A stretch of 64,000 bases of DNA from Pigmentiphaga humi (GTDB lineage: Bacteria; Pseudomonadota; Gammaproteobacteria; Burkholderiales; Burkholderiaceae_B). The position numbers and the translations under genes are program-made. The stretch covers positions 186,001-250,000 of the forward strand of contig NZ_UWPJ01000005.1 of NCBI RefSeq assembly GCF_900606115.1. Reading direction: 5' to 3'. The first letter of the stretch is position 1. The number at the start of each line of letters is the position of its first letter. The notes beneath the pieces were generated by a model. It made no database searches. It saw nothing but the letters and a program-made list of their open reading frames with translations, and was not told where the DNA came from. Positions 1 to 64,000 of the stretch are shown one piece after another.

Positions 1-603
1 TTCGACCTCGTCGTGCTGGTCGATGCCCAGTCGCGCTTCAAATCGATCGCCGACATCATCGCGTACGCGAAAGCCAATCCGGGCAAACTGAACATCGGCA
101 CCGTCACCGCGGGCAGCACGCAGTTCCTGTCCGCAGTGCTCTTCACGTCCATGGCCGGCATACAGGCGCCGGTCGTGCCGTTCAAGTCGACCGCCGAGGT
201 GGTCAACGCCGTGCGCGGCAGCCAGGTCGACCTCGCGTTCGAAATCGTGCCGCCCGTCCTCAGCCAGCTCCGGGCGCACACCATGCGGGCACTGGCCATT
301 ACCTCTCCGGAGCGCTTTGCGGGGCTGCCCGAGGTTCCCACGCTGAGCGAAAGCGGCGTGCAAGGTTACGAGGCGTCGTCCTGGAACGGCATTTCGGTGC
401 CGGCTCAAACGCCGCGCCCCATCGTCGACCGCCTGAGCAAAGAGATCAACCTGGCCCTTGCCGATCCCGCGGTCGCGGAAAAGCTCAAAGAACTCGGCAT
501 TACGCCGCTCGGAAGCACGTCCGATGAAATGTGCGAGCACATGAAGGCGGAGATCGGGAAGTGGCGGACCGTCATCATGGAGGCGGGCATCCCGCAGCAG
601 TGA
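1..603 (+). CDS. Bug/TctC-family periplasmic solute receptor (5' end outside window)
   Basis: This is the C-terminal 200 residues of a tripartite tricarboxylate-type (Bug) extracytoplasmic receptor; the frame is open to the first base, so the start and signal peptide lie upstream. Family signatures visible are a stretch resembling IGTVTAGSTQF, the VPFKSTAEVVNAVRGSQVDLAFE domain-hinge region, the SPERFAGLPEVPTLSESG segment and the closing KWRTVIMEAGI. Bug proteins bind small organic acids in the periplasm. It lies 44 bp before the amidohydrolase on the same strand and is probably co-transcribed with it and the ThDP enzyme. The ligand cannot be read from sequence. No TctA/TctB membrane genes are present here. 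Confidence 0.9.
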   Translation, partial: FDLVVLVDAQSRFKSIADIIAYAKANPGKLNIGTVTAGSTQFLSAVLFTSMAGIQAPVVPFKSTAEVVNAVRGSQVDLAFEIVPPVLSQLRAHTMRALAITSPERFAGLPEVPTLSESGVQGYEASSWNGISVPAQTPRPIVDRLSKEINLALADPAVAEKLKELGITPLGSTSDEMCEHMKAEIGKWRTVIMEAGIPQQ

Positions 604-647
604 CGGCGCCACGGCAGCCTCCCGTTTCCTCCCTCGCCGGCCCCCGT

Positions 648-1523
648 ATGGAGCACTTCATGCAACAGCGCATACTCGACATCCACCCTCACGTCATCTC
701 GCCGGACACGGACAAGTATCCGCGGGCGCCGCTGGGCGGCAACGCATCGGGGTGGTCCCGCGCAAGACCGGCCACCGCCGAACAGCTGGTCGCGGCAATG
801 GAAGAGGCGGGCGTGGCAGGCGCCGCCATCGTGCAGTCTTCCACCTGCTACGGCTACGACAACGCCTATGTCGCCGATACGGTCGCGGCCCACCCCGACC
901 GCTTCACGGGGGTGTTCTCCATCGACGTGCTGGCCGAGGACGCCCCTCGGCAGATCCGCCACTGGGTGGACCGGAAGCTGTCGGGACTGCGGCTCTTCAC
1001 GACGGGCAGCACCATGTCGGGACAGGCCGACTGGCTGGCGGACGCGCGGTCGTTTCCCGCATGGGAATGCGCCGCGGAACTGGGCATCCCGGTCTGCGTG
1101 CAGATGCGTCCGGAAGGCGTGCCGCAGCTCGAGGTCCTGCTCGAACGTTTTCCCGGCGTCCGCGTGATCCTGGATCACCTGATGTTCGTCGCCATGGACG
1201 ACGGCCCTCCCTATGCCGCCGCCGGCGTGCTGTTCCGCCTGGCCGAGCACGAGAACGTCTTTCTCAAACTGACGACCAGCTCGGTGCGCAAGGCCGGCAC
1301 GGCCCCCGCCGCGCCGGACACCTTCTTTCCCGAACTGGTGAAGCATTTCGGCGCCGACCGGATCGCCTGGGGTTCGAATTTCCCGGCATCCGAAGGCAGC
1401 TTGAAAGAGATGGTCGGCGAAGCGGTCCGGGCCTTGTCCTGCCTGCCGGACGCCGATCGCGCGCGCATCTTCGGCGGAACCGCCGAAACCCTGTATCCCG
1501 CCTTGAGGAATGCGGGAAAGTAA
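648..1523 (+). CDS. Amidohydrolase-2 family (metal-dependent TIM-barrel) hydrolase
   Basis: This 291-residue protein belongs to the amidohydrolase-related family that includes PDC lactonase, fuconolactonase and ACMSD-type decarboxylases. The N-terminal metal motif D11-I-H13-P-H15 is present, and a further DH pair lies in the VILDHLMF strand. The C-terminal strand normally carrying the metal Asp (GSD or GTD) reads G-S-N244-F-P. The frame is open further upstream to 531, but that would overlap the receptor gene; ATG 648 or 660 gives the usual family length. The ThDP enzyme follows after 33 bp. A lactone or amide hydrolase, or a decarboxylase, in a catabolic pathway is likely; the substrate is unknown. 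Confidence 0.82.
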   Translation: MEHFMQQRILDIHPHVISPDTDKYPRAPLGGNASGWSRARPATAEQLVAAMEEAGVAGAAIVQSSTCYGYDNAYVADTVAAHPDRFTGVFSIDVLAEDAPRQIRHWVDRKLSGLRLFTTGSTMSGQADWLADARSFPAWECAAELGIPVCVQMRPEGVPQLEVLLERFPGVRVILDHLMFVAMDDGPPYAAAGVLFRLAEHENVFLKLTTSSVRKAGTAPAAPDTFFPELVKHFGADRIAWGSNFPASEGSLKEMVGEAVRALSCLPDADRARIFGGTAETLYPALRNAGK

Positions 1524-1556
1524 GGACGGCACTGCAATCACGAGGAATTCCCGGGC

Positions 1557-3137
1557 ATGGCACCGATCCCTTCATCCACCACAGGCGCGGACGCCCTGTG
1601 CGACACCCTGCTGAACAACGGCATCGACGTCTGTTTTGCCAACCCCGGCACATCGGAGATGCACTTCGTCGCGGCCCTGGACCGCAAGCCGCAGATGCGC
1701 TGCATCCTCGGGCTGTTCGAAGGCGTGGTCACGGGGGCTGCGGACGGCTACGCCCGCATGGCCGACAGGCCTGCCGTCACCCTGCTCCACCTCGGGCCGG
1801 GGCTGGCCAATGGCCTGGCCAACCTGCACAACGCGCGGCGTGCCCAGACCCCCGTCGTCAACGTCGTCGGGGAACACGCCACCTACCATGTGAAGTTCGA
1901 CGCACCGCTGACGTCGGACATCGAAGCGCTTGCCGCGCCGATGTCCCATTGGGTCAGGACCATCGCCGCGAGCGACGCGGTCTCGTCCGATGCGGCGGAC
2001 GCCATCGCCGCCGCGTGCAGCGCGCCCGGCCACATCGCAACGCTGATCCTGCCCGCCGACGTTTCCTGGGGCGACACCAAGGGCGGCAGGGTGGCCAAGG
2101 CGAAGATCCCTCCCCCCGCCTCGCCTTCCGGCGACGCCGTGCGCGCGGCCGCCGCGGCGCTGCGCAACGGCAAGAAGACGGTGATCCTGGCAACCGGCAG
2201 CGCATTGCGCGCCCGGCCCCTCGAAACCGCCAGCCGCATCGCGCAGGCCAGCGGCGCCCGGCTGCTGGCCCAGCAGGCCAACGGGCGCATGGAGCGCGGC
2301 GCCGGCAGGGTGATCGTCGATCGCGTGCCATTCAACGTGGATGCCGCGATCGACGACCTGGCGGGAACCGAGCAGATCGTGCTGGTAGGCAGCCGGGTGC
2401 CGGTCGCCTTCTTCGCCTATCCCGGCAAGCCCAGCACCTTGCTGCCGCCCGCATGCCGGATCGTCGAGCTGGCGTCGCCGGACACCGACCTGGTCCAGGC
2501 GCTGGACTGGCTGGCCGACGAGCTGGCGATACCGGCCTCGACCCGGCCCCTGCTGGACGCCACGCCGCCGCCGGACCTGCCCACGGGCGCGCTGACGGCC
2601 AGGTCGACGATCGTCACGCTGGGCCGCATGCTTCCGGACCACGCGATCGTGTGCGACGAATCGGTAAGCTCGGGCCGCGACCTGTTCGCCTGGACGCGGG
2701 GCGCGCCGCCGCATGATTTCCTGCCCATTACCGGCGGCGCCATCGGCCTCGGCCTGCCCCTGTCCATCGGCGCCGCCGTCGCCTGCCCCGGCCGCAAAGT
2801 GGTGTGCCTTCAAGCGGACGGCAGCGGCATGTACACCTTGCAGGCGCTGTGGACCCAGGCCCGCGAGCGGCTCGATATCGTGACCGTCATTCTTTCCAAT
2901 CGCAGCTACGCCATCCTGCACGGCGAACTGCGCAAAGTCGGAGCCGGCACGGCCGGCCGCAATGCGCGCCGGATGCTCGACCTGGACGATCCGGCGCTGG
3001 GCTGGGTGAAGCTGGCCAACGGCCTGGGCGTCGAAGCCGCCGCCGTGGACACCGTCGAGGCCTTCGTCGATGTGCTGGGCATGGCGATGAAACGGCCGGG
3101 GCCGTTCCTGATCGAAGCCGTCCTGGCGCCAGGGTAA
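1557..3137 (+). CDS. Thiamine-diphosphate-dependent enzyme (acetolactate synthase large subunit / benzoylformate decarboxylase-like)
   Basis: The 526-residue protein has the three-domain architecture of the IlvB/MdlC family. The N-terminal pyrimidine-binding domain carries the catalytic Glu E55 (GLFEGVVTGAADGYARM). The C-terminal pyrophosphate domain carries the metal motif A420-D-G-S with the matching Asn N448 (SNRSY). The usual GDGS is ADGS here. There is no neighbouring regulatory subunit gene (ilvN), and the context is catabolic, so a decarboxylase or carboligase of a 2-oxo acid is more likely than valine biosynthesis. A GAGG-like ribosome site precedes ATG 1557. It is probably co-transcribed with the two upstream genes. 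Confidence 0.85.
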   Translation: MAPIPSSTTGADALCDTLLNNGIDVCFANPGTSEMHFVAALDRKPQMRCILGLFEGVVTGAADGYARMADRPAVTLLHLGPGLANGLANLHNARRAQTPVVNVVGEHATYHVKFDAPLTSDIEALAAPMSHWVRTIAASDAVSSDAADAIAAACSAPGHIATLILPADVSWGDTKGGRVAKAKIPPPASPSGDAVRAAAAALRNGKKTVILATGSALRARPLETASRIAQASGARLLAQQANGRMERGAGRVIVDRVPFNVDAAIDDLAGTEQIVLVGSRVPVAFFAYPGKPSTLLPPACRIVELASPDTDLVQALDWLADELAIPASTRPLLDATPPPDLPTGALTARSTIVTLGRMLPDHAIVCDESVSSGRDLFAWTRGAPPHDFLPITGGAIGLGLPLSIGAAVACPGRKVVCLQADGSGMYTLQALWTQARERLDIVTVILSNRSYAILHGELRKVGAGTAGRNARRMLDLDDPALGWVKLANGLGVEAAAVDTVEAFVDVLGMAMKRPGPFLIEAVLAPG

Positions 3138-3139
3138 GC

Positions 3140-3158
3140 GCGCCGGCCCCGCCGGCGC
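3140..3158. terminator. GC-rich hairpin between convergent genes
   Basis: A perfect inverted repeat, GCGCCGG, five-base loop, CCGGCGC, begins three bases after the stop codon of the ThDP enzyme and lies before the end of the convergent SDR gene. No good T-run follows on either strand, so it may be a weak bidirectional terminator or a transcript-stabilising stem. Confidence 0.4.
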
Positions 3159-3168
3159 CCGGCCCGGG

Positions 3169-3903
3169 TCATGCCGTGCCGACAGTCAGGCCGCCGCACA
3201 CGTACAGGACCTGGCCGGTCACGTATCCGGCCCGGGGATCCATGAACATGGCCACGGCATGGGCGACTTCGTCGGGACGGCCGAAGCGGCCTACCGGTAT
3301 GGTGGCTTCCAGTTTGCGCGTGCGGGCGTCCCCGGGCGGATTGGCCTCATTGAACAGTTCGGTGGCCACCGGGCCGGGCGCGACCGTGTTCACGGTAATG
3401 CCATGCGGCGCCAATTCGAGCGCCCAGGTGCGCCCCATGCCGACGATGCCCGCCTTGGACGCGCTGTACGTGCTGCGGCCGGGCTTGCCCAGCGCCGACC
3501 GGCTGCCGATATTGACGACGCGTCCGCGGCCCGCGGCCCGCATGGCGGGCAGCAGCCCCTGCAGCAGAACAAGCGGCGCAATGAGGTTGAGCGCCAGGGT
3601 ACGCGCCATCTGATCGGCCGAGATGCGTTCGATCTCGTTGACCTCGATCATGCCGGCGTTGTTCACCAGATGCAGCACCTGGCGGCGGGCGGCAAGCCCG
3701 TCCACGGCGCGCCGCGTGGCGTCGCCGTCGGCCAGGTCGACAGACACGAAGACTTCGCCCGGCAGCAGCGACGCCGGCGCGCGCCGGCTGAAGTTGAACA
3801 CCTCGTACCCGTCGTCGATCAGGCGCGCCGCGATGGCGCGCCCTATGCCTCGGCTGGCGCCCGTCACCAGGGCGGCGGGTTTCTCTGCAACAGTTGAATT
3901 CAC
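3169..3903 (-). CDS. SDR-family NAD(P)-dependent oxidoreductase (FabG-like)
   Basis: A classical 244-residue short-chain dehydrogenase. The cofactor motif T14-G-A-S-R-G-I-G21 is followed by NNAG (81-84), a catalytic Ser near 134, and Y146-S-A-S-K150. An Arg after the glycine motif and the FSRR stretch at the second strand hint at NADP(H). It is divergent from the cyclase/ligase/GntR operon across a 114-bp promoter region with a palindromic operator-like repeat, so it probably belongs to the same regulon. The likely role is oxidation or reduction of a hydroxyacyl or alcohol intermediate; the substrate is not determinable. Confidence 0.88.
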   Translation of the reverse strand: MNSTVAEKPAALVTGASRGIGRAIAARLIDDGYEVFNFSRRAPASLLPGEVFVSVDLADGDATRRAVDGLAARRQVLHLVNNAGMIEVNEIERISADQMARTLALNLIAPLVLLQGLLPAMRAAGRGRVVNIGSRSALGKPGRSTYSASKAGIVGMGRTWALELAPHGITVNTVAPGPVATELFNEANPPGDARTRKLEATIPVGRFGRPDEVAHAVAMFMDPRAGYVTGQVLYVCGGLTVGTA

Positions 3904-3958
3904 GATGCTGCTCCTGTAGTCCGGCGCGGTTCGAACGCGGGCCGCTTTCTTTTAAAAG

Positions 3959-3972
3959 TACGTAAATACGTA
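3959..3972. promoter_or_regulatory. Repeated TACGTA operator-like element in divergent promoter
   Basis: Two copies of the self-complementary hexamer TACGTA separated by AA lie in the only AT-rich part of the divergent intergenic region. This position would control both the SDR gene and the cyclase operon. The GntR/UTRA regulator encoded at the end of that operon (6686) is the natural candidate ligand. The assignment is inference from symmetry and location. Confidence 0.45.
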
Positions 3973-4017
3973 TATTATGTTTTTACGAAGAGAACCACCA
4001 GTATGGAGGCAAGCGGA

Positions 4018-5058
4018 ATGACTCGATGGAGACGGCGCCCGGAAGGTTCCACCTGGGGGGACTTCGGACAGGACGACGAATTGGGCCGGCTGAACCTGCT
4101 GACGGAAGAGAAGGTGCTCGACGCCGTTGCCGAAGTGCGCGCCGGCAAGGTGTTCTGCCTGTCGCTGCCGCTCGACCTGCCGGGAGGAAACGCGCTGAAC
4201 GCGCGCCGCCATCCTCCGGTGCTGTCGCCGACGCTGCGCGACGGCGTGCCGTACATGAACTTTCCCATGTCGCGCATGCAGGAATCGGCCATCGACGTGC
4301 TGTCGGACGACCAGGTCACGCTGTGCATGCAGTACTCCACGCAATGGGACGGCCTGTGCCACGTCGGCGCATGGTTCGACACGCAAGGCGACGGCGTGCT
4401 GCGCCGGGTCTATTACAACGGCTACGAAGCGGGCGTGGACGTGCTCGGCGGCGAGGATGCGGGCGACGGCCATGCCGGGTGCTGCGCAGCCGGCGGCTCG
4501 TACGCGCACAAATTGAGCGTACGGCGCTATGCGGAAAAAGGCATGCAGGGCCGCGGCGTGCTGGTCGATCTGGCCCGCCATCTGGGGCCGGGACGCACCG
4601 TGGTCGGCCATGACGTGCTCCAGTCCGTCATGCGCGCGACGGGCGTCGAGATCGAGCCGGGCGACATGCTGGTGCTGCGCACGGGTTTTGCCGAGGCCGT
4701 CGTCGCCATGGGGGGCGAGCCCGACGTGCACGAACTGGAACGGACCGGCGCGGTGCTGGACGGCGCGGACGCCCTGCTGCTGAACTGGATCAGCGAATCC
4801 GGGATCGCCGCGATCTGCGCCGACAACTACGCGGTCGAAGCCTATCCCGCCCGGACTTCCGGCCCGGGCCACTCCATGCTGCCGCTGCACCACCATTGCC
4901 TGTTCAAGCTCGGGGTGCCGCTCGCCGAGCTGTGGTATCTGCAGGCGCTGGCCGACTGGCTGCACCAGCACGGCCGCAACCGCTTCCTGCTCACCGCCCC
5001 GCCGCTGCGCATGCCCGGCGCGGCGGGCTCGCCCGTCACTCCCATCGCCACCGTATAG
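4018..5058 (+). CDS. Cyclase family protein (kynurenine-formamidase-like fold)
   Basis: The 346-residue product matches the putative cyclase/kynurenine formamidase family (metal-dependent hydrolases of amides, esters or lactones). The family signature QWDGLCHVGAWFD, with its metal-binding His, is present, and so is the later GVLVDLARHLG segment. Start 4018 is chosen because GGAGG (4006-4010) lies seven bases upstream; an in-frame ATG at 4003 has a poorer site. The stop is two bases before the acyl-CoA ligase start, which suggests translational coupling. Family members act on aromatic or cyclic acid derivatives, but the substrate here is unknown. Confidence 0.82.
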   Translation: MTRWRRRPEGSTWGDFGQDDELGRLNLLTEEKVLDAVAEVRAGKVFCLSLPLDLPGGNALNARRHPPVLSPTLRDGVPYMNFPMSRMQESAIDVLSDDQVTLCMQYSTQWDGLCHVGAWFDTQGDGVLRRVYYNGYEAGVDVLGGEDAGDGHAGCCAAGGSYAHKLSVRRYAEKGMQGRGVLVDLARHLGPGRTVVGHDVLQSVMRATGVEIEPGDMLVLRTGFAEAVVAMGGEPDVHELERTGAVLDGADALLLNWISESGIAAICADNYAVEAYPARTSGPGHSMLPLHHHCLFKLGVPLAELWYLQALADWLHQHGRNRFLLTAPPLRMPGAAGSPVTPIATV

Positions 5059-5060
5059 CC

Positions 5061-6683
5061 ATGGGCGCATCGCCGGACCATACTTTCGCGCAGCGGCTGG
5101 AAGACCTCGTCGCCAGCCGGCCCGATGCCTGCGCGTTGATCGACCGCGGCCAGCGGCTCTCGTTCCGCCAATTGCAGGACCAGGTCCAGGCCCTCGCAGC
5201 CGGGCTGGCGGGCGCCGGCATGCGGCCCGGCGACCGCGTGGCATTGTGGCTGCCCAATTGCACGGCCTGGGTGGTGTCCTTCCTCGCCTGCGCGCGGCTG
5301 GGCGCCGTGGTGCTGGCCGTCAACACCCGCTTCCGTTCGGCCGAAGTGGCCGACATCCTCGGCCGGGGCAAGGCCGACTGGCTGTTGTTCTGGCCTACCT
5401 TCAAGGGCATCGATTTTCCTGCGATCCTGGACGAAGTGCCGTCGGCGAGCACCGCGCGGCTGCGCGGCCTGGTCGCCTGGACAGAGCCGGGCGAACCCCT
5501 CGCACCCGCCTGGCGCGGCCATAGGCAGCACGCCTTCCGGCTCCTGGCGGCGGGCGGCGGCGCCGCGCCGGCTGCACAGCCCAACGCCGGCGTCCTATGC
5601 TTCACCACTTCCGGCACGACCTCCCTGCCGAAATTCGTCCTGCACGATCAGCGCACCCTATTGCTGCACGGCGATGCAGTAGGACATGCGGCAGGCTACG
5701 GCGACGGCAGCTGCGTGCTTGCCAGCGCGCCGTTCTGCGGCGCCTTCGGCTTCGCGACATTGGCGGGCGCCCTGGCCGGCGGCGTGCCCCTGGCGCTCGA
5801 ACCCGTGTTCAGCGCCGTCTCCTCGGTCCAGGCCATCCGCCGCTACGGCATCACGCATACCTACGCCAATAACGAGGCGCTGATGCACATCCTGCAGGCA
5901 GCGTCGCCGGGAGATCTGGCATCGGCCCGGCTATTCGGCTTCGCCAGCTTCGCGCCAGACTCCGGGCAACTGTTCGCGCTGGCCGACGCGGCCGGCCTGC
6001 CCCTGGCCGGCCTGTACGGTTCGAGCGAACTGCAGGCCCTGCTGGCCGTGCAGCCGGCGGATGCATCGCAGGGCGACGTCACGCTGCGCCGCCAGCCAGG
6101 CGGCGTCCTGGTGCATCCGCGCGCCTTGGTGCGCGCCCGCGATCCGCAAACCGGGGCGCTGCTGCCTCATGGGCAATCCGGAGAGATCGAGATTCGTTCG
6201 CCCAGCCTGATGCTCGGCTATCTGGACCAGCCGGAGGAAACGCGCAAGGCGCTGACGCACGACGGCTATTTCCGCACGGGCGATCTGGGCTATACCGTCA
6301 GCGTCCGCCAGTTCGTTTTCCAGGCGCGCATGGGCGACTCGCTGAGACTGGCGGGATTCCTCGTCAATCCCGCGGAAATAGAATCGGTGGTCGCGGCGCT
6401 GCCCGGCGTGCGGGCCTGCCAGGTGGTCGGGGCGAACCGCCACGGCAAGACCGTCCCCTTCGCCTTCGTCCTGCTGGAGCCGGGATCGGACGCGGACGAG
6501 CAGGCATGGCATGCGGCATGCCGGACTAGAATGGCAGGCTTCAAAGTCCCCGCCGGTTTTGCCGTGCTCGACCGGTTCCCCTCGGTGCAAAGCGCCAACT
6601 CCGTCAAAATACAGAAAAACAAGCTGCGTGAGCTGGCCGACGCGATATTGCGAGATGCTTCTTCTCCTGCACCCGACCCCTGA
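5061..6683 (+). CDS. AMP-dependent acyl-CoA synthetase/ligase
   Basis: A 540-residue member of the ANL superfamily that activates a carboxylic acid as acyl-adenylate and then transfers it to CoA. The P-loop T182-T-S-G-T-T-S-L-P-K191 is clear, as are YGSSE (A5 motif) and Y403-F-R-T-G-D408 (ribose-binding Asp). A Lys-rich C-terminal end (KIQKNKLREL) fits the mobile domain carrying the catalytic Lys. The frame is open upstream to 4896, but ATG 5061 gives normal family length and sits two bases after the cyclase stop. It is co-transcribed with the cyclase and GntR genes. It probably makes the CoA ester of the cluster's substrate or product. Confidence 0.88.
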   Translation: MGASPDHTFAQRLEDLVASRPDACALIDRGQRLSFRQLQDQVQALAAGLAGAGMRPGDRVALWLPNCTAWVVSFLACARLGAVVLAVNTRFRSAEVADILGRGKADWLLFWPTFKGIDFPAILDEVPSASTARLRGLVAWTEPGEPLAPAWRGHRQHAFRLLAAGGGAAPAAQPNAGVLCFTTSGTTSLPKFVLHDQRTLLLHGDAVGHAAGYGDGSCVLASAPFCGAFGFATLAGALAGGVPLALEPVFSAVSSVQAIRRYGITHTYANNEALMHILQAASPGDLASARLFGFASFAPDSGQLFALADAAGLPLAGLYGSSELQALLAVQPADASQGDVTLRRQPGGVLVHPRALVRARDPQTGALLPHGQSGEIEIRSPSLMLGYLDQPEETRKALTHDGYFRTGDLGYTVSVRQFVFQARMGDSLRLAGFLVNPAEIESVVAALPGVRACQVVGANRHGKTVPFAFVLLEPGSDADEQAWHAACRTRMAGFKVPAGFAVLDRFPSVQSANSVKIQKNKLRELADAILRDASSPAPDP

Positions 6684-6685
6684 CC

Positions 6686-7426
6686 ATGTCATCCGATAAG
6701 ATTTTTTCGCGCAGCCTGCAGCCCCTGTACCTGCAGGCCGCATCGATTTTTCGCGGCAATATACACAACCGCAGCTGGTGTCCCGGAGAGCGGATTCCGC
6801 CGCTCGAAGATTTGATGACGACTTACGGCGTATCCCGGGCGACGCTGCGCCAGGCGCTCGGGCTGCTGGAAGCGGAGGGCCTGATTCGCCGGTCGCGCGG
6901 AGCGGGCACCTTCGTCAACGAGTCCCTGCCGGAAAAGCCCGTCCTGAGAATTCCCAAGACCTGGGCCGAGACGGTCGAACTGAGCAATCAGCTGGGCACG
7001 GTATCGCTGGTGCAGTCCGATGCCGATATGCCGCTGCCGGACGCGCTGGGCGTCCGCTGCGACGCCCGGCGCGGCACGAGCTTCCAGTACCTGCGCCGTG
7101 TCCACACCACGGCCTCTGCGCCGTTCTGCTATAGCGAGGTCTACCTGGAAAGCGGGCTGTTTCGCAAGCATCGCGCCCGCATCCAGAAAAGCACCGTGGC
7201 GCCGGTGCTGGACCAGTTCTACGGATCGCGCCTGACGGAAGCGCGCCAGGTGCTGAACATTATCGAAGCAGGCAGAGAGTCGGCCGAAGCGCTGCAGATC
7301 CCCGTTTCCTCCCCGGTGGTCGAGCTTCGCCGCTGCGCCTGCCTGGGCGACCGGATCGTGTATTACGCCAGACTCGAATTCCCGTTCCACAACATGACCA
7401 TGGAGTTCGACCTGCTGGCGCATTGA
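6686..7426 (+). CDS. GntR-family transcriptional regulator with UTRA effector domain
   Basis: The 246-residue protein has an N-terminal GntR winged helix (residues about 35-80, with the typical YGVSRATLRQALGLLEAEGLIRRSRGAGTFV pattern) and a C-terminal UTRA/HutC-type effector domain. UTRA domains bind small metabolites and relieve repression. It is the last gene of the cyclase/ligase operon (two-base gap, TGACCATG) and probably controls both arms of the divergent promoter at 3904-4017, giving autoregulation. Confidence 0.9.
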   Translation: MSSDKIFSRSLQPLYLQAASIFRGNIHNRSWCPGERIPPLEDLMTTYGVSRATLRQALGLLEAEGLIRRSRGAGTFVNESLPEKPVLRIPKTWAETVELSNQLGTVSLVQSDADMPLPDALGVRCDARRGTSFQYLRRVHTTASAPFCYSEVYLESGLFRKHRARIQKSTVAPVLDQFYGSRLTEARQVLNIIEAGRESAEALQIPVSSPVVELRRCACLGDRIVYYARLEFPFHNMTMEFDLLAH

Positions 7427-7510
7427 CGGACCCGGGGAGGCGCCCGGCAGACAGGCCGCGCGGAGCGGACCGGCAAGGCCTGTGCGCAGCAGGCCTCGCG
7501 CGCCGCCGGC

Positions 7511-8210
7511 TCAGTGCTTGGACACCCCCAGCAGCCCGTCCAGCGTCGCCGCGTCGGCCAGCAGTTCCTGCGCGGATGCCCGGTGCACCACGCTCCCCCG
7601 CTCCAGCACGACGGCATCGTGCGTGATGGCGAGGGCCTTGCGGGCGTTCTGCTCCACCAGAATGGCGGACATGCCTTCGTCCCGGATGATTCGCTGCAAG
7701 GCGGCCATCAGTTCCTGCACGATGATGGGCGCCAGACCCTCCAGCGGCTCGTCCAGCAGCAGCACGCGCGGATTGAGCATCAGCGCGCGGCCGATGGCGA
7801 GCATCTGCTGTTCGCCGCCCGAGAGCTGGTTGCCCATGTTGGCTCGGCGTTCCTGCAGGCGGGGAAACATCGCGTACACCCGCTGCACGTTCCACGGCCC
7901 CCGCACCGCGATGGCGGTGAGGTTCTCCTCGACCGTCAGCGACTTGAAGATGTTGCGCTCCTGCGGCACCCAGCCTATTCCGGCCAGGGCGCGCTGGTCG
8001 GGGCGCAGCCCGGTGATGTCCCGGCCCGCCAGTTCGATGCGGCCGGCAAAGCGGCGGGTGTGGCCGACGATGGTGTTGATCAGGGTGGTCTTGCCCGTGC
8101 CGTTGCGGCCCAGCAGGGCCAGGGCCTGGCCTTCGCCCAGGGTCAGATCGACGCCCATCAGCACCCTGGCCTCGCCGTAGCCTGCGACGATGCCTTCGAG
8201 TTTGAGCAGG

Positions 8211-8218
<8 letters not shown>
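7511..8218 (-). CDS. livF: Branched-chain amino acid-type ABC transporter ATPase LivF
   Basis: A 235-residue ABC ATPase of the LivF subfamily. Visible motifs are Walker A GRNGTGKTT near residues 37-45, the signature LSGGEQQ, and Walker B VLLLDEPLEGLAP. It pairs with LivG to energise uptake through LivH/LivM. It is the last gene of a five-gene operon and its start overlaps the end of livG by eight bases. The organism-specific substrate may be an amino acid, amide or aromatic acid rather than leucine. Confidence 0.93.
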
Positions 8219-8971
<753 letters not shown>

Positions 8972-8975
<4 letters not shown>

Positions 8976-9988
8976 GGCTTGGCTCCTTGGCCGCGGCGGA
9001 ACCAGGTCCAGGGACGGGTCAGCTTTTCATGGCCCACGACAATGATGACGACCAGCAGCAGGCCGATCCAGAACTCCCAATATTGCGGCGTGATCCCGGA
9101 CAACCAGTCCTGCATGACCTTGAAGATGATGGCGCCGATGATGCCGCCATAGAGATAGCCCACGCCGCCGATCACCAGCATCAGCATCACGTCGGCCGAG
9201 CGGTGGAAGGCCAGCACGTCCAGCGACGCGAATCCCGTGGTCTGCGCCAGCAGCGCGCCGGCCACGCCCGCATAGGCAGCCGCCAGCGTATAGACGGCGG
9301 CGCGGCGGCGGTTGACGGCCACGCCCATGGCCGCGGCGCGCAGCGGGTTCTGGCGCACCACCTGCAGCGACATGCCGAACGGCGAATGCACGACGATGCG
9401 GGCAATGAAGAACAGCACCGCCAGCACGATGATCGAGTAGGTATAGGCGGTGCGGCCGAACAGGTCGAACTCGAAAGTGCCGAAGAGCGGCACCATGGTC
9501 ACGCCCGTCAGGCCATCCGCGCCGCCCGTCAGCCAGTTGAGCTTGTTGGCGATTTCGTACAGGATCAGCGCGACGCCCAGCGTCACCATCAGGCGGGTCA
9601 GGTCCGAGCCGCGCATCACCAGCACGCTGGTCACCAGCCCGAGCAGCGCGCTCAGCGCCGCCGAAATGCCCAGCCCCAGGATGGGATCGATGCCGAAATG
9701 CTTGGCCAGCAGCGCGGCGCAGTAGGCGCCCAGTCCGAAGAAGGCGGCATGGCCCAGCGAAACGATGCCTGCGTAGCCGAGGATCAGGTCGAGCGAAACG
9801 GCGAACAAGGCCAGGATGGCCAGTTCGTTGAGCAGCAGGAAACCGCTGGGCAGCACGAAGGCCGCGGCAATGGCCACCGCCCAGAAAGCGACCTCGACGG
9901 GCCGGATGCGCGACCAGCGCGCGCCGGCGGCGCGCAGCGGCATGGCGGGGGCGGACACGCCGCCCCGGGTTGCGGTCGTGGCTTTCAT
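8972..9988 (-). CDS. livM: Branched-chain amino acid-type ABC transporter permease LivM
   Basis: A 338-residue inner-membrane permease with about eight to ten hydrophobic segments and the LivM family signature GYAGIVSLGHAAFFGLGAY. The frame is open upstream to 10483 but only as a shadow of livH. ATG 9988 is chosen because it shares one base with the livH stop (TAATG), a tight coupling typical of this operon. It forms the transmembrane pore with LivH. Confidence 0.93.
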
Positions 9989-10848
9989 TACTTGCCTCCC
10001 GCCCGGGCGAACAGGCCTTGCGGGCGCCACATCAGCGTGATGATCATGACGCAATAGATGATGAATGCTCCGACAGTGGGGATGTAGTACTTGCCGGCGA
10101 CGTCGGCCACGCCCAGGAGCAGCGAGGCCAGCAACGGACCGGTGATGGAAGACGTGCCGCCCACCGCCACCACGATCAGGAAATAAATCATGAACTTGAC
10201 CGGGAAGGTCGGATCCATGCCGAGCAGGTCGGCGCCCAGCGCGCCGCCCAGGCCGGCCAGGCCGGAGCCGAAAGCGAACGTCGACAGAAACACCAGGTTG
10301 ATGTTGATGCCCAGCCCGCTGGCCGCGCGCGGATCGTCCACCGCCGCGCGCAGGCGGCTGCCGAACCGGGTCTTGCTCAGGATCAGTTGCAGCGCGATCA
10401 CCAGCACCACGCAGATCGCGATCACGAACAAGCGGTAGTGCCCGATGCCGACGCCGGCCACTACGGAGCGGCCGCTGAGCCACTCCGGCAGGTGCAGCAG
10501 CTGCTGCTGCGACCCCATGAAGAAATCGACCGTGGCCATGGCCATGAAGGTCAGCCCGATCGAGAACAGCACCTGGTTCAGGTGCGACTGCCCGTACACC
10601 CGCTTATACAGCGTGCGCTCCAGTATCGCGCCCAGCAGCGCCGACACGATGAAGGCCAGCGGCAGGCACAGCAGGAAGGGGACATTCAGGCGCTGCATGG
10701 CCAGAACGGTCACGTAGCCGCCCACCATCGCGAACGCCCCGTGCGCCAGGTTGATGAAATTCATCAGGCCCAGCGTCACCGCCAGCCCGCAGGCCAGCAC
10801 GAATAACAGCATGCCGTAGGCAATGCCGTCAAAAAGAATAGTCAACAA
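9988..10848 (-). CDS. livH: Branched-chain amino acid-type ABC transporter permease LivH
   Basis: A 286-residue hydrophobic permease of the LivH family. The N-terminal segment MLTILFDGIAYGMLLFVLACG and the motif GLMNFINLAHGAFAMVGGY are diagnostic. It lies downstream of the livK-type receptor, separated by a 123-bp spacer with hairpins, and ends in a one-base overlap with livM. Confidence 0.93.
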   Translation of the reverse strand: MLTILFDGIAYGMLLFVLACGLAVTLGLMNFINLAHGAFAMVGGYVTVLAMQRLNVPFLLCLPLAFIVSALLGAILERTLYKRVYGQSHLNQVLFSIGLTFMAMATVDFFMGSQQQLLHLPEWLSGRSVVAGVGIGHYRLFVIAICVVLVIALQLILSKTRFGSRLRAAVDDPRAASGLGININLVFLSTFAFGSGLAGLGGALGADLLGMDPTFPVKFMIYFLIVVAVGGTSSITGPLLASLLLGVADVAGKYYIPTVGAFIIYCVMIITLMWRPQGLFARAGGK

Positions 10849-10856
10849 GGGAAGTC

Positions 10857-10950
10857 CCCCCCTACGCGCTTACGCGCGCCCCCCAGGGGGCGGCACTGGC
10901 GGACCGGCAAAGCCGGATCCGCTGTGCCCTGGGTCGGGCGCCGTATCGCG
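10857..10950. repeat. GC-rich intergenic hairpin element between livK and livH
   Basis: This spacer holds two adjacent dyads. The first is CGCCCCC-CA-GGGGGCG around 10878-10896, and the second is CCGGC-AAA-GCCGG around 10903-10915. Together they look like a short intergenic repeat of the kind common in Burkholderiales. Within an operon such stems often give partial termination or mRNA stability differences, which would let the receptor be made in excess over the permeases. Copy number elsewhere cannot be judged from this window. Confidence 0.5.
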
Positions 10951-10971
10951 GTTCTGGGTTACAGAAAGCGT

Positions 10972-12147
10972 TTACTTGATTTTTGCAGGGTCTTTGACGG
11001 CTTCGATTTTATCGAAAGGCACGTTGTACAGGCCGCCGTTCACTCGTTCCACCTTGGTGATGTAGACGTTCTGCACCATCTCGCGGGTCTGCGGGTCGAG
11101 CATGACCGGACCGCGCGGGCTGTCCCACTTCTGGCCCTTCATGGCCGCCAGCAGCTTGTCGCCGTTGGTGTCGCCCTTGGTGGCTTCGAGCGCCTTGTAG
11201 ATCAGGTGCATGCCGTCGTAGCCGCCGACGCTGTGGAAGTTCGGACGCATGCCCTTGTTGGCCTTGGCGATGCCGGCCACGTAGGACTTGTTGGCCGGGT
11301 TGTCCAGCGCGGCGGAGTAGTGCATGGACGTCACCACGCCCAGCGCCACGTTGCCCATGTCGTTCAACAGATCGTCATCGACCACGTCGCCGGTGCCGAT
11401 CATCTTGATGCCGGCCTTGTCCAGGCCGCGCTCGGCGAATTGCTTCATGACCACCGACCCCATGCCCGAGGGAACGAACACGAACACGGCGTCCGGCTTG
11501 GCGTCGCTCACGCGCTGCAGGAAGGGAGCGAAGTCCGGGTTGTTCACCGGCACGCGCAGTTCTTGCATGACTTCGCCGCCGTTGGCGGTGAAGACTTTCT
11601 TGAACGAGTTCTGAGCGTCGATGCCGGGGCCGTAGTCGGCAACCAGGGTCACGACTTTCTTGATGCCGTTCTTGGGCGCCCATTGGGCGATGCCCAGGGT
11701 GGCCTGCGGCAGCGTGAAGCCGGAACGCACGACGTAGGGCGACTGCTCGGTGATCATCGCGGTGGCTGCCGCCATCACGACCATGGGAACCTTGGCCTGG
11801 GTGGCGATGGGCGTGGTCGACAAGGCCAGCGGCGTCAGGCCGAACCCGGCCAGCACGGCGACCTTGTCGTTCACGACCAGTTCCTGGGCCAGGCGCTTGG
11901 TGGTGTCGGCGACGTTGGCGTCGTCCTTGATGATCAGCTCGATCTTCTTGCCGCCGACCGTCGTGCCGTGTTCGGCCATGTAAAGGCGCACGGCGGCTTC
12001 GATCTGGCGTCCGGTGGACGCGAACGGGCCGGTCATGGGCAGGATCAGGCCGACCTTGACCACGCTCTGGGCATAGGCCGGCATTGCACTGGTGCCAGCC
12101 AGCATCAGCGCGGCGGCAAGTTTGAGCAGACTGCGTTTGTTGTTCAT
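10972..12147 (-). CDS. ABC transporter periplasmic substrate-binding protein (LivK/Peripla_BP_6 type)
   Basis: The 391-residue receptor begins with a Sec signal peptide (MNNKRSLLKLAAALMLAGTSAMPAYA, cleavage after AYA) and continues into the type I periplasmic binding fold (VKVGLILPMTGPFASTG). ATG 12147 is preceded by AAGGAGAC. It is the first gene of the livKHMGF-type operon. Sequence resembles amide, urea or aromatic-acid binding members as much as leucine binders, so the substrate is left open. Confidence 0.92.
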   Translation of the reverse strand: MNNKRSLLKLAAALMLAGTSAMPAYAQSVVKVGLILPMTGPFASTGRQIEAAVRLYMAEHGTTVGGKKIELIIKDDANVADTTKRLAQELVVNDKVAVLAGFGLTPLALSTTPIATQAKVPMVVMAAATAMITEQSPYVVRSGFTLPQATLGIAQWAPKNGIKKVVTLVADYGPGIDAQNSFKKVFTANGGEVMQELRVPVNNPDFAPFLQRVSDAKPDAVFVFVPSGMGSVVMKQFAERGLDKAGIKMIGTGDVVDDDLLNDMGNVALGVVTSMHYSAALDNPANKSYVAGIAKANKGMRPNFHSVGGYDGMHLIYKALEATKGDTNGDKLLAAMKGQKWDSPRGPVMLDPQTREMVQNVYITKVERVNGGLYNVPFDKIEAVKDPAKIK

Positions 12148-12246
12148 GGTGTCTCCTTGCGTACTCACCTGGTTGAAGTCATTGAAAAGCGCTAACCGCC
12201 CGAGCGCGGCATGGCGGCGGTCGTGCCATCGCGCAAACGCTGCACA

Positions 12247-13032
12247 TTACCGCAGGATGCGTCTTCTGATGAGGCGCGCTCCCGGTATCCGTTCGAACAT
12301 ATGCTGATTACGCAATACTGACTGCATATTTCGCAAAGCAATGCGCGCGTGCTCGCGCATGATGGCCTCGGCGCGCGCGCCTTCGCGGTCCTCGATGGCG
12401 CTCAGCACCATCCAGTGCTGGTCCTGCGCCACGATCAGGCTGAGCCAGGCTTCCTCGCTATCGGCCTGGGCCTGCAGGAAACCGTTGGGAGAGGCGAACG
12501 GCAGGTTGGTGGCGCGCGCGATCTGGCGCTCCAGCACGGCGCTGCCGGGCAGCGCATGCAGCATCTGGTGGAAACGGCGGTTCAGCTCGATGTAGCGCGA
12601 CAGGTCGGCCACGCTCCGGCCCGATCCCTTCAGCACCGTGTCGATCTCGGCCAGGCAATCGCGCATCGCCTCGATATCGCCGGCGGCCACCCCACGCTCG
12701 GCCGCGATGCGCACCGCCAGCCCTTCCATGGTGCCGCGCACCTCGACCGAATCGCGGATCTCCGCCTCGGTGAACGCCTTGACCGCGTAGCCTCCCGAGG
12801 GAATGAGCTCGAGCAGGCCTTCATCTTCCAGGCGAGCCATGGCGGCGCGGATGGGGGTGCGGGAAATGCCCAGCCGGTCGGCCACGCTGGGCTCTGACAG
12901 CCGGTTGCCCGGCGTCAGTTCGCCGGAGAGGATCAGTTCGCGCAGGCCCAGTTCAGCGGCGGTGGTCTGAGCGCCGCCCGGCTTGGTCCTGGCCTCCGTG
13001 GACCGCAGGCTGTTGAAACGGTCGGTGCTCAT
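12247..13032 (-). CDS. GntR-family regulator, FCD (FadR-like) subfamily
   Basis: The 261-residue protein has an N-terminal winged helix (SVADRLGISRTPIRAAMARLEDEGLLELIPSGGYAV) and an all-helical C-terminal FCD ligand domain with conserved His residues (ELNRRFHQMLHALPG; MREHARIAL). ATG 13032 (MSTDRFNSL) is chosen over the longer open frame to 13194, which would run across the operator-like dyad at 13148-13167. It is on the same strand as, and just upstream of, the livK-type gene and is likely its regulator. Confidence 0.88.
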   Translation of the reverse strand: MSTDRFNSLRSTEARTKPGGAQTTAAELGLRELILSGELTPGNRLSEPSVADRLGISRTPIRAAMARLEDEGLLELIPSGGYAVKAFTEAEIRDSVEVRGTMEGLAVRIAAERGVAAGDIEAMRDCLAEIDTVLKGSGRSVADLSRYIELNRRFHQMLHALPGSAVLERQIARATNLPFASPNGFLQAQADSEEAWLSLIVAQDQHWMVLSAIEDREGARAEAIMREHARIALRNMQSVLRNQHMFERIPGARLIRRRILR

Positions 13033-13147
13033 GGCCGCATGCCACGGCCGACGGCCGGGATACAGAATGCATGAACCCGACCGGCCGGACAGCCTGGTCG
13101 GTAAAAGCGGGAATCGCTCATCGTCTCCGTCTTGCCGCGAACTCTGG

Positions 13148-13167
13148 ATACAGACTGTATACAGACT
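13148..13167. promoter_or_regulatory. Operator-like element CTGTATACAG within direct repeats
   Basis: The nonamer ATACAGACT occurs twice, separated by GT, and the junction forms the perfect palindrome CTGTATACAG (13155-13164). GTATAC-centred dyads are typical for GntR/FCD repressors. It lies about 115 bp upstream of the GntR/FCD gene start, so autoregulation is the simplest reading. Confidence 0.5.
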
Positions 13168-13217
13168 CGACGAAGAACCACAAGCGCTTTCCACCGACTC
13201 TAGGGAAACTCCGGGGT

Positions 13218-14546
13218 CTACGAATGATAGGCGCTTTCACCGTGGCTGGTGATGTCCAGGCCTTCGCGCTCGTCTTCCTCGGACACCCGCAGGCCCAGCA
13301 GCGCGTCGGCGATCTTGTAGGCGATCAGGGCGACGATGGTGGTCCATACGATGGTGATGACCACGGCCTCGACCTGCACCCACAGCTGGGACAGGATGGT
13401 CATGCCGTCCACGCCCGGGCCGCCCAGGACCTTGGCGTTGAAGACGCCGGTCAGCAGCGCGCCGACGATGCCGCCCACGCCGTGGACGCCGAACACGTCC
13501 AGCGAGTCGTCGACCTTCAGCATGCGCTTCAGGCCGGTGACGCCCCACACGCAGATCACGCCGGCGATCAGGCCGATGATGAGCGCGCCGACGGGACCGA
13601 CCACGCCGGCCGCCGGGGTGATGCCCACCAGGCCGGCGACGGCGCCCGAAGCGGCGCCCAGCATCGAGGGACGGCCCTTGACGGCCCATTCCGTGAAGAT
13701 CCACGCCAGCACCGCGGCGGCGGTGGCGACCAGGGTGTTCATGAAGGCCAGGGCGGCGACGTTGCCGGCGGTCAGCGCCGAGCCGGCGTTGAAGCCGAAC
13801 CAGCCCACCCACAGCAGCGACGCGCCGATCATGGTCATCGGCAGGTTGTGCGGCGACAGCGCTTCCTTGCCGAAGCCGATGCGCTTGCCGATCACGTACG
13901 CGCCCACCAGGCCCGCCACGCCGGCGTTGATGTGCACCACCGTGCCGCCGGCGAAGTCCAGCGCGCCGCGTGCGAACAGGAAACCCTGGGTTTCGCCGCC
14001 GAACCACACCATATGGGCGATGGGAATGTAGGCGAAGGTGAACCACAGCACCATGAACAGCAGCACGGCCGAGAAGCGGGCGCGTTCGGCGAAGGCGCCG
14101 ACGATCAGCGCGCAAGTGATGCCGGCGAAGGTGGCCTGGAAGGCGGCGAAGCTCATCTCCGGCACCGTGCCCGAGAGCGGGAACTCGCCCGTCTCGGCAT
14201 CGAACAGGCCCTTCAGGAACAGGCGGTCCAGCCCGCCGAAGAAGGCGTTGCCGTCGGTGAAGGCGAGCGAATAGCCGTAGACGAACCACAGCACCACGAT
14301 CAGCGAAAACGTGACCATGACCTGCATCAGCACCGACAGCATGTTCTTGCTGCGCACCAGGCCGCCGTAGAACAGCGCCAGGCCGGGAACGACCATCAAC
14401 AGCACCAGGATGGTGGAGGTGCTCAGCCAGGCTACGTCGGCGCCCACCAGGGCGGGTGCCTCTTCCGCCAGCGCGGGGCCGGCGAACGCGGCCAGCGCCG
14501 CGCCAGCGCCGAGCGCCTTGATCATGGAGGAATATTCGTTTTTCAT
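13218..14546 (-). CDS. amtB: Ammonium transporter AmtB
   Basis: A 442-residue Amt/Mep/Rh channel with an N-terminal signal peptide followed by about eleven membrane helices. Signatures include DVAWLSTSTILVLLMVVPGLALFYGG and the later AGVAGLVGAYVIGKR. It conducts ammonium/ammonia into the cytoplasm and is blocked by the GlnK encoded just upstream (13-bp gap). The C-terminal cytosolic tail after KIADALLGLRVSEEDEREGLD is the usual GlnK contact region. Confidence 0.95.
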   Translation of the reverse strand: MKNEYSSMIKALGAGAALAAFAGPALAEEAPALVGADVAWLSTSTILVLLMVVPGLALFYGGLVRSKNMLSVLMQVMVTFSLIVVLWFVYGYSLAFTDGNAFFGGLDRLFLKGLFDAETGEFPLSGTVPEMSFAAFQATFAGITCALIVGAFAERARFSAVLLFMVLWFTFAYIPIAHMVWFGGETQGFLFARGALDFAGGTVVHINAGVAGLVGAYVIGKRIGFGKEALSPHNLPMTMIGASLLWVGWFGFNAGSALTAGNVAALAFMNTLVATAAAVLAWIFTEWAVKGRPSMLGAASGAVAGLVGITPAAGVVGPVGALIIGLIAGVICVWGVTGLKRMLKVDDSLDVFGVHGVGGIVGALLTGVFNAKVLGGPGVDGMTILSQLWVQVEAVVITIVWTTIVALIAYKIADALLGLRVSEEDEREGLDITSHGESAYHS

Positions 14547-14559
14547 TTGAACCGTCCTA

Positions 14560-14955
<396 letters not shown>

Positions 14956-14959
<4 letters not shown>

Positions 14960-15678
14960 AATGCTTTGCTCAAGCTCAGCACGCCGCCGAAACGGCCGGC
15001 ATTCTTGCCCCGGTTGGTGACGATCCAGTCCTTCTTGCTGGTGGTGACCAGCGACAGGCCGACGATCCAGCCATCCAGGTCCTTGGTCACGCCGACCTTG
15101 TAATCGACGTAGTGATTCAGGCCCGTGGCGTCGTTCTTGAGCTTCTGGTAGCCGACGTGGCCGTTGGCGCCCCAGCCGTCGCCCAGGTCGAAGGCCGCGC
15201 CCAGGTCCAGGTAGAAGTTGTTCTTGCTGTCGGGCGCGCCGAAGAAGTCGGTCATGCCGTGCGAATACTTCAGGGTGAACGGACCGTAGCCGACGGCGCC
15301 GTACAGCTCGAAGTTGTCGATGGTGCTGCCGTTCAGCTTGGAACCGGGGTAGTAGTAGTACAGGCCGCCCACGTCGAAGGAGAAATCCTCGTAATTGAAC
15401 TTGTAGCCGCCGTAGAAATCCATCTCGAGGCTGCCGCCGCTGAACAGGCCGCTATCGACGTTGGAGTTCCAGTTGCCCAGGTAGAAGCCGGACTTGTGGG
15501 CGAAGTCGAAGCCGCCCTGGAAAGCCGGCTTCAGATTGGTCTGGCTGAAGCCGCGGAACCGGTAGTCGCTGAACAGGCCGGCGTTCCCGCTGAACGTGTA
15601 GTCGGGTTCCGGGTCGGCGGCGAAAGCCGTCGAGCTCGCACACATAGCCAGGGCAGTCGCAAGCAAAGTCTTTTTCAT
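14956..15678 (-). CDS. TorF-type putative porin (TIGR02001-like outer-membrane protein)
   Basis: The 240-residue protein has a clean signal peptide (MKKTLLATALAMCASSTAFA) and then alternating beta-strand sequence rich in Tyr, Gly and Asn that ends in a terminal aromatic residue (LSKAF), as expected for an outer-membrane barrel. The family is commonly found beside glnK-amtB in beta- and gammaproteobacteria. Co-transcription with glnK-amtB from the sigma-54-like promoter upstream suggests an outer-membrane route for nitrogen compounds. Confidence 0.85.
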
Positions 15679-15777
15679 GATGCATGTCCGATACGAGGTT
15701 GTCCGCCAGCGCGCGAAGGGCGCGCCGGGTCTTGGCGCGGAGCCGAATGCCTATACACAGGCTGCCGGTTGTTACCG

Positions 15778-15793
15778 AGCATTTCCCGTGCCA
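15778..15793 (-). promoter_or_regulatory. Sigma-54 (RpoN) -24/-12 promoter for porin-glnK-amtB
   Basis: Read on the minus strand, the sequence is TGGCACG-GGAA-ATGCT, which matches the consensus TGGCACG-N4-TTGCW except for one base in the -12 element. It lies about 100 bp upstream of the porin ATG and points towards it. The upstream flank (15811-15880) has GCACCA and GGTGC half-sites that could belong to NtrC sites, but no full consensus dyad is obvious. Confidence 0.68.
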
Positions 15794-15941
15794 GGCCGGA
15801 ATGCCTCGTGGCGCACCAATGGCCTGCCTCCAGGCCCCACTTCGGTGCGGGAAGCGGTGCGCGCGCACCATCTCGCGGCGCGCGCACGCTTGCGGCTCGG
15901 ACTACACTGGAGGACGGCAGCCGCTTTCAAGGAAACACGTC

Positions 15942-16208
15942 ATGATCAACCGCAACGACTGGTTCGAAGACCTGCAGAAAAACATCTCCGACCTGATCGC
16001 CCGCAGCCCGGCGGCCGATATCGAGCGCAACGTCAAAGGCTTCCTGGGACAGACCTTCACCAGGCTGGATCTGATCACCCGCGAGGAATTCGATATCCAG
16101 ACCGAGCTGCTGGCCCGGACCCGGGCGAAGGTGGACGCGCTGGAAGCGCAGATGATCGCGCTCGAGGCGCGGCTGATCATGCTGGAAGGCAAGGCCTCCC
16201 AGCCGTAG
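15942..16208 (+). CDS. ubiK: Ubiquinone biosynthesis accessory factor UbiK (BMFP/YqiC family)
   Basis: The 88-residue protein matches the BMFP family: an N-terminal amphipathic half (MINRNDWFEDLQKNISDLI), then a C-terminal coiled coil with LEAQMIALEARLIMLE heptads. In Enterobacteria UbiK binds UbiJ and helps assemble the soluble ubiquinone-synthesis complex. ATG 15942 follows AAGGAAAC; the longer open frame to 15684 would cross the sigma-54 region. It is divergent from the porin gene. Confidence 0.85.
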   Translation: MINRNDWFEDLQKNISDLIARSPAADIERNVKGFLGQTFTRLDLITREEFDIQTELLARTRAKVDALEAQMIALEARLIMLEGKASQP

Positions 16209-16253
16209 CCATCGGGAAGGAGAGATTGCAGGCGGCGGGGGGCTGCCTGCGCC

Positions 16254-17162
16254 TCAACCCCGCAGGCGCGGGCTCGGCACGTTCCCGTCCCGCGCGAACG
16301 CGACGAACGACGCCAGATAATCGACCGACGCATCCGCCTCCCGCGTGCCCAGGAAGATCTGCTTGGCGATGCCGTCCTTGCCGAGCTTGACGCTGGCCAC
16401 GGGCAGACGGTCGGCGTATTCCTCGGCGAGCCAGCGCGGCAGCGCCGCCACCCCGCGGTTGCTGGCCACCATCTGCAGGATGATGTCGGTCGTCTCGATG
16501 GTCTTGTGCCGGCGCGGCGCCACGCCCGCGGGACGCAGGAACTGGTTGTAGATGTCGAGGCGGTCGGTCTCGACCGGATAGGTGATGAGAGTTTCGTCCA
16601 GCAACTGCTCCGGCTCGACGTAGCGCGCGCCGGCCAGGGGATGGCCTTCGGCCACGACCAGCACCTGCTCGTAGTCGAACACCGGGTCGAAGCGCAGGCC
16701 CGGACGCTTGAGGGGATCCGGCGTGACGAGCACGTCGATGTCGTAGCCGAACAGCGCGCCGATGCCGCCGAACTGGAACCGCTGCTTGACGTCCACGTCC
16801 ACGTCGGGCCAGCGCTCCAGGTAGGGCGACACGACCTTGAGCAGCCACTGGTAGCACGGGTGGCACTCCATGCCTATGCGCAAAGTGCCGCGTTCGCCCT
16901 CGGCATACTGCTTCATGCGCGCCTCGGCATGCTCGAACTGCGGCAGCAGCCGTTCCGCCAGCGACAGCAGGTACTGCCCGGCCTGGGTCAATCGCAGGCT
17001 GCGCCCCTCGCGGTCCCAGATGGGCGTGCCCAGCTGCTGTTCGATCTTCTTGACCGTGTGGCTCAGCGCCGACTGGGTGAGATAGAGCGCGCCGGCGGCC
17101 GCGGTCAGCGATCCCTGGCGATGGACTTCGCGGATGATGACCAGGTGTATGCGTTCGAGCAT
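16254..17162 (-). CDS. metR: LysR-family regulator MetR
   Basis: A 302-residue LysR-type regulator with the helix-turn-helix GSLTAAAGALYLTQSALSHTVKKIEQQLG. Effector-domain segments closely follow the MetR pattern: IGMECHPCYQWLL, DVLVTPDPLKRPGLRFDPVFDYE and TYPVETDRLDIYNQFLRPAGV. MetR uses homocysteine as co-effector and activates metE. It is divergent from metE across 112-124 bp, the classical arrangement. The start at 17162 is chosen because it gives the canonical N terminus and leaves the operator region free. Confidence 0.92.
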   Translation of the reverse strand: MLERIHLVIIREVHRQGSLTAAAGALYLTQSALSHTVKKIEQQLGTPIWDREGRSLRLTQAGQYLLSLAERLLPQFEHAEARMKQYAEGERGTLRIGMECHPCYQWLLKVVSPYLERWPDVDVDVKQRFQFGGIGALFGYDIDVLVTPDPLKRPGLRFDPVFDYEQVLVVAEGHPLAGARYVEPEQLLDETLITYPVETDRLDIYNQFLRPAGVAPRRHKTIETTDIILQMVASNRGVAALPRWLAEEYADRLPVASVKLGKDGIAKQIFLGTREADASVDYLASFVAFARDGNVPSPRLRG

Positions 17163-17184
17163 GGTGCGGCACTCCCTGCTTTGT

Positions 17185-17230
17185 ATGAACCAATCTAATG
17201 GAACAATGAAATAAGACCATTTTATTTCAT
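17185..17230. promoter_or_regulatory. MetR-type control region between metR and metE
   Basis: Two overlapping signals are present. ATGAAC-N4-CTAATGGA-N3-ATGAA (17185-17210) recurs upstream of the MetE paralogue at 19627-19652. A perfect inverted repeat ATGAAATAA-N7-TTATTTCAT (17206-17230) follows. The repeat contains TGAA and TTCA halves as in MetR sites, though their spacing is longer than the textbook TGAA-N5-TTCA. Confidence 0.6.
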
Positions 17231-17286
17231 TGATCGACCTCTCTATCATCGTGGCCATTCCTGTTTCTTTTTGAATGGCGGCACCC

Positions 17287-19581
17287 ATGGCCACGACCCA
17301 CAACCTAGGCTTCCCGCGCATCGGCGCGAAGCGCGAACTCAAGTTCGGTCTCGAACGCTACTGGAAAGGCGAATCCTCGCTCGGCGAACTCAAGGCGCTG
17401 GGCGCGCAGCTGCGCGCGCGCAACTGGGCCAGCCAGCAGAACCTGGATCTCGTGCCGGTCGGCGATTTCTCGTTCTACGACCAGGTGCTGGACATCAGCT
17501 TCACGCTGGGCAACCTGCCGGCGCGCGTGCAAGGCTTCCACGGCGATCCGCTCGACAATTATTTCCGCGTCGCCCGCGGCCGCTCGGCCCGGGGCGCGGA
17601 CGAACACGCCGCATGCTGCGGCGGCGTGGCCGCCGGCGAGATGACCAAGTGGTTCGACACCAACTACCACTACATCGTCCCCGAGTTCACCGCCGACACG
17701 ACGTTCACGCTGGACGCGTCGCGCTACGTCGAGCAACTGGCCGAAGCCCGCGCCCAGGGCGTGAAGGCCAAGCCGGTACTGGTCGGCCCGGTCACCTACC
17801 TGTGGATAGGCAAGTCCAAGGACGACTCCGACAAGCTCGCGCTGCTGCCGCGCCTGCTGCCGGCCTACGCGCAACTGCTGGCCACGCTGGCCGAACAGGG
17901 CGCGGAATGGGTGCAGATCGACGAACCCGTGCTCATCACCGAACTCGCGCCGGAATGGCGCGAGGCGCTGCGCAGCGCGTATGCCGCCCTGGCCGGCGGG
18001 CCGGCCAAGCTGCTGCTGGCCACCTACTTCGGCCAATTGCAGGAGAACCTGCCGCTGGTTTGCGAACTGCCGGTGCAGGGCGTGCACCTGGACGCCGTCA
18101 ACGCGCGCGAGGAAGTCGATGCCCTGGTCGCGCAGCTGCCGGCCGACCGCGTCGTGTCGCTGGGCGTGATCAACGGCCGCAACATCTGGAAGACCGACCT
18201 GAACGGCGTGCTGGACTGGCTCGAGCCCGTCGCCCGGCAACTGGGCGAGCGCCTGTGGATCGCCCCCTCGTGCTCGCTGCTGCACGTGCCGGTGGACCTG
18301 GCCAGCGAACAGAAGCTCGACGCCGAAGTGAAGTCGTGGCTCGCCTTCGCGCTGCAAAAGCTCGATGAACTGAACGTGCTGGCGCAGGCGCTGCGCAACG
18401 GCCGAGACGCCGTCCAGGCCGAACTGTCGGCCAACCGCGCCGCCATCCAGGCCCGCTGCGCCTCGCCGCGCGTGAACGACCCGGCGGTCAAGGCAGCCGT
18501 GCAGGCCGTCACCGCCGCCCTAGGCCGGCGCCAGCAACCCTACGCGGTCCGCGCCGCCAAGCAGGCCGAACTGCTGAAGCTGCCGGCATTCCCCACCACC
18601 ACCATCGGCTCGTTCCCGCAGACCGCCGACATCCGCCGCGCCCGCAGCCAGTACAAGGCGGGCGAGCTGGACGAGGCCGGCTACCGGGCGGCGATGCGCG
18701 CCGAGATCGCGCGCAGCGTACGCGAACAGGAAGCGCTGGGGCTGGACGTGCTGGTGCACGGCGAGGCCGAGCGCAACGACATGGTCGAATACTTCGGCGA
18801 ACAGCTGGACGGCTATGCCTTCAGCCAGTTCGGCTGGGTGCAGTCCTACGGCTCGCGCTGCGTGAAGCCGCCCATCCTGTTCGGCGACATCAGCCGCCCG
18901 AAGGCCATGACGGTCGAGTGGATCGAGTACGCGCAGTCGCTCACCGGCAAGCCCATGAAGGGCATGCTGACCGGCCCGGTCACCATCCTCAACTGGTCTT
19001 TCGTGCGCGACGACCAGCCGCGCTCGGTGTCGTGCCATCAACTGGCGCTGGCGATCCGCGAAGAAGTGCTGGACCTGGAACGCGCCGGCATCAGCGTGAT
19101 CCAGATCGACGAGGCCGCGCTGCGCGAAGGCCTGCCGCTGCGCCGCGCGCAATGGCAGGAGTATCTCGACTGGGCGATCGAATCGTTCCGCATCACCGCC
19201 AACGGCGTGCGCGACGAAACGCAGATCCACACGCACATGTGCTATTCGGAGTTCAACGACATCATCCAGTCCATCGCCGACATGGATGCCGACGTGATCA
19301 CCATCGAGACTTCGCGCTCGGACATGGAGCTGCTCGACGCCTTCGACGACTTCAAGTACCCGAACGAGATCGGACCGGGCGTGTACGACATCCACTCGCC
19401 CAACATCCCGACCGAGGCGCACATCGTGCAGTTGATGCAGAAGGCCGCCGAGCGCGTACCGGCGCAGCGCCTGTGGGTGAACCCCGACTGCGGCCTGAAG
19501 ACCCGCCAGTGGGAGGAAGTCATTCCGGCGCTGGCCAACATGGTCGCGGCCGCCAGGACGCTGCGCGGCCAGGCGGCGTAA
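17287..19581 (+). CDS. metE: Cobalamin-independent methionine synthase MetE
   Basis: A 764-residue enzyme that transfers the methyl group of 5-methyltetrahydropteroyl-polyglutamate to homocysteine. The N terminus ([24 protein letters not shown]) and the duplicated barrel architecture are typical. Zn ligands are visible in the C-terminal half as H-T-H-M-C ([10 protein letters not shown]) and in [12 protein letters not shown] 17287 matches the family start; ATG 17275 is also in frame. It is divergent from metR and preceded by MetR-type motifs. Confidence 0.95.
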
Positions 19582-19587
19582 GAGCCT

Positions 19588-19622
19588 CGCGCCTGCCGAC
19601 TGCCGCTCGGGCGGCGGGCGCG
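19588..19622 (+). terminator. GC-rich stem-loop after metE
   Basis: CGCGCCTGCCG (19588-19598) pairs with CGGCGGGCGCG (19612-19622), an 11-bp stem with one G-T pair, seven bases after the metE stop. There is no following T-tract, so termination would be imperfect or factor-assisted. Confidence 0.5.
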
Positions 19623-19626
19623 ATGC

Positions 19627-19652
19627 ATGAACACCGCTAATGGATTCATGAA
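19627..19652. promoter_or_regulatory. Second copy of the metE-type control motif
   Basis: ATGAAC-N4-CTAATGGA-N3-ATGAA recurs here with identical spacing to the metE promoter copy. In this copy ATGAA and TTCAT also form an inverted repeat around a 13-base core. It ends 80 bp before the start of the short MetE paralogue, a distance similar to that in metE, and suggests MetR control of both genes. Confidence 0.6.
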
Positions 19653-19732
19653 GTCTAATCAGTAGTCACCACGGGGCCGGCTGCCGATAATGGAAGATTG
19701 CGCGCATTGTCGCGATTTTTTCCAAGCATGAA

Positions 19733-20854
19733 ATGAGCCTGCCCCTGAATCCCCCGTTCCGTGCCGACCACGTCGGCAGCTTCCTGCGCCCCGCCTACCT
19801 GCTCGACGCGCGCGAGCGCCGCGCCAAGGGCGAGATCACGGCCGAGGAACTGCGGCGCGTCGAAGACCGCGCCATCGCCGAAATCGTCAAATTCCAGGAA
19901 GACGTCGGCCTGAAGAGCATCACCGACGGCGAATTCCGCCGCACCTACTTCCACGTCGACTTCCTGCGCCAGCTCGGCGGCGTCTCCAGCGGCGAACCGG
20001 TGGCCGTCCAGCGCCCCGACGGCAAGGCCGAACTGGCCCCGCCCGTCATCACGGTCGTGGACAAGGTCCGCCACGTCGCCGACATCCAGCGCGCCGACTT
20101 CGAATATCTGCAAAGCCAGCTGGCCCCCGGCAGCGTCGGCAAGGTCGCCATACCCTCGCCCACCATGCTGCACTTCCGCGGCGGCCGTGCCGGCATCAGC
20201 GCCCAGCACTACCCCGAGCTGGAGCCCGACTTCTACGACGACGTCGCCCGCGCCTACGGCGACGAACTGAAATCGCTGGCGGCGGCGGGCTGCCGCTACG
20301 TGCAGCTCGACGACACCAACCTGGCCTATCTCTGCGACGCCAGAATGCGCGCCGCGGCGACCAGCCGGGGCGACGATCCCGACGAACTGCCGCACCGCTA
20401 CGCCCGTTTCATCAACAAGGTGGCGGCCTACAAGCCGGAAGGCATGGTGCTCGCCATCCATCTGTGCCGCGGCAACTTCAAGAGCACCTTCGCCGCCAGC
20501 GGCGGCTACGAACCGGTGGCCGAGGCGCTGCTGGCCGAAATGGACCTCGACGCCTACTTCCTCGAATACGACGACGACCGCAGCGGCGACTTCCGCCCGC
20601 TGCGCTTCCTGCCCAAGGGCAAGATCGCGGTGCTGGGCCTGGTCAGCACCAAGTTCGGCGAGCTGGAAACCAAGGACGACCTCAAGCGCCGCATCGACGA
20701 GGCTGCCCGCTACGCCCCCCTCGAACAGCTCGCCCTGTCGCCGCAGTGCGGCTTCGCCAGCACGGTGCACGGCAACGACATCGCGGTGGCGGCCCAGCGC
20801 GACAAGCTCAAGCTGGTCCTGGATACGGCGCGCGAAGTCTGGGGCGACGCCTGA
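19733..20854 (+). CDS. Short MetE-like methyltransferase (cobalamin-independent methionine synthase II / YxjG type)
   Basis: The 373-residue protein corresponds to the catalytic C-terminal half of MetE and lacks the N-terminal duplicate barrel. Zn-binding residues are recognisable in AIHLCRGN (His, Cys) and SPQCGFAS (Cys). The start [12 protein letters not shown] is typical of YxjG-type proteins. Members transfer methyl groups to homocysteine or related thiols, but several are not folate-dependent. Position behind metE and the shared promoter motif indicate a role in methionine supply or salvage. No DUF1852 (MesX) gene lies beside it. Confidence 0.85.
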
Positions 20855-20868
20855 GGACAGGACAGGCC

Positions 20869-21537
20869 ATGCCGACGACTCCGACGCACGCACCGCTGCC
20901 GCTGCCCGACGGCCAGAACAAGGTGCTGCTGCACTCGTGCTGCGCCCCCTGCTCGGGCGAAGTCATGGAGGCGATGCTCGCGTCGGGCGTCGACTACACG
21001 ATCTTCTTCTACAACCCGAATATTCATCCGCGCAAGGAATACGACCTTCGCAAGGATGAAAACATTCGTTTTGCGGAGAAATCCGGCATCCCCTTCATCG
21101 ACGCCGACTACGACCGCGACAACTGGTTCGCCCGCGCGCGCGGCATGGAGAATGAACCGGAGCGCGGCATACGCTGCACCATGTGCTTCGACATGCGTTT
21201 CGAGCGCACCGCGCTCTACGCGCATGAGCACGGCTTTCCCGTGATAACCAGTTCGCTGGGCATTTCGCGCTGGAAGAACATGCAGCAGATCAACGACTGC
21301 GGCGCACGCGCGGCGGCGCGCTATCCCGGCCTGGCCTATTGGGACTACAACTGGCGCAAGGGCGGCGGTTCGGCGCGCATGATTGAAATCAGCAAGCGCG
21401 AGGCGTTCTATCAGCAGGAGTATTGCGGCTGCGCATACTCCTTGCGCGACACCAATCTGCACCGCAAAGCCACCGGCCGCGCGCCGATCCGGATCGGGGT
21501 CCAGTACTACGGGCCGGCCGAGGGGGACGGGGAATAG
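20869..21537 (+). CDS. queH: Epoxyqueuosine reductase QueH
   Basis: A 222-residue QueH (formerly DUF208) protein catalysing the last step of queuosine tRNA modification, an alternative to cobalamin-dependent QueG. Conserved Cys residues for the Fe-S cluster and partner metal are present: H22-S-C24-C25-A-P-C28, RCTMCFDMR and [11 protein letters not shown] 20869 lies 14 bp after the MetE-paralogue stop; the open frame further upstream is a shadow of that gene. A cobalamin-free enzyme fits the neighbouring cobalamin-independent methionine synthases. Confidence 0.93.
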
Positions 21538-21583
21538 CCGGAAGCGCGTCGGCGCAGGGCGATGCGACAGGCGCCTTCCGCGT

Positions 21584-22558
21584 TCAATCCAGGCGCACTC
21601 CGCTCGCCTTGATCACCGGCGCCAGCCGCTCGATCTCGTTTCTTGCGAAATCCATGACGGCCTCCGGCGGCCCGGGCATGACATCCAAGGCCAGCGCACC
21701 CAGTTGGCTGGACACGGCGGGCTCGCGCAGGACGGCATTGAGTTCGTCGTTCAGGCGCCGAACGACGCCGGAAGGCGTCGCGCCAGGCACGATCAGCGCA
21801 TAGCGCACGGAAAAGTCGAAGTCTTTGTAGCCCAGTTCCCGCAAGGTGGGAACCTCCGGCAAGATGCCGCTGCGCTGGCCGCTCAGCACCGCCAGCGGCC
21901 TCAGCCTGCCAGCGGCGATGAAGGGCTTGGCCGAGGCAACCAGGTCGAACACCGAGGCGATGTCGCCGGCTATCAACGCGTTCAGCGCGGGCGGGCTGCC
22001 CTTGTAGGGCACGTGCATGAGGTCCGCGCTCGCGCGGGCCTTGAACAGCTCCCCGGCAATGTTCATGGCGGTGCCGTTGCCTGCCGAACCGTAGGCCAGC
22101 GAACCTGTGCGGGACGCTTTGACGAATTCGTCCACCGAACGGACCGGCGACTGGGCGTTCACCACCAGCACCAGCGGCGAATAGGCCAGCATGCCGACGC
22201 CGGTGAAGTCCTTGCGGGCGTCATAGACCTGGCGATCGTAAAGCAAGGGATAGAGCACCAAGGGAGTGGTGCCGCCCAGCAGCATGGTGTAGCCATCCGG
22301 CGGCGAGTCGGCCACGTACTTGGCGGCGATGGCGCCGCCGGCGCCGGGCTTGTTCTCGACGACGACAGGCTGGCCGAGCCGGCGTCCGAGGCCGTCTGCG
22401 ACGACGCGGCCCAGGATGTCCGCCGCGCCGCCCGGCGTATAGGGCACCACGAGCTTGACCGGCCTGGCCGGAAAGGTCTGCGCCATCGCGGATGTACACA
22501 GGGCCGCGGCCGCGCCGACGGCGAACGCGATGCCGCGCAGGCAATTCGGGATCTTCAT
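21584..22558 (-). CDS. Bug/TctC-family periplasmic solute receptor
   Basis: The 324-residue protein has a signal peptide ending at SAMAQ and then the Bug hallmark FPARPVKLVVPYTPGGAADILGRVVADGLG, NKPGAGGAIAAKYVA and VPYKGSPPALNALIAGD. ATG 22558 is preceded by AAAGGAGA. It is the last gene of a minus-strand cluster behind the flavin reductase, cupin and hydrolase genes, so its ligand is probably the substrate of that pathway. Confidence 0.93.
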   Translation of the reverse strand: MKIPNCLRGIAFAVGAAAALCTSAMAQTFPARPVKLVVPYTPGGAADILGRVVADGLGRRLGQPVVVENKPGAGGAIAAKYVADSPPDGYTMLLGGTTPLVLYPLLYDRQVYDARKDFTGVGMLAYSPLVLVVNAQSPVRSVDEFVKASRTGSLAYGSAGNGTAMNIAGELFKARASADLMHVPYKGSPPALNALIAGDIASVFDLVASAKPFIAAGRLRPLAVLSGQRSGILPEVPTLRELGYKDFDFSVRYALIVPGATPSGVVRRLNDELNAVLREPAVSSQLGALALDVMPGPPEAVMDFARNEIERLAPVIKASGVRLD

Positions 22559-22587
22559 GTTGTCTCCTTTCTTCGTATGGCGGCCGG

Positions 22588-23244
22588 TCAACCGCTGGTG
22601 GCGGGCACGCCGGGGATGTCGGGGCGCCCCATCTGGAACCGGTCGGTCACGCGTGTGTACATGCCGGCGCCTTCCAGCCGGCCGATCGGGGCCAGCCGCG
22701 CGGCATCAACGTAGAACCTGGCCGGATCCACGATGCCTTGGCGGTAATGCATCATGACCACCTCGCCGATCACGAGACGGTTGGGCCGGCGGCCCACTTC
22801 GATGATGTCGATCAGCCGGCACTCGAACTGGGCCGGGCACTCCACCAGCCGGGGCGGGCGCACCTTGACCGACGGCGCGGTGCGCAGCCCGGCGAAGTCG
22901 ATCTCGCTGGTGTCCGGCGGAAAATCCGCCGAACAGACGTTCATCTTCTCCTTCACGCCCTCGTCCACGATATGGACGACGAACTCCGGCACGCGCTCGA
23001 GGTTCCGGCCGGTGTCCTTGACCTCCCCGGCGCGCGGCGTCAGGGAGAACATCAGCATGGGCGGATCGACGCCGATCATGTTGAACAGGCTGAAGGGCGC
23101 CGCATTGGCCACGCCGTCGGCGCCCAGCGTCGTCACCAGCGCGATGGGACGCGGGATGATGGTGCCGCTCATCAGCTTGTACTGCTGCTTGGGGTCCAGC
23201 GCATCCGGATCGAAGGAGGCCATGTCAGCTTCCGGCATGTTCAT
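22588..23244 (-). CDS. Flavin reductase-like, FMN-binding split-barrel protein
   Basis: The 218-residue protein belongs to the flavin reductase-like (DIM6/NTAB) family. The start of the fold, KLMSGTIIPRPIALVTTLGADGVANAAPFSLFNMIGVDPPMLMFS, is characteristic. Members reduce FMN with NAD(P)H or bind FMN as oxygenase partners. ATG 23244 has a good AAGGAGA seven bases upstream and overlaps the cupin gene by 20 bp; ATG 23223 is an alternative with a one-base gap. No oxygenase component is directly adjacent apart from the cupin. Confidence 0.86.
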   Translation of the reverse strand: MNMPEADMASFDPDALDPKQQYKLMSGTIIPRPIALVTTLGADGVANAAPFSLFNMIGVDPPMLMFSLTPRAGEVKDTGRNLERVPEFVVHIVDEGVKEKMNVCSADFPPDTSEIDFAGLRTAPSVKVRPPRLVECPAQFECRLIDIIEVGRRPNRLVIGEVVMMHYRQGIVDPARFYVDAARLAPIGRLEGAGMYTRVTDRFQMGRPDIPGVPATSG

Positions 23245-23833
23245 CGGCCGTCTCCTTGCCTATCGTGAACTTCCAGCCGGCCGCCTCCAGCCGGGACACG
23301 GTCTCGGGCCCGAAGCGGGACGCGATCTTCTCCGCCGTGGCGGGATCGCGGTCGATGTCGTCGAACCGGTCGCGTTCGCCCTGCACGATCACGAGCAGGT
23401 GCGCATCCTGGTCCGATGCATTCTCGAAGCGGCGCGTGACGCCGGACGGCACCGCGATCAGGTCCAGGTGCTCCAGCACCGTGCTTTCCTCCCCATGGTC
23501 GCCCCACTGGATCAGCCATCGGCCGGTCAGGCACATGAAGGTCTCTTGGGTGTGATAGTGCACGTGCAGCCCCGGCCCCTGCCCGGGCGGGCAGGTGACG
23601 ATGCCCAGCCGGAAGACGCCGGCGTCGCCGCCCTCGACGGCCGGCTTGGGCGAAATCTGCCCGGGCAGCGGACCGGGGGACATAACGTTGAACGTGGCCT
23701 TGGCCGTGATCATTTCCATGACCTCTTGAGGCAGGCCCAGTTTTTCCTGGATGCGCGCCTTGGTGGAGACCAGGTCCTTGAACCTGGCGATGCGGTTTTG
23801 CATCTCTTCCTGCGTAGGGGTGTATCGCTTCAT
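23225..23833 (-). CDS. Single-domain cupin protein (possible ring-cleavage or oxygenase role)
   Basis: A 202-residue protein with one clear cupin motif, GLHVHYHTQETFMCLTG, supplying the usual two His and a Glu of the metal site, and a second motif region with PSGVTRRFENAS. A helical N-terminal extension (MQNRIARFKDLVSTKARIQEKLG) precedes the barrel. ATG 23833 overlaps the hydrolase stop as ATGA. Such cupins in catabolic operons include dioxygenases and isomerases, but the reaction cannot be assigned from sequence. Confidence 0.78.
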   Translation of the reverse strand: MKRYTPTQEEMQNRIARFKDLVSTKARIQEKLGLPQEVMEMITAKATFNVMSPGPLPGQISPKPAVEGGDAGVFRLGIVTCPPGQGPGLHVHYHTQETFMCLTGRWLIQWGDHGEESTVLEHLDLIAVPSGVTRRFENASDQDAHLLVIVQGERDRFDDIDRDPATAEKIASRFGPETVSRLEAAGWKFTIGKETADEHAGS

Positions 23834-24744
23834 GATGGAGAAGTTTCCGTAGAAGGTGAATCGAACAGGCGCCGCACTTGCGCCGCCGCCTGCTCCAGGG
23901 CAAGGCGCGCCGGCCACAGCGCGGCCGCATGCATGACGAATGCGTGCGGCATGCCCGGAAATTGCACGAGCCGGCAAGGCACCTCCGCGGACTCCAGGCG
24001 CGCGGCGAGCGCCTGGGCATCGGCCAGGAGAGGATCCTCCTCGCCGCAGCCCAGCCACACGGAAGGCAGTCCCCGCAAATCCTGGCGCAGCGGGACCGGA
24101 CCCGGCACGGCCTCGGGATCCGCGCCGCCGAGATAGCTGCGCCAGACCCATAGTGAATAGGGCCTGGCCCCGGCCTTGGGTCCGCCGCAATTCGGATAGA
24201 ACAGCACGAGGCCGGCCGGCAGCATTTGCCCCTGGTCGCGCAGCGCGAGCGTGGCCGAAAGCGCCAGCGTCGCGCCGGCGGACTCGCCGAAGAATGCCCA
24301 TGCGCCCGCCCGCAGCCCCAGTTCCGCGCCGTGGCGGCCCAGCCATGCCAGCACGCACAGCACTTCCTCCTGCTGGACGGGATAGCAGTGTTCCGGCGTC
24401 CTGCGATAGTCGATGGCCGCGATCGCGCAGCCGGTCAGGACGGCCAGGCGGTGAATGGTGCCCAGGTGCGAGTCGATGCCGCCGGCCCAGAAGCCCGCTC
24501 CCCGCAGAAAAACCAGGCACGGCAGGTTTTCCTGGACCCGGGCGGACACCAGCCGCACCGGGATGTCCCCATGCGGTCCGGACACGGTGTGGTCGTCCGA
24601 CCGGGCCACGTCCGGAACCAGGCGGTTCAGCGCCTGGAAATAGCGCGACTGCTGCTGCCTGGCATCCTCGATGGACATGGCCAGGGGATCGCCGGAGCGT
24701 TGCCCTGCCAGTGTCTGCTGCGCCTGCTGGAACGTCCGATACAT
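23830..24744 (-). CDS. Alpha/beta hydrolase of the hormone-sensitive-lipase type
   Basis: The 304-residue protein has the nucleophile elbow G153-E-S155-A-G157 and the DYRRTPEHCYPVQQEE stretch typical of the HSL/arylacetamidase group. The oxyanion motif HGGG of the family reads R81-G-A-G84 here, an unusual change. ATG 24744 (MYRTFQQ) is chosen; a GTG at 24831 would leave almost no promoter before the divergent LysR gene. Its end is translationally coupled to the cupin. It probably hydrolyses an ester or lactone of the pathway. Confidence 0.82.
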   Translation of the reverse strand: MYRTFQQAQQTLAGQRSGDPLAMSIEDARQQQSRYFQALNRLVPDVARSDDHTVSGPHGDIPVRLVSARVQENLPCLVFLRGAGFWAGGIDSHLGTIHRLAVLTGCAIAAIDYRRTPEHCYPVQQEEVLCVLAWLGRHGAELGLRAGAWAFFGESAGATLALSATLALRDQGQMLPAGLVLFYPNCGGPKAGARPYSLWVWRSYLGGADPEAVPGPVPLRQDLRGLPSVWLGCGEEDPLLADAQALAARLESAEVPCRLVQFPGMPHAFVMHAAALWPARLALEQAAAQVRRLFDSPSTETSPS

Positions 24745-24798
24745 GGTCGCCGGAAAGTCGTTGATCACGACCGGATTAGACTCCAGCACACTGGCCCA

Positions 24799-24811
24799 TT
24801 GCCATAGGCAA
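24799..24811. promoter_or_regulatory. LysR box (T-N11-A dyad)
   Basis: TTGCC-ATA-GGCAA is a near-perfect dyad that satisfies the LysR-type T-N11-A rule. It lies 26 bp before the LysR gene start and 55 bp before the divergent hydrolase start. This is the expected place for a LysR recognition site controlling both directions. Confidence 0.62.
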
Positions 24812-24836
24812 CCGCTAATCTCTAAAATCACCGTCC

Positions 24837-25751
24837 ATGGATAATATGGATTTCCGGCTGCTGCGCGCCCTGCTCGTCCTGGTCACCGAGAAAAACGTGA
24901 CCCGCGCGGCAAACCTCCTGGGAATAGGCCAGCCGGCGTTGAGCCAGACCCTCGGCAAGCTGCGCGAGCACTTCAACGACCCCTTGCTCGTCCGCACGCG
25001 CGGCGGCATGGTGCCCACCGACCGGGCACGCGAACTGGAGCGATCCGCGCGGCAGATCCTCGCCGAATACGACCGAATGATCTCGCCGGCCGACCACTTC
25101 GATCCCGCCACCTCGCGCCGGCGTTTCGTCGTGACCATCCCCGAGTATGCCGAGCACATGCTGATGCCTCCGCTGCTGGAGCGCCTGCGCCGGGAGTCGC
25201 CCGACATCCGCATCGAAGTACGCCCTCCCCAGCCGGCCCGGGCCATCGAGCAACTGGAAACGGGCGACCTGGACCTGCGCATCGCCTGGCTGCTGGCGCC
25301 TACGCCGACCCTGCGGTCCATGCCCCTGTTCCAGGATCAGGTCGTTTGCCTGGCGAGCCGCGCCCATCCTTCGATTCAAGACAGCCTCACGGTGGACGAT
25401 TTTCTGGGATGCCCGCACGTGCGTCCGCTGGGCACGGGCAGGCCGACCACGGCCGTCGTGCTGGACGAAGCCTTGGCCCGGGAAGGCCGGAAGTTCGAAC
25501 GGCCTTTCCTGGTGCAGAACTTCCTGACCATACCCGCCATCGTGTCCCGCACCGACATGCTGGCGACCCTGCCGCGCATGCTCGCCCGGGCATTCGCCGC
25601 CCAGTACCCGCTCCAGCTCCTGGAAGTCCCCCTGCGCCTTCCGCGCATCCGCTACGCCGCTTACTGGCATGAACGCAGCCAGAAGGATCCGGGGCATCGC
25701 TGGCTGCGGACCATGCTTCAGCAGGCGGCGCGCGAGCTCGCCAGAAAATGA
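24837..25751 (+). CDS. LysR-family transcriptional regulator
   Basis: A 304-residue LysR protein. The helix-turn-helix lies at residues about 18-45 (KNVTRAANLLGIGQPALSQTLGKLREHF), followed by a substrate-binding domain of the NodD/PnbR-like subgroup (RRFVVTIPEYAEHMLMPPLLERLR). It is divergent from the hydrolase/cupin/flavin-reductase/Bug operon, with a T-N11-A dyad between them, so it very likely activates that operon. The co-inducer is unknown. Confidence 0.9.
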   Translation: MDNMDFRLLRALLVLVTEKNVTRAANLLGIGQPALSQTLGKLREHFNDPLLVRTRGGMVPTDRARELERSARQILAEYDRMISPADHFDPATSRRRFVVTIPEYAEHMLMPPLLERLRRESPDIRIEVRPPQPARAIEQLETGDLDLRIAWLLAPTPTLRSMPLFQDQVVCLASRAHPSIQDSLTVDDFLGCPHVRPLGTGRPTTAVVLDEALAREGRKFERPFLVQNFLTIPAIVSRTDMLATLPRMLARAFAAQYPLQLLEVPLRLPRIRYAAYWHERSQKDPGHRWLRTMLQQAARELARK

Positions 25752-25915
25752 ACGCTGCGTATCAGCCGGCGTTCATCATGGATCTACCGCCGGGGATTGC
25801 CGCTGCGCGCAACGGGACTGCAGCAACCCAGGCTGGTTTTTCCAGATGCGCCATCATGTGCGCACGACGCCCGAGCGGTAAGCTACGGGCTTCACTTCTT
25901 CACGAGAAGCCGAAC

Positions 25916-26401
25916 ATGCACCCGCGCGCCCAAGCGTTGATCACCCAGCTCGGCCTGCAGCCCCACCCCGAGGGCGGCTATTACGGCGAGGTCTTCCGCT
26001 CCGGGCGGCAAGTGCTGCGCCAGCCCGACGGCCTGGCGCGCAGCGCGCTCACCTCCATCTTCTTCCTGCTGCCGCGCGGCGCGACCAGTTGCTGGCATCG
26101 CGTGGCGCATGCGGACGAGGCGTGGCACCACTACGAGGGCGCTCCCGTTGCCCTGCATGTGCTGCTGCCGGGCGCCGCGCAGGCCGAGGCCTGGCTGCTC
26201 GGCCCCATCGGCGATGCCCACCCCGGGGCATTGCCCGCGCGGGTCGTTCCAGCCGATGCCTGGCAGGCCGCACGCCCGCTGGGCGACTATGCTTTGGTAG
26301 GCTGCACCGTCGGCCCCGGCTTCGACTTCGCCGACTTCGCCATGGCGCGCGACCTGTCCGCCGGCGAGCGGCCCGCGGCGCTCGATCCGGCTTTACTCTG
26401 A
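25916..26401 (+). CDS. DUF985 cupin-domain protein
   Basis: The 161-residue protein is a DUF985/cupin_5 member, recognised by LQPHPEGGYYGEVFRSG near the start and SIFFLLPRGATSCWHRVAHADEAWHHYEGAPV in the middle. These proteins have a double-stranded beta-helix fold; their reaction is not established. ATG 25916 gives the family N terminus. A GGCTTC...GAAGCC hairpin lies just before the start. It stands alone, convergent with the hipBA module. Confidence 0.85.
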   Translation: MHPRAQALITQLGLQPHPEGGYYGEVFRSGRQVLRQPDGLARSALTSIFFLLPRGATSCWHRVAHADEAWHHYEGAPVALHVLLPGAAQAEAWLLGPIGDAHPGALPARVVPADAWQAARPLGDYALVGCTVGPGFDFADFAMARDLSAGERPAALDPALL

Positions 26402-26433
26402 GGTTCTTCCGGCGCGATCGCTGGCGCGCCCTT

Positions 26434-27780
26434 TCAGCGCGCCGCACTCCTCAGCTTTTCCGCTGACGTCCGCATACCTGCGGCAATCGCCGCGAACACG
26501 TCTTCCGGAAACTCCGCCGGCAGTCGTCCTCCGGTTTCCTCGATCGCGCCTTCGACCCGCGCCAAGGTCTCCTCGAGCAGCTCTTCCATATCCGCCCCAT
26601 AGCCGCACTCGCGCGCGGTACTGTCGAAATGACGCCGCTGTATTTCCGCCAGCTTGTAGTGCTTGCTCTTGCCCCGCAGAGCCATGGCCAGCTTCAGCTT
26701 CTTGTAGTCCAGCTGGCTGGCCCCCTTGCCGATGATCGGCCATGCCGACAACACGTCGTACAAAGGCGTCAGCCGATACCGGCCTTGCGGCAGCAGATGG
26801 ATGGAGAAGTTCTTGGCGTGCCCATCGGTGGCGGCCAGCAGCCAGAACAGCAGTTGGGCCTGCAAGAGCGTGCGCAGGTCCGCCTCGCGCGTCTCGGAAC
26901 CCGCCAGGATTGCGGCGATCTCCGTCAATCCCGGCCCGCCGTCCGCCTCATACTTCGCATCGGGCCCGACGCCCAGCGCCTGGCAGAAATCCTCCTGCGG
27001 CAGGCGCAGCCAGTAACCGTCTTGGGCAAGGCGGCGATCGAAACGCTCGACGATCAGCACTTTCTGGCTGCCGAACCGGGCGATCTGACACTGGGCCACC
27101 GGCAAGCCGAAAGCCCGCAGCAATTCGATGCACAGCCATTCGTTTTCCACCGAAGTGCGCATGTCCGCCTGGCGATTCCCCACCAATCCCAGCGGCAGCT
27201 TGAAGATATGCGTCGTGGGGGTAGCGCCCAGCGGATGGCACCAGCGGCCCTCGTGCCAGAGCAGTGCGGTTTTTTCCTGTGCGCCGGCGATCGAGATCCT
27301 GAAGTCTTCATTTCCGTCGGATTGGCCGAGCGCCTCGGGCGCCGCCACGGTTCCCTGCAGGATACGTTCGATGCCGGCCTCGTCCAACGGCTCGGCCTCG
27401 ATGCGGCGAATGTCCGGCGGCAGCGCCCCTTCCGGCAACAATTGGACCGCGCCCACACAATCCCTGCCGATGGCTTCCAGCAATTCGAAGGCGTCCGTGC
27501 CGCGCGTGCGAAAGCGTGCCTGAAGGCGCTGCCGTATCCGGTCGCTATCGGGCAGCAAGTTGTCGAAGAAATTGCGGACCGAATCGCCTTTCAGCGCTTC
27601 CTGATCCACCGGGATAGGCAGGGAGAGCGACAGCGGACGGCCCGAGGGCGACGCCGCCCACGCCGGATCGTATGAAAACTCGTCTGCGCCCCGGGCCGAT
27701 ACCCGCCATCGACCAACACGGATGCCGTTGGCCCATACGTCCAGAGCACGGGCATGCGCGCGCCGGCCCACGGCTACCAC
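26434..27780 (-). CDS. hipA: HipA-family Ser/Thr kinase toxin
   Basis: A 448-residue HipA-like protein. The ATP-binding region AGAQEKTALL and the TPTTHIFKLP segment match the HipA N-terminal/kinase core. Catalytic residues are seen in TDGHAKNFS (catalytic Asp/Asn) and LYDVLSAWP (metal Asp). HipA of E. coli phosphorylates glutamyl-tRNA synthetase and causes growth arrest. The start is GTG 27780, overlapping the hipB stop by seven bases, so the pair is translated together. Activity is likely intact because no core motif is missing. Confidence 0.9.
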   Translation of the reverse strand: MVAVGRRAHARALDVWANGIRVGRWRVSARGADEFSYDPAWAASPSGRPLSLSLPIPVDQEALKGDSVRNFFDNLLPDSDRIRQRLQARFRTRGTDAFELLEAIGRDCVGAVQLLPEGALPPDIRRIEAEPLDEAGIERILQGTVAAPEALGQSDGNEDFRISIAGAQEKTALLWHEGRWCHPLGATPTTHIFKLPLGLVGNRQADMRTSVENEWLCIELLRAFGLPVAQCQIARFGSQKVLIVERFDRRLAQDGYWLRLPQEDFCQALGVGPDAKYEADGGPGLTEIAAILAGSETREADLRTLLQAQLLFWLLAATDGHAKNFSIHLLPQGRYRLTPLYDVLSAWPIIGKGASQLDYKKLKLAMALRGKSKHYKLAEIQRRHFDSTARECGYGADMEELLEETLARVEGAIEETGGRLPAEFPEDVFAAIAAGMRTSAEKLRSAAR

Positions 27781-28016
27781 TCGCTCTTGGACGCGGGTGC
27801 CTCGGCCTTGTCCTGCAGCAGCAGGTCCAGGCCCAGCAAACCGGCCAATGCCAGCAGTCGGTCGAGGGTGAAGCTCTCCGGCCTGGATTCCAGTTCCGAC
27901 AGGCGGTTCTGGCTGATGCCCAGCCGGGATGCCACCGCCGCCTGGGACAGTCCCAAGGCTTTGCGCCGGGCAGCCAGCAGGATGCCGACTTGGGAAGGTG
28001 TAGAGACTCTAGGCAT
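27774..28016 (-). CDS. hipB: HipB-type antitoxin, XRE-family DNA-binding protein
   Basis: An 80-residue protein with a single helix-turn-helix (AARRKALGLSQAAVASRLGISQNRLSELES). It precedes hipA in the usual antitoxin-toxin order and overlaps it. HipB proteins neutralise HipA and repress the operon by binding inverted repeats upstream, four of which are visible at 28021-28117. Confidence 0.91.
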   Translation of the reverse strand: MPRVSTPSQVGILLAARRKALGLSQAAVASRLGISQNRLSELESRPESFTLDRLLALAGLLGLDLLLQDKAEAPASKSEW

Positions 28017-28020
28017 GATT

Positions 28021-28117
28021 TCATCGCCATTACCGATGAAATCAGTTTATCGCCAACATCGATAAAATAAAAAATATCGATTTTGCCGATAATTCATGAA
28101 TATCGGTGTTATCGATA
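28021..28117. promoter_or_regulatory. hipBA operator array, four TATCG-N7-CGATA-type sites
   Basis: Four dyads lie just upstream of hipB: TCATCG-N7-CGATGA (28021-28039), TTTATCG-N7-CGATAAA (28046-28066), TATCG-N7-CGATA (28075-28091) and TATCG-N7-CGATA (28101-28117). Centres are 26-27 bp apart, about 2.5 helical turns. The layout mirrors the four hip operators of E. coli, but with a CG core and N7 spacer instead of TATCC-N8-GGATA. Confidence 0.75.
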
Positions 28118-28271
28118 ATTTGGAAAACCGCTTTTCGTGGCCCTTGTCCGGCTCCTCAGCATCACGCCGAGCTTATCCATTAGCTCCGCAGCGCTTTCCC
28201 GAGCCTTCTGCCGCCGCGCGTCAATTTTTCCTCCTGATAGAAACGATCGAGTTCGCCCATCGTCGCCGGCC
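28118..28271. other. Spacer between hip operators and PepSY gene
   Basis: This 154-bp stretch holds no recognisable gene. A possible minus-strand reading frame of 26 codons (28260 to 28180, starting MGELDRFYQEEK and rich in Arg and Lys) is visible, but it has no clear ribosome site. It could be a gene remnant or chance. Confidence 0.3.
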
Positions 28272-29486
28272 TCACTTCGGGCAGCGCAATGCTTGCGAGC
28301 GCAATTTGTTCGCCATCCGGCCGCGGCGCTTGCGCACCCATATCACCAGGCCTGTCACGCTCAACGCGGCGACGAACACCCCCATGAACGACATCAGTAC
28401 GCGCCCCGGCGTGCCCAGCAGCCGGCCGGAGTGAAGCGGCAGCTGGGCCTGCATGAAGACGTCGCCCGCGGTGCCTTGACCCGGCACCTTTTCACCGACG
28501 ACCGCGCCCGTGTCCCCGTCCAGGTAGAGAACCTCGTTGCCCATGCCGTCGTCATCCCGGTCGTTGTCGGGCGTGAAGAACGCCACGCCATAGATGCCGA
28601 AGCGCTGGGCATAGAAGATGGATCCCGCGGGAGCGGTCCAGCCGCGGCGGCGGCCCTCGGCCTCTGCCACTGCGATGGCCTGTTCCCGGCTCAGCAGCGG
28701 GTCGGCCAGTTCCCGCTCGCGGCTGCCCTGGCGCGACTGGAATGGCGAGGGCGTCAGCGGCGAGAGCACCGACACCAGCGGCCGCATCACCTGAGTCCCC
28801 AGGTTCAGCGACACCGAGGTCACGGCCAGCATCAGCAGCAAACCCCATACCCACACGCCGCCGGAGCGGTGGATATCGAAATTGAGCTTGGCGCCGCCCT
28901 GGCGCAGCCGGAAGCTCAGCGACTTGCGCCAGGTGCGCGCACTGGGAAAGGAAATCCAGAGCGCAAGAAAACAGTCGGCGATCCACACCGCCGACACAAC
29001 CCCCATCAGCCACACCCCGAATTCGATGCCCCAGCCTTTGGGAATGTGCATGGTGTAGTGCAGCTTATAGAGGAAGGGCAGCAGATTCTCGCGCGACAGC
29101 GATATGCGTCCCCATTGCCGGCGGCCCTGGGCCTCGCCGGTGGCCGGGTCCATCGCCAACTGGTTGAAGCCGAGGGCGTATGGCGCGCCGGTGGCGGGAT
29201 CGATGCGCGCGGCCACGCCCAGCATCGCCGTGTGCCCGGGCTCCAGCGTCAGCGGCAGGAAGCTGACCCGCAGGCGCGGATCGGCTGCCTCGGCGCGGCG
29301 CGCCAGTTCCAGGGGCGCAAGCGGCGTATCCGTCGCACCGGAGGCGGCCTGGAACAGTCGGGGATTGGCCCACTCGTCGAGTTCGTGGTCCCAGGCGATC
29401 ACCGCGCCCGTCAAGCCGGCGATGAACAGGAAACCGGCGATGAACAGGCCGCACCAGCGGTGCAGCACCACCAGCGCGCCACGCAT
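28272..29486 (-). CDS. PepSY-associated transmembrane protein (iron-uptake related)
   Basis: The 404-residue inner-membrane protein has the PepSY_TM architecture: a first helix with LHRWCGLFIAGFLFIAGLTGAVIAW, periplasmic PepSY domains, and further helices around WGIEFGVWLMGVVSAVWIADCFLALWI, a central helix and a C-terminal helix. Homologues are encoded beside TonB-dependent siderophore receptors and are proposed to reduce or release ferric ligands in the periplasm. The start may be ATG 29486 or TTG 29501, which overlaps the receptor stop. It is last in the fecI-fecR-receptor series. Confidence 0.87.
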   Translation of the reverse strand: MRGALVVLHRWCGLFIAGFLFIAGLTGAVIAWDHELDEWANPRLFQAASGATDTPLAPLELARRAEAADPRLRVSFLPLTLEPGHTAMLGVAARIDPATGAPYALGFNQLAMDPATGEAQGRRQWGRISLSRENLLPFLYKLHYTMHIPKGWGIEFGVWLMGVVSAVWIADCFLALWISFPSARTWRKSLSFRLRQGGAKLNFDIHRSGGVWVWGLLLMLAVTSVSLNLGTQVMRPLVSVLSPLTPSPFQSRQGSRERELADPLLSREQAIAVAEAEGRRRGWTAPAGSIFYAQRFGIYGVAFFTPDNDRDDDGMGNEVLYLDGDTGAVVGEKVPGQGTAGDVFMQAQLPLHSGRLLGTPGRVLMSFMGVFVAALSVTGLVIWVRKRRGRMANKLRSQALRCPK

Positions 29487-29497
29487 GCCGCCGCGCT

Positions 29498-32047
29498 TCA
29501 AAACCGGTAGCGCGCCGACAGCATCACGTTGCGCGGCTCGCCATAGACGTTGCTGGGGAAACTCGCGCTGCCGGACAGCGCGTTGTAGTACTTCTTGTCG
29601 AATACGTTGTTGATGTTGAGCCGCAGGTCCAGCTTTGGTGTGGCCTGCCAGCCCACCACCAGGTCGACCACGACGTAAGCGCTTTGAGTAATGTTGAAGG
29701 GGACGCCGCTCGTGGTGCCCTTGTTGTAGATGAAGCCCTGGCGATAGACCGAGCCACCGATGCGCCAGCCCTGCAGGTCACCGGACAGCCGGTACATGGT
29801 AGACAGCTTGAACAGGTGCCGTGGCGTGTCGGTGTCGAAGAGCGCGCCTACGTTGCTGGCGGTCGCATCCTTGCGGTAGCGCGCGATGGCCACCGTGTAG
29901 CCGGCACCCACCTGCCAGTTGGGCGTGATGGCGCCCTGCACCTCAAACTCCATGCCCTGGCTTCGAACCTCGCCGGCAGCCGAATAGCAGGTGACGGTCG
30001 GGTAGTCGGCGCACTGGGTCTGGTCGGCGCTGCGGTAGGCGCGGTTTTTCTGGTCCATGCGGAACACGGCCGCCGAGGCATTCAGCGCGCCGTCGAAGTA
30101 TTCGCCCTTGATGCCGATTTCGTAGTTGCGGCCCACCACCGGATCCAGCAGCTTGTTGCTGGCATCCCGATAGTTCTGGGGCTTGAAGATGTCGGTATAG
30201 CTCGCGTAGATGGCATGCTGATCGTTCAGGTCGTAGACCAGCCCGGCGTACTTCGTCAGATGATTGTTGACGCTGTAGCGGTTATGAGCGCTGACGGAAG
30301 GTGTATTGGAGGCGAAGTTCGGGTACGTGTTGACGGTGTCGTTGTAGTCGAACCAGTCCACCCGCCCGCCCAGTATCAGCTTCAGCCGGTCGGCCAGATT
30401 CAGGCGCGTCGTGGCGTACACGCTTTGCTGGGTGATCTTCGCGTCCATCCAGTCGCGCAAAGGGATGTTCGGGTCGGCTACGGCGCCGGGATCGAAGTTG
30501 TACGGGTCGAGGCTGCTGTTGAGTACCAAGCCTTGGCGGCTGTTGCCGTCGAAATCGATGTTGCGGTAGCTGGCGCCCAGTACGAGTTCGTGCTTGCGGC
30601 CCAACAGTTCGAAGGGGCCGTTGGCATACAGATTTACGCTGCTCTGCTTTTCCCGGTGGGCGTTGCGCGCACCCAGCTGGCTGTAGCTGCCGTTGGTGAC
30701 GCTGTGACTGATGTAGTGGCCCTGCATGTCGACATCGGCCTGCGCGTAATAGGCCGAGAGGTGCATGCGCCAACCGTTGTCGAACCGGTGGTCCAGCCCC
30801 ACGAAGGCGGAGTCGGTGGTCTTGTTCCAATGCTCCCAGTCATTGGCGTAGGACGTGGACCGGGGCAGTCTCAGATCGCTGCCGTCGCTCGCCACAGGAA
30901 GGCCGGTGAAGCCGTTGCCGTGCAGCCGGTTCTCCTGGTGCAGCGCGCTGAGCGTGACCGTGGTGGAGGCATCCAGATCCTTTTCCAGAATCCCGTAGAG
31001 CGTCTGGCCGTTGCTGCTTTCGCCGCGCTTGTAGCTTCCGTAGTCCTGAGTGGCAATCACCGTGCGACCGCGCAGACTGCCGTCCTCCGACAGCGGACCG
31101 GAGGCGTCCAGCTCTGCCCTATAGCGGTCCCAACTGCCGGCGCTCACGCCGGCGGAAATTTGCGGAACCTTGGTCGGTCGCTTGCGCACCAGGTTGATGG
31201 CGGCCGACGGATTGCCCGCGCCCTGCGCCAGGCCGGTGGCGCCACGCACAATCTCCACGCGGTCGTAGATGGCCATGTCGGTGGCCAGCAGGTCTTGCGA
31301 CAGGTTGGAGCTGTCCAGGCTCACCGGCAGGCCGTCGTACATGATGTTGTCTACGTACATGCCGCGCGAATAGAAGGATGCGCGCTCCGGCCCGAACCGC
31401 CGGAAGGTCAGGCCGGGAGCGGTCTGCACCACGTCGTTGACCGTCGCCAGGCCTTGGTCCTGGATTCGCTCGCGGGTGATGACGGTGACGGCCTGCGGCG
31501 TATCGCGCATCGACAGGTTGAGCCGGGTGGCCGTGCTCATGCTGCCCGTGGTGTACGAGTGCGTGCCCTCGGTGGTACTGTCGGCGGCAGCCGTGCCGGT
31601 CACAGTGATCAATGGCAGCGTGCCGGCCGCGGGCGCTTCGGCAGCCGAAGCCGGCGGCGGGGCGGCGGGAGTGCTGTCGGCGCGCAGCACGAATGCGCCG
31701 TTGTCCAATTGCACGGCCCGAAGGCCGGTCCCGGCCAGCAACAAGCCCAAGGCGCCGGCGACCGGATAACGACCGTTCACGCCGGTCGTGCGCTTGCCTT
31801 CGCTCTGCTCAGCCGTGAAGCTCAACATGATGTTGGCCGTGCTTGCCAGCTGGCGCAGCGCCGGGGCCAATGGCCCGGCGGGTATGCGGAAGTCGGTGAC
31901 GGCCGTACCGGACGCTTGCGCAGCGCCCTGCGCCCTCGCGAGAGACGGTGCGCCGGCCGTAAAGCTCAGGGCCAGAGCCAGGACGGCGAGCGCGACAGGG
32001 GATGGATGCGCTCCCCCCCAATGGCGGCCGCGTTGCAAATTCGACAT
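29498..32047 (-). CDS. TonB-dependent siderophore receptor with N-terminal STN signalling domain
   Basis: An 849-residue outer-membrane receptor. In order it has a signal peptide (to about residue 39), an STN (secretin/TonB short N-terminal) domain (about 50-120, IPAGPLAPALRQLASTANIMLSF), a TonB-box-like stretch (PLITVTGTAA), a plug domain (STATRLNLSMRDTPQAVTVITRERI), and a 22-strand barrel ending in YRF. The STN domain passes the ligand-bound signal to the FecR-like protein encoded upstream. A RAGGAA-type ribosome site precedes ATG 32047. It is a ferric-siderophore receptor of the FpvA/FoxA/FhuE kind; the siderophore is unknown. Confidence 0.93.
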   Translation of the reverse strand: MSNLQRGRHWGGAHPSPVALAVLALALSFTAGAPSLARAQGAAQASGTAVTDFRIPAGPLAPALRQLASTANIMLSFTAEQSEGKRTTGVNGRYPVAGALGLLLAGTGLRAVQLDNGAFVLRADSTPAAPPPASAAEAPAAGTLPLITVTGTAAADSTTEGTHSYTTGSMSTATRLNLSMRDTPQAVTVITRERIQDQGLATVNDVVQTAPGLTFRRFGPERASFYSRGMYVDNIMYDGLPVSLDSSNLSQDLLATDMAIYDRVEIVRGATGLAQGAGNPSAAINLVRKRPTKVPQISAGVSAGSWDRYRAELDASGPLSEDGSLRGRTVIATQDYGSYKRGESSNGQTLYGILEKDLDASTTVTLSALHQENRLHGNGFTGLPVASDGSDLRLPRSTSYANDWEHWNKTTDSAFVGLDHRFDNGWRMHLSAYYAQADVDMQGHYISHSVTNGSYSQLGARNAHREKQSSVNLYANGPFELLGRKHELVLGASYRNIDFDGNSRQGLVLNSSLDPYNFDPGAVADPNIPLRDWMDAKITQQSVYATTRLNLADRLKLILGGRVDWFDYNDTVNTYPNFASNTPSVSAHNRYSVNNHLTKYAGLVYDLNDQHAIYASYTDIFKPQNYRDASNKLLDPVVGRNYEIGIKGEYFDGALNASAAVFRMDQKNRAYRSADQTQCADYPTVTCYSAAGEVRSQGMEFEVQGAITPNWQVGAGYTVAIARYRKDATASNVGALFDTDTPRHLFKLSTMYRLSGDLQGWRIGGSVYRQGFIYNKGTTSGVPFNITQSAYVVVDLVVGWQATPKLDLRLNINNVFDKKYYNALSGSASFPSNVYGEPRNVMLSARYRF

Positions 32048-32141
32048 GTCGTTCCTCTTGATCGGACCCCCGGAAATTCCGGTCCCTCATGAGGTAGGTG
32101 CCGCGAGAACGCCAATCGGGCAGTCAATGCGCAAAAAAATT

Positions 32142-33167
32142 TCAGCGGCCCCGATCCGCAGGTACAACCGTCGCCCAGTATCGGGTACGCCACTGCACGC
32201 GTACCGGCAGCACGCTGGGCAGTGTGGCCAGGATGCGATCGGTGTCCGCCAACGGGAAGACGCCTGACAGGCGCAGACCCGCGATCCGCGGATCGACGCG
32301 CAGCATGCCCGGCCGGTAGCGATCCAACTCGGCCAGGAAGTCGTCGAGGCGTTGCTCGTCAGCCAAGAGCTGGCCCCGCGTCCACGCGTCCGTCTGTTCA
32401 TCGGTCGAGCCGGGTGCCTCGACCGTCTCGCGGCTGAACTGCGTCTGCTCGCCAGCGTGCAGCACACGCGTGCTGCCTGGCGCCCCCTGGGAAGAGATCT
32501 CAACGGCGCTCTCCAGAACCGCCACACTGGTGCGTTCGGGGCGCTGGCGTACGGTGAAACGGGTGCCCAGCGAGCGGATGGTGCCTTCGGCAGTCTGCAC
32601 CAGCAGCGGCCGGGAATCAGCGGACGAACCCGGCCCATGACGAGTAGCAACCATGATTTCGCCCGCCACCAGCAGGATGCGACGCTCACTGGCATCGAAT
32701 CGAAGATTCACCGCGCTGCCCGTGTTGAGCATGAGCTGCGTGCCGTCCTCCAATGCAAAGCTGCGCTGCTCGCCTGTAGCGCTCCGGAAGTCGGCCATAT
32801 TGGCTTGCCAGGGACCGGTGCGTGAAGCGAGAAGCCCGGCGCCGATGGCCAGACCGCCCCACACGAGTGCCTGCGTAGTCCGTCGACGAGCAACGGAGGA
32901 CGGCCGGCCGCTCGCACCATAGGATGACAGAGCCCTGTACGCTGGACTCGGCCCCAAGGATTTCATTCGACCCGTGACGGACTCGACGTGCTGCCAGGCA
33001 GCTTCATGGTCGGCATGCGCCAGGCGCCACTGACTCCACTGTATTTGCTGCTCCTCATCAGCCTCACCGGACATCAGCAGGGTGAGCCAATCTGCAGCAG
33101 CATCCGCAGTGGCCCGGCTGATCACCCGACCGCTGGGCAGCGTCAACGTGTCGCTATGGGTGGCCAC
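32142..33167 (-). CDS. FecR-family anti-sigma factor/sigma regulator
   Basis: The 341-residue protein has an N-terminal cytoplasmic region with a DUF4880-like start (ATADAAADWLTLLMSGEADEEQQIQWSQWRLAHADHEAAWQHVE), one membrane helix near residues 100-118 (ALVWGGLAIGAGLLA), and the periplasmic FecR domain (DFRSATGEQRSFALEDGTQLMLNTGSAVNLRFD). It receives the signal from the STN domain of the receptor and frees or activates the sigma factor encoded four bases upstream. Confidence 0.92.
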   Translation of the reverse strand: MATHSDTLTLPSGRVISRATADAAADWLTLLMSGEADEEQQIQWSQWRLAHADHEAAWQHVESVTGRMKSLGPSPAYRALSSYGASGRPSSVARRRTTQALVWGGLAIGAGLLASRTGPWQANMADFRSATGEQRSFALEDGTQLMLNTGSAVNLRFDASERRILLVAGEIMVATRHGPGSSADSRPLLVQTAEGTIRSLGTRFTVRQRPERTSVAVLESAVEISSQGAPGSTRVLHAGEQTQFSRETVEAPGSTDEQTDAWTRGQLLADEQRLDDFLAELDRYRPGMLRVDPRIAGLRLSGVFPLADTDRILATLPSVLPVRVQWRTRYWATVVPADRGR

Positions 33168-33171
33168 GGCG

Positions 33172-33684
33172 TCAGAGCGTCATTGCGAACAGGCATTCGC
33201 GGTTGGCCCTGGCGAGATACTGCTTGACCGAGCTGGCCGAGACCCCCAGCCGCTTGGCGATATCGGCGTAGCTCAGTTCGGCCAAGTGTGCCAACAGAAA
33301 AGCTTCCCGCACCTTGGGAGGCAATCCATCAAGCACGCGGTCGATCTCCTGAAGGCTCTGGACCGCGATAAGTCGCGTCTCTGGCGAAGGGGCCACTTCT
33401 TCAGGCAGGCTCGCGATGGCCTCGAAATAGGCGGTTTCGAGCAGTTGCCGACGATGCCGGTGCGCAAGCAGCCGATTGGCGACCGTCGCCAGGAACGGTC
33501 GCGGCTCGCGGATCTCCCCGGTCGCGGTTTTACGGTCCAGCAGGCTTAGAAAAGTGTCCTGCGCCACATCAGCCGCCGTAAATGTGTCGCCGATGCGCCT
33601 GCGCAGCCAGCCCTGAAGCCAAGTGCTGTGCTCGGCGTACAGGCCGGTCAAATCATCGGCAAGCGGTAGATCCGGGGCGGGCAT
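33172..33684 (-). CDS. FecI-like ECF sigma-70 factor
   Basis: A 170-residue ECF sigma factor with region 2 (LTGLYAEHSTWLQGWLRRRIGDTFTAADVAQDTFLSLL) and region 4 (LDGLPPKVREAFLLAHLAELSYADIAKRLGVSASSVKQYLARA). The start ATG 33684 is preferred over TTG 33708 because the Fur-like palindrome covers the latter. Together with FecR and the STN receptor it forms a cell-surface signalling unit for siderophore uptake. Confidence 0.9.
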   Translation of the reverse strand: MPAPDLPLADDLTGLYAEHSTWLQGWLRRRIGDTFTAADVAQDTFLSLLDRKTATGEIREPRPFLATVANRLLAHRHRRQLLETAYFEAIASLPEEVAPSPETRLIAVQSLQEIDRVLDGLPPKVREAFLLAHLAELSYADIAKRLGVSASSVKQYLARANRECLFAMTL

Positions 33685-33706
33685 CAGGGCGAAAAGGGGA
33701 AAGATC

Positions 33707-33727
33707 AAATGAGAATTAATCTCATTT
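33707..33727. promoter_or_regulatory. Fur-box-like palindrome upstream of the ECF sigma gene
   Basis: AAATGAGA-N5-TCTCATTT lies 23 bp before the chosen sigma factor start. It resembles the Fur consensus family of GATAATGATAATCATTATC-like sites with TGAGAAT halves. Iron-dependent repression of the sigma/FecR/receptor unit is the natural interpretation. Confidence 0.65.
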
Positions 33728-33839
33728 TAGGTGTTCGAACAAAAATCCGCAAGCAATCGGACCGATTGCTGGATAAGCTGGCGAAGCAGGCCGGCGCGTG
33801 CCTCGCGTATCGATTCTGGCATGCCGTGCGGCGCGTACG

Positions 33840-33872
33840 AAAAAAAGCCCGAAGCATGAATATGCTCCGGGC
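33840..33872 (-). terminator. Rho-independent terminator of the mhpF-mhpE operon
   Basis: On the minus strand GCCCGGAGCAT is followed by a short loop and ATGCTTCGGGC, then seven Ts (A-run 33840-33846 on the plus strand). It lies 45 bp after the aldolase stop and is a strong intrinsic terminator. Confidence 0.85.
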
Positions 33873-33917
33873 CTGCAAATGCGCCTTGCGGCGCCACGTG
33901 CTTACTGCGAAATCGGA

Positions 33918-34925
33918 TTACTTCTTCAAGTCCAGCGCCACGTCGACGATCATGTCTTCCTGGCCGCCCACCATCTTGCGGCGGCCCAGTTCGACCAGGA
34001 TGTCGACGGTCTTGAGGTCGTATTTGGAGGCGGCCGCTTCGGCGTGGCGCAGGAAGCTGGAGTACACGCCGGCGTAGCCCAGCGCCAGCGTCTCGCGGTC
34101 GACGCGCACGGGGCGGTCCTGCAGCGGACGGACGATGTCGTCGGCGGCGTCCATCAGGGTGTAGAGGTCGCAGCCGTGGTTCCAGCCCAGGCGCTCGGCG
34201 GCGGCGATGAACACTTCCAGCGGCGCGTTGCCCGCGCCCGCGCCCATGCCGGCCAGGCTGGCGTCGATGCGGTCGCAGCCTTCTTCGACGGCGACGATGG
34301 AGTTGGCCACGCCCAGGCTCAGGTTGTGGTGGGCGTGGATGCCGGTGTTCGTCTCGGGCTTGAGAACGTCCTTGAACGCGCGGAAACGGTCGCGCACGTC
34401 GTTCATGTTGAGCGCGCCGCCCGAGTCCACCACGTAGATGCAGGTGGCGCCGTAGCTTTCCATCAGCTTGGCCTGTTCGGCCAGCTTCTGGGGCGTGTTC
34501 ATATGGCTCATCATCAGGAAGCCCACGGTGTCCATGCCGAGTTCGCGGGCGTATTCGATGTGCTGCTTGGAAACGTCGGCCTCGGTGCAATGCGTGGCCA
34601 CGCGCACGATGCGGGCGCCGGCGTCATAAGCGCTGCGCAGGTCGTGCACGGTGCCCACGCCCGGCAGCAGCAGGGTTGCGACCTTGGCGTGCGTGACGGT
34701 TTCGGCCACGGCCGAGATCCATTCCAGGTCGGTGTGGGCGCCGAAGCCGTAGTTGAAGCTGGAGCCCGACAGGCCGTCGCCGTGCGCGACCTCGATGCTG
34801 TCGACCTTGGCGTCGTCGAGCGCCTTGGCGATCTGGCGCACGTTGTCCAGGCTGTACTGGTGGCGGATGGCGTGGCTGCCGTCGCGCAGCGTGACGTCGG
34901 AGATGTAGAGTTTCTTGTTGCTCAT
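33918..34925 (-). CDS. mhpE: 4-hydroxy-2-oxovalerate aldolase
   Basis: A 335-residue HMG-L-like aldolase (DmpG/BphI/MhpE family) that splits 4-hydroxy-2-oxovalerate to pyruvate and acetaldehyde at the end of meta-cleavage pathways. The metal-binding start [17 protein letters not shown] and the later [15 protein letters not shown] (His metal ligands) are present. The preceding gene encodes its partner acetaldehyde dehydrogenase ten bases upstream; the two proteins form a channelling complex. No hydratase gene (mhpD) is adjacent. Confidence 0.95.
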
Positions 34926-34935
34926 GATTCGGTCC

Positions 34936-35886
34936 TCAGGCGGCTTCCACCAGGTGGGTCTGCGCGAAGCGCTCGGCGCACGCCAGCGCGGCGGAAGTCA
35001 TGATGTCCAGGTTGCCGGCGTAGGCGGGCAGGTAGTGGGCGGCGCCCTCGACTTCCAGGAAAACCGAGGTCTTCAGGCCGGACAGCTTGCCCAGGCCCGG
35101 CACGTTCAGCGGCGCGGACGCGGGGATCTCGTCGAACTGCACGCGCTGCTTCAGGCGGTAGCCCGGCACGTAGCTCTGCACCTTGGCGACCATGTCGGCG
35201 ATGCTTTGCTCGATGGCCTTGGTGTCGGCCATTTCCGACAGCGTGAACACGGTGTCGCGCATGATCAGCGGCGGCTCGGCCGGGTTCAGGATGATGATGG
35301 CCTTGCCGCGCGCGGCGCCGCCGATCACCTCGATGGCCTTGGAGGTGGTCTCGGTGAATTCGTCGATGTTGGCGCGCGTGCCGGGGCCGGCCGACTTGCT
35401 GGAGATCGACGCGATGATTTCGCCGTAGTGCACCTTGGCCACGCGCGACACGGCGTTGACCATGGGAATGGTGGCCTGGCCGCCGCAGGTGACCATGTTG
35501 ATGTTGGGCGAATCCAGGTGCTCGTCGATGTTGATCGCCGGGATCACGTAGGGGCCGATGGCGGCGGGGGTCAGGTCGATGACCTGCACGCCCTTGGCCT
35601 GCAGCAGTTCATTGTGGCGCTTGTGGGCGCCGGCCGAGGTCGCGTCGAAGGCGATGCGGATCTCGTCGAAGTTGGGCATGGCCAGCAGGCCGTCGATGCC
35701 GCCCGCGGTGATGGGCACGCCCAGGCGCTCGGCGCGCGCCAGGCCGTCCGATTTCGGGTCGATGCCGACCATGGCGCCCATTTGCAGGTGCTTGCCATAG
35801 CGCATGATCTTGATCATCAGGTCGGTGCCGATATTGCCCGAGCCGATGATCGCCACTTTGGATTTGTTGTCGTCTTGCCGCCCCAT
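34936..35886 (-). CDS. mhpF: Acetaldehyde dehydrogenase (acetylating)
   Basis: A 316-residue enzyme (DmpF/BphJ/MhpF family) that oxidises acetaldehyde to acetyl-CoA with NAD+. The N-terminal nucleotide-binding motif [14 protein letters not shown] and the catalytic Cys in [14 protein letters not shown] are seen. It is the first gene of a two-gene operon with mhpE and ends at the intrinsic terminator. Its promoter must lie in the 235-bp spacer up to 36121. Confidence 0.95.
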
Positions 35887-36121
35887 GAGCCGCTCCTGAG
35901 TGTGGTGATGCTGATACGGATTCGACCGATAGTATCTTCCAGGTAGCGGGAAATAACCTTGCTTTTTTTGACTCCCGACCTACGATCAATGGTTGATTCT
36001 TTCTGAATCCATGGAATATTGAAAAGAAAACCCTTCGCAAGGAGGGGCTTCCATGGCGGAGGACGGATCCATGCCGCTCAAAGCTCCGGTCGTGCCGGGC
36101 GCCGCCGGCCTGCCGTGCGGC
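35887..36121. promoter_or_regulatory. Promoter-bearing spacer upstream of mhpF
   Basis: An AT-richer 235-bp spacer contains two small dyads, ATCAA-TGG-TTGAT (about 35983-35995) and GATTC-N5-GAATC (about 35995-36009), and GC-rich hairpin sequence near the end of the Rieske gene. The dyads are candidates for regulator sites of the mhpFE promoter; no named motif is recognised. Confidence 0.35.
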
Positions 36122-37327
36122 TCACACCCCAATGGGTTTGCGCACCCCCGTTCCCTCATGCCTCAACACCGCCTCGACCGCTTCCGCGTCGGGCCTTTCA
36201 CCCATGGGTTCCCAATTCTTCACGGGTTTCCCTTCCTTGAGCGCGCGCAACTCTCTCAGCCATAGTTGCCGCAGCAGCATCACCCCTTTGTCGGTGCGCG
36301 ACAAGTGATCTTGCGAGCGATCGACGATCCTGCCCTGCCCTACCTGGGCAATGTAGTCTTCCAGGGTGACGAGATTGGGATGATTCAGCGCGTCGGCCAG
36401 GTAGAGCTCGCCAGAAACGATGCGCTCCCCGTACTCCTTGACAGGCATGGCTGTGCGCTCGGCCAGGTAGTCGGCATAGTGCCGGCGATATGTCGGCAGT
36501 TCGTCGTCGCTGATGCGCACCTCTTGCGTGACGAATACCAGGTGGTTTTCGTCATCCGTCGGCACGTGGAAAAGATAGGTATCGCGCCATGCCGGACCGG
36601 CTTTCCTGTACGCAAGCGCATTGTGCGTAGGCACCGGCAGACGTATCGCGGCGGGCAGGAGCAACACGGACGTGGAAGACAGCCCGGTCTCGCGCACGCT
36701 TCGCATGACCACGCCATAGGCGGTTTCTTCGAACGTGATGCGCGCGGGATCGACGGGTATGTGCAGCCCGCCGGTACGATGGGTCCAGGCCGCATGATAG
36801 AGATCCCAGTCGTTCTCGTAGCTCTGAAAGAAATTGCACCCCAGTTCCTGGACGCGGGTTTCAACCATGCCATGGCCGACGAAGTCGGGATAGGGGAAAT
36901 CGGGCGGGTCGCCTTCGCCGAAATAAGCGAAGACAAGTCCCAGACGCTCTACCGTCGGATAGCCCGGGATCCGCATGCTGGCGGCAAAAGCCGCGGAATT
37001 GGCGGGGATCTCGACACATTGCCCCGAATGGTCGAACCGCCAGCCATGATAGCGGCAGCGAATCGTTTCTCCTTCGACCCATCCTACCGATAATTGCGTC
37101 CCCCTGTGCGGGCAGCGTTGCCCGACCACATAGGGCGTACCGCCTTCCCCCCGATACAAGGTGAACGATTCGCCAAGTATCCGAATCGGCAGGGCCCGCT
37201 CTCCGGGCAAGTCCTCGCTTCTGCAGACGGGTTGCCAGAAACGCCGCATGTACCGGCCGCCGACCGTACCCGGACCGGTCAGACAGTAGTCGAGATGCGT
37301 GAGCGAAGAATCATCGGTGCTGTTCAT
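36122..37327 (-). CDS. Rieske non-haem iron oxygenase, alpha subunit
   Basis: A 401-residue aromatic-ring hydroxylating or demethylating oxygenase. The Rieske [2Fe-2S] ligands are C72-P-H74 and C91-R-Y-H94, and the mononuclear iron motif N172-D-W-D-L-Y-H178-x4-H183 is present. ATG 37327 follows GGAGA; the in-frame ATG further upstream has a poorer site. The sequence suits the phthalate-4,5-dioxygenase/vanillate-demethylase group, which needs a separate reductase; none is nearby. A Bug receptor and an IclR regulator lie just upstream on the same strand. Confidence 0.9.
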   Translation of the reverse strand: MNSTDDSSLTHLDYCLTGPGTVGGRYMRRFWQPVCRSEDLPGERALPIRILGESFTLYRGEGGTPYVVGQRCPHRGTQLSVGWVEGETIRCRYHGWRFDHSGQCVEIPANSAAFAASMRIPGYPTVERLGLVFAYFGEGDPPDFPYPDFVGHGMVETRVQELGCNFFQSYENDWDLYHAAWTHRTGGLHIPVDPARITFEETAYGVVMRSVRETGLSSTSVLLLPAAIRLPVPTHNALAYRKAGPAWRDTYLFHVPTDDENHLVFVTQEVRISDDELPTYRRHYADYLAERTAMPVKEYGERIVSGELYLADALNHPNLVTLEDYIAQVGQGRIVDRSQDHLSRTDKGVMLLRQLWLRELRALKEGKPVKNWEPMGERPDAEAVEAVLRHEGTGVRKPIGV

Positions 37328-37387
37328 CTGTATCTCCATTTGCATATTTCTAGAAGGAATGATTCGGGGACGAACCGGCAGGCAGGA

Positions 37388-38383
37388 CTACTCCGGCTTG
37401 ATCCTGGCCGCCTCCAGCAGCTTGTCGAACTGCGACTGCTGATCGCTCAGGAACGCCCGAAAACCGGCGGACGGACCTCCCGCCACATCGGAGACGCTGA
37501 ACTGGGCGAAAATGCGGCCGGCGACGGCCGGGTCGGCATAGGCTCCCCGCGCCAGGGCCGCATTGATTTTCTCGACGATGGCGGACGGGGTGCCGGGGGG
37601 CGCGAACAGAGCCAGCCATTGCGTCACGCTGGGCATGCCCTCTTCGGCGAAAGTGGGAATATCGGGCAGCGACGGCAGACGCTGCGCGGTGTTGATGGCA
37701 AGCAGCTTGACCTTCCCGCTCTTCATGTAGGGCAATCCGGCCAGTATCGAGTACGTCGTGCTCTGCACTTCTCCCGCCACGACGGCCTGCCAGGCCTGCG
37801 TGACCGACTTGTACGAGATGACGTTGAATGTCGCGCCGGCGGTATGGCGGAAGAATTCCCCATACAGGTAGGGCGTGCTCATCTTGCCCCAACTTCCCAA
37901 CGTGACCTCTTCCGGCCGGCTTCGGGCACGGGCGATCAGTTCCTTCATGTTGTCCACGGCGAGCCTGGGATGGGACCAGAAGCCCGCGGGGATGTAGGCG
38001 AGCAGCATGACGGGCTCGAGATCGCTTGGCCGGTAGGGAAGGTCCGCCCGCATCCTGGGCAGCAGAGCCCAATTGAAGAGGTCCAGCATGCACAGCGTAT
38101 GTCCGTCCGCTTGTGCCCGGGCACAGGCCTCCCCCGCCAGCAGGCCTTCCGCGCCTGGTTTGTTCTCGACCACGGCGGAGCGACCCAGTTCTTTCGAGAG
38201 AACTTCCGAGATGCTCCGGAGGAGCTGATCCGCGGAGCCACCTGGCGAATTCGCGGTCAAGAGGCGAATCGACCGCGAGGGATAGGAGTCGGCCGCGTCG
38301 GCGGCCGAGACGGACGTACACGAGAAAATCAGGACAGCGGCAACCGATCCTGATGCGAATTTCCGACTCCATGATGCACTCAT
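37388..38383 (-). CDS. Bug/TctC-family periplasmic solute receptor
   Basis: The 331-residue protein has a signal peptide (RKFASGSVAAVLIFSCTSVSA) and Bug signatures YPSRSIRLLTANSPGGSADQLLRS, ENKPGAEGLLAGEACARA and SLPDIPTFAEEGMP. ATG 38383 follows a GAGGAGA site; the longer open frame is a shadow. Sixty bases separate it from the Rieske gene, so it probably binds that enzyme's aromatic substrate. Confidence 0.92.
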   Translation of the reverse strand: MSASWSRKFASGSVAAVLIFSCTSVSAADAADSYPSRSIRLLTANSPGGSADQLLRSISEVLSKELGRSAVVENKPGAEGLLAGEACARAQADGHTLCMLDLFNWALLPRMRADLPYRPSDLEPVMLLAYIPAGFWSHPRLAVDNMKELIARARSRPEEVTLGSWGKMSTPYLYGEFFRHTAGATFNVISYKSVTQAWQAVVAGEVQSTTYSILAGLPYMKSGKVKLLAINTAQRLPSLPDIPTFAEEGMPSVTQWLALFAPPGTPSAIVEKINAALARGAYADPAVAGRIFAQFSVSDVAGGPSAGFRAFLSDQQSQFDKLLEAARIKPE

Positions 38384-38550
38384 CGCCGTCTCCTCATCTC
38401 GTATGAATGGCGCGCGAACCGCGCCGCTGGGAACATGGTCGGTCCAGCGTATCAGCCAAGAACGGGGGGACAAAGAGGCACGGCGCCCTTGTTCAGAGAC
38501 TGAACGTCGCGGGCGGCGGGGCACGGCGGACCCCGTCAGCCAGAGGGCTT

Positions 38551-39375
38551 CTAGCCGAGCAGGCGGAGGAGATTGCGCTCGATCTCGGCCGCCGCGGCCT
38601 GCAGCCGCTGCAGGAACATGGCCGTAGCCGCCTCGGGCCGGATCGCCGCGCGTATCCACATGATGTTCAGGCATCCTGCGACCTGCCCATGCGTCATGAT
38701 GGGCACGGCCAGCGCAGCGGAGCGCTTGCAACCGCCAGCCTCCTGAACTGCATAGCCTGCATCCTGGACCTGGGCAAAAACCAAGGACAGATCCGCTGCC
38801 GCCGGATAGCGAACCGCAATGTCTGCTTCAAGCAACTCGAGTATCCAGCGGCGTTCCTCCTGGCCGCAGAATGCGAGGTACGTGCGGCCGACGGCGGTAC
38901 TCAGCATGGGTACGCGCGTACCCGGCAGCGCGGCTACCAACGAAAGAGGGCTGTCCCGATGGGTGTTTGCCCTGAGTACCATGGCCCCGTCTTCATAGGT
39001 GGCGACATTGACCGGCCATACCAGTTCCGCGGACAGCGACTTCAGCACGGGCGTGGCTGCCTCGACCACTTTGTCGACCCGGCGATAGCCGACAGACAAC
39101 TGGTTGACGAGGGAAGTAAGCCGGTAAAGGTCCCGGAGTTTGGCGCGGTCGACATACCCCAGGAAACGCAGGGTCTCGAGCAACCGGTGCACGGTGGGAC
39201 GGGGAAGGCCGACCTGGGCTGCGATCTGCTGCGAAGAGGCTTCTCCCAGCCGATTGAGCGTTTGCAGAACGAACAACCCACGCTCCAGGCCGCGCACCAT
39301 GTGGTACGGGGAGTCGTGGGAGATTGCCGCATCGGAAGCTTGGTCGCCTTGGCGACGTGAGTGCGTCTGCAGCAT
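38551..39375 (-). CDS. IclR-family transcriptional regulator
   Basis: A 274-residue IclR protein with an N-terminal winged helix (RGLFVLQTLNRLGEASSQQIAAQVGLPRPTVHRLLETL) and a C-terminal effector domain (WPVNVATYEDGAMVLRANTHRDSP). ATG 39375 is preceded by GGAGG. IclR regulators often control aromatic catabolism, and this one sits directly upstream of the Bug and Rieske genes on the same strand. Confidence 0.9.
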   Translation of the reverse strand: MLQTHSRRQGDQASDAAISHDSPYHMVRGLERGLFVLQTLNRLGEASSQQIAAQVGLPRPTVHRLLETLRFLGYVDRAKLRDLYRLTSLVNQLSVGYRRVDKVVEAATPVLKSLSAELVWPVNVATYEDGAMVLRANTHRDSPLSLVAALPGTRVPMLSTAVGRTYLAFCGQEERRWILELLEADIAVRYPAAADLSLVFAQVQDAGYAVQEAGGCKRSAALAVPIMTHGQVAGCLNIMWIRAAIRPEAATAMFLQRLQAAAAEIERNLLRLLG

Positions 39376-39510
39376 TTATGCCTCCGTTGAGAACGCTGCT
39401 GGCTCGTGGACAGGAACGCCGATTGCCGGCGCAAGCCGGGATACTCCCTCAAGGCTACACTCAGAATCACACCCCGACCAAAGTGGAATCCCGCGCACCC
39501 GCCCTTCCCC

Positions 39511-40731
39511 ATGTCCACCGCCGATACGCTTCTCGCACTGGCCCATCCGCTCGTGGCGTTCCTGATCGCAGCGCTGCTGACCGGCGGGTGGCACTTCATG
39601 GGACGGCCCGCGCAACTGCTGTATTTCGCCGGGGCCTTCGTCTGCTATGCGGCCGGACTGACCCTGCAGATCACGCTCTGGCCCGCCGATCTGGCGGTCA
39701 ACATTACCGCGACGGGCTTGCTCTACAGCGGCGCGACCTACATGTTCGCCAGTGGCATCACGCAACTCGAGCGCAAACCGATGCCGTCCTGGCCCTCGGC
39801 GGCGATCCTGGCCGCCATGCTGGCCGTGCGCATCTGGAGCCTGCGGGATCCGGCTTGGTCCGGCCTGAGGATAGGCACGCTGTACACCGCGGTCACCCTG
39901 CTGTTCCTGCTCGCCCTTTGGCGGATCCGGCACCTCGGCCGGGGCTCGGCGCTGGAGCGGCTGCTGTTCTGGTTCGTGCTGCTGGGCACCCTCAGCCTCA
40001 TGCCCCGTATCCTGCTGACCCTGGACGCCAGGACCACGCACTACGGCTACGACGGCGGCATGTACTGGGTGCTGACCCAGCTCAGCTTCTACCTTTTCAG
40101 CGTGGGCGCCGCGGTGCTGCTCCTGCTGCTGACGGCGTTCCGCACCATTGCGCACTTCAGCCGGGTTTCCGAACGCGATCCGCTGACCGGCCTGCGCAAC
40201 CGCAACAGCCTGATCCGTTTCCTGGAGAAGAGCCTGGCGAAGGCCGATCGCTACGGGCTCGTCATCCTCGACGCGGACCACTTCAAGCAGATCAACGACC
40301 GCTACGGCCATCCCGTGGGCGACGCGGTGCTGCGGGCCATGGCGGGCGTCCTGGCGCTGCATCTGCGGAAGGCGGACGCCGCCGGCAGGATCGGCGGCGA
40401 GGAATTCATGCTGGTCCTGCCCGGGGCGGCGCTGGAAGAAACCGAGCAGGCCGCCGCGCGGCTGCAGGCGGCCATGGCCGAGCAGGACTTCTCTTCCATC
40501 GCGCCGGGGCTGCGCTGCACGGCCAGCTTCGGCGCAGGCAGTTTCGGCCGCGACGTACCCTTCGAACAGGCCTATGCCCACGTCGACCGGCTCCTGGCGC
40601 TGGCCAAGCGACAAGGCCGCAACCGCATCGGCAAGGCCGCCACCGAGCCGGCCGGGGATGAAGACACCCAAGCATTACCCCCAGTTATTGGCTTTACAGG
40701 AGAAGATTCTTTTTCTACGATGAATCGATGA
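39511..40731 (+). CDS. Membrane diguanylate cyclase (GGDEF domain)
   Basis: The 406-residue protein has about six or seven N-terminal membrane helices and a C-terminal GGDEF domain starting at SERDPLTGLRNRNSL. The active-site motif is G295-G-E-E-F299 and an intact inhibitory I-site R286-K-A-D289 lies five residues before it, so it should make cyclic di-GMP with product inhibition. The last 20 or so codons are AT-rich and overlap what looks like the promoter region of the next gene. Its stop overlaps the Lrp-type gene start (ATGA). Confidence 0.9.
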   Translation: MSTADTLLALAHPLVAFLIAALLTGGWHFMGRPAQLLYFAGAFVCYAAGLTLQITLWPADLAVNITATGLLYSGATYMFASGITQLERKPMPSWPSAAILAAMLAVRIWSLRDPAWSGLRIGTLYTAVTLLFLLALWRIRHLGRGSALERLLFWFVLLGTLSLMPRILLTLDARTTHYGYDGGMYWVLTQLSFYLFSVGAAVLLLLLTAFRTIAHFSRVSERDPLTGLRNRNSLIRFLEKSLAKADRYGLVILDADHFKQINDRYGHPVGDAVLRAMAGVLALHLRKADAAGRIGGEEFMLVLPGAALEETEQAAARLQAAMAEQDFSSIAPGLRCTASFGAGSFGRDVPFEQAYAHVDRLLALAKRQGRNRIGKAATEPAGDEDTQALPPVIGFTGEDSFSTMNR

Positions 40732-41213
40732 AAAAGAATGCTCCAACCGAATCCCTGGACCAGACCGACCTGCAGCTGATGCGCCATCTGCAGGACGACG
40801 GCCGGCTGTCCAACGCCAAGCTGGCCCAGCGCGTCGCGTTGAGCGAGACCCCCTGCTGGCACCGGCTGCGCAAACTCGAGTCCGAAGGCTACATCCAGGG
40901 CTACCAGGCCATGCTCGACCGGCGCAAACTGGGCCTGGGCGAGCTGGCCTTCATCAGCCTGAATTTCTCGCCGCACACGGCCGAGGCCTTCGAGGCGCTG
41001 GAAAAGCTAGTCGAGGCGAACGACCAAGTGCTGACCTGCCACCGCGTTACGGGCGAGGCCGACTTCGTGATGATGGTGGTGGCCGAAGATCTGGATTCGG
41101 TGCGGGATTTCATCGACAAGGTGTTGCGCACCCTGCCCAACGTGGCCACGGTGCGCACCAGCCTGTCGCTCAGGGAAGTGAAGTTCTCGAGCAAGCTGCC
41201 GCTGCCGGCGTAG
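40728..41213 (+). CDS. Lrp/AsnC-family transcriptional regulator
   Basis: A 161-residue Lrp/AsnC protein. The N-terminal helix-turn-helix (LDQTDLQLMRHLQDDGRLSNAKLAQRVALSETPCWHRLRKLESEGYI) is followed by the RAM/AsnC ligand domain (VTGEADFVMMVVAEDLDSVRDFIDKVLRTLPNVATVRTSLSLREVK). Such regulators sense amino acids. It starts within the stop of the diguanylate cyclase gene and its target is not evident here. Confidence 0.92.
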   Translation: MKKNAPTESLDQTDLQLMRHLQDDGRLSNAKLAQRVALSETPCWHRLRKLESEGYIQGYQAMLDRRKLGLGELAFISLNFSPHTAEAFEALEKLVEANDQVLTCHRVTGEADFVMMVVAEDLDSVRDFIDKVLRTLPNVATVRTSLSLREVKFSSKLPLPA

Positions 41214-41225
41214 AGCGGCGCGCGC

Positions 41226-41924
41226 TCAGCCCTGCCGCAGCCGCGCCGCCGTGGCCGCGTCCGCCGGCTTGGCCAGCAGGCCGCCGCGATCGTTGAACAG
41301 CACCAGATAGCGCGCCCCGTCGAACATGGGCATGAAAGTGGCGCTGCCGTACTCGGCGTCGACGTAGGGCAGCCAGCGCGAGAATTCGCGCTTCAGCATC
41401 CACAGGTCGGGCAGGCGGCCGTCGCCGTCGAGCGCGTAGACGCTGCGCGGCGCGGTGCGTTCGCGCTCGACGTCGTCGTAGCGCCCGCCTATGCGGTCCA
41501 GCCTGTACAGCGACGGCACCCCGGCCAGCGCCGCGGGCAGCCGCCAGCGCAATACGCGCGCGTCGATCTGCCATGCATCGCCCAGCAGCGTGAACCGGCG
41601 CTCGCCCTGCGGCGCGCCCGCGGGTCCCGGCGGCAGCATCACACTGGCGCGAAAGCGCTGCGGCCCTTCCTGCGCGAATTCGATCGTGGCGACTTGCCGG
41701 TCTTCGAACAATTGCAGATAGCGATGCACCGTGAAGGCCAGCAGCGCGGCAACCAGGCTCAGGGCAAGCAGCGCCAGCCCCAGCAGGCGCCGCAGCGGCC
41801 GCAGCCGGCGCGGGTGCCAGGCCGGCCCGGCGTAGCCGCCGGACCCGAAAGCCATGCCGAACCCAGGCAGGGCCAGAACGATCGCAATCACGGCGATCCA
41901 TAAATAAGGACTCAGCGCATCCAC
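41226..41924 (-). CDS. Membrane protein of unknown function
   Basis: The 232-residue protein has two N-terminal hydrophobic helices (about 5-25 and 45-65) and a large soluble C-terminal domain with conserved-looking WQIDARVLRWRLPAAL, SLYRLDRIGGRYDDVE and AEYGSATFMPMFDGARYLVLFNDRGGL stretches. I do not recognise the family. GTG 41924 is chosen because GAGGAGA lies upstream at the right distance. It is convergent with the Lrp-type gene, and divergent from the flavin reductase gene. Confidence 0.65.
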   Translation of the reverse strand: MDALSPYLWIAVIAIVLALPGFGMAFGSGGYAGPAWHPRRLRPLRRLLGLALLALSLVAALLAFTVHRYLQLFEDRQVATIEFAQEGPQRFRASVMLPPGPAGAPQGERRFTLLGDAWQIDARVLRWRLPAALAGVPSLYRLDRIGGRYDDVERERTAPRSVYALDGDGRLPDLWMLKREFSRWLPYVDAEYGSATFMPMFDGARYLVLFNDRGGLLAKPADAATAARLRQG

Positions 41925-42016
41925 CCGTGTCGTCTCCTCGGCATGCCGGTTTCCAGGCCCCATCCTCGCACAACCCGGGTGGAGGAATGTTACGGGTTAC
42001 CACCGTCCGCCGGCGC

Positions 42017-42066
42017 TTGACTTTCTTCCGTGCGGCGCGCGTAATACATAGCTAGCTATGTATTAC
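42017..42066 (+). promoter_or_regulatory. Promoter with a 26-bp perfect palindrome
   Basis: A perfect palindrome of half-site GTAATACATAGCT occupies 42041-42066, just before the flavin reductase gene. TTGACT at 42017-42022 can serve as a -35 element, with TAATAC inside the palindrome as a loose -10. A repressor bound here would block the promoter. The MarR-type regulator encoded at 45827 is the best local candidate. Confidence 0.6.
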
Positions 42067-42078
42067 CAGGAGACAGCC

Positions 42079-42687
42079 ATGCCGCTTCACGTTCCCCGCA
42101 TCGTGGCCTTGGGGGGCACGACCCGCCCCGATTCGTCCACCGAACGCGCGCTGCGCCATGCGCTGGACGCGGCGGCGGCCACGGGCGCGCAAGTCGCCAT
42201 GCTGGCCGGCGACGACCTGGTCCTGCCCATGTACGCGCCCCACGACTCCGCCCGCACGCCCGCGGCGCTGCGCCTGGTGGACGAACTGCGCCGCGCCGAC
42301 GGCGTGATCATCGCTTCCCCGGGCTACCACGGCAGCCTGTCCGGCCTGGTCAAGAACGCCCTGGACTACGCCGAGGACTTGCGCACCGACGCCCGGCCCT
42401 ACCTGAGCGGCCGCGCCGTCGGCTGCATCGCCAATGCCGCCGGCTGGCAGGCCGCGGTCGCCACCCTGGGCGCGCTGCGCGACATCGTCCATGCCCTGCG
42501 CGGCTGGCCCACCCCGCTCGGTGTCTGCATAGGCGGCACGGATCCCGCCTTCGCTCCGGACGGCAGCTGCATCGATCCGCGCACCGACGAGCAGCTGCGC
42601 ACCCTGGCGCTGGAAGTGGCCGGCTTCGCCCATCGCATGCGCGGCCAGGCGCCCTGCCGCCCCGATGCCATCCGCGCCGCGGCCTGA
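42079..42687 (+). CDS. NADPH-dependent FMN reductase
   Basis: The 202-residue protein is a flavodoxin-fold NAD(P)H:FMN reductase, recognised by IVALGGTTRPDSSTERALRHAL at the start and ADGVIIASPGYHGSLSGLVKNALDY (FMN-binding loop). ATG 42079 has AGGAGA upstream; an in-frame ATG at 42058 lies inside the palindrome. It is the first gene of an operon with a hydrolase and a luciferase-like oxygenase, for which it probably supplies reduced FMN. Confidence 0.9.
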   Translation: MPLHVPRIVALGGTTRPDSSTERALRHALDAAAATGAQVAMLAGDDLVLPMYAPHDSARTPAALRLVDELRRADGVIIASPGYHGSLSGLVKNALDYAEDLRTDARPYLSGRAVGCIANAAGWQAAVATLGALRDIVHALRGWPTPLGVCIGGTDPAFAPDGSCIDPRTDEQLRTLALEVAGFAHRMRGQAPCRPDAIRAAA

Positions 42688-42722
42688 TACGACACGTCCG
42701 TTTTTCCATCGAGGAAACCCTC

Positions 42723-43514
42723 ATGACCGCACTCGAAACATCCACGCTGCGCATCCGCGATACCGCGCTGCGCGTCGCGCGCGGCGGCAGCGGCCGGCCG
42801 CTGCTGTTCCTGCACGGCCCGGGCGGCCTGGCCGAATCCGAACCCGCGCTGCGCGCGCTGGCCGGCCACTACGACTGCCACGCGCCGGAGCACCCCGGCT
42901 ACGGCGGCAGCGCCGTGCCGGCCTGGCTGGACAACATCCGCGATCTCGCCAATTTCTATCTCGACTACCTGGCGCAGCAGCAGCTCTCGGACGTGCATCT
43001 GGTCGGCTACGACCTGGGCGGCTGGATCGCTGCCGAGCTGGCGGTGCGCAACAGCCACGCCCTGGCTACGCTCACACTGATCGGCGCGCAGGGCATACAC
43101 GTTCCCGGCGCGCCGGGCGTGGACGTCTTTCTGCGCACCGACGACGACCTGGTGCGCGACACCTATCACGACACGGCGCTGGCCGATGCCATCCTGGCGC
43201 GCACGCCGACCGAGGAACAGCTCGATCAAGCCGTGCGCGACAAGGAGATCACCGCCAGGCTCACCTGGCAGCCGCGCGGCCACGATCCGGACCTGGCCAA
43301 ATGGCTGCACCGCATCGCCGTCCCCACCCTGGTCGTATGGGGCGCGAACGACCGCATCCTGCCCGTGGAATACGGACGCTCGTGGCGCGACCGCATCGCG
43401 CGCGCGACGCTGGCCGAACTGTCCGATTGCGGACACGCGCCGCACGTCGAACGCACGGTCGATACCGTCGCCGCGCTGAATCGATTGACCGCCTCGTCCG
43501 GGAGCCTCGCATGA
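42723..43514 (+). CDS. Alpha/beta hydrolase with predicted Asp nucleophile
   Basis: A 263-residue alpha/beta hydrolase. The nucleophile elbow reads G95-Y-D97-L-G-G instead of the usual GxSxG, pointing to an Asp nucleophile as in epoxide hydrolases and haloalkane dehalogenases. The likely catalytic acid D210 (GANDRILP) and His H238 (DCGHAPH) are present, and FLHGPGG supplies the oxyanion region. The downstream flavin monooxygenase starts inside its stop codon (ATGA), so the two are co-translated and may act in series. Confidence 0.85.
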   Translation: MTALETSTLRIRDTALRVARGGSGRPLLFLHGPGGLAESEPALRALAGHYDCHAPEHPGYGGSAVPAWLDNIRDLANFYLDYLAQQQLSDVHLVGYDLGGWIAAELAVRNSHALATLTLIGAQGIHVPGAPGVDVFLRTDDDLVRDTYHDTALADAILARTPTEEQLDQAVRDKEITARLTWQPRGHDPDLAKWLHRIAVPTLVVWGANDRILPVEYGRSWRDRIARATLAELSDCGHAPHVERTVDTVAALNRLTASSGSLA

Positions 43515-44647
43515 AGTTCTTCAATTTCCACTTGATGCCCTATCGCCATGCGGACCTGGACGCGATCCAGAAGAACGGCTCGGCGTGGGTCACTTTCTCG
43601 AACGCGCACTACGATCCGGCATTGGGCGCCGAGCTCTACCACGAGTACCTGGACCAGATGGAGTATGCCGACCAGCTCGGCTTCGACGGCGTCTGCCTGA
43701 ACGAGCACCACCAGACCGCCTATGGGCTGATGCCCATCCCCGGCGTACTGGCCGGCGCGCTGGCGCGCAGCGTCAAGCGCGCGAAGATCGCCGTGCTGGG
43801 CCGCGCCCTGCCGCTGGTGAACAACCCGCTCACGGTGGCCGAGGAATTCGCGATGCTGGACAACCTCACGCGCGGCCGCTTCATCGCCGGCTTCGTGCGG
43901 GGCATAGGCGCCGAGTATCACGCCATGGGCATCAACCCGGCCGAATCGCAGGCCCGCTTCGCCGAGGCGCACGACCTGATCGTGCGCGCCTGGACCGAGC
44001 CCGGACCGTTCTCCTACATGGGCAAGCACTATCAATTCCAGTACGTGAACCCCTGGCCCCGCCCCTACCAGCAGCCGCGCCCGCCGATCTGGGTTCCCTC
44101 GCAGGGGTCCAGCAGCACCATCCGCTGGGCGGCGGGCCTGCGCTACACCTATTGCCAGACGCTCAGCCCCATTGCCACGGTCAAGAAGTTCTTCGACATG
44201 TACCGCGAAGAAGCGCGCAAGGCCGGCTACGAGGCCGGGCGCGACCAGCTCGCCTGGTCCAATTGCATCTACGTGGCCGAGACCGACGAGCGCGCCATGG
44301 CGGAGGCCAGGCCGCACCTGGAAGCGCTGATGACCCGCCTGCTGAAAATGCCCATGGAGATGCTGCTGCCGCCCGGCTATACCAACATCGAGGCCATGAA
44401 GCGCATCAAGGCGACCCGGGCGGTCGGCGCCAAGCCGCAGTCGGTCGAGGATCTGGTCAAGTCGGGGCTGGTCATCATCGGCAGCCCGTCCACCGTGCGC
44501 GAAAAGCTGGCCGAATACGAGGAACTGGCCGGGTTCGGCACCACGCTCACCAAGACCCAGTTCGGCACGATGCCGGACGGCATGGTCCGCGCCAACATGC
44601 AGGCCATCGCTCAGGAAATCATTCCCCACTTCAAAGACGCCGCTTGA
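43511..44647 (+). CDS. LLM-class (luciferase-like) flavin-dependent monooxygenase
   Basis: A 378-residue bacterial luciferase-like TIM-barrel oxygenase. Family signatures are MEYADQLGFDGVCLNEHHQTAYGLMPIPGVLAGAL, VAEEFAMLDNLTRGRFIAGFVRG and FGTTLTKTQFG. It uses reduced FMN, probably supplied by the reductase two genes upstream, for oxygen insertion. The open frame extends far upstream as a shadow; ATG 43511 overlaps the hydrolase stop. The substrate is unknown. Confidence 0.9.
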   Translation: MKFFNFHLMPYRHADLDAIQKNGSAWVTFSNAHYDPALGAELYHEYLDQMEYADQLGFDGVCLNEHHQTAYGLMPIPGVLAGALARSVKRAKIAVLGRALPLVNNPLTVAEEFAMLDNLTRGRFIAGFVRGIGAEYHAMGINPAESQARFAEAHDLIVRAWTEPGPFSYMGKHYQFQYVNPWPRPYQQPRPPIWVPSQGSSSTIRWAAGLRYTYCQTLSPIATVKKFFDMYREEARKAGYEAGRDQLAWSNCIYVAETDERAMAEARPHLEALMTRLLKMPMEMLLPPGYTNIEAMKRIKATRAVGAKPQSVEDLVKSGLVIIGSPSTVREKLAEYEELAGFGTTLTKTQFGTMPDGMVRANMQAIAQEIIPHFKDAA

Positions 44648-44757
44648 ACACGCCCGCACGGCCGCCCGCGGGGCGTGCGCCCTCCCCCGTAGAGGATGTC
44701 GCCAAGCGACAGGAGGGCACACCGATGAGCGGCCGCTCACCACAAGGAGGAGACACC

Positions 44758-45753
44758 ATGGCATACCTGCTCTTGCGCGGCTTCGCGCCGCTTGCGCTGT
44801 CGCTGGCCGGCCTCGCGCTGCCCGCCGCCAGCCCCCTGGCCGCGGATGCAGCGGCGAACTTTCCCGACAAACCCGTCAAGCTGGCCCTGCCCTTCCCGCC
44901 GGGCGGATCCGCCGACACGATCACGCGCGCCATGGCGGAGCGCCTGCAGGCCCAGCTGCAGCAACCCTTCCTGATCGAGAACCGCCCGGGCGCCGCGGGC
45001 AACGTCGCGACGCGCCATATCGCCAAGGCGCCTGCCGACGGCTACAACCTTCTGGTGGGCGTGACCGGCGCGCTGGTCATCAATCCGAATCTCTACACCC
45101 TGGACTACGACCCCGCCAAGGACTTCATCGGCGTCTCGATGGTGGCCCGCGCGCCCGTCGCCATCGTGGCCGACCCCAATGCCGGCATAGGCAGCATCAA
45201 GCAGCTGATCGAACAGGCCAAGGCCAAGCCGGGCGCGCTCGCCTATGCCACCAACGGCGTGGGCACCAGCCACCACCTGGCCGCCGAATTGTTCCGCCAG
45301 TCGGCCGGGCTCGACATGCGCAACGTCCCCTACAAAGGAACGCCGGAAGCGCTCCAGGACATCATCGGCGGGCGCGTGCCCATCGGCTTCATGGACCTGA
45401 CCGCCTCCATACCGCTGGTGGCTTCGGGCAAGCTCAAGGCGCTCGCCACCACCGGCACCGGGCGCTCTCCCGCACTGCCCGACGTCCCCACCGTGGCCGA
45501 AGCCGGCCTGCCGGGCTTCTCGGCCGACACCTGGGTGGCCATCATGGCACCGAAAGGCACGCCCGGCCCCGTCGTCGACAAACTCAGCGCCGAGATCAAG
45601 ACCGCGCTGGCCCTGCCCGAGCTGCGCGCACGCGCCCAGACGCAGGGGCTCGAAGTGATCAGCAGCACACCGGCGGAACTGCAGGACTTCCTGCGCAGCG
45701 AAGCCGAGAAGTGGAAGCGCGTGATCAAAGAAGCGGGGATCAAGCTGCAATAG
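44758..45753 (+). CDS. Bug/TctC-family periplasmic solute receptor
   Basis: The 331-residue protein has a signal peptide (LLLRGFAPLALSLAGLALPAASPLA) and Bug hallmarks FPDKPVKLALPFPPGGSADTITRAM, ENRPGAAGNVATRHIAKA and VPYKGTPEALQDIIGGRVP. A strong AAGGAGGAGA precedes ATG 44758. It follows the monooxygenase by 110 bp and likely binds that pathway's substrate. Confidence 0.93.
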   Translation: MAYLLLRGFAPLALSLAGLALPAASPLAADAAANFPDKPVKLALPFPPGGSADTITRAMAERLQAQLQQPFLIENRPGAAGNVATRHIAKAPADGYNLLVGVTGALVINPNLYTLDYDPAKDFIGVSMVARAPVAIVADPNAGIGSIKQLIEQAKAKPGALAYATNGVGTSHHLAAELFRQSAGLDMRNVPYKGTPEALQDIIGGRVPIGFMDLTASIPLVASGKLKALATTGTGRSPALPDVPTVAEAGLPGFSADTWVAIMAPKGTPGPVVDKLSAEIKTALALPELRARAQTQGLEVISSTPAELQDFLRSEAEKWKRVIKEAGIKLQ

Positions 45754-45826
45754 AACGCCGGGGCGGACGGACGGCATTCCTGCCGGCCGTCCGCATGGCA
45801 TCCTGTTGCCGGCGGCCGGCGCCCCT

Positions 45827-46255
45827 TCATTCCTCGTCGAGGTTCGCCATCATCTTCACGCCTATGCGCAGGAACTCGGCCACTTCCTCGTCGGTCAGGC
45901 CCAGGCACGCCTCGCGGTAGACCTCCACCGCCGCGTCCGTCATCAGCGCGAGCATGGCGCGCCCATGGTCCGTCAGGGACACCAGGCGGCGGCGGCCATC
46001 GTTCTCGTCCGAGATCCGCTCGATCAGGCCGTTCTTCTCCATTCGCACGAGCGTCGCCGCCATGGAGGGCTGCTCGACCCCCACCATCCGCGCCAGCTCC
46101 ATCTGCGTCGACACCTTCACGTCGCGCAGGCAGCGCAGCACGGGAAACTGGCCCGGCATGACGCCATGGGGAGCGGTCAGCTGCGCCAGGTGCCAGACGA
46201 TGCGGCGATTGAGCGCGCCGACGACGAAACCCAGGCTTTGCGTGCGTATGTTCAT
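45827..46255 (-). CDS. MarR-family transcriptional regulator
   Basis: A 142-residue MarR protein. The winged helix (TQMELARMVGVEQPSMAATLVRMEKNGLIERISDENDGRRRLVSLTDHGRAML) is clear. ATG 46255 (MNIRTQSLGF) is chosen over the longer open frame. It is divergent from the next hydrolase gene and lies beside the flavin monooxygenase operon. It probably controls the palindrome at 42041-42066 and/or the divergent promoter 46256-46359. Confidence 0.9.
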   Translation of the reverse strand: MNIRTQSLGFVVGALNRRIVWHLAQLTAPHGVMPGQFPVLRCLRDVKVSTQMELARMVGVEQPSMAATLVRMEKNGLIERISDENDGRRRLVSLTDHGRAMLALMTDAAVEVYREACLGLTDEEVAEFLRIGVKMMANLDEE

Positions 46256-46359
46256 CGAAAAAAAACCAGCAGCGGGAGCGGGGAAGGTAGCACATGCCCG
46301 CGCCTGTCGGCCCGGGCGCTCGCACAACTGCTAGGATTCCTGCCAGGGAGGAAAACGGA

Positions 46360-47196
46360 ATGACCAAGACCGTGATCCGCGGGGCCGAATTGCATTACGA
46401 CGTGGTGGGAAGCTCGGGCGCATGGATCGCCTTGTCGCCGGGCGGCCGCCGGGGGTCGGGCGAACTGCTGCCGCTCGCGCAATCGCTCGCCCGGGCCGGC
46501 TACCGGGTGCTGCTGCACGACCGCCGCAATTGCGGCCTTTCGCCGGTCTCGTTCGCCGACGACGATTCGGAGTTCGCCGTATGGGCCGACGACCTGTACG
46601 AACTGCTGCGCGGCCTCGGGATCGATCGCGCAATCGTGGGCGGCTTTTCATCCGGCTGCCGCATGTCGCTATTGCTGGCGCTCAAGCACCCGGAAACCGT
46701 CCGCGCGCTGCTGCTGATGCGGGTGACGGGGGGCGCCTTCGCGGCAAACCTGCTGGCGCGCAAATACTACGGCTCCTACATCGAGCTGGCCCGCGCGGGC
46801 GGCATGGCGGCGGTCTGCGCCGATCCCCACTTCGCCGGCATGATCGCCGCGGATGCCCGCAACCGGGACACCCTGATGCGCCTGCCCACGCAGCGCTTCA
46901 TCCAGACCATGGAACGCTGGCGCGCCTCGCTGGAAGCCGGCGCCCACATGCCGGCGCTGGGCGTCGATGCCGACGATCTGAAGCGCCTGGACATGCCGGC
47001 CGGCGTCATCCCCGGCAACGACGCCATCCATCCGCTGCAGGTCGGGCGCAACGTCGCCGAGCTGTTGCGCCAGGGCACGCTGCTCGATCCGGGCCTCGTC
47101 CAACAGGATGCCGAGTTCATCGATATGGACGCCTGGTGCGGCCGCGAGACACTGGCGCGGACCTTGATCGATTACCTGGAGCAAGCCTGCAAATAG
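46360..47196 (+). CDS. Alpha/beta hydrolase
   Basis: A 278-residue alpha/beta hydrolase with nucleophile elbow GFSSG (AIVGGFSSGCRMSLLLALKHP) and the DRRNCGLSP loop. The putative acid/His segment reads IPGNDAIHPLQVGRNVAELL. A GGAGGAAA site precedes ATG 46360. It is divergent from the MarR gene, which may control it. Substrate unknown; an ester or ring-opening hydrolysis step is possible. Confidence 0.84.
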   Translation: MTKTVIRGAELHYDVVGSSGAWIALSPGGRRGSGELLPLAQSLARAGYRVLLHDRRNCGLSPVSFADDDSEFAVWADDLYELLRGLGIDRAIVGGFSSGCRMSLLLALKHPETVRALLLMRVTGGAFAANLLARKYYGSYIELARAGGMAAVCADPHFAGMIAADARNRDTLMRLPTQRFIQTMERWRASLEAGAHMPALGVDADDLKRLDMPAGVIPGNDAIHPLQVGRNVAELLRQGTLLDPGLVQQDAEFIDMDAWCGRETLARTLIDYLEQACK

Positions 47197-47214
47197 CAGC
47201 TATCGGGCAGGCCG

Positions 47215-48603
47215 TCACTCCAATTCTTCCGGATCCATCCGCGCCATGCCGCGCCCGCCGGCAAGCAGCGTCACGCCCCACATCACCACGCCCAGCGCGA
47301 GCAGCCAGCCCGCGACTTCGTACTGGATGGGGTCGCGCCCCGTGAGCGGCGTCACCAGGAACAGGCAGGTCACCGCCCCCAGCGCGGCAACGATGCCGTT
47401 GGTGCGGAAGTGCGGGTGCGCAACCCGGTCGCGCCGCAGCACCAGCACGGCGACATTGACGCAGGTGAACACGCCCAGCAGCAACAGCGCCGTCGTGCCG
47501 CCCAGGGCGCGGATGGCTTCGGAATCGGTGCCCGCCGTTACCAGCACGATCAGCCCGACGGCGAGCGCAGTGGTGAACAGAATGGCGACCCACGGCGTCT
47601 GGGTGCGGGCATGGACCCTGGCCAGGAAGCCCGGCAGCACGCCCTGGCGCGACATGCCGTAGAGCAGCCGGCTCGCCATCATCATGTTGATCAGCGCCGA
47701 GTTGGCCACCGCGAACATCGAGATGATGGGCATGATGGTCTCCATGGGCAGCCCCGGCGCCGCGCGCTCGACCACCAGCACCAGCGGCGTCGCGCTGGAC
47801 GCCAGTTCGCCCACCGGGATGAGCGCGACCGCGCAGATCGACACCAGCACGTAGATCACCGCCGTCAGGCCCAGGCCGCCCAGCAGCACCTTGGGGAAGA
47901 TGCGGTGCGGCTGGTGGGTTTCCTCGGCCATGTTGACCGAATCCTCGAACCCCACCATGGCGAAGAAGGCCAGCGCGGTCGCCGAAGTAATGGCGAGGAA
48001 GACGCTCTTGTCTTCGGGCGTGTCGAAGGCCACGACCCGCGAAAAATCCGCCTGCCCCTGGCCGACCGCGTAGAAGCCGAGCACGATCACCATCACCAGG
48101 CCGCTCAGCTCGACCAGCGTCAGCACCACATTTGCCTTCACGCTCTCGGAGACGCCGCGCAAGTTGACCAGCATCACCAGCGCCATGAAGCCCACCGCGC
48201 CCAGCATCACCCACCCCGGTCCGGCATCGACGCCCAGGGCGGCGAACAGATTGGCGGCAAAGGCCTGGGATGCGGTCGATGCCGAGGTCAGGCCCGAGCA
48301 CATCACGGTGAAGCAGACGATGAAGGTGAAGAAGTGCACGTTAAACGCCTTGTGCACGTAGAGCGCGGCTCCGGCGGCGCGCGGGTACTTGGTGACCAGT
48401 TCGAGATACGACAGCGCCGTCATCATGGCCACGATGAACGCGGCGAGGAACGGCGCCCACGCGGCCCCGCCCACTTCCTTGGCGACCTGGCCGGTGAGGG
48501 CATAGATGCCGGTGCCCAGGATGTCGCCGATGATGAACAGCAGGAGCAGCTTGGGACCCATTACCCGCTTGAGCGGGGTGGACTCCTGGGCGGGTGCAGT
48601 CAT
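47215..48603 (-). CDS. APC-family amino acid permease
   Basis: A 462-residue permease with twelve predicted membrane helices. The first helix has the APC motif LFIIGDILGTGIYALTG, followed by SYLELVTKYPRAAGAALYV and EDSVNMAEETHQPHRIFPKV. ATG 48603 has GGAG seven bases upstream; ATG 48609 would be too close. It is divergent from the Bug/sulfatase array; no link in function is evident. Substrate is probably an amino acid or amine. Confidence 0.9.
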   Translation of the reverse strand: MTAPAQESTPLKRVMGPKLLLLFIIGDILGTGIYALTGQVAKEVGGAAWAPFLAAFIVAMMTALSYLELVTKYPRAAGAALYVHKAFNVHFFTFIVCFTVMCSGLTSASTASQAFAANLFAALGVDAGPGWVMLGAVGFMALVMLVNLRGVSESVKANVVLTLVELSGLVMVIVLGFYAVGQGQADFSRVVAFDTPEDKSVFLAITSATALAFFAMVGFEDSVNMAEETHQPHRIFPKVLLGGLGLTAVIYVLVSICAVALIPVGELASSATPLVLVVERAAPGLPMETIMPIISMFAVANSALINMMMASRLLYGMSRQGVLPGFLARVHARTQTPWVAILFTTALAVGLIVLVTAGTDSEAIRALGGTTALLLLGVFTCVNVAVLVLRRDRVAHPHFRTNGIVAALGAVTCLFLVTPLTGRDPIQYEVAGWLLALGVVMWGVTLLAGGRGMARMDPEELE

Positions 48604-48744
48604 TGTCATTCTCCGCGAGCGCGTGCCGGATGCGCGATGCAACCATTCTAGGTTCCGCCCATGGGCACGAAACGTTGCCGATGCAACGAAACGTCTCCTC
48701 TGCCACGGCCTCTGGTTAACCCCTATCTTCCCGGATTTGCCCAA

Positions 48745-48773
48745 CTGGTCTACTATTCAGACCAGTAGACCAG
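48745..48773. promoter_or_regulatory. Dyad operator CTGGTCTAC-N11-GTAGACCAG before the sulfatase array
   Basis: A perfect 9-bp inverted repeat with an 11-bp spacer, which itself contains a third GACCA, lies 25 bp before the first Bug gene. TGGTC/GACCA half-sites are typical of FadR-type GntR regulators, and one is encoded inside the array at 51394. It would act as repressor site near the promoter. Confidence 0.65.
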
Positions 48774-48798
48774 AACATCACTCGGAGACGTCCGCACC

Positions 48799-49785
48799 AT
48801 GCTCGCCAGATCCGCTCCCTTCCACCGCCGCGCCGCGGCCTTGCTCGCCGCGTGCGCCGCGCTCTGGGCCGGCGCCGCCTCCGCCGACGACTATCCGCAG
48901 CAGCCCATCAAGCTGCTGGTGCCTTCGGTGCCCGGCAGCGCCCCTGACGTGTTTGCCCGCATCCTGGCCGAGCCGCTATCGGCCGGGCTGGGCCAGCGGG
49001 TCGTGGTCGAGAACAAACCCGGCGCCGGCGGGCTGATCGCGATGGAAACGCTCGCCAAGGCCCAACCCGACGGCTACATGCTGGCGATCGCCCACGACGG
49101 CAACATGGCGATCAACACCATCGTGTACAAGCAGCTGCCCTACCGCCCGCTGCAGGATTTCTCGCCGGTATCGCTGCTGGGCTTCAACGAATTCGTCCTG
49201 GCCGCCAACCCCGCGCTCGGCGTGCGGAACTACGCGCAATTCATTGCCCATGCGCGCGCGCAGGACGGCAAGGCGACGTACGGATCGGCGGGTGTGGGTT
49301 CGCCCAATCACCTGTTCATGGAACAACTGATGCAGGCGGCCGGCATCCGGCTCGCGCACGTGCCGTACAAGGGCGGACCGGCCGCGATGCAGGATCTGCT
49401 GGGCGGCCAGATCGATTTCATGCTGGTGGGACTGTCTCCCGCCCTGCCCCATATCCAGAGCGGCAAACTGGCGGCGGTGGCGGTGCCGCAATCGGCCCGC
49501 TCGCGCATGCTGCCCGGCACGCCTACCGTGGGCGAATCCGTGCCCGGGTTCGCGACGCGGACCTGGTTCGGCCTGTACGGGCCGGCCAAACTGCCGGCCC
49601 GCATCGTCGACCGGCTCAACCAGCAGGTCCGGCAGGCGCTCGGCGATCCCAAGGTGCGCGAACGCATCGCGGCCCAGGGCATGGTGGCCGAAGCCGGCGC
49701 GCCGGCGGCACTGGCGGCCATGGCCGAAGAAGACATCCGCCGCTACCGGCAGCTGGCCGCCGCCATCGACCTGCAAGCCAATTGA
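48799..49785 (+). CDS. Bug/TctC-family periplasmic solute receptor
   Basis: The 328-residue protein is the first gene of the sulfatase array. It has a signal peptide (AAALLAACAALWAGAASA) and Bug signatures YPQQPIKLLVPSVPGSAPDVFARIL, ENKPGAGGLIAMETLAKA and VPYKGGPAAMQDLLGGQID. The PGSAPDV version of the ligand loop, instead of the common PGGxxD, is shared with the second Bug receptor of the array (58757), so the two may bind related ligands. Confidence 0.92.
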   Translation: MLARSAPFHRRAAALLAACAALWAGAASADDYPQQPIKLLVPSVPGSAPDVFARILAEPLSAGLGQRVVVENKPGAGGLIAMETLAKAQPDGYMLAIAHDGNMAINTIVYKQLPYRPLQDFSPVSLLGFNEFVLAANPALGVRNYAQFIAHARAQDGKATYGSAGVGSPNHLFMEQLMQAAGIRLAHVPYKGGPAAMQDLLGGQIDFMLVGLSPALPHIQSGKLAAVAVPQSARSRMLPGTPTVGESVPGFATRTWFGLYGPAKLPARIVDRLNQQVRQALGDPKVRERIAAQGMVAEAGAPAALAAMAEEDIRRYRQLAAAIDLQAN

Positions 49786-49792
49786 CGCCCGC

Positions 49793-51355
49793 ATGACACG
49801 TCCGAACTTCCTCGTCTTCATGACCGACCAGCAGCGCGCCGACCACCTCGGCTGCTATGGCAACGCGCACGTACGCACGCCCCATATCGACGGCCTGGCG
49901 GCGCGCGGCACGGTCTTCGACCGGTGCTACGTCGCCTCCCCGGCGTGCATGCCGAACCGGTCGGCCATCATGACCGGACGCATGCCGATCGCCGCCGGCG
50001 CCCGCATGAACGGCGTGCCCCTGCCGCTGGACAGCCGGACCTTCGTGGACGTGCTGCGCGATGCGGGCTGGCGCACCGCGCTGATCGGCAAGAGCCACCT
50101 GCAGAACATGACGGACAACGCGCCCGCCTGGCGCAACGGCCTGGACCGGGCGCCTGACCAGGCGCGCCGGAACGGACGCGACGACCCGGCCTACGAGCAG
50201 GAATCCATCGCGCGCTGGCGCGATCCCGGCCACGCCGTGCGCACGCCCTACTACGGCTTCGACCACGTCGAGCTGTGCCTGGAGCACGGCGACGAGGTCG
50301 GCGGCGACTATCAGCGCTGGCTGGAACGCGAGCACCCGGGCGCGGATGCCTTGCGAGGCTCCGCCCACGCGCTGCCCGGCGGCTCGGCCGCGCCGCAGGC
50401 ATGGCGCACGGCGCTGCCGGAGCGGCTCTATCCGAGCGCCTTCATCGGCGAACGCACCTGCGCATGGCTGGAGCAGCATGCCGCGGACCGCGCGGCGCCT
50501 TTCTTCCTGCAATGCTCGTTTCCCGATCCGCACCACCCGTTCACGCCGCCCGGCGGGTACTGGGACATGTACCGGCCGGAAGACGTCGCGCTGCCGCCGT
50601 CGTGCGGCCCGGCGCGCGCGGACGACGTGCCGCTCAAGCGCGCGCTGCACGAGGAACTCGCCCAGGGCCGCCGTCCCGCGGGCGGCAGCCGGATGATCGC
50701 CGTGACCCCGCAGGAAGCGCGCGCCGCCATCGCGCTGAACTACGGCTCGATCTCCTGCATCGACGACGTGATCGGCACGGTGCTGGCCAGGCTCGACGCG
50801 CTGGACCTGGCCGGCGACACCGTCGTGCTGTTCCTGAGCGACCACGGCGACTTCATGGGCGACCACGGGCTGCTGTTCAAGGGGCCGCTGCACTACCAGA
50901 GCCTGGTGCGCATGCCGTTCATCTGGGCCGACCCCCAGGCGCCCCGGGCGCAGCGCCGTCCGGACCTGGCCAGTGCCATCGACATCGCCCCGACCATCCT
51001 GGCGCGCGCCGGGCTGGCGGCGCCGCATGGCGTACAGGGCCACGACCTCGCCCCCGGCGCGCCGGATGCGCCCGCATCCCGTTGCGCCGCGCTGGTCGAG
51101 GAAGAAGGCCACCGCCCCATGCCCGGTTCCGGCCTGCCCAAAGTCCGCACCGTCGTCACCCAGGACTGGCGCCTGTCGGTGCACGCCTTCGAAACATGGG
51201 GCGAACTCTACGACCTGCGCGCCGATCCGCACGAAACCGTCAACCTCTGGGACGACCCGGGCAGCGCCGCGACGAAATCGGCGCTGCTGTGGGAACTGGC
51301 CCGCTCCATGGCGCGGCACGCGGACGACTGCCCGCTGCCGACGCGCATGGCCTAG
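49793..51355 (+). CDS. Type I sulfatase (choline-sulfatase-like, cytoplasmic)
   Basis: A 520-residue sulfatase that hydrolyses an organic sulfate ester. The formylglycine motif is C52-M-P-N-R56 and metal residues are seen in M-T-D12-Q-Q and LSDHGDFMGDHGLLFKG. No signal peptide is present, so the substrate must be taken up intact. The start is seven bases after the receptor stop. A formylglycine-generating enzyme is required but not encoded in the window. Confidence 0.93.
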   Translation: MTRPNFLVFMTDQQRADHLGCYGNAHVRTPHIDGLAARGTVFDRCYVASPACMPNRSAIMTGRMPIAAGARMNGVPLPLDSRTFVDVLRDAGWRTALIGKSHLQNMTDNAPAWRNGLDRAPDQARRNGRDDPAYEQESIARWRDPGHAVRTPYYGFDHVELCLEHGDEVGGDYQRWLEREHPGADALRGSAHALPGGSAAPQAWRTALPERLYPSAFIGERTCAWLEQHAADRAAPFFLQCSFPDPHHPFTPPGGYWDMYRPEDVALPPSCGPARADDVPLKRALHEELAQGRRPAGGSRMIAVTPQEARAAIALNYGSISCIDDVIGTVLARLDALDLAGDTVVLFLSDHGDFMGDHGLLFKGPLHYQSLVRMPFIWADPQAPRAQRRPDLASAIDIAPTILARAGLAAPHGVQGHDLAPGAPDAPASRCAALVEEEGHRPMPGSGLPKVRTVVTQDWRLSVHAFETWGELYDLRADPHETVNLWDDPGSAATKSALLWELARSMARHADDCPLPTRMA

Positions 51356-51393
51356 GAGATGGTTATGCTTAGCTCGTCAGGAGCCTCGTAGCG

Positions 51394-52134
51394 ATGGGAA
51401 TTTCAAGCATGCAAATCATCTCTCGCATCCCCGGCGACAGCCCCAACATCACCCGCCGGACCGTACGCGACCAGATCAGCGACAAGCTCGCCTACATGAT
51501 CCATTCCGGCCTGCTGCGCCCCGGCGACGAACTGCCGTCCGAGCGCGAACTAGCCACCACGCTGGGCGTATCGCGCGAAACCGTGCGCGCCGCCATCAGC
51601 ATGCTGCAGGCCTGGCGCATGCTGGAAGTCAGCCAGGGCGCGCGTACGCGCGTGCTGGGACCCGGCTCGGTAGGCGTGCACGATTCGGTCAGCATCCTGC
51701 GCGACCTGGGCGAGCGTTCGGTGGAAGAGGTGGCCGAGGCCCGCGCCGCCGTGGAGCTGCAGGTCATCCGGCTGGCGGCGCGCCGCATCACGCCTGCGCA
51801 ACTGAACCGCCTGGACGACCTGCTGGCCGACCAGGCCGCAATGATGGACGACCCGGTTCGCTTCCAGATATCGGACCAGGAGTTCCACGAAGTCCTGTAC
51901 CGCGCCTGCGGCAACGCCCTGCTGGCCGACGTGGTGTTCGACTTCTACGGCTACGCGCTGGAACACCGCCGCAACGCCCTGCGCCGGCCGGGCGCGATTT
52001 CCCATAGCGTGGCCGACCACCGCGCCATCGTCGCCGCGCTCAAGAGCAGCGACCCCGAGGCCGCGGTCGCCGCCATGCAGCAGCACCTCGAACAAGTCCA
52101 CCGCACCACGCTCCAGGAAATGGACGCGCCATGA
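51394..52134 (+). CDS. GntR-family regulator, FCD (FadR-like) subfamily
   Basis: A 246-residue regulator. The winged helix contains SGLLRPGDELPSERELATTLGVSRETVRAAISMLQAWRMLEV, and the FCD domain shows the His/Asp ligand pattern (DQEFHEVLYRACG; VADHRAIVAAL). It is embedded in the array after the first sulfatase and its stop overlaps the next gene start (ATGA). It probably binds the dyad at 48745-48773 and releases it when a sugar-acid intermediate is present. ATG 51409 is an alternative start. Confidence 0.9.
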   Translation: MGISSMQIISRIPGDSPNITRRTVRDQISDKLAYMIHSGLLRPGDELPSERELATTLGVSRETVRAAISMLQAWRMLEVSQGARTRVLGPGSVGVHDSVSILRDLGERSVEEVAEARAAVELQVIRLAARRITPAQLNRLDDLLADQAAMMDDPVRFQISDQEFHEVLYRACGNALLADVVFDFYGYALEHRRNALRRPGAISHSVADHRAIVAALKSSDPEAAVAAMQQHLEQVHRTTLQEMDAP

Positions 52135-53057
52135 ACCCCTCGCCTCCCGTCATCCTCGATCCGCGCGCCGAAGGACTGTTCGCCGCCGGCGCCCGCCTGG
52201 AGCGGCTCCATACCGGCGCGGCATGGAGCGAAGGGCCGGCCTGGCTCGCCCACGCCGAGACCCTGGTCTGGAGCGACATTCCCAACAACCGCATGCTGGC
52301 ATGGAGCGAGCGCGAAGGCGGCCGGGTCTGGCGCGAGCGGGCCGAGTTCACCAACGGCCATGCCTGCGCGGCCGACGGCGCGCTGCTGCATTGTTCGCAC
52401 GGCTTGCGCGCGATCGTGCGCACCCGCTTCGATGCGCAGGGCCGCGCGCTGCCCGACGAAGTGCTGGTCGACCGCTACCAGGGCCGCCGGCTGAACTCGC
52501 CCAACGACCTGGTCGTCAAGCGCGACGGCACCATCTGGTTCACCGACCCGCCCTACGGCATCCTGTCCGACCGCGAGGGACACCGCGCGCCATCGGAACT
52601 GCGCGCCAACTACGTGTTCCGCTTCGACCCGCGCGACGGCTCCCTCGACGTCGTCAGCGACTTCCCCGAAGAGCCCAACGGCCTGGCCTTCTCGCCCGGC
52701 GAAGACATCCTGTACGTGACCGACACGTCGGCGGCGCTGCGCAGCGACGGCGGCGGCCATCACCACATCGTCGCCTTCGACGTGGTGTCCGGCCGCACGC
52801 TGGCTCGTCCCCGCGTGTTCGCCGTGGTGGAGCCGGGCCTGGCCGACGGCCTGCGCGTGGACGAACGCGGCTGGATCTACACCAGCAGCGAAGACAGCGT
52901 ACAGGTCTACCACCCCGACGGCACGCGGCTGGCCCGCATCCCCGTCCCCGAGAAGGTCGGCAACCTCGCCTTCGGCGGGGCGGCGCGCGACCAGCTCTAC
53001 ATCTGCGCGAGCACCTCGCTGTACCGCATCCCGCTAAATACCCGAGGCAATTCCTGA
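52131..53057 (+). CDS. SMP-30/gluconolactonase-family lactonase
   Basis: A 308-residue six-bladed propeller hydrolase that opens sugar lactones. Metal ligands of the family are recognisable: E34 (AWSEGPAW), Asn in LNSPNDLVVKRDGTIWFTDPPYG, and Asp in GLADGLRVDERGWIYTSS. In the array it would convert a sugar lactone to an aldonic acid before dehydration. It has no signal peptide and overlaps the regulator gene by four bases. Confidence 0.9.
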   Translation: MNPSPPVILDPRAEGLFAAGARLERLHTGAAWSEGPAWLAHAETLVWSDIPNNRMLAWSEREGGRVWRERAEFTNGHACAADGALLHCSHGLRAIVRTRFDAQGRALPDEVLVDRYQGRRLNSPNDLVVKRDGTIWFTDPPYGILSDREGHRAPSELRANYVFRFDPRDGSLDVVSDFPEEPNGLAFSPGEDILYVTDTSAALRSDGGGHHHIVAFDVVSGRTLARPRVFAVVEPGLADGLRVDERGWIYTSSEDSVQVYHPDGTRLARIPVPEKVGNLAFGGAARDQLYICASTSLYRIPLNTRGNS

Positions 53058-53067
53058 GAGCAACGCC

Positions 53068-53994
53068 ATGAGCCAAGAAATCCTGCTGCTGGTCGAAAAG
53101 TGTTCCCACTGCATCAGCTGGTACGACCCTGAATCGGGCGAGCGCCTGCGCACCCTGCCGCTGCCCGATTTCCCCCACGAGTTCGTGGTCGACGCCGCCG
53201 AGCGCTATGCCTACGTCGGCCACTACGGCGTGGAAACTTCCGGCCACGTCGGCCCGGGGGGTTCCGCCATCCTGCAAATCGATATTGCTGCGGCCAAACT
53301 GGTACGGTCCATAGACCTGTACCCGTTCAACCGCATCCACGGCATGCAGATGGACCGCGCCGGCCGGCTCTATGCGCTGAGCGAGGAGAAAAGCACGCTG
53401 CTCGTGCTGGAGGACCCGGCCAGCGACAACGCGCCGCGGCGCGCCGTGCCCTCGGGCGGCATCAAGAGCCACCTGTTCGCGCTCGCGGCGGACGGGCAGA
53501 CCGCGTTCAGCATGAACCTGCTCAGCCACACCGTCACCCGGCTCAGGCCGTGGGAGCCGCTGCACCAGCCGCAGGCCTGCCACCCCGGGCTCAAGCCCGA
53601 AGGCTGCTGCCTGAGCGAGGACGAACGCACGCTCTACGTCAGCAATCGCTGGAGCAATACGCTCTCAGCCATCGACACCGCCACGATGACGGTGCGCGAA
53701 ACGCGTCCGTCGCGCGACGACGCTACGCGCATCTACCGCATCGGCCGCCGCCTGCTCGTCACCAATTACGGCGACCGCAGCATCTCCGTCGTGGACCCCG
53801 TTACGCTGGAAGAGACCGGCTACGTGAAGATGGACGCCCGGGCCATCGCGCTGTCGGTGCACCCGACCCGGCCCATCGCCTACGTCTCGCAGGACGACGA
53901 CCGCGTAGGCGTGCTGAACCTGGAGACCCTCCGCTTCGACCGCTACATCGCCACGCAGCGCGAGCCCGACGTCTCGCGCATCGTGCACGCCTGA
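53068..53994 (+). CDS. YncE-like beta-propeller protein
   Basis: A 308-residue protein of repeated beta-propeller blades, e.g. CCLSEDERTLYVSNRWSNTLSAIDTATMTVRET and RPIAYVSQDDDRVGVLNLETL. It belongs to the YVTN/lactonase-like group and has no signal peptide. No catalytic residues can be assigned; a second lactonase or a binding role is possible. It starts ten bases after the SMP-30 gene. Confidence 0.8.
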   Translation: MSQEILLLVEKCSHCISWYDPESGERLRTLPLPDFPHEFVVDAAERYAYVGHYGVETSGHVGPGGSAILQIDIAAAKLVRSIDLYPFNRIHGMQMDRAGRLYALSEEKSTLLVLEDPASDNAPRRAVPSGGIKSHLFALAADGQTAFSMNLLSHTVTRLRPWEPLHQPQACHPGLKPEGCCLSEDERTLYVSNRWSNTLSAIDTATMTVRETRPSRDDATRIYRIGRRLLVTNYGDRSISVVDPVTLEETGYVKMDARAIALSVHPTRPIAYVSQDDDRVGVLNLETLRFDRYIATQREPDVSRIVHA

Positions 53995-54056
53995 GCCGCG
54001 CCTTCCTCCTCATGACCCTGCCGGCGGCAGCGCCGGCCCAACGCTTCGACAACGAC

Positions 54057-55091
54057 ATGGACACTTCCGCACTTCCCGTGGTCGCCCTCACCCTTGGCGA
54101 TCCCGCCGGCATCGGCCCCGAACTCATCGCCCGGCTGCTCGCGCGGCCCGAAACCACCCGCGCGGCCAACGTCGTGCTGGTCGGCGATCCCTGGCTATGG
54201 GAGGCCGGGCAGCGCGTGGCCGGCCTGCGCAGCGCCACCCGCCCGGTATCCGGCTTCGCGGAAGTCCGCGAGCGCGCGGACACCGGCGTGCCGGCCATGC
54301 TGGCCGTCGATACCGTCGCCGAATCGGCCGTCACGGTAGGCCGAGCCGAGGCCGCCGGCGGCCGCTCGGTGCTGGCGGTGCTGGACCGCTGCATGAGCGC
54401 GGCCACGGCCGGCGAGATCGACGCGATCTGCTTCGCCCCGCTCAACAAGCACGCGATGAAGCTGGGCGGCCTGCGCCACGAGGACGAACTGCACCACTTC
54501 GCCGAGTACCTGGGCGTGACCGGCTACTTCTGCGAGTTCAACACGCTGGGCACGCTGTGGACCTCGCGCATTTCCTCGCACATACCGATCAAGGACATCC
54601 CGCTGTACATCGACAAGCAGCGCATCAAGGAAGCCACGCGCCTGATCCACCGCTCGCTGCTGGCCAGCGGCGTGGCGGCGCCGCGCGTGGCGGTGGCGGC
54701 GCTCAACCCGCACGGCGGCGACGGCGGCACCTGCGGCCGCGAAGAGGTCGAGATCATCGGGCCGGCCGTGCGCGAACTGGCCGAGGAAGGCCTGACCGTC
54801 GAAGGCCCCTACCCGGCCGACACCATCTTCCTGAAGGCGCGCGACGGGCAGCTCGACGCCATCGTCACCATGTATCACGACCAGGGACAGATCGCCATCA
54901 AGCTGATGGGCTTCTCCAAGGGCGTGACCGTGCAGGGCGGCATGCCCATCCCCATCACCACGCCGGCGCACGGCACCGCCTACGACATCGCCGGCCAGGG
55001 CCGCGCCGACGTCAACGCGATGGCCAACGCCTTTTCCATCGCCTGCCGCATGGGGCTGAGCCAGCGCCGCCCGGCCGCCCCCGCACGCTAA
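54057..55091 (+). CDS. PdxA-family dehydrogenase (4-hydroxythreonine-4-phosphate dehydrogenase-like)
   Basis: A 344-residue PdxA-fold enzyme. The N terminus [21 protein letters not shown] and the metal-binding His residues ([43 protein letters not shown]) are intact, so it is probably an active NAD-dependent decarboxylating dehydrogenase. Catabolic PdxA2 proteins act on 4-phospho-threonate or erythronate and come with a DUF1537 kinase; no kinase is encoded here. ATG 54057 gives the normal N terminus; an in-frame ATG lies at 54012. Catabolic role is inferred from context. Confidence 0.88.
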
Positions 55092-55107
55092 CCACCGAGA
55101 CCACACC

Positions 55108-56280
55108 ATGAAAATCCGTTCCGTACGCGCCCGCGTTTTCGAATGGCAGGGCAAGACCGTCCCGCCCCAGGCCAACTTCTGCTCCAACGCCATGGATGCC
55201 CTCTACGACCGGGGCGATTCCATGCACACCTTCCGTTTCCACGGCTGGACCGTGGTAGAAGTGGAAACCGACGACGGCATCGTCGGGCTGGGCAACGTCG
55301 CGCTGGCGCCGCGCATCGCCAAGGCCATCATCGACCAGTACCTGGCGCCGCTGGTGATCGGCCAGGACCCGTGGGACTACGAATACCTCTGGCAGCGCAT
55401 GTACCGCTCCACCCTGGCCTGGGGCCGCAAGGGCGTCGCCATGGCCGCGATCTCGGCCATCGACATCGCCATCTGGGACATCCTGGGCAAGTCGGCGAAC
55501 AAGCCCGTGTTCAAGCTGCTGGGCGGCCGCACCAAGGAACGCATTCCCTGCTACTACTCCAAGCTCTACCGGGGCGACCTGGCCGCCATGCAGGAAGAAG
55601 CCGCCAAGTTTCTCAAGCAGGGCTTCACGGCCTTCAAGATGCGCTTCGGCTACGGCCCCAGCCACGGCACGCGCGGCGTGGCCGAGAACCTGAAATCGGT
55701 CGAGGCCGTCCGCGAGGTGATCGGCTACGAGAACGATCTCATGCTCGAGTGCTACATGGGCTGGGACCTGGACTATGCCCGCCGCATGCTGCCCAAGCTG
55801 GAGAAATTCGAGCCGCGCTGGCTGGAAGAACCGGTGATCGCCGACGACGTCGACGGCTATGCGGAACTGTCGCGCCTGAGCAGCATTCCCATCTCGGGCG
55901 GCGAGCACGAGTTCACGCTGCACGGCTTCCGGCAGCTGCTGGACAAGCGGGCCGTCTCGGTCGTGCAGTACGACACCAACCGCGTGGGCGGCATCACCGC
56001 CGCGCACAAGATCAATGCGCTGTGCGAAGCGCACTCGATTCCCGTGATCCCGCATGCCGGCCAGATGCACAACTACCACCTGACCATGAGCACGCTGGCC
56101 TCGCCCATGAGCGAATACTTCCCGCAGTTCGACGTGGAAGTCGGCAACGAACTTTTCTACTACGTGTTCAAGGGCGAACCCCAGGCTCAGGACGGCTTCC
56201 TGCAGCTCGATGACGACGTGCCCGGCTTAGGGCTGACGCTGAACACCGACTACCTCGATCAATTCCAGATCATCGAGTAA
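55108..56280 (+). CDS. Enolase-superfamily acid-sugar dehydratase (mandelate racemase group, RhmD-like)
   Basis: A 390-residue enolase-superfamily protein that probably dehydrates an aldonic acid to a 2-keto-3-deoxy acid. Metal ligands are visible as Glu in [10 protein letters not shown], Glu in WLEEPV, and Glu in SGGEHEF. The catalytic His lies in [11 protein letters not shown] and a His-Asp dyad partner in QYDTNRVGG. Sequence resembles L-rhamnonate dehydratase more than enolase. It is preceded by a 16-bp gap and followed by the AraD1-like gene after four bases. Confidence 0.88.
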
Positions 56281-56284
56281 CGAC

Positions 56285-57274
56285 ATGCGCATCATTCAAT
56301 TCAAACAGGATGGCCGGACCTGCGTCGGCCGGGTGATCGACCACGACCAGGTCGAACTCGTGGCCGCCGACGACGGCGTCTACGGCCTCGCGCTGCAGGC
56401 GATCGCGGAGAACGCCGCGCTGCCGGCCTTGATCGAACGCCGGGCCACGGGCACGCGCGTGGACTACCAGGCGCTGGTGGACGAGCGGCGCCTGCTGCCG
56501 CCGCTGACCCATCCGGACCCCGCCCACCTGCTGGTATCCGGCACCGGCCTGACCCACTTGGGCAGCGCCGCCTCGCGCAACGCCATGCATGCCAAGATCG
56601 CGCAAGATCCGGCGCCGTCCGATTCGATGAAGATGTTCAAGCTCGGCGTGGAAGGCGGCAAGCCCGCGGCGGGCGCCGCCGGCGTGCAGCCCGAGTGGTT
56701 CTACAAGGGCGACGGCGGCATCGTGGTCGCGCCCGAGGCCGACTTCCCGGTGCCGGGCTTCGCGCAGGACGCCGGCGAAGAGCCCGAGCTGGCCGGCGTG
56801 TACGTGATCGATCCCCAGGGGCGGCCGCGCCGCATCGGGTTTGCCATCGGCAACGAGTTCTCGGACCACGTGACCGAGCGCTTCAACTATCTGTGGCTGG
56901 CGCATTCCAAGCTGCGCCCGTGCGCATTCGGCCCCGAACTGCTGCTGGGCGAGGCGCCCGCCGACCTGCAGGGCACCAGCCGCATCGTGCGCGCGGAAGA
57001 CACCCTGTGGGAACAGCCCTTCGCCACGGGAGAGGCGAACATGAGCCACACGCTGGCCAACCTGGAGCATCACCACTTCAAGTACGCGCAGTTCCGCCGG
57101 CCCGGCGACGCGCACGTGCATTTCTTCGGCACCGCCACGCTCAGCTTCGCGGACCAGGTCCAGACCCGCGACGGCGACCGCTTCGAAATCTCGCTGCAAG
57201 GGTTCGGCCGTCCGCTGCGCAACACCGTGCGCTACCAGCCGGACGCCGGCCTGGCCCAGGCGGAGGGACTCTAG
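56285..57274 (+). CDS. FAH-superfamily AraD1/GguC-like protein (2-keto-3-deoxy-acid dehydratase candidate)
   Basis: A 329-residue fumarylacetoacetate-hydrolase superfamily member with LLVSGTGLTHLGSAASRN and EEPELAGVYVIDPQGRPRRIGFAIGNEFSDH segments typical of the AraD1/GguC group. In related pathways such enzymes dehydrate 2-keto-3-deoxypentonate to 2-ketoglutarate semialdehyde. It sits between the acid-sugar dehydratase and aldehyde dehydrogenase genes, exactly the Weimberg order. The activity is inferred, not proved. Confidence 0.82.
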   Translation: MRIIQFKQDGRTCVGRVIDHDQVELVAADDGVYGLALQAIAENAALPALIERRATGTRVDYQALVDERRLLPPLTHPDPAHLLVSGTGLTHLGSAASRNAMHAKIAQDPAPSDSMKMFKLGVEGGKPAAGAAGVQPEWFYKGDGGIVVAPEADFPVPGFAQDAGEEPELAGVYVIDPQGRPRRIGFAIGNEFSDHVTERFNYLWLAHSKLRPCAFGPELLLGEAPADLQGTSRIVRAEDTLWEQPFATGEANMSHTLANLEHHHFKYAQFRRPGDAHVHFFGTATLSFADQVQTRDGDRFEISLQGFGRPLRNTVRYQPDAGLAQAEGL

Positions 57275-57278
57275 CGCC

Positions 57279-58715
57279 ATGACCCGCCATCATCACTACA
57301 TAGGCGGCGAATGGGTCGCCGGCTGCGCCGAGGCGCCCAACGTCAACCCCTCCGACACCTCGGACATCGTCGGCCTCTACGCCCAGGCCGACGCGGCGCT
57401 GGCGCGCCAGGCCATCGCCGCGGCCGCGCAGGCATCGCCGGCCTGGGCCGCGTCCACGCCGCAACAGCGCTTCGACGTGCTCGATGCGGTCGGCGCCGAG
57501 CTGCTGGCGCGCCGGCAGGAGCTGGGCGAACTGCTGGCCCGCGAGGAGGGCAAGACCTTGCCCGAAGCCATCGGCGAGGTCGCGCGCGCCGGGATGATCT
57601 TCAAGTTCTTCGCGGGCGAGGCGCTGCGCACGCCGGGAGACCTGCTGCCTTCGGTCCGGCCCGGCGTGGGCGTGGAAGTGTTCCGCCAGCCGGTCGGCGT
57701 GGTCGGGCTGATCACGCCGTGGAATTTCCCGATCGCCATTCCGGCCTGGAAGATCGCCCCGGCACTCGCCTATGGCAATTGCGTGGTCTTCAAGCCCGCC
57801 GACCTGGTGCCCGGCAGCGCCTGGCATCTGGCCGAAATCCTGTCGCGCACGGCGCTGCCCAAAGGCGCGTTCAACCTCGTCATGGGCCCCGGTTCGGAAG
57901 TGGGCCAGACCCTGGTGGAGCATCCCGACGTGCGGGCGATCAGCTTCACGGGATCGGTGGCCACGGGCCGCCGCATCATCGCCGCGGCGGCCGCGCGCGG
58001 CGCCAAGGTCCAATGCGAGATGGGCGGCAAGAACCCGCTGGTCGTGCTGGACGACGCCAATCTCGCCCAGGCCGTGGAAGTGGCCGCGCAAGGCGCCTAC
58101 TTCTCGACCGGCCAGCGCTGCACGGCATCGAGCAAATTGATCGTGACCGACGGCGTGCACGACCGCTTCGTCGACGCGCTGCGCGCCCGCCTGGAAGGCT
58201 TGAAGATCGGCCATGCGCTGCGGGCCGGCATCGACATCGGACCGGTGGTGGATGCGCGCCAGCTCGCCGGCAACCTGGCGCACCTGGAAACGGCCCGCGC
58301 CGAAGGCGCCGGCGCCATCTGGGGCGGCGAAGCCGTGGCGCGCGACACCGAAGGCTACTTCCAGCTGCCGGCCCTGGTGGCGCAGACCACGCCCGAAATG
58401 GCGGTGAACCGGCAGGAGATCTTTGGCCCCGTGGCCAGCGTGCTGCGCGCGCGGGACTACGACCATGCGCTGCACCTGGCCAACGATACCGAGTTCGGCC
58501 TGGCCGCGGGCATCTGCACCACCTCGCTCAAGCACGCCACGCATTTCCGCCTGCACGCGCAGGCCGGCATGGTGATGGTCAACCTGCCGACCGCCGGCGT
58601 CGACTACCACGTGCCGTTCGGCGGCACCAAGGCGTCGTCGTACGGGCCGCGCGAACAGGGCCGCCACGCCGCCGAGTTCTATACCACCGTCAAGACCGCG
58701 TACCTGCAAAGCTGA
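57279..58715 (+). CDS. NAD(P)-dependent aldehyde dehydrogenase (2-ketoglutarate-semialdehyde-type candidate)
   Basis: A 478-residue ALDH. The catalytic Cys is C281 (TGQRC281TASSK), the general base is E247 ([11 protein letters not shown]), and the cofactor motif FTGSVATGR is intact. Length and the [22 protein letters not shown] stretch fit the ketoglutarate-semialdehyde and succinate-semialdehyde groups. In the array it would oxidise the semialdehyde to 2-oxoglutarate. It starts four bases after the AraD1-like stop. Confidence 0.9.
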
Positions 58716-58756
58716 ACATCCGTCCCCCGACTACCCGGGAACACCAGGAGACAACC

Positions 58757-59737
58757 ATGCAACGCCATTTTCTTCGCCACGCCGCGCTCGTCCTGTCGGG
58801 CATGCTCTGCGGACTGCCCGCCCACGCCGACGACGCATTTCCCAGCCAGCCCGTACGCATCATCGTCGGCTCGGAAGCCGGAAGCGCTCCCGACGTGCTG
58901 GCGCGCGTCCTCGGCAAGGACCTGGGCACGCTGCTGGGCCAGGCCGTCATCGTCGAGAACCGCGCCGGCGCCACCGGCACGATAGGCGCGGCGGCCGTGG
59001 CGGGCGCCCAGCCCGACGGCTACACCCTCTTGATGGGCACCGTGTCCAACATCGCGCTGGCGCCCTCTTTCTATCCCATCAAGTACAAGCCCACCACCAG
59101 CTTCACCCCCATCAGCATGGTGGCTTCGGTGCCGCTGGTGCTGGTGGCCTCGCCCGCCACCGGCATCGCCAGCATCGACCAATTGCGCGCCAAACTGAAG
59201 GATCCAGCCGCCGCCGCATCGTTCAGCTACTCCTCTCCGGGGGTGGGCGGTCCGCAGCACCTGGCCGGGGTGCTGCTGGGCAAGGAAATGCATGCGACCA
59301 TGCTGCACGTGCCCTACAAGAGCGGCGGCGCGGCGCTGACCGCCGTGGCCGGCGGCGAGACCCAGATCGGCTTCGCCGGCATCGCCGCCGCCATCGGCCT
59401 GGTGCAGGCCAAGCGCGTCACCCCGCTGTTCGTCACCGCCGGCACGCGCTTCCCGCAATTCCCGGACGTCCCTTCGGCGCCCGAAGCCGGCCTGCCCGGC
59501 CTGGAAGTGGACAACTGGCACGCGCTGTTCGCGCCGGCCGGCCTGCCCGCGCCGGTGCGCGCCAAGCTGGAGGCCGCCGTCAACAAGGTGCTGCAGTCTG
59601 CCGAAGTCAGGAAGCAATTCGAATCGCTGGGCGCGATGCCCGCCGGCGGCAGCGGCGAACAACTGGCGCAGAAAGTGGCCGCCGAGACCGCGCGCTGGAC
59701 GCAGATCGTCGAAAGCAGCGGCATCAAGTCCCAGTGA
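58757..59737 (+). CDS. Bug/TctC-family periplasmic solute receptor
   Basis: The 326-residue second receptor of the array. It has a signal peptide (HFLRHAALVLSGMLCGLPAHA) and Bug signatures FPSQPVRIIVGSEAGSAPDVLARVL, ENRAGATGTIGAAAVAGA and VPYKSGGAALTAVAGGE. The loop xxGSAPDV matches the first receptor of the array. AGGAGA precedes ATG 58757; the frame upstream is a shadow of the ALDH gene. Confidence 0.92.
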   Translation: MQRHFLRHAALVLSGMLCGLPAHADDAFPSQPVRIIVGSEAGSAPDVLARVLGKDLGTLLGQAVIVENRAGATGTIGAAAVAGAQPDGYTLLMGTVSNIALAPSFYPIKYKPTTSFTPISMVASVPLVLVASPATGIASIDQLRAKLKDPAAAASFSYSSPGVGGPQHLAGVLLGKEMHATMLHVPYKSGGAALTAVAGGETQIGFAGIAAAIGLVQAKRVTPLFVTAGTRFPQFPDVPSAPEAGLPGLEVDNWHALFAPAGLPAPVRAKLEAAVNKVLQSAEVRKQFESLGAMPAGGSGEQLAQKVAAETARWTQIVESSGIKSQ

Positions 59738-59758
59738 TCGCCCGATGAGAGACCAACC

Positions 59759-61207
59759 ATGGAACCGATGAACCTGCTGATCATCATGGACGACGAGCAC
59801 AACAAGAAAGTGCTCGGCTACAACGGCCATCCGATGGTCAAGACCCCCAACCTCGACAAGCTGGCCGCGCGCGCGACCTCGTTCGAGGCCGCCTATTCCA
59901 GTTCGCCCATCTGCGTACCGGCGCGCGCCGCGTTCGCCACCGGCCGGCCGGTGTACGAGACCGGCTATTGGGACAACGCCATCGCCTACGACGGGCGCGT
60001 GCGCAGCTGGGCGCACGAGCTGCGCGACGCCGGCCGCCGGGCCGTCTCGATCGGCAAGCTGCACTACACCGGCGACGACATCGACGGCGGCTTCACCGAG
60101 CAGATCATTCCCATGCACATCGAGGCCGGCGTGGGCGACCTGTACGGCCTGGTGCGCGACCCCTTGCCCATCCGCCACCAGTCCGCCGACCTGGCCAAGA
60201 GCATCGGCCCCGGCGAAAGCAGCTATACGCGCTACGACCGCGACATCACCGACAGGACGGTCGCCTGGCTGCACGAGCAGGGCGGCCGCGCGCAGGACAG
60301 GCCCTGGGTGCTGTTCTCCTCGTTCATCGCCCCGCATTCGCCGCTGATCGCCCCGCCCGAGTTCTATGCGATGTACGACCCGGCCGCCATCCCGCTTCCC
60401 AAGCGCGCCGCCGGCCCGCTGCATCCGTGGATCCAGGCCTGGAACGACTGCTACCGCTTCGACTCGCACTTCGAGAGCGATGCGCAGCGGCGCATCGCCA
60501 TCGCCTCGTACTTCGGGCTGTGCTCCTTCCTGGACCACAACGTGGGACGCATCCTGCACGCGCTCGAAACCAGCGGACTCGCCGGCAACACGCGCGTGAT
60601 CTTCCTGTCGGACCATGGCGACAATCTCGGCTCGCGCTCGCTATGGGGCAAATCCACCATGTACGAGGAATCCGCCGGCATCCCCATGCTCGCCGCCGGG
60701 CCCGGCCTGCCGGCGGGCAAGAAGGTGCGCACGCCGGTCTCCCACCTCGACTGTTATCCCACCGTGATGCAGACCGCCGGCCTGGAGACGCCGGCCGGCC
60801 TGGCCGGACGCTCGCTGTTCGACATCGCGCGCGAGCCGGACGACGCCCACCGCACCATCCTCAGCGAATACCATGCCGCCGGCTCGGTCAGCGCGGCCTA
60901 CATGCTCAGGCGCGGCCGCCACAAATACATCCACTACACCGGCTATGCGCCCGAACTGTTCGACCTCGAGCGGGATCCGGAAGAACTGGACGACCTGGCG
61001 GGCCGCCCGGAAAGCCGCCCCCTGCTGGACGGGTTCGAGGCGCACCTGCGCACGCTGTGCGACCCCGAGGCGGTGGACCGCCAGGCCAAGCGCGACCAGG
61101 CCGAGATGATCGCCCGGCATGGCGGCACGGAGGCCATCCTCAAGCGCGGCGGCAGCAGCTATACGCCCATACCGGGGGAAGAGGTCAAGCTGCTCAATGA
61201 CGACTGA
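59759..61207 (+). CDS. Type I sulfatase (second; choline-sulfatase-like, cytoplasmic)
   Basis: A 482-residue sulfatase with formylglycine motif C52-V-P-A-R56, metal residues in IIMDDEHNKK and LSDHGDNLGSRSLWGKSTMYEES, and the conserved Lys of GKSTMYEES. It lacks a signal peptide. It differs clearly from the first sulfatase of the array in active-site loops (DDEH versus DQQ), so the two probably act on different positions or substrates. Its end overlaps the cytochrome gene by 11 bp. Confidence 0.93.
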   Translation: MEPMNLLIIMDDEHNKKVLGYNGHPMVKTPNLDKLAARATSFEAAYSSSPICVPARAAFATGRPVYETGYWDNAIAYDGRVRSWAHELRDAGRRAVSIGKLHYTGDDIDGGFTEQIIPMHIEAGVGDLYGLVRDPLPIRHQSADLAKSIGPGESSYTRYDRDITDRTVAWLHEQGGRAQDRPWVLFSSFIAPHSPLIAPPEFYAMYDPAAIPLPKRAAGPLHPWIQAWNDCYRFDSHFESDAQRRIAIASYFGLCSFLDHNVGRILHALETSGLAGNTRVIFLSDHGDNLGSRSLWGKSTMYEESAGIPMLAAGPGLPAGKKVRTPVSHLDCYPTVMQTAGLETPAGLAGRSLFDIAREPDDAHRTILSEYHAAGSVSAAYMLRRGRHKYIHYTGYAPELFDLERDPEELDDLAGRPESRPLLDGFEAHLRTLCDPEAVDRQAKRDQAEMIARHGGTEAILKRGGSSYTPIPGEEVKLLNDD

Positions 61208-62036
61208 ACCGCTCCCCTGCCGGAACCGCCTGGGCCGCGGCCCGCTGCTGCCGCCGGCCCGCGTGCTGGCCGGCGCAGCGGCGGCGCTGGCCGTGCTGGC
61301 GGCGTGGCTGCTATGGCGGCGCCACGACGTGCTGGCCTGGCTGTGGCTGCCCCTGGAGGCCGGCAGGCCGCACCGCATCGATCCGGCCCAGGCCTGGCAC
61401 GCCCGCGCGATGGTGCTGGCGTGGGCGGTCATGATTCCGCTGGGCGTGCTCGCCGCCCGCTTCTTCAAGATCACGCCGCGCCAGCCCTGGCCCGCCGTGC
61501 TGGACAACAAATGGTGGTGGCGCGCGCACCTGGCCCTGCAACTGGGCGGCATCGCGCTGACGCTGGCCGCAGTGGCGCTGGTCTGGCAGGACGCCGGATC
61601 CGCCGCGGGCTGGGCACGCGCGCATCGCCTGCTGGCCTGGCTGGTCTGCGCCCTGGCGGCGGTGCAGGCGCTCGGCGGCATGCTGCGCGGCTCCAAGGGC
61701 GGCGGCACGCCCGACGAACGCGGCGACCACTACGACATGACGCCGCGCAGGTTCCTGTTCGAACGCGCGCACAAATCCTGCGGCTATCTGGCGATGGCGG
61801 TGGCCATGGCCGCCATCGCCACCGGCCTGGTCCACGTCAACGCGCCCCGCTGGATGGCGGTCTTCATCGCGCTGTGGACGCTGGCCTGGCTCGCCGCGTT
61901 CGCCTGGCTGCAGCGGCGCGGCTGGTGCATCGACACCTACCAGGCGATCTGGGGACCGGACCCGCGCCATCCGGGCAACCGGATGCCGGTGGTGGGGCCG
62001 GGGGTCCGGCGGATCGGGGCGGCGCAGGATCGGTAA
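61197..62036 (+). CDS. Cytochrome b561-type membrane protein
   Basis: The 279-residue protein has five or six hydrophobic helices. Four His residues at helix ends (WWRAHLALQ, RAHRLLAWLV, RAHKSCGYLA, GLVHVNAP) fit the two b-haem sites of the b561 family. ATG 61197 overlaps the sulfatase stop, so translation is coupled. Its role in the array is unclear; it may transfer electrons across the membrane to or from a redox partner. Confidence 0.8.
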   Translation: MTTEPLPCRNRLGRGPLLPPARVLAGAAAALAVLAAWLLWRRHDVLAWLWLPLEAGRPHRIDPAQAWHARAMVLAWAVMIPLGVLAARFFKITPRQPWPAVLDNKWWWRAHLALQLGGIALTLAAVALVWQDAGSAAGWARAHRLLAWLVCALAAVQALGGMLRGSKGGGTPDERGDHYDMTPRRFLFERAHKSCGYLAMAVAMAAIATGLVHVNAPRWMAVFIALWTLAWLAAFAWLQRRGWCIDTYQAIWGPDPRHPGNRMPVVGPGVRRIGAAQDR

Positions 62037-62138
62037 ATCAGGACGGCAACCGGGGTTTGAGGAGATTCAGGTTGGCCGGCAATATTGCACGGCAGGAAAA
62101 GAGCATGTCGGAATGCTGACTGGAATCATCCCAGAGGG

Positions 62139-63074
62139 CTAACCCTCATTCGGAGGACAGAGGCGGCAATGCCGTCCCGACATGCGGGTCGGCCCCCCGC
62201 ACCCCCCGATCATCTCCAGCGTGGCCCGCGCCAGCGCGCTGTCGGCCTTGGCCAGTTCGCACAACAGGTCGAAGTGGTTGCAGTGCCCGGCCTCGACGCG
62301 CCGCACGGCGAGCCCGGCCGCGCGGCACATGGCTTCGTAGGCGGCGGTCTGGCGCTTGAAGCCTTCGGTTTCCAGGCCGCCCACCGAGACGATCATGCCT
62401 AGCGAGGGGCGAGGCGCCAGGAACAGTGGGCTCAGGCGCTGCGCCTGCTCTTCGTGCAGCCGCAGCCATTCGTTGACGTTGATCCCGCACAGCGGCCGCA
62501 AGTCGAACAGGCCGCTCATGGCCAGCACGCCCTTGATCGCGTCGGCCGGCAAACGGTACTTGTCCTGCCAGTCCTGGGCGGCGAGCATGCCGGCCAGGTG
62601 GCCGCCCGCCGAACTGCCGCCCACGTAGATGCGCTCGCGGTCCAGGCCGTATTGCGCGGCATGGTGGTAGATCCACGCCACCGCGCTGCGCACTTCGCGC
62701 ACCGCTTCGGCCAGCGTGGCCTCGGGCAGCAGCGTGTATTCCACCGGCGCCACCGCCACCCCGGCGGCGTTGAATACGGGCGCCATGACGGGCGCGTCTT
62801 CCTTGGTCTGGGAACGCCAGTAGCCGCCGTGGATGAAAACGAACACCGGCGCCGGCCGCGCGGCCGCGGCGGGCAGGAACAGGTCGAGCCGCTCGGCCGC
62901 TCCCATGCCGTACTGGATGTCGCACACCGCCGCGCAGCGCTCGCGCGCGGCCCGCGCCAGGTCGGCGTATTCGCGCACGCAGGCGTCGAAGTCGGGCACC
63001 GAGGCGCGCGCGTTGTACTGGACGGCGCGTTCGGCCAGGTCGGGAAAGAACAGCTCGGGCGGCAGGAAAGACAT
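62139..63074 (-). CDS. Alpha/beta hydrolase of the kynurenine formamidase (HGGYW) type
   Basis: A 311-residue hydrolase with the oxyanion motif HGGYW (FVFIHGGYWRSQTKED), nucleophile elbow GSSAGG (VGGSSAGGHLAGML) and catalytic His in EAGHCNHFDLL. It resembles eukaryotic-type arylformamidases and related esterases. The C-terminal 25 residues (GGPTRMSGRHCRLCPP) look like an unrelated extension. It is divergent from the lipoprotein gene. Tryptophan catabolism genes are not nearby, so the substrate is open. Confidence 0.83.
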   Translation of the reverse strand: MSFLPPELFFPDLAERAVQYNARASVPDFDACVREYADLARAARERCAAVCDIQYGMGAAERLDLFLPAAAARPAPVFVFIHGGYWRSQTKEDAPVMAPVFNAAGVAVAPVEYTLLPEATLAEAVREVRSAVAWIYHHAAQYGLDRERIYVGGSSAGGHLAGMLAAQDWQDKYRLPADAIKGVLAMSGLFDLRPLCGINVNEWLRLHEEQAQRLSPLFLAPRPSLGMIVSVGGLETEGFKRQTAAYEAMCRAAGLAVRRVEAGHCNHFDLLCELAKADSALARATLEMIGGCGGPTRMSGRHCRLCPPNEG

Positions 63075-63225
63075 GCGTGAAAACTCCTTGGAAACGGCCC
63101 GTGGCGCGGGCGGCGGTCCCCGGCCGTGGCAAGCGGGAAGAATATCGCGTCCGGCCGCATGTTTTCCCAGGAGCAGCCTTCGTCATATACTTCCATGCAT
63201 AACGAAACTCGAAAAAGGGAAGAGA

Positions 63226-64000
63226 ATGAACTACTCCATGCTGGCCAAGTTCGGCACCGCCGCCCTGCTGGCCGCCGTGCTGACCGCCTGTGGCGGCGAC
63301 GGCGCCATCCACGAGAACGAGACGGCTCCCAGCATCTCGCTGGGCGGCGATCTCGAGCACGCCGCCTCCTTTACCGTCGACGACCTGAAAACGCGCACGG
63401 CCGTCACGCAGACGGTCACCTACACCAGCGGCAACGGCTCGCAGACGCGCACCTACACCGGCGCGAACCTGTGGTCGCTGCTGGAGGACGCCGGCATCAA
63501 GACCGACCCCGCCTACAAGAACGACGTATTGCGCAAGTACATCGTGGTCGGTTCGTCCGACGGCTATCGGGTCGTGTTCTCGGCCGGCGAGCTCAAGCCG
63601 GACATGGGCAATCGCGCCAGCATCGTCGCCTATGCCGAAACGCGCGACGGCAAGTCCGGTCCGCTTTCCGATACCGACGGCCCCTTCCGCGTCACCTCGC
63701 CGGGAGACGTCAAGGGCGGCCGCTACGCGTCGATGGCCACCAGCGTCGAACTCAAGTCGCCGGTTTCCAAGCAGACCGGCATCGGCGGCGGCCTGTCGCC
63801 CACCTTCACCATCTCGGGCCAGGTGCAGCAGCCGCTCACCCTCGACCTGGCCGCGCTGCAGGCCGAACCCGCGGTCACGCGCACCCAGGGGGCCGGCAAC
63901 GAATACAAGGGCGTGGACCTCTGGTACCTGCTCAACGACGTCGCCGGCCTGAAGACCGCCCCCGGCGCGAAGAACCCGACCCTGGGCATGTACGTGCTCG
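63226..64000 (+). CDS. Lipoprotein with two molybdopterin-oxidoreductase-like domains (3' end outside window)
   Basis: An open frame from ATG 63226 runs off the window (258 codons seen). The start MNYSMLAKFGTAALLAAVLTAC is a lipoprotein signal with lipobox LTAC. Two similar units follow, each ending in the pattern Y-x-G-x-x-L-W-x-L-L (TYTGANLWSLLEDAGI and EYKGVDLWYLLNDVAGL), as in the SUOX-like oxidoreductase molybdopterin-binding fold. Whether it binds cofactor cannot be told here. A GGGAAGAG site precedes the start. Confidence 0.72.
   Translation, partial: MNYSMLAKFGTAALLAAVLTACGGDGAIHENETAPSISLGGDLEHAASFTVDDLKTRTAVTQTVTYTSGNGSQTRTYTGANLWSLLEDAGIKTDPAYKNDVLRKYIVVGSSDGYRVVFSAGELKPDMGNRASIVAYAETRDGKSGPLSDTDGPFRVTSPGDVKGGRYASMATSVELKSPVSKQTGIGGGLSPTFTISGQVQQPLTLDLAALQAEPAVTRTQGAGNEYKGVDLWYLLNDVAGLKTAPGAKNPTLGMYVL

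Follow-up and report, generated by a model that had tools for sequence, protein, structure and literature searches.

Two Bug-sulfatase pairs joined to an ascorbate-type catabolic gene array in Pigmentiphaga humi: a predicted route for ascorbate sulfate

The window analysed here is a stretch of 64,000 nucleotides of Pigmentiphaga humi DNA, and all coordinates are positions within it. Twelve genes, every one on the + strand, occupy 48799-62036 with intergenic gaps of -11 to +62 (Table 1), just as an earlier note on this DNA had described them. The same note had regarded the twelve as one functional array and had suggested a neighbourhood search in other genomes. The identical twelve-gene order occurs in three records, two of Pigmentiphaga and one of Alcaligenaceae (L022-L024), so that the arrangement is beyond chance and the idea of a single array is borne out. 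Curated models back 11 of the 12 genes, the b561-type cytochrome being the weak one, and for the PdxA-like gene an alternative in-frame start is possible at 54012.

Table 1. Features of the array and its upstream region, with predicted functions
Feature	Position	Strand	Assignment
Candidate operator	48745..48773		perfect 9-bp inverted repeat CTGGTCTAC-n11-GTAGACCAG
Bug1	48799-49785	+	TctC-type periplasmic receptor, PF03401, 221 bits vs 27; paired with sulfatase 1
Sulfatase 1	49793-51355	+	PF00884; C52-M-P-N-R formylglycine motif; without signal peptide
FCD-domain GntR regulator	51394-52134	+	PF07729, PF00392
SMP-30/gluconolactonase	52131-53057	+	PF08450; predicted dehydroascorbate lactonase
Beta-propeller	53068-53994	+	TIGR02276, 51.2 bits vs 27.85; predicted benzilic-acid-rearranging enzyme
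PdxA-like enzyme	54057-55091	+	PF04166; predicted 2-carboxy-L-lyxonate decarboxylase
Enolase-superfamily acid-sugar dehydratase	55108-56280	+	K177-x-R179, His316; predicted L-lyxonate dehydratase
AraD1-family protein	56285-57274	+	NF040903; predicted 2-keto-3-deoxy-L-lyxonate dehydratase
Aldehyde dehydrogenase (ALDH)	57279-58715	+	ketoglutarate-semialdehyde-type models closest; predicted 2-oxoglutarate semialdehyde dehydrogenase
Bug2	58757-59737	+	TctC-type receptor, PF03401; paired with sulfatase 2
Sulfatase 2	59759-61207	+	PF00884; C52-V-P-A-R motif; without signal peptide
b561-type membrane cytochrome	61197-62036	+	predicted ascorbate oxidoreductase

The inverted repeat sits just upstream of Bug1, 48745 being its first base. 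Its half-site has 3 matches in the window against 0.12 expected, a counterpart, AACTGGTCTACTATCCGTACCAGCAGACCAG, precedes Bug1 in L022-L024, and in L085 the half-site is located about 33 bases ahead of the FCD match. Judging from its domains, the FCD/GntR protein is the probable regulator of the operon. None of the twelve genes encodes a permease for the Bug receptors; two TctA genes are located elsewhere in the genome.

Both sulfatases match PF00884 (142.3 and 143.6 bits, cutoff 25), and the C-x-P-x-R motif stands at residue 52 in all 10 sulfatase 2 and all 7 sulfatase 1 sequences; by motif and family together, both are type I (formylglycine) sulfatases. The genome holds four matches to the formylglycine-generating enzyme (PF03781), two of them strong. 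In the longest start-to-stop ORF the metal-site Asp is already residue 11-12, which leaves neither protein space for a signal peptide; the earlier note had likewise called both sulfatases free of one. Its further proposal, that a sulfate ester would be imported and met by cytoplasmic sulfatases, is supported. The two sulfatases are 26% identical to each other, and neither reaches the cutoff of any listed NCBIfam model. For sulfatase 2, choline sulfatase BetC is nearest among both the named NCBIfam models and the solved structures; this assignment (TIGR03417) was rejected at 292.9 bits for sulfatase 2 and 200.7 for sulfatase 1 against a cutoff of 433.45. Among the relatives found are phosphonate monoester hydrolases and a multifunctional phosphatase-family protein, and the predicted structure of sulfatase 2 is poor (pLDDT 50).

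The GSAPDV loop pointed out earlier is indeed common to Bug1 and Bug2, despite their identity of 33%, and among the readable loops of Bugs adjoining other sulfatases this type is absent. The comparison started from 153 Bug genes in the examined loci, of which 23 without a readable loop were set aside (6 beside sulfatases, that of L208 included, and 17 others). Of the 153, 39 have a sulfatase no more than 400 bases away, about 27 of them outside ascorbate clusters, in a count where many loci were chosen because they hold a sulfatase.

Seven families of the ascorbate pathway occur together in the array. In Ralstonia eutropha H16, L-ascorbate is reportedly catabolised through L-lyxonate to 2-oxoglutarate (Stack et al. 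2020). Among the best 80 of 552 enolase loci, 75 of the 80 carry the PdxA-like gene, all 12 SMP-30 loci also have the propeller, and AraD1 (6 loci) and a DHDPS-family gene (PF00701, 66 loci) are never found together, AraD1 occupying the slot that the DHDPS-family gene holds in most loci. The metal-site histidine motifs of the PdxA-like enzyme are kept in 86/86 relatives, the PdxA motifs GHTE and FIRTS in none of the 86, and DELHH is found in their stead in 83. Moreover, K177, R179 and H316 of the enolase-family protein are present in 86/86 relatives; Arg179 and His316 are reportedly the residues essential in L-lyxonate dehydratase. A rhamnonate route was discarded for the enolase-family protein, the best NCBIfam match (NF011968) being below cutoff at 235.9 against 393; three much closer solved structures (3STP, 3SSZ, 3SQS) carry putative or family names only. 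The AraD1/GguC model NF040903 is matched with 516 bits (cutoff 340), and no PDB entry was recovered for AraD1 at E 0.001. The best two models of ALDH are ketoglutarate-semialdehyde types, at 488 bits and below their cutoffs of 770 and 750, and the protein is below the cutoff of every listed NCBIfam model. Since ALDH and the sulfatases miss all these cutoffs, they have no close relative of known substrate. In family and active-site residues, the three enzymes appear to fit the lyxonate dehydratase, second dehydratase and semialdehyde dehydrogenase of the pathway.

The b561 protein of the window taken alone matches PF03188 weakly (E 0.15); 15 of 16 members of its family match that model, the best at 1.4e-7, and H68, H111, H143 and H192 are invariant. 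The best PDB profile matches, both weak, are an ascorbate ferrireductase (E 0.29) and Dcytb (E 6.9), and a single-sequence PDB search gave nothing at E 10. In the fold search, where no match was obtained at E 0.001, ascorbate-bound cytochrome b561 (probability 1.00, E 0.02) and Dcytb (probability 0.99, E 0.11) ranked highest. Taken together, the family, histidines and fold suggest the b561-type cytochrome of a Stack-type pathway.

One step of this pathway is not accounted for in the array. The c6 amidohydrolase (PF04909), which we take to be the enzyme opening 2-carboxy-L-lyxonolactone, has no ortholog in the array or elsewhere in the genome, the best genome match being 31% identical (E 6.6e-9); the search started from the c6 protein of L025 instead of the characterised enzyme, and the absence concerns the ortholog of that protein only. 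SMP-30 and the c6 amidohydrolase, present in 12 and 22 of the best 80 of 552 loci, never share one. A sulfatase is unlikely to stand in as lactone opener, because 8 of those 12 SMP-30 loci (best 80 of 552) have neither sulfatase nor amidohydrolase.

The tie between sulfatase and pathway was followed across the bacterial family, where among 268 genomes 9/9 orthologs of sulfatase 2 (67-100% identity) lie within ascorbate-type clusters, two of the nine placements resting on co-ordinates only; the next lower match in the family is 56% identical. Further cases in such clusters are those of Xylophilus (L038), metagenome bin L062 and Polaromonas plasmid L226. The propeller (E 1e-60) is present in 8 of the 9 ortholog genomes and in 10 of all 268 (Fisher p 7e-13, related genomes counted separately), and with the window's genus removed the figures are 2/3 against 2/254 (p 5e-4); L208 has no propeller within the stretch examined. 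Sulfatase 2 adjoins b561 in the window, L062, L208 and L226 and is separated from it by one gene in L038, L176 and L207. Its linkage to the pathway is kept across four gene orders. In the tree of sulfatase 2, a cluster-specific clade takes up 10 of 49 rows with support 100/96 (49 of 59 homologs passed the identity and length limits; L226 not included), and in that of sulfatase 1, from which rows with stops or below 70% coverage were left out, such a clade takes up 8 of 29 rows with support 100/100.

The nearest sulfatase outside the sulfatase 2 clade is its sister L148, 60% identical and with a Bug neighbour; no pathway gene lies within the 19 kb examined there, and therefore such a sulfatase can serve another purpose. 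The more distant neighbourhoods covered, 17 of 41 further matches and 5 of 28 lower-identity family matches (the genome's own C27, G052, G013, G419 and G047), gave no PdxA, propeller or b561 matches; in L149 and L157 the sole match was a remote relative of the enolase (27% and 24%). In addition, sulfatase 2 is missing from 75 of the 80 ascorbate-type loci and from 6 of the 11 b561-bearing ones (best 80 of 552 enolase loci), absences that are not proof because several of these loci are on short contigs.

The reading preferred here, with a probability of roughly 0.6, is that the array is a Stack-type L-ascorbate catabolic operon provided with a desulfation front end for ascorbate sulfate, the imported ester most likely being ascorbate 2-sulfate. 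The periplasmic Bug receptors would bind ascorbate sulfate, a permease encoded elsewhere would import the ester, and the cytoplasmic formylglycine sulfatases would free sulfate and ascorbate, sulfatase 2 being the conserved desulfating enzyme and sulfatase 1 having an accessory role on a related ester. The b561 protein would then convert ascorbate into dehydroascorbate, SMP-30 would convert this into 2,3-diketo-L-gulonate, and the propeller would convert the latter into 2-carboxy-L-lyxonolactone. After opening of this lactone, by an enzyme that is uncertain here, the PdxA-like enzyme may form L-lyxonate by decarboxylating 2-carboxy-L-lyxonate, the enolase-family and AraD1 enzymes may remove two waters, and ALDH may carry out the last step to 2-oxoglutarate. 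With a sulfate on O-2, the ene-diol should resist oxidation; this would account for the tie between desulfation and the b561 gene.

The most serious competitor, judged unlikely though not negligible, is an ordinary ascorbate operon in which sulfatases and Bugs import and desulfate some unrelated organic sulfate to obtain sulfur or carbon, and share no more than their regulation with the pathway. Such a reading would agree with the Bug-sulfatase tandems common outside ascorbate clusters, with the lack of sulfatase 2 in most ascorbate-type loci (best 80 of 552) and with the position of L148 outside such a cluster. However, a single cluster-bound clade is found in each of two separate sulfatase lineages, the linkage persists through four gene orders with sulfatase 2 next to b561 or one gene off, and the loop type of Bug1 and Bug2 is absent beside other sulfatases wherever it can be read. 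Less probable still is that the substrate of the hydrolases is a different conjugate of ascorbate, namely a phosphate, a phosphodiester or a sulfate at another position. This is considered because formylglycine enzymes of the superfamily are promiscuous; the phosphonate monoester hydrolases and the multifunctional phosphatase-family protein among the relatives favour it, as does the low identity between the two sulfatases, which suggests at least two esters. Against this reading, no natural ascorbate phosphates are known to us. Also against it, ascorbate 2-sulfate is the natural inorganic-acid ester named in PMC6191929.

The earlier note had itself proposed that a sulfated pentose or deoxysugar acid loses its sulfate and is oxidised through lactonase, dehydratase, AraD1 and ALDH, which now seems very improbable. 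Its final three steps do lead from a C5 acid to 2-oxoglutarate, and cytoplasmic sulfatases are compatible with it, so that the dehydratase, AraD1 and ALDH part of the earlier path from sugar lactone to 2-oxoglutarate is retained as a prediction. The Weimberg-like scheme around it is abandoned: a Weimberg-type pentose route leaves PdxA-like enzyme, propeller and b561 without a role, and no sugar dehydrogenase of an aldose-dehydrogenase family that could feed the lactonase, as in Weimberg or L-arabinose routes, is among the twelve genes. Propeller, PdxA-like enzyme, b561 and SMP-30 fit ascorbate instead, and the carbon would enter as C6.

Ascorbate 2-sulfate, a product of at least some animals, is mentioned as a natural compound of brine shrimp cysts (PMC6191929) and as a metabolite measured in people (PMC11322087). 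No bacterial use of it appeared among the titles and abstract starts listed in literature searches. Within that coverage, the earlier statement that the combination is not described holds for the added sulfatases and Bugs and fails for the rest, which is a known kind of pathway, the published one for L-ascorbate; novelty is limited to the two Bug-sulfatase pairs. The chances seem evenly balanced that this is the first bacterial pathway devoted to vitamin C sulfate, with two cytoplasmic sulfatases, each having a periplasmic receptor of its own, that evolved as cluster-specific lineages to unmask the 2-sulfate and a second ascorbate sulfate and that spread in Burkholderiales, including on a plasmid. 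If the desulfation reading is true, the organic sulfur cycle would be joined to the vitamin C cycle, defined sulfatase and receptor sequences would be available for assay, and there would be markers with which to detect these bacteria in data from gut or aquaculture. It would also be one case where neighbouring genes reveal what a sulfatase acts on; according to PMC5066984, few sulfatases have a characterised substrate.

Among known systems, the array resembles the pathway of Stack et al. (JACS 142:1657), whose families reportedly include a b561-type cytochrome, a gluconolactonase, a WD40/propeller-like enzyme and PdxA; the array has the corresponding b561, SMP-30, propeller, PdxA-like and predicted lyxonate-to-2-oxoglutarate enzymes. 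Unlike that pathway, the window adds two Bug-sulfatase pairs and an FCD regulator, is without an ortholog of the presumed lactone-opening amidohydrolase, and has an AraD1-type dehydratase where most loci carry a DHDPS type. The L-lyxonate degradation of Pseudomonas aeruginosa PAO1, reportedly with a dehydratase having KxR Arg179 and His316 (Ghasempur et al. 2014), likewise consists of an enolase-superfamily dehydratase, a second dehydration and a semialdehyde oxidation, whereas the window would use those steps as the lower half of an ascorbate route. On the megaplasmid of Ruegeria pomeroyi (SPO_RS21070 to SPO_RS21040, L227), propeller, PdxA, enolase (65% identical to that of the window), DHDPS, ALDH and SMP-30 lie together, but with TRAP and ABC transporters in place of the Bug-sulfatase pairs, and with no annotated sulfatase and no b561 match within the 21 kb examined. 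BetC systems differ in that choline pathway genes are absent among the twelve. Finally, by its description in PMC6336799, the FAH/MhpD-type L-2-keto-3-deoxypentonate dehydratase of Herbaspirillum huttiense is a FAH-type protein for the reaction proposed at the AraD1 step, although that enzyme serves an L-arabinose route.

The twelve genes of the array, from the receptor Bug1 to cytochrome b561, were found at the positions stated by the earlier note, all on the + strand and with gaps of −11 to +62 bases. When the array was searched for in other genomes, as that note had proposed, the same twelve genes were recovered in the same order in the gene neighbourhoods L022-L024. Among the best 80 of 552 enolase-gene matches, those of these three loci are the closest outside the window (93-94% identical); two come from Pigmentiphaga records, L022 being Pigmentiphaga kullae, and one from an Alcaligenaceae bacterium. 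The genome that contains the window measures 5.1 Mb. A perfect 9-bp inverted repeat, located at the array start, may serve the FCD regulator as operator; L022-L024 carry a counterpart of it ahead of Bug1, and locus L085 has a half-site directly before its FCD match.

For the best 80 of the 552 matches, the surroundings of the enolase-family gene were compared. In these 80 loci, the core consists of the enolase (80/80), the PdxA-like gene (75/80) and a second dehydratase, which is a DHDPS-family gene (PF00701) in 66 loci, AraD1 in 6, and both in 0/80; recurring around it are the propeller (31), an amidohydrolase (PF04909; 22), SMP-30 (12), b561 (11) and aldehyde dehydrogenases of two types (13 and 7 loci). 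Family for family, this set matches the L-ascorbate pathway of Stack et al. 2020, in which ascorbate is reportedly oxidised by a b561-family enzyme, the ring is said to be opened by a gluconolactonase-family enzyme, a WD40-like protein reportedly carries out the benzilic acid rearrangement to 2-carboxy-L-lyxonolactone, an amidohydrolase is said to open this lactone, and a PdxA-family enzyme is said to decarboxylate the product to L-lyxonate, which reportedly leads to 2-oxoglutarate. The genome contains no ortholog of the amidohydrolase taken for the lactone-opening enzyme (best match 31% identity). Because SMP-30 and the PF04909 amidohydrolase never share a locus (0/80 of the best 80 of 552), enzymes of the SMP-30 type may act on both lactones; alternatively, a different enzyme may open the second one. 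A passage of PMC10444878 names an ascorbate degradation pathway needing an enolase-superfamily (COG4948) enzyme and states that growth of SAR202 cells is enhanced by ascorbate; an excerpt of PMC11066805 gives the same compound chain, from diketogulonate through 2-carboxy-L-lyxonolactone to L-lyxonate, as non-enzymatic chemistry.

At the residue level, the window's enolase carries K177-M-R179 and His316, with K177, R179 and H316 kept in 86/86 sequences; 179 and 316 are reportedly the positions of the essential residues in L-lyxonate dehydratase (Ghasempur et al. 2014). In the PdxA-like protein, three metal-site histidine motifs are kept in 86/86 relatives. The GHTE and FIRTS motifs, which bind phosphate in PdxA, occur in 0/86 of these relatives, and DELHH stands in their stead in 83/86; since the phosphate motifs are lost and the metal histidines retained, an unphosphorylated substrate would fit. 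The b561 protein has invariant histidines 68, 111, 143 and 192 and six hydrophobic segments, 15/16 of its relatives match eukaryotic cytochrome b561, and a Variovorax homolog is annotated as 'cytochrome b561 domain-containing protein'. The solved folds nearest to its model (pLDDT 81) are ascorbate-bound cytochrome b561 (E 0.02) and human Dcytb (E 0.11), both modest, and none of the 279 matches of this search reaches E 0.001.

Judged by their neighbourhoods, both sulfatases appear to belong to the ascorbate-type cluster. Of the 268 family genomes (G-numbers), 9 carry an ortholog of sulfatase 2 (67-100% identity, the next match dropping to 56%): the window, G073 (L023), G517 (L022), G519 (L230), G468 (L208), G063 (L207), G041 (L176), G518 and G520. 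All 9 lie in ascorbate-type clusters, G518 and G520 partly by co-ordinates: b561 beside sulfatase 2 was read directly there, and co-ordinates alone put the propeller and sulfatase 1 no more than about 11 kb away. The propeller is absent from L208 within the stretch read. Of the 268 family genomes 10 have it, and in 8 of these sulfatase 2 is present as well (Fisher p 7e-13, related genomes counted apart); with the window's genus excluded, the counts become 2/3 versus 2/254 (p 5e-4). The linkage also extends outside the family, to Xylophilus (L038), a Burkholderiales bin (L062) and a Polaromonas plasmid (L226), and since the linked loci show four different gene orders, it has outlived rearrangement. 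Sulfatase 2 directly adjoins b561 in four loci (L062, L208, L226 and that of the window) and is one gene away in three others, the intervening gene being an ALDH in L038 and a LysR-type regulator in L176 and L207.

In the trees, a single clade unites the ascorbate-linked sequences of sulfatase 2 (10/49 rows, support 100/96), and another those of sulfatase 1 (8/29 rows, support 100/100); members of the latter clade are found only where sulfatase 2 is present. The sister of the sulfatase 2 clade (G291, L148; 60% identical, with a Bug neighbour) has no pathway genes in the 19 kb read, nor do the 17 surroundings read among 41 more distant matches; therefore it is the clade, not the whole sulfatase family, that seems tied to ascorbate. 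Because sulfatase 2 is absent from 75/80 enolase loci (best 80 of 552), the sulfatases are an optional module. Both are distant from any characterised sulfatase.

Other Bug-sulfatase arrangements were also seen. L149, in the window's own genome (G000), is possibly a second sulfatase-dehydratase pathway. L231, L232 and L233, from other Pigmentiphaga-genus genomes, hold a further pair with a sulfatase 1 paralog (57-58% identical), and in G519 and G517 this pair and the ascorbate cluster are some 20-30 kb apart.

Coordinates of the Bug-sulfatase tandems in the window and of other features
Feature	Record	Position	Remarks
Bug1-sulfatase 1 tandem	window	48799-51355	+ strand
Bug2-sulfatase 2 tandem	window	58757-61207	+ strand
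Alpha/beta hydrolase	window	62139-63074	just downstream of array, opposite strand
Weak molybdopterin-oxidoreductase match	window	63226-64000	truncated by window end
L149, sulfatase 2 paralog	G000 contig C27	280253-281671	56% identical; beside Bug receptor and distant (27%) enolase-superfamily relative
L226, full pathway gene set and both Bug-sulfatase pairs	Polaromonas sp. P1-6 plasmid CP087967.1 (564 kb)	68675-90122	IS66 and IS6 elements nearby; several genes split between frames in record

The GSAPDV ligand loop that the earlier note had pointed out is indeed common to Bug1 and Bug2 (TctC-type periplasmic receptors), though they are only 33% identical. Among readable loops, the G-x-x-P-D type is found in 14/33 Bug genes beside a sulfatase versus 2/97 others, and the GS-x-PD form only in ascorbate clusters. 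Since GSAPDV is shared and GS-x-PD is confined in this way, it is suggested that both receptors bind one kind of ligand. Two TctA permease genes lie elsewhere in the genome, outside the array. Bug-sulfatase tandems are common in the Burkholderiales loci read (L148-L172, L211, L212 and the window), 39/153 Bug genes lying <400 bases from a same-strand sulfatase, with many loci fetched for the sulfatase. The usual GGGTD loop is present in 1/33 readable Bugs beside a sulfatase versus 58/97 other Bugs, a hint that sulfate-ester receptors form a broad class. In several ascorbate-type clusters (L038, L052, L055, L085, L088, L229) a sugar-type ABC transporter (MalK/UgpC-like, by reading and annotation) follows b561, and an Rbs-like one is found in L082, L085, L099 and L101; these transporters may import ascorbate, dehydroascorbate or glycosylated ascorbate.

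Neither sulfatase has a signal peptide, in agreement with the earlier note, and a sulfate ester of ascorbate would most likely be imported intact. The C-x-P-x-R motif is kept in 10/10 sulfatase 2 and 7/7 sulfatase 1 sequences, and sulfatase maturation enzyme genes are present in the genome. The sulfatases are predicted to free ascorbate, which would then join the pathway at b561; a 2-sulfatase acting ahead of ascorbate oxidase makes chemical sense. Ascorbate 2-sulfate occurs naturally in brine shrimp cysts according to a passage of PMC6191929, which gives ascorbate as the sole form in mammals; in contrast, an excerpt of PMC11322087 lists ascorbic acid 2-sulfate as one of the vitamin C metabolites of humans. 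Among the titles and abstract openings listed for ascorbate 2-sulfate or Pigmentiphaga sulfatase, none described the sulfatase-receptor module. The L-ascorbate pathway itself is already known, and the new part, as far as this literature search goes, is the sulfatase-receptor module joined to it.
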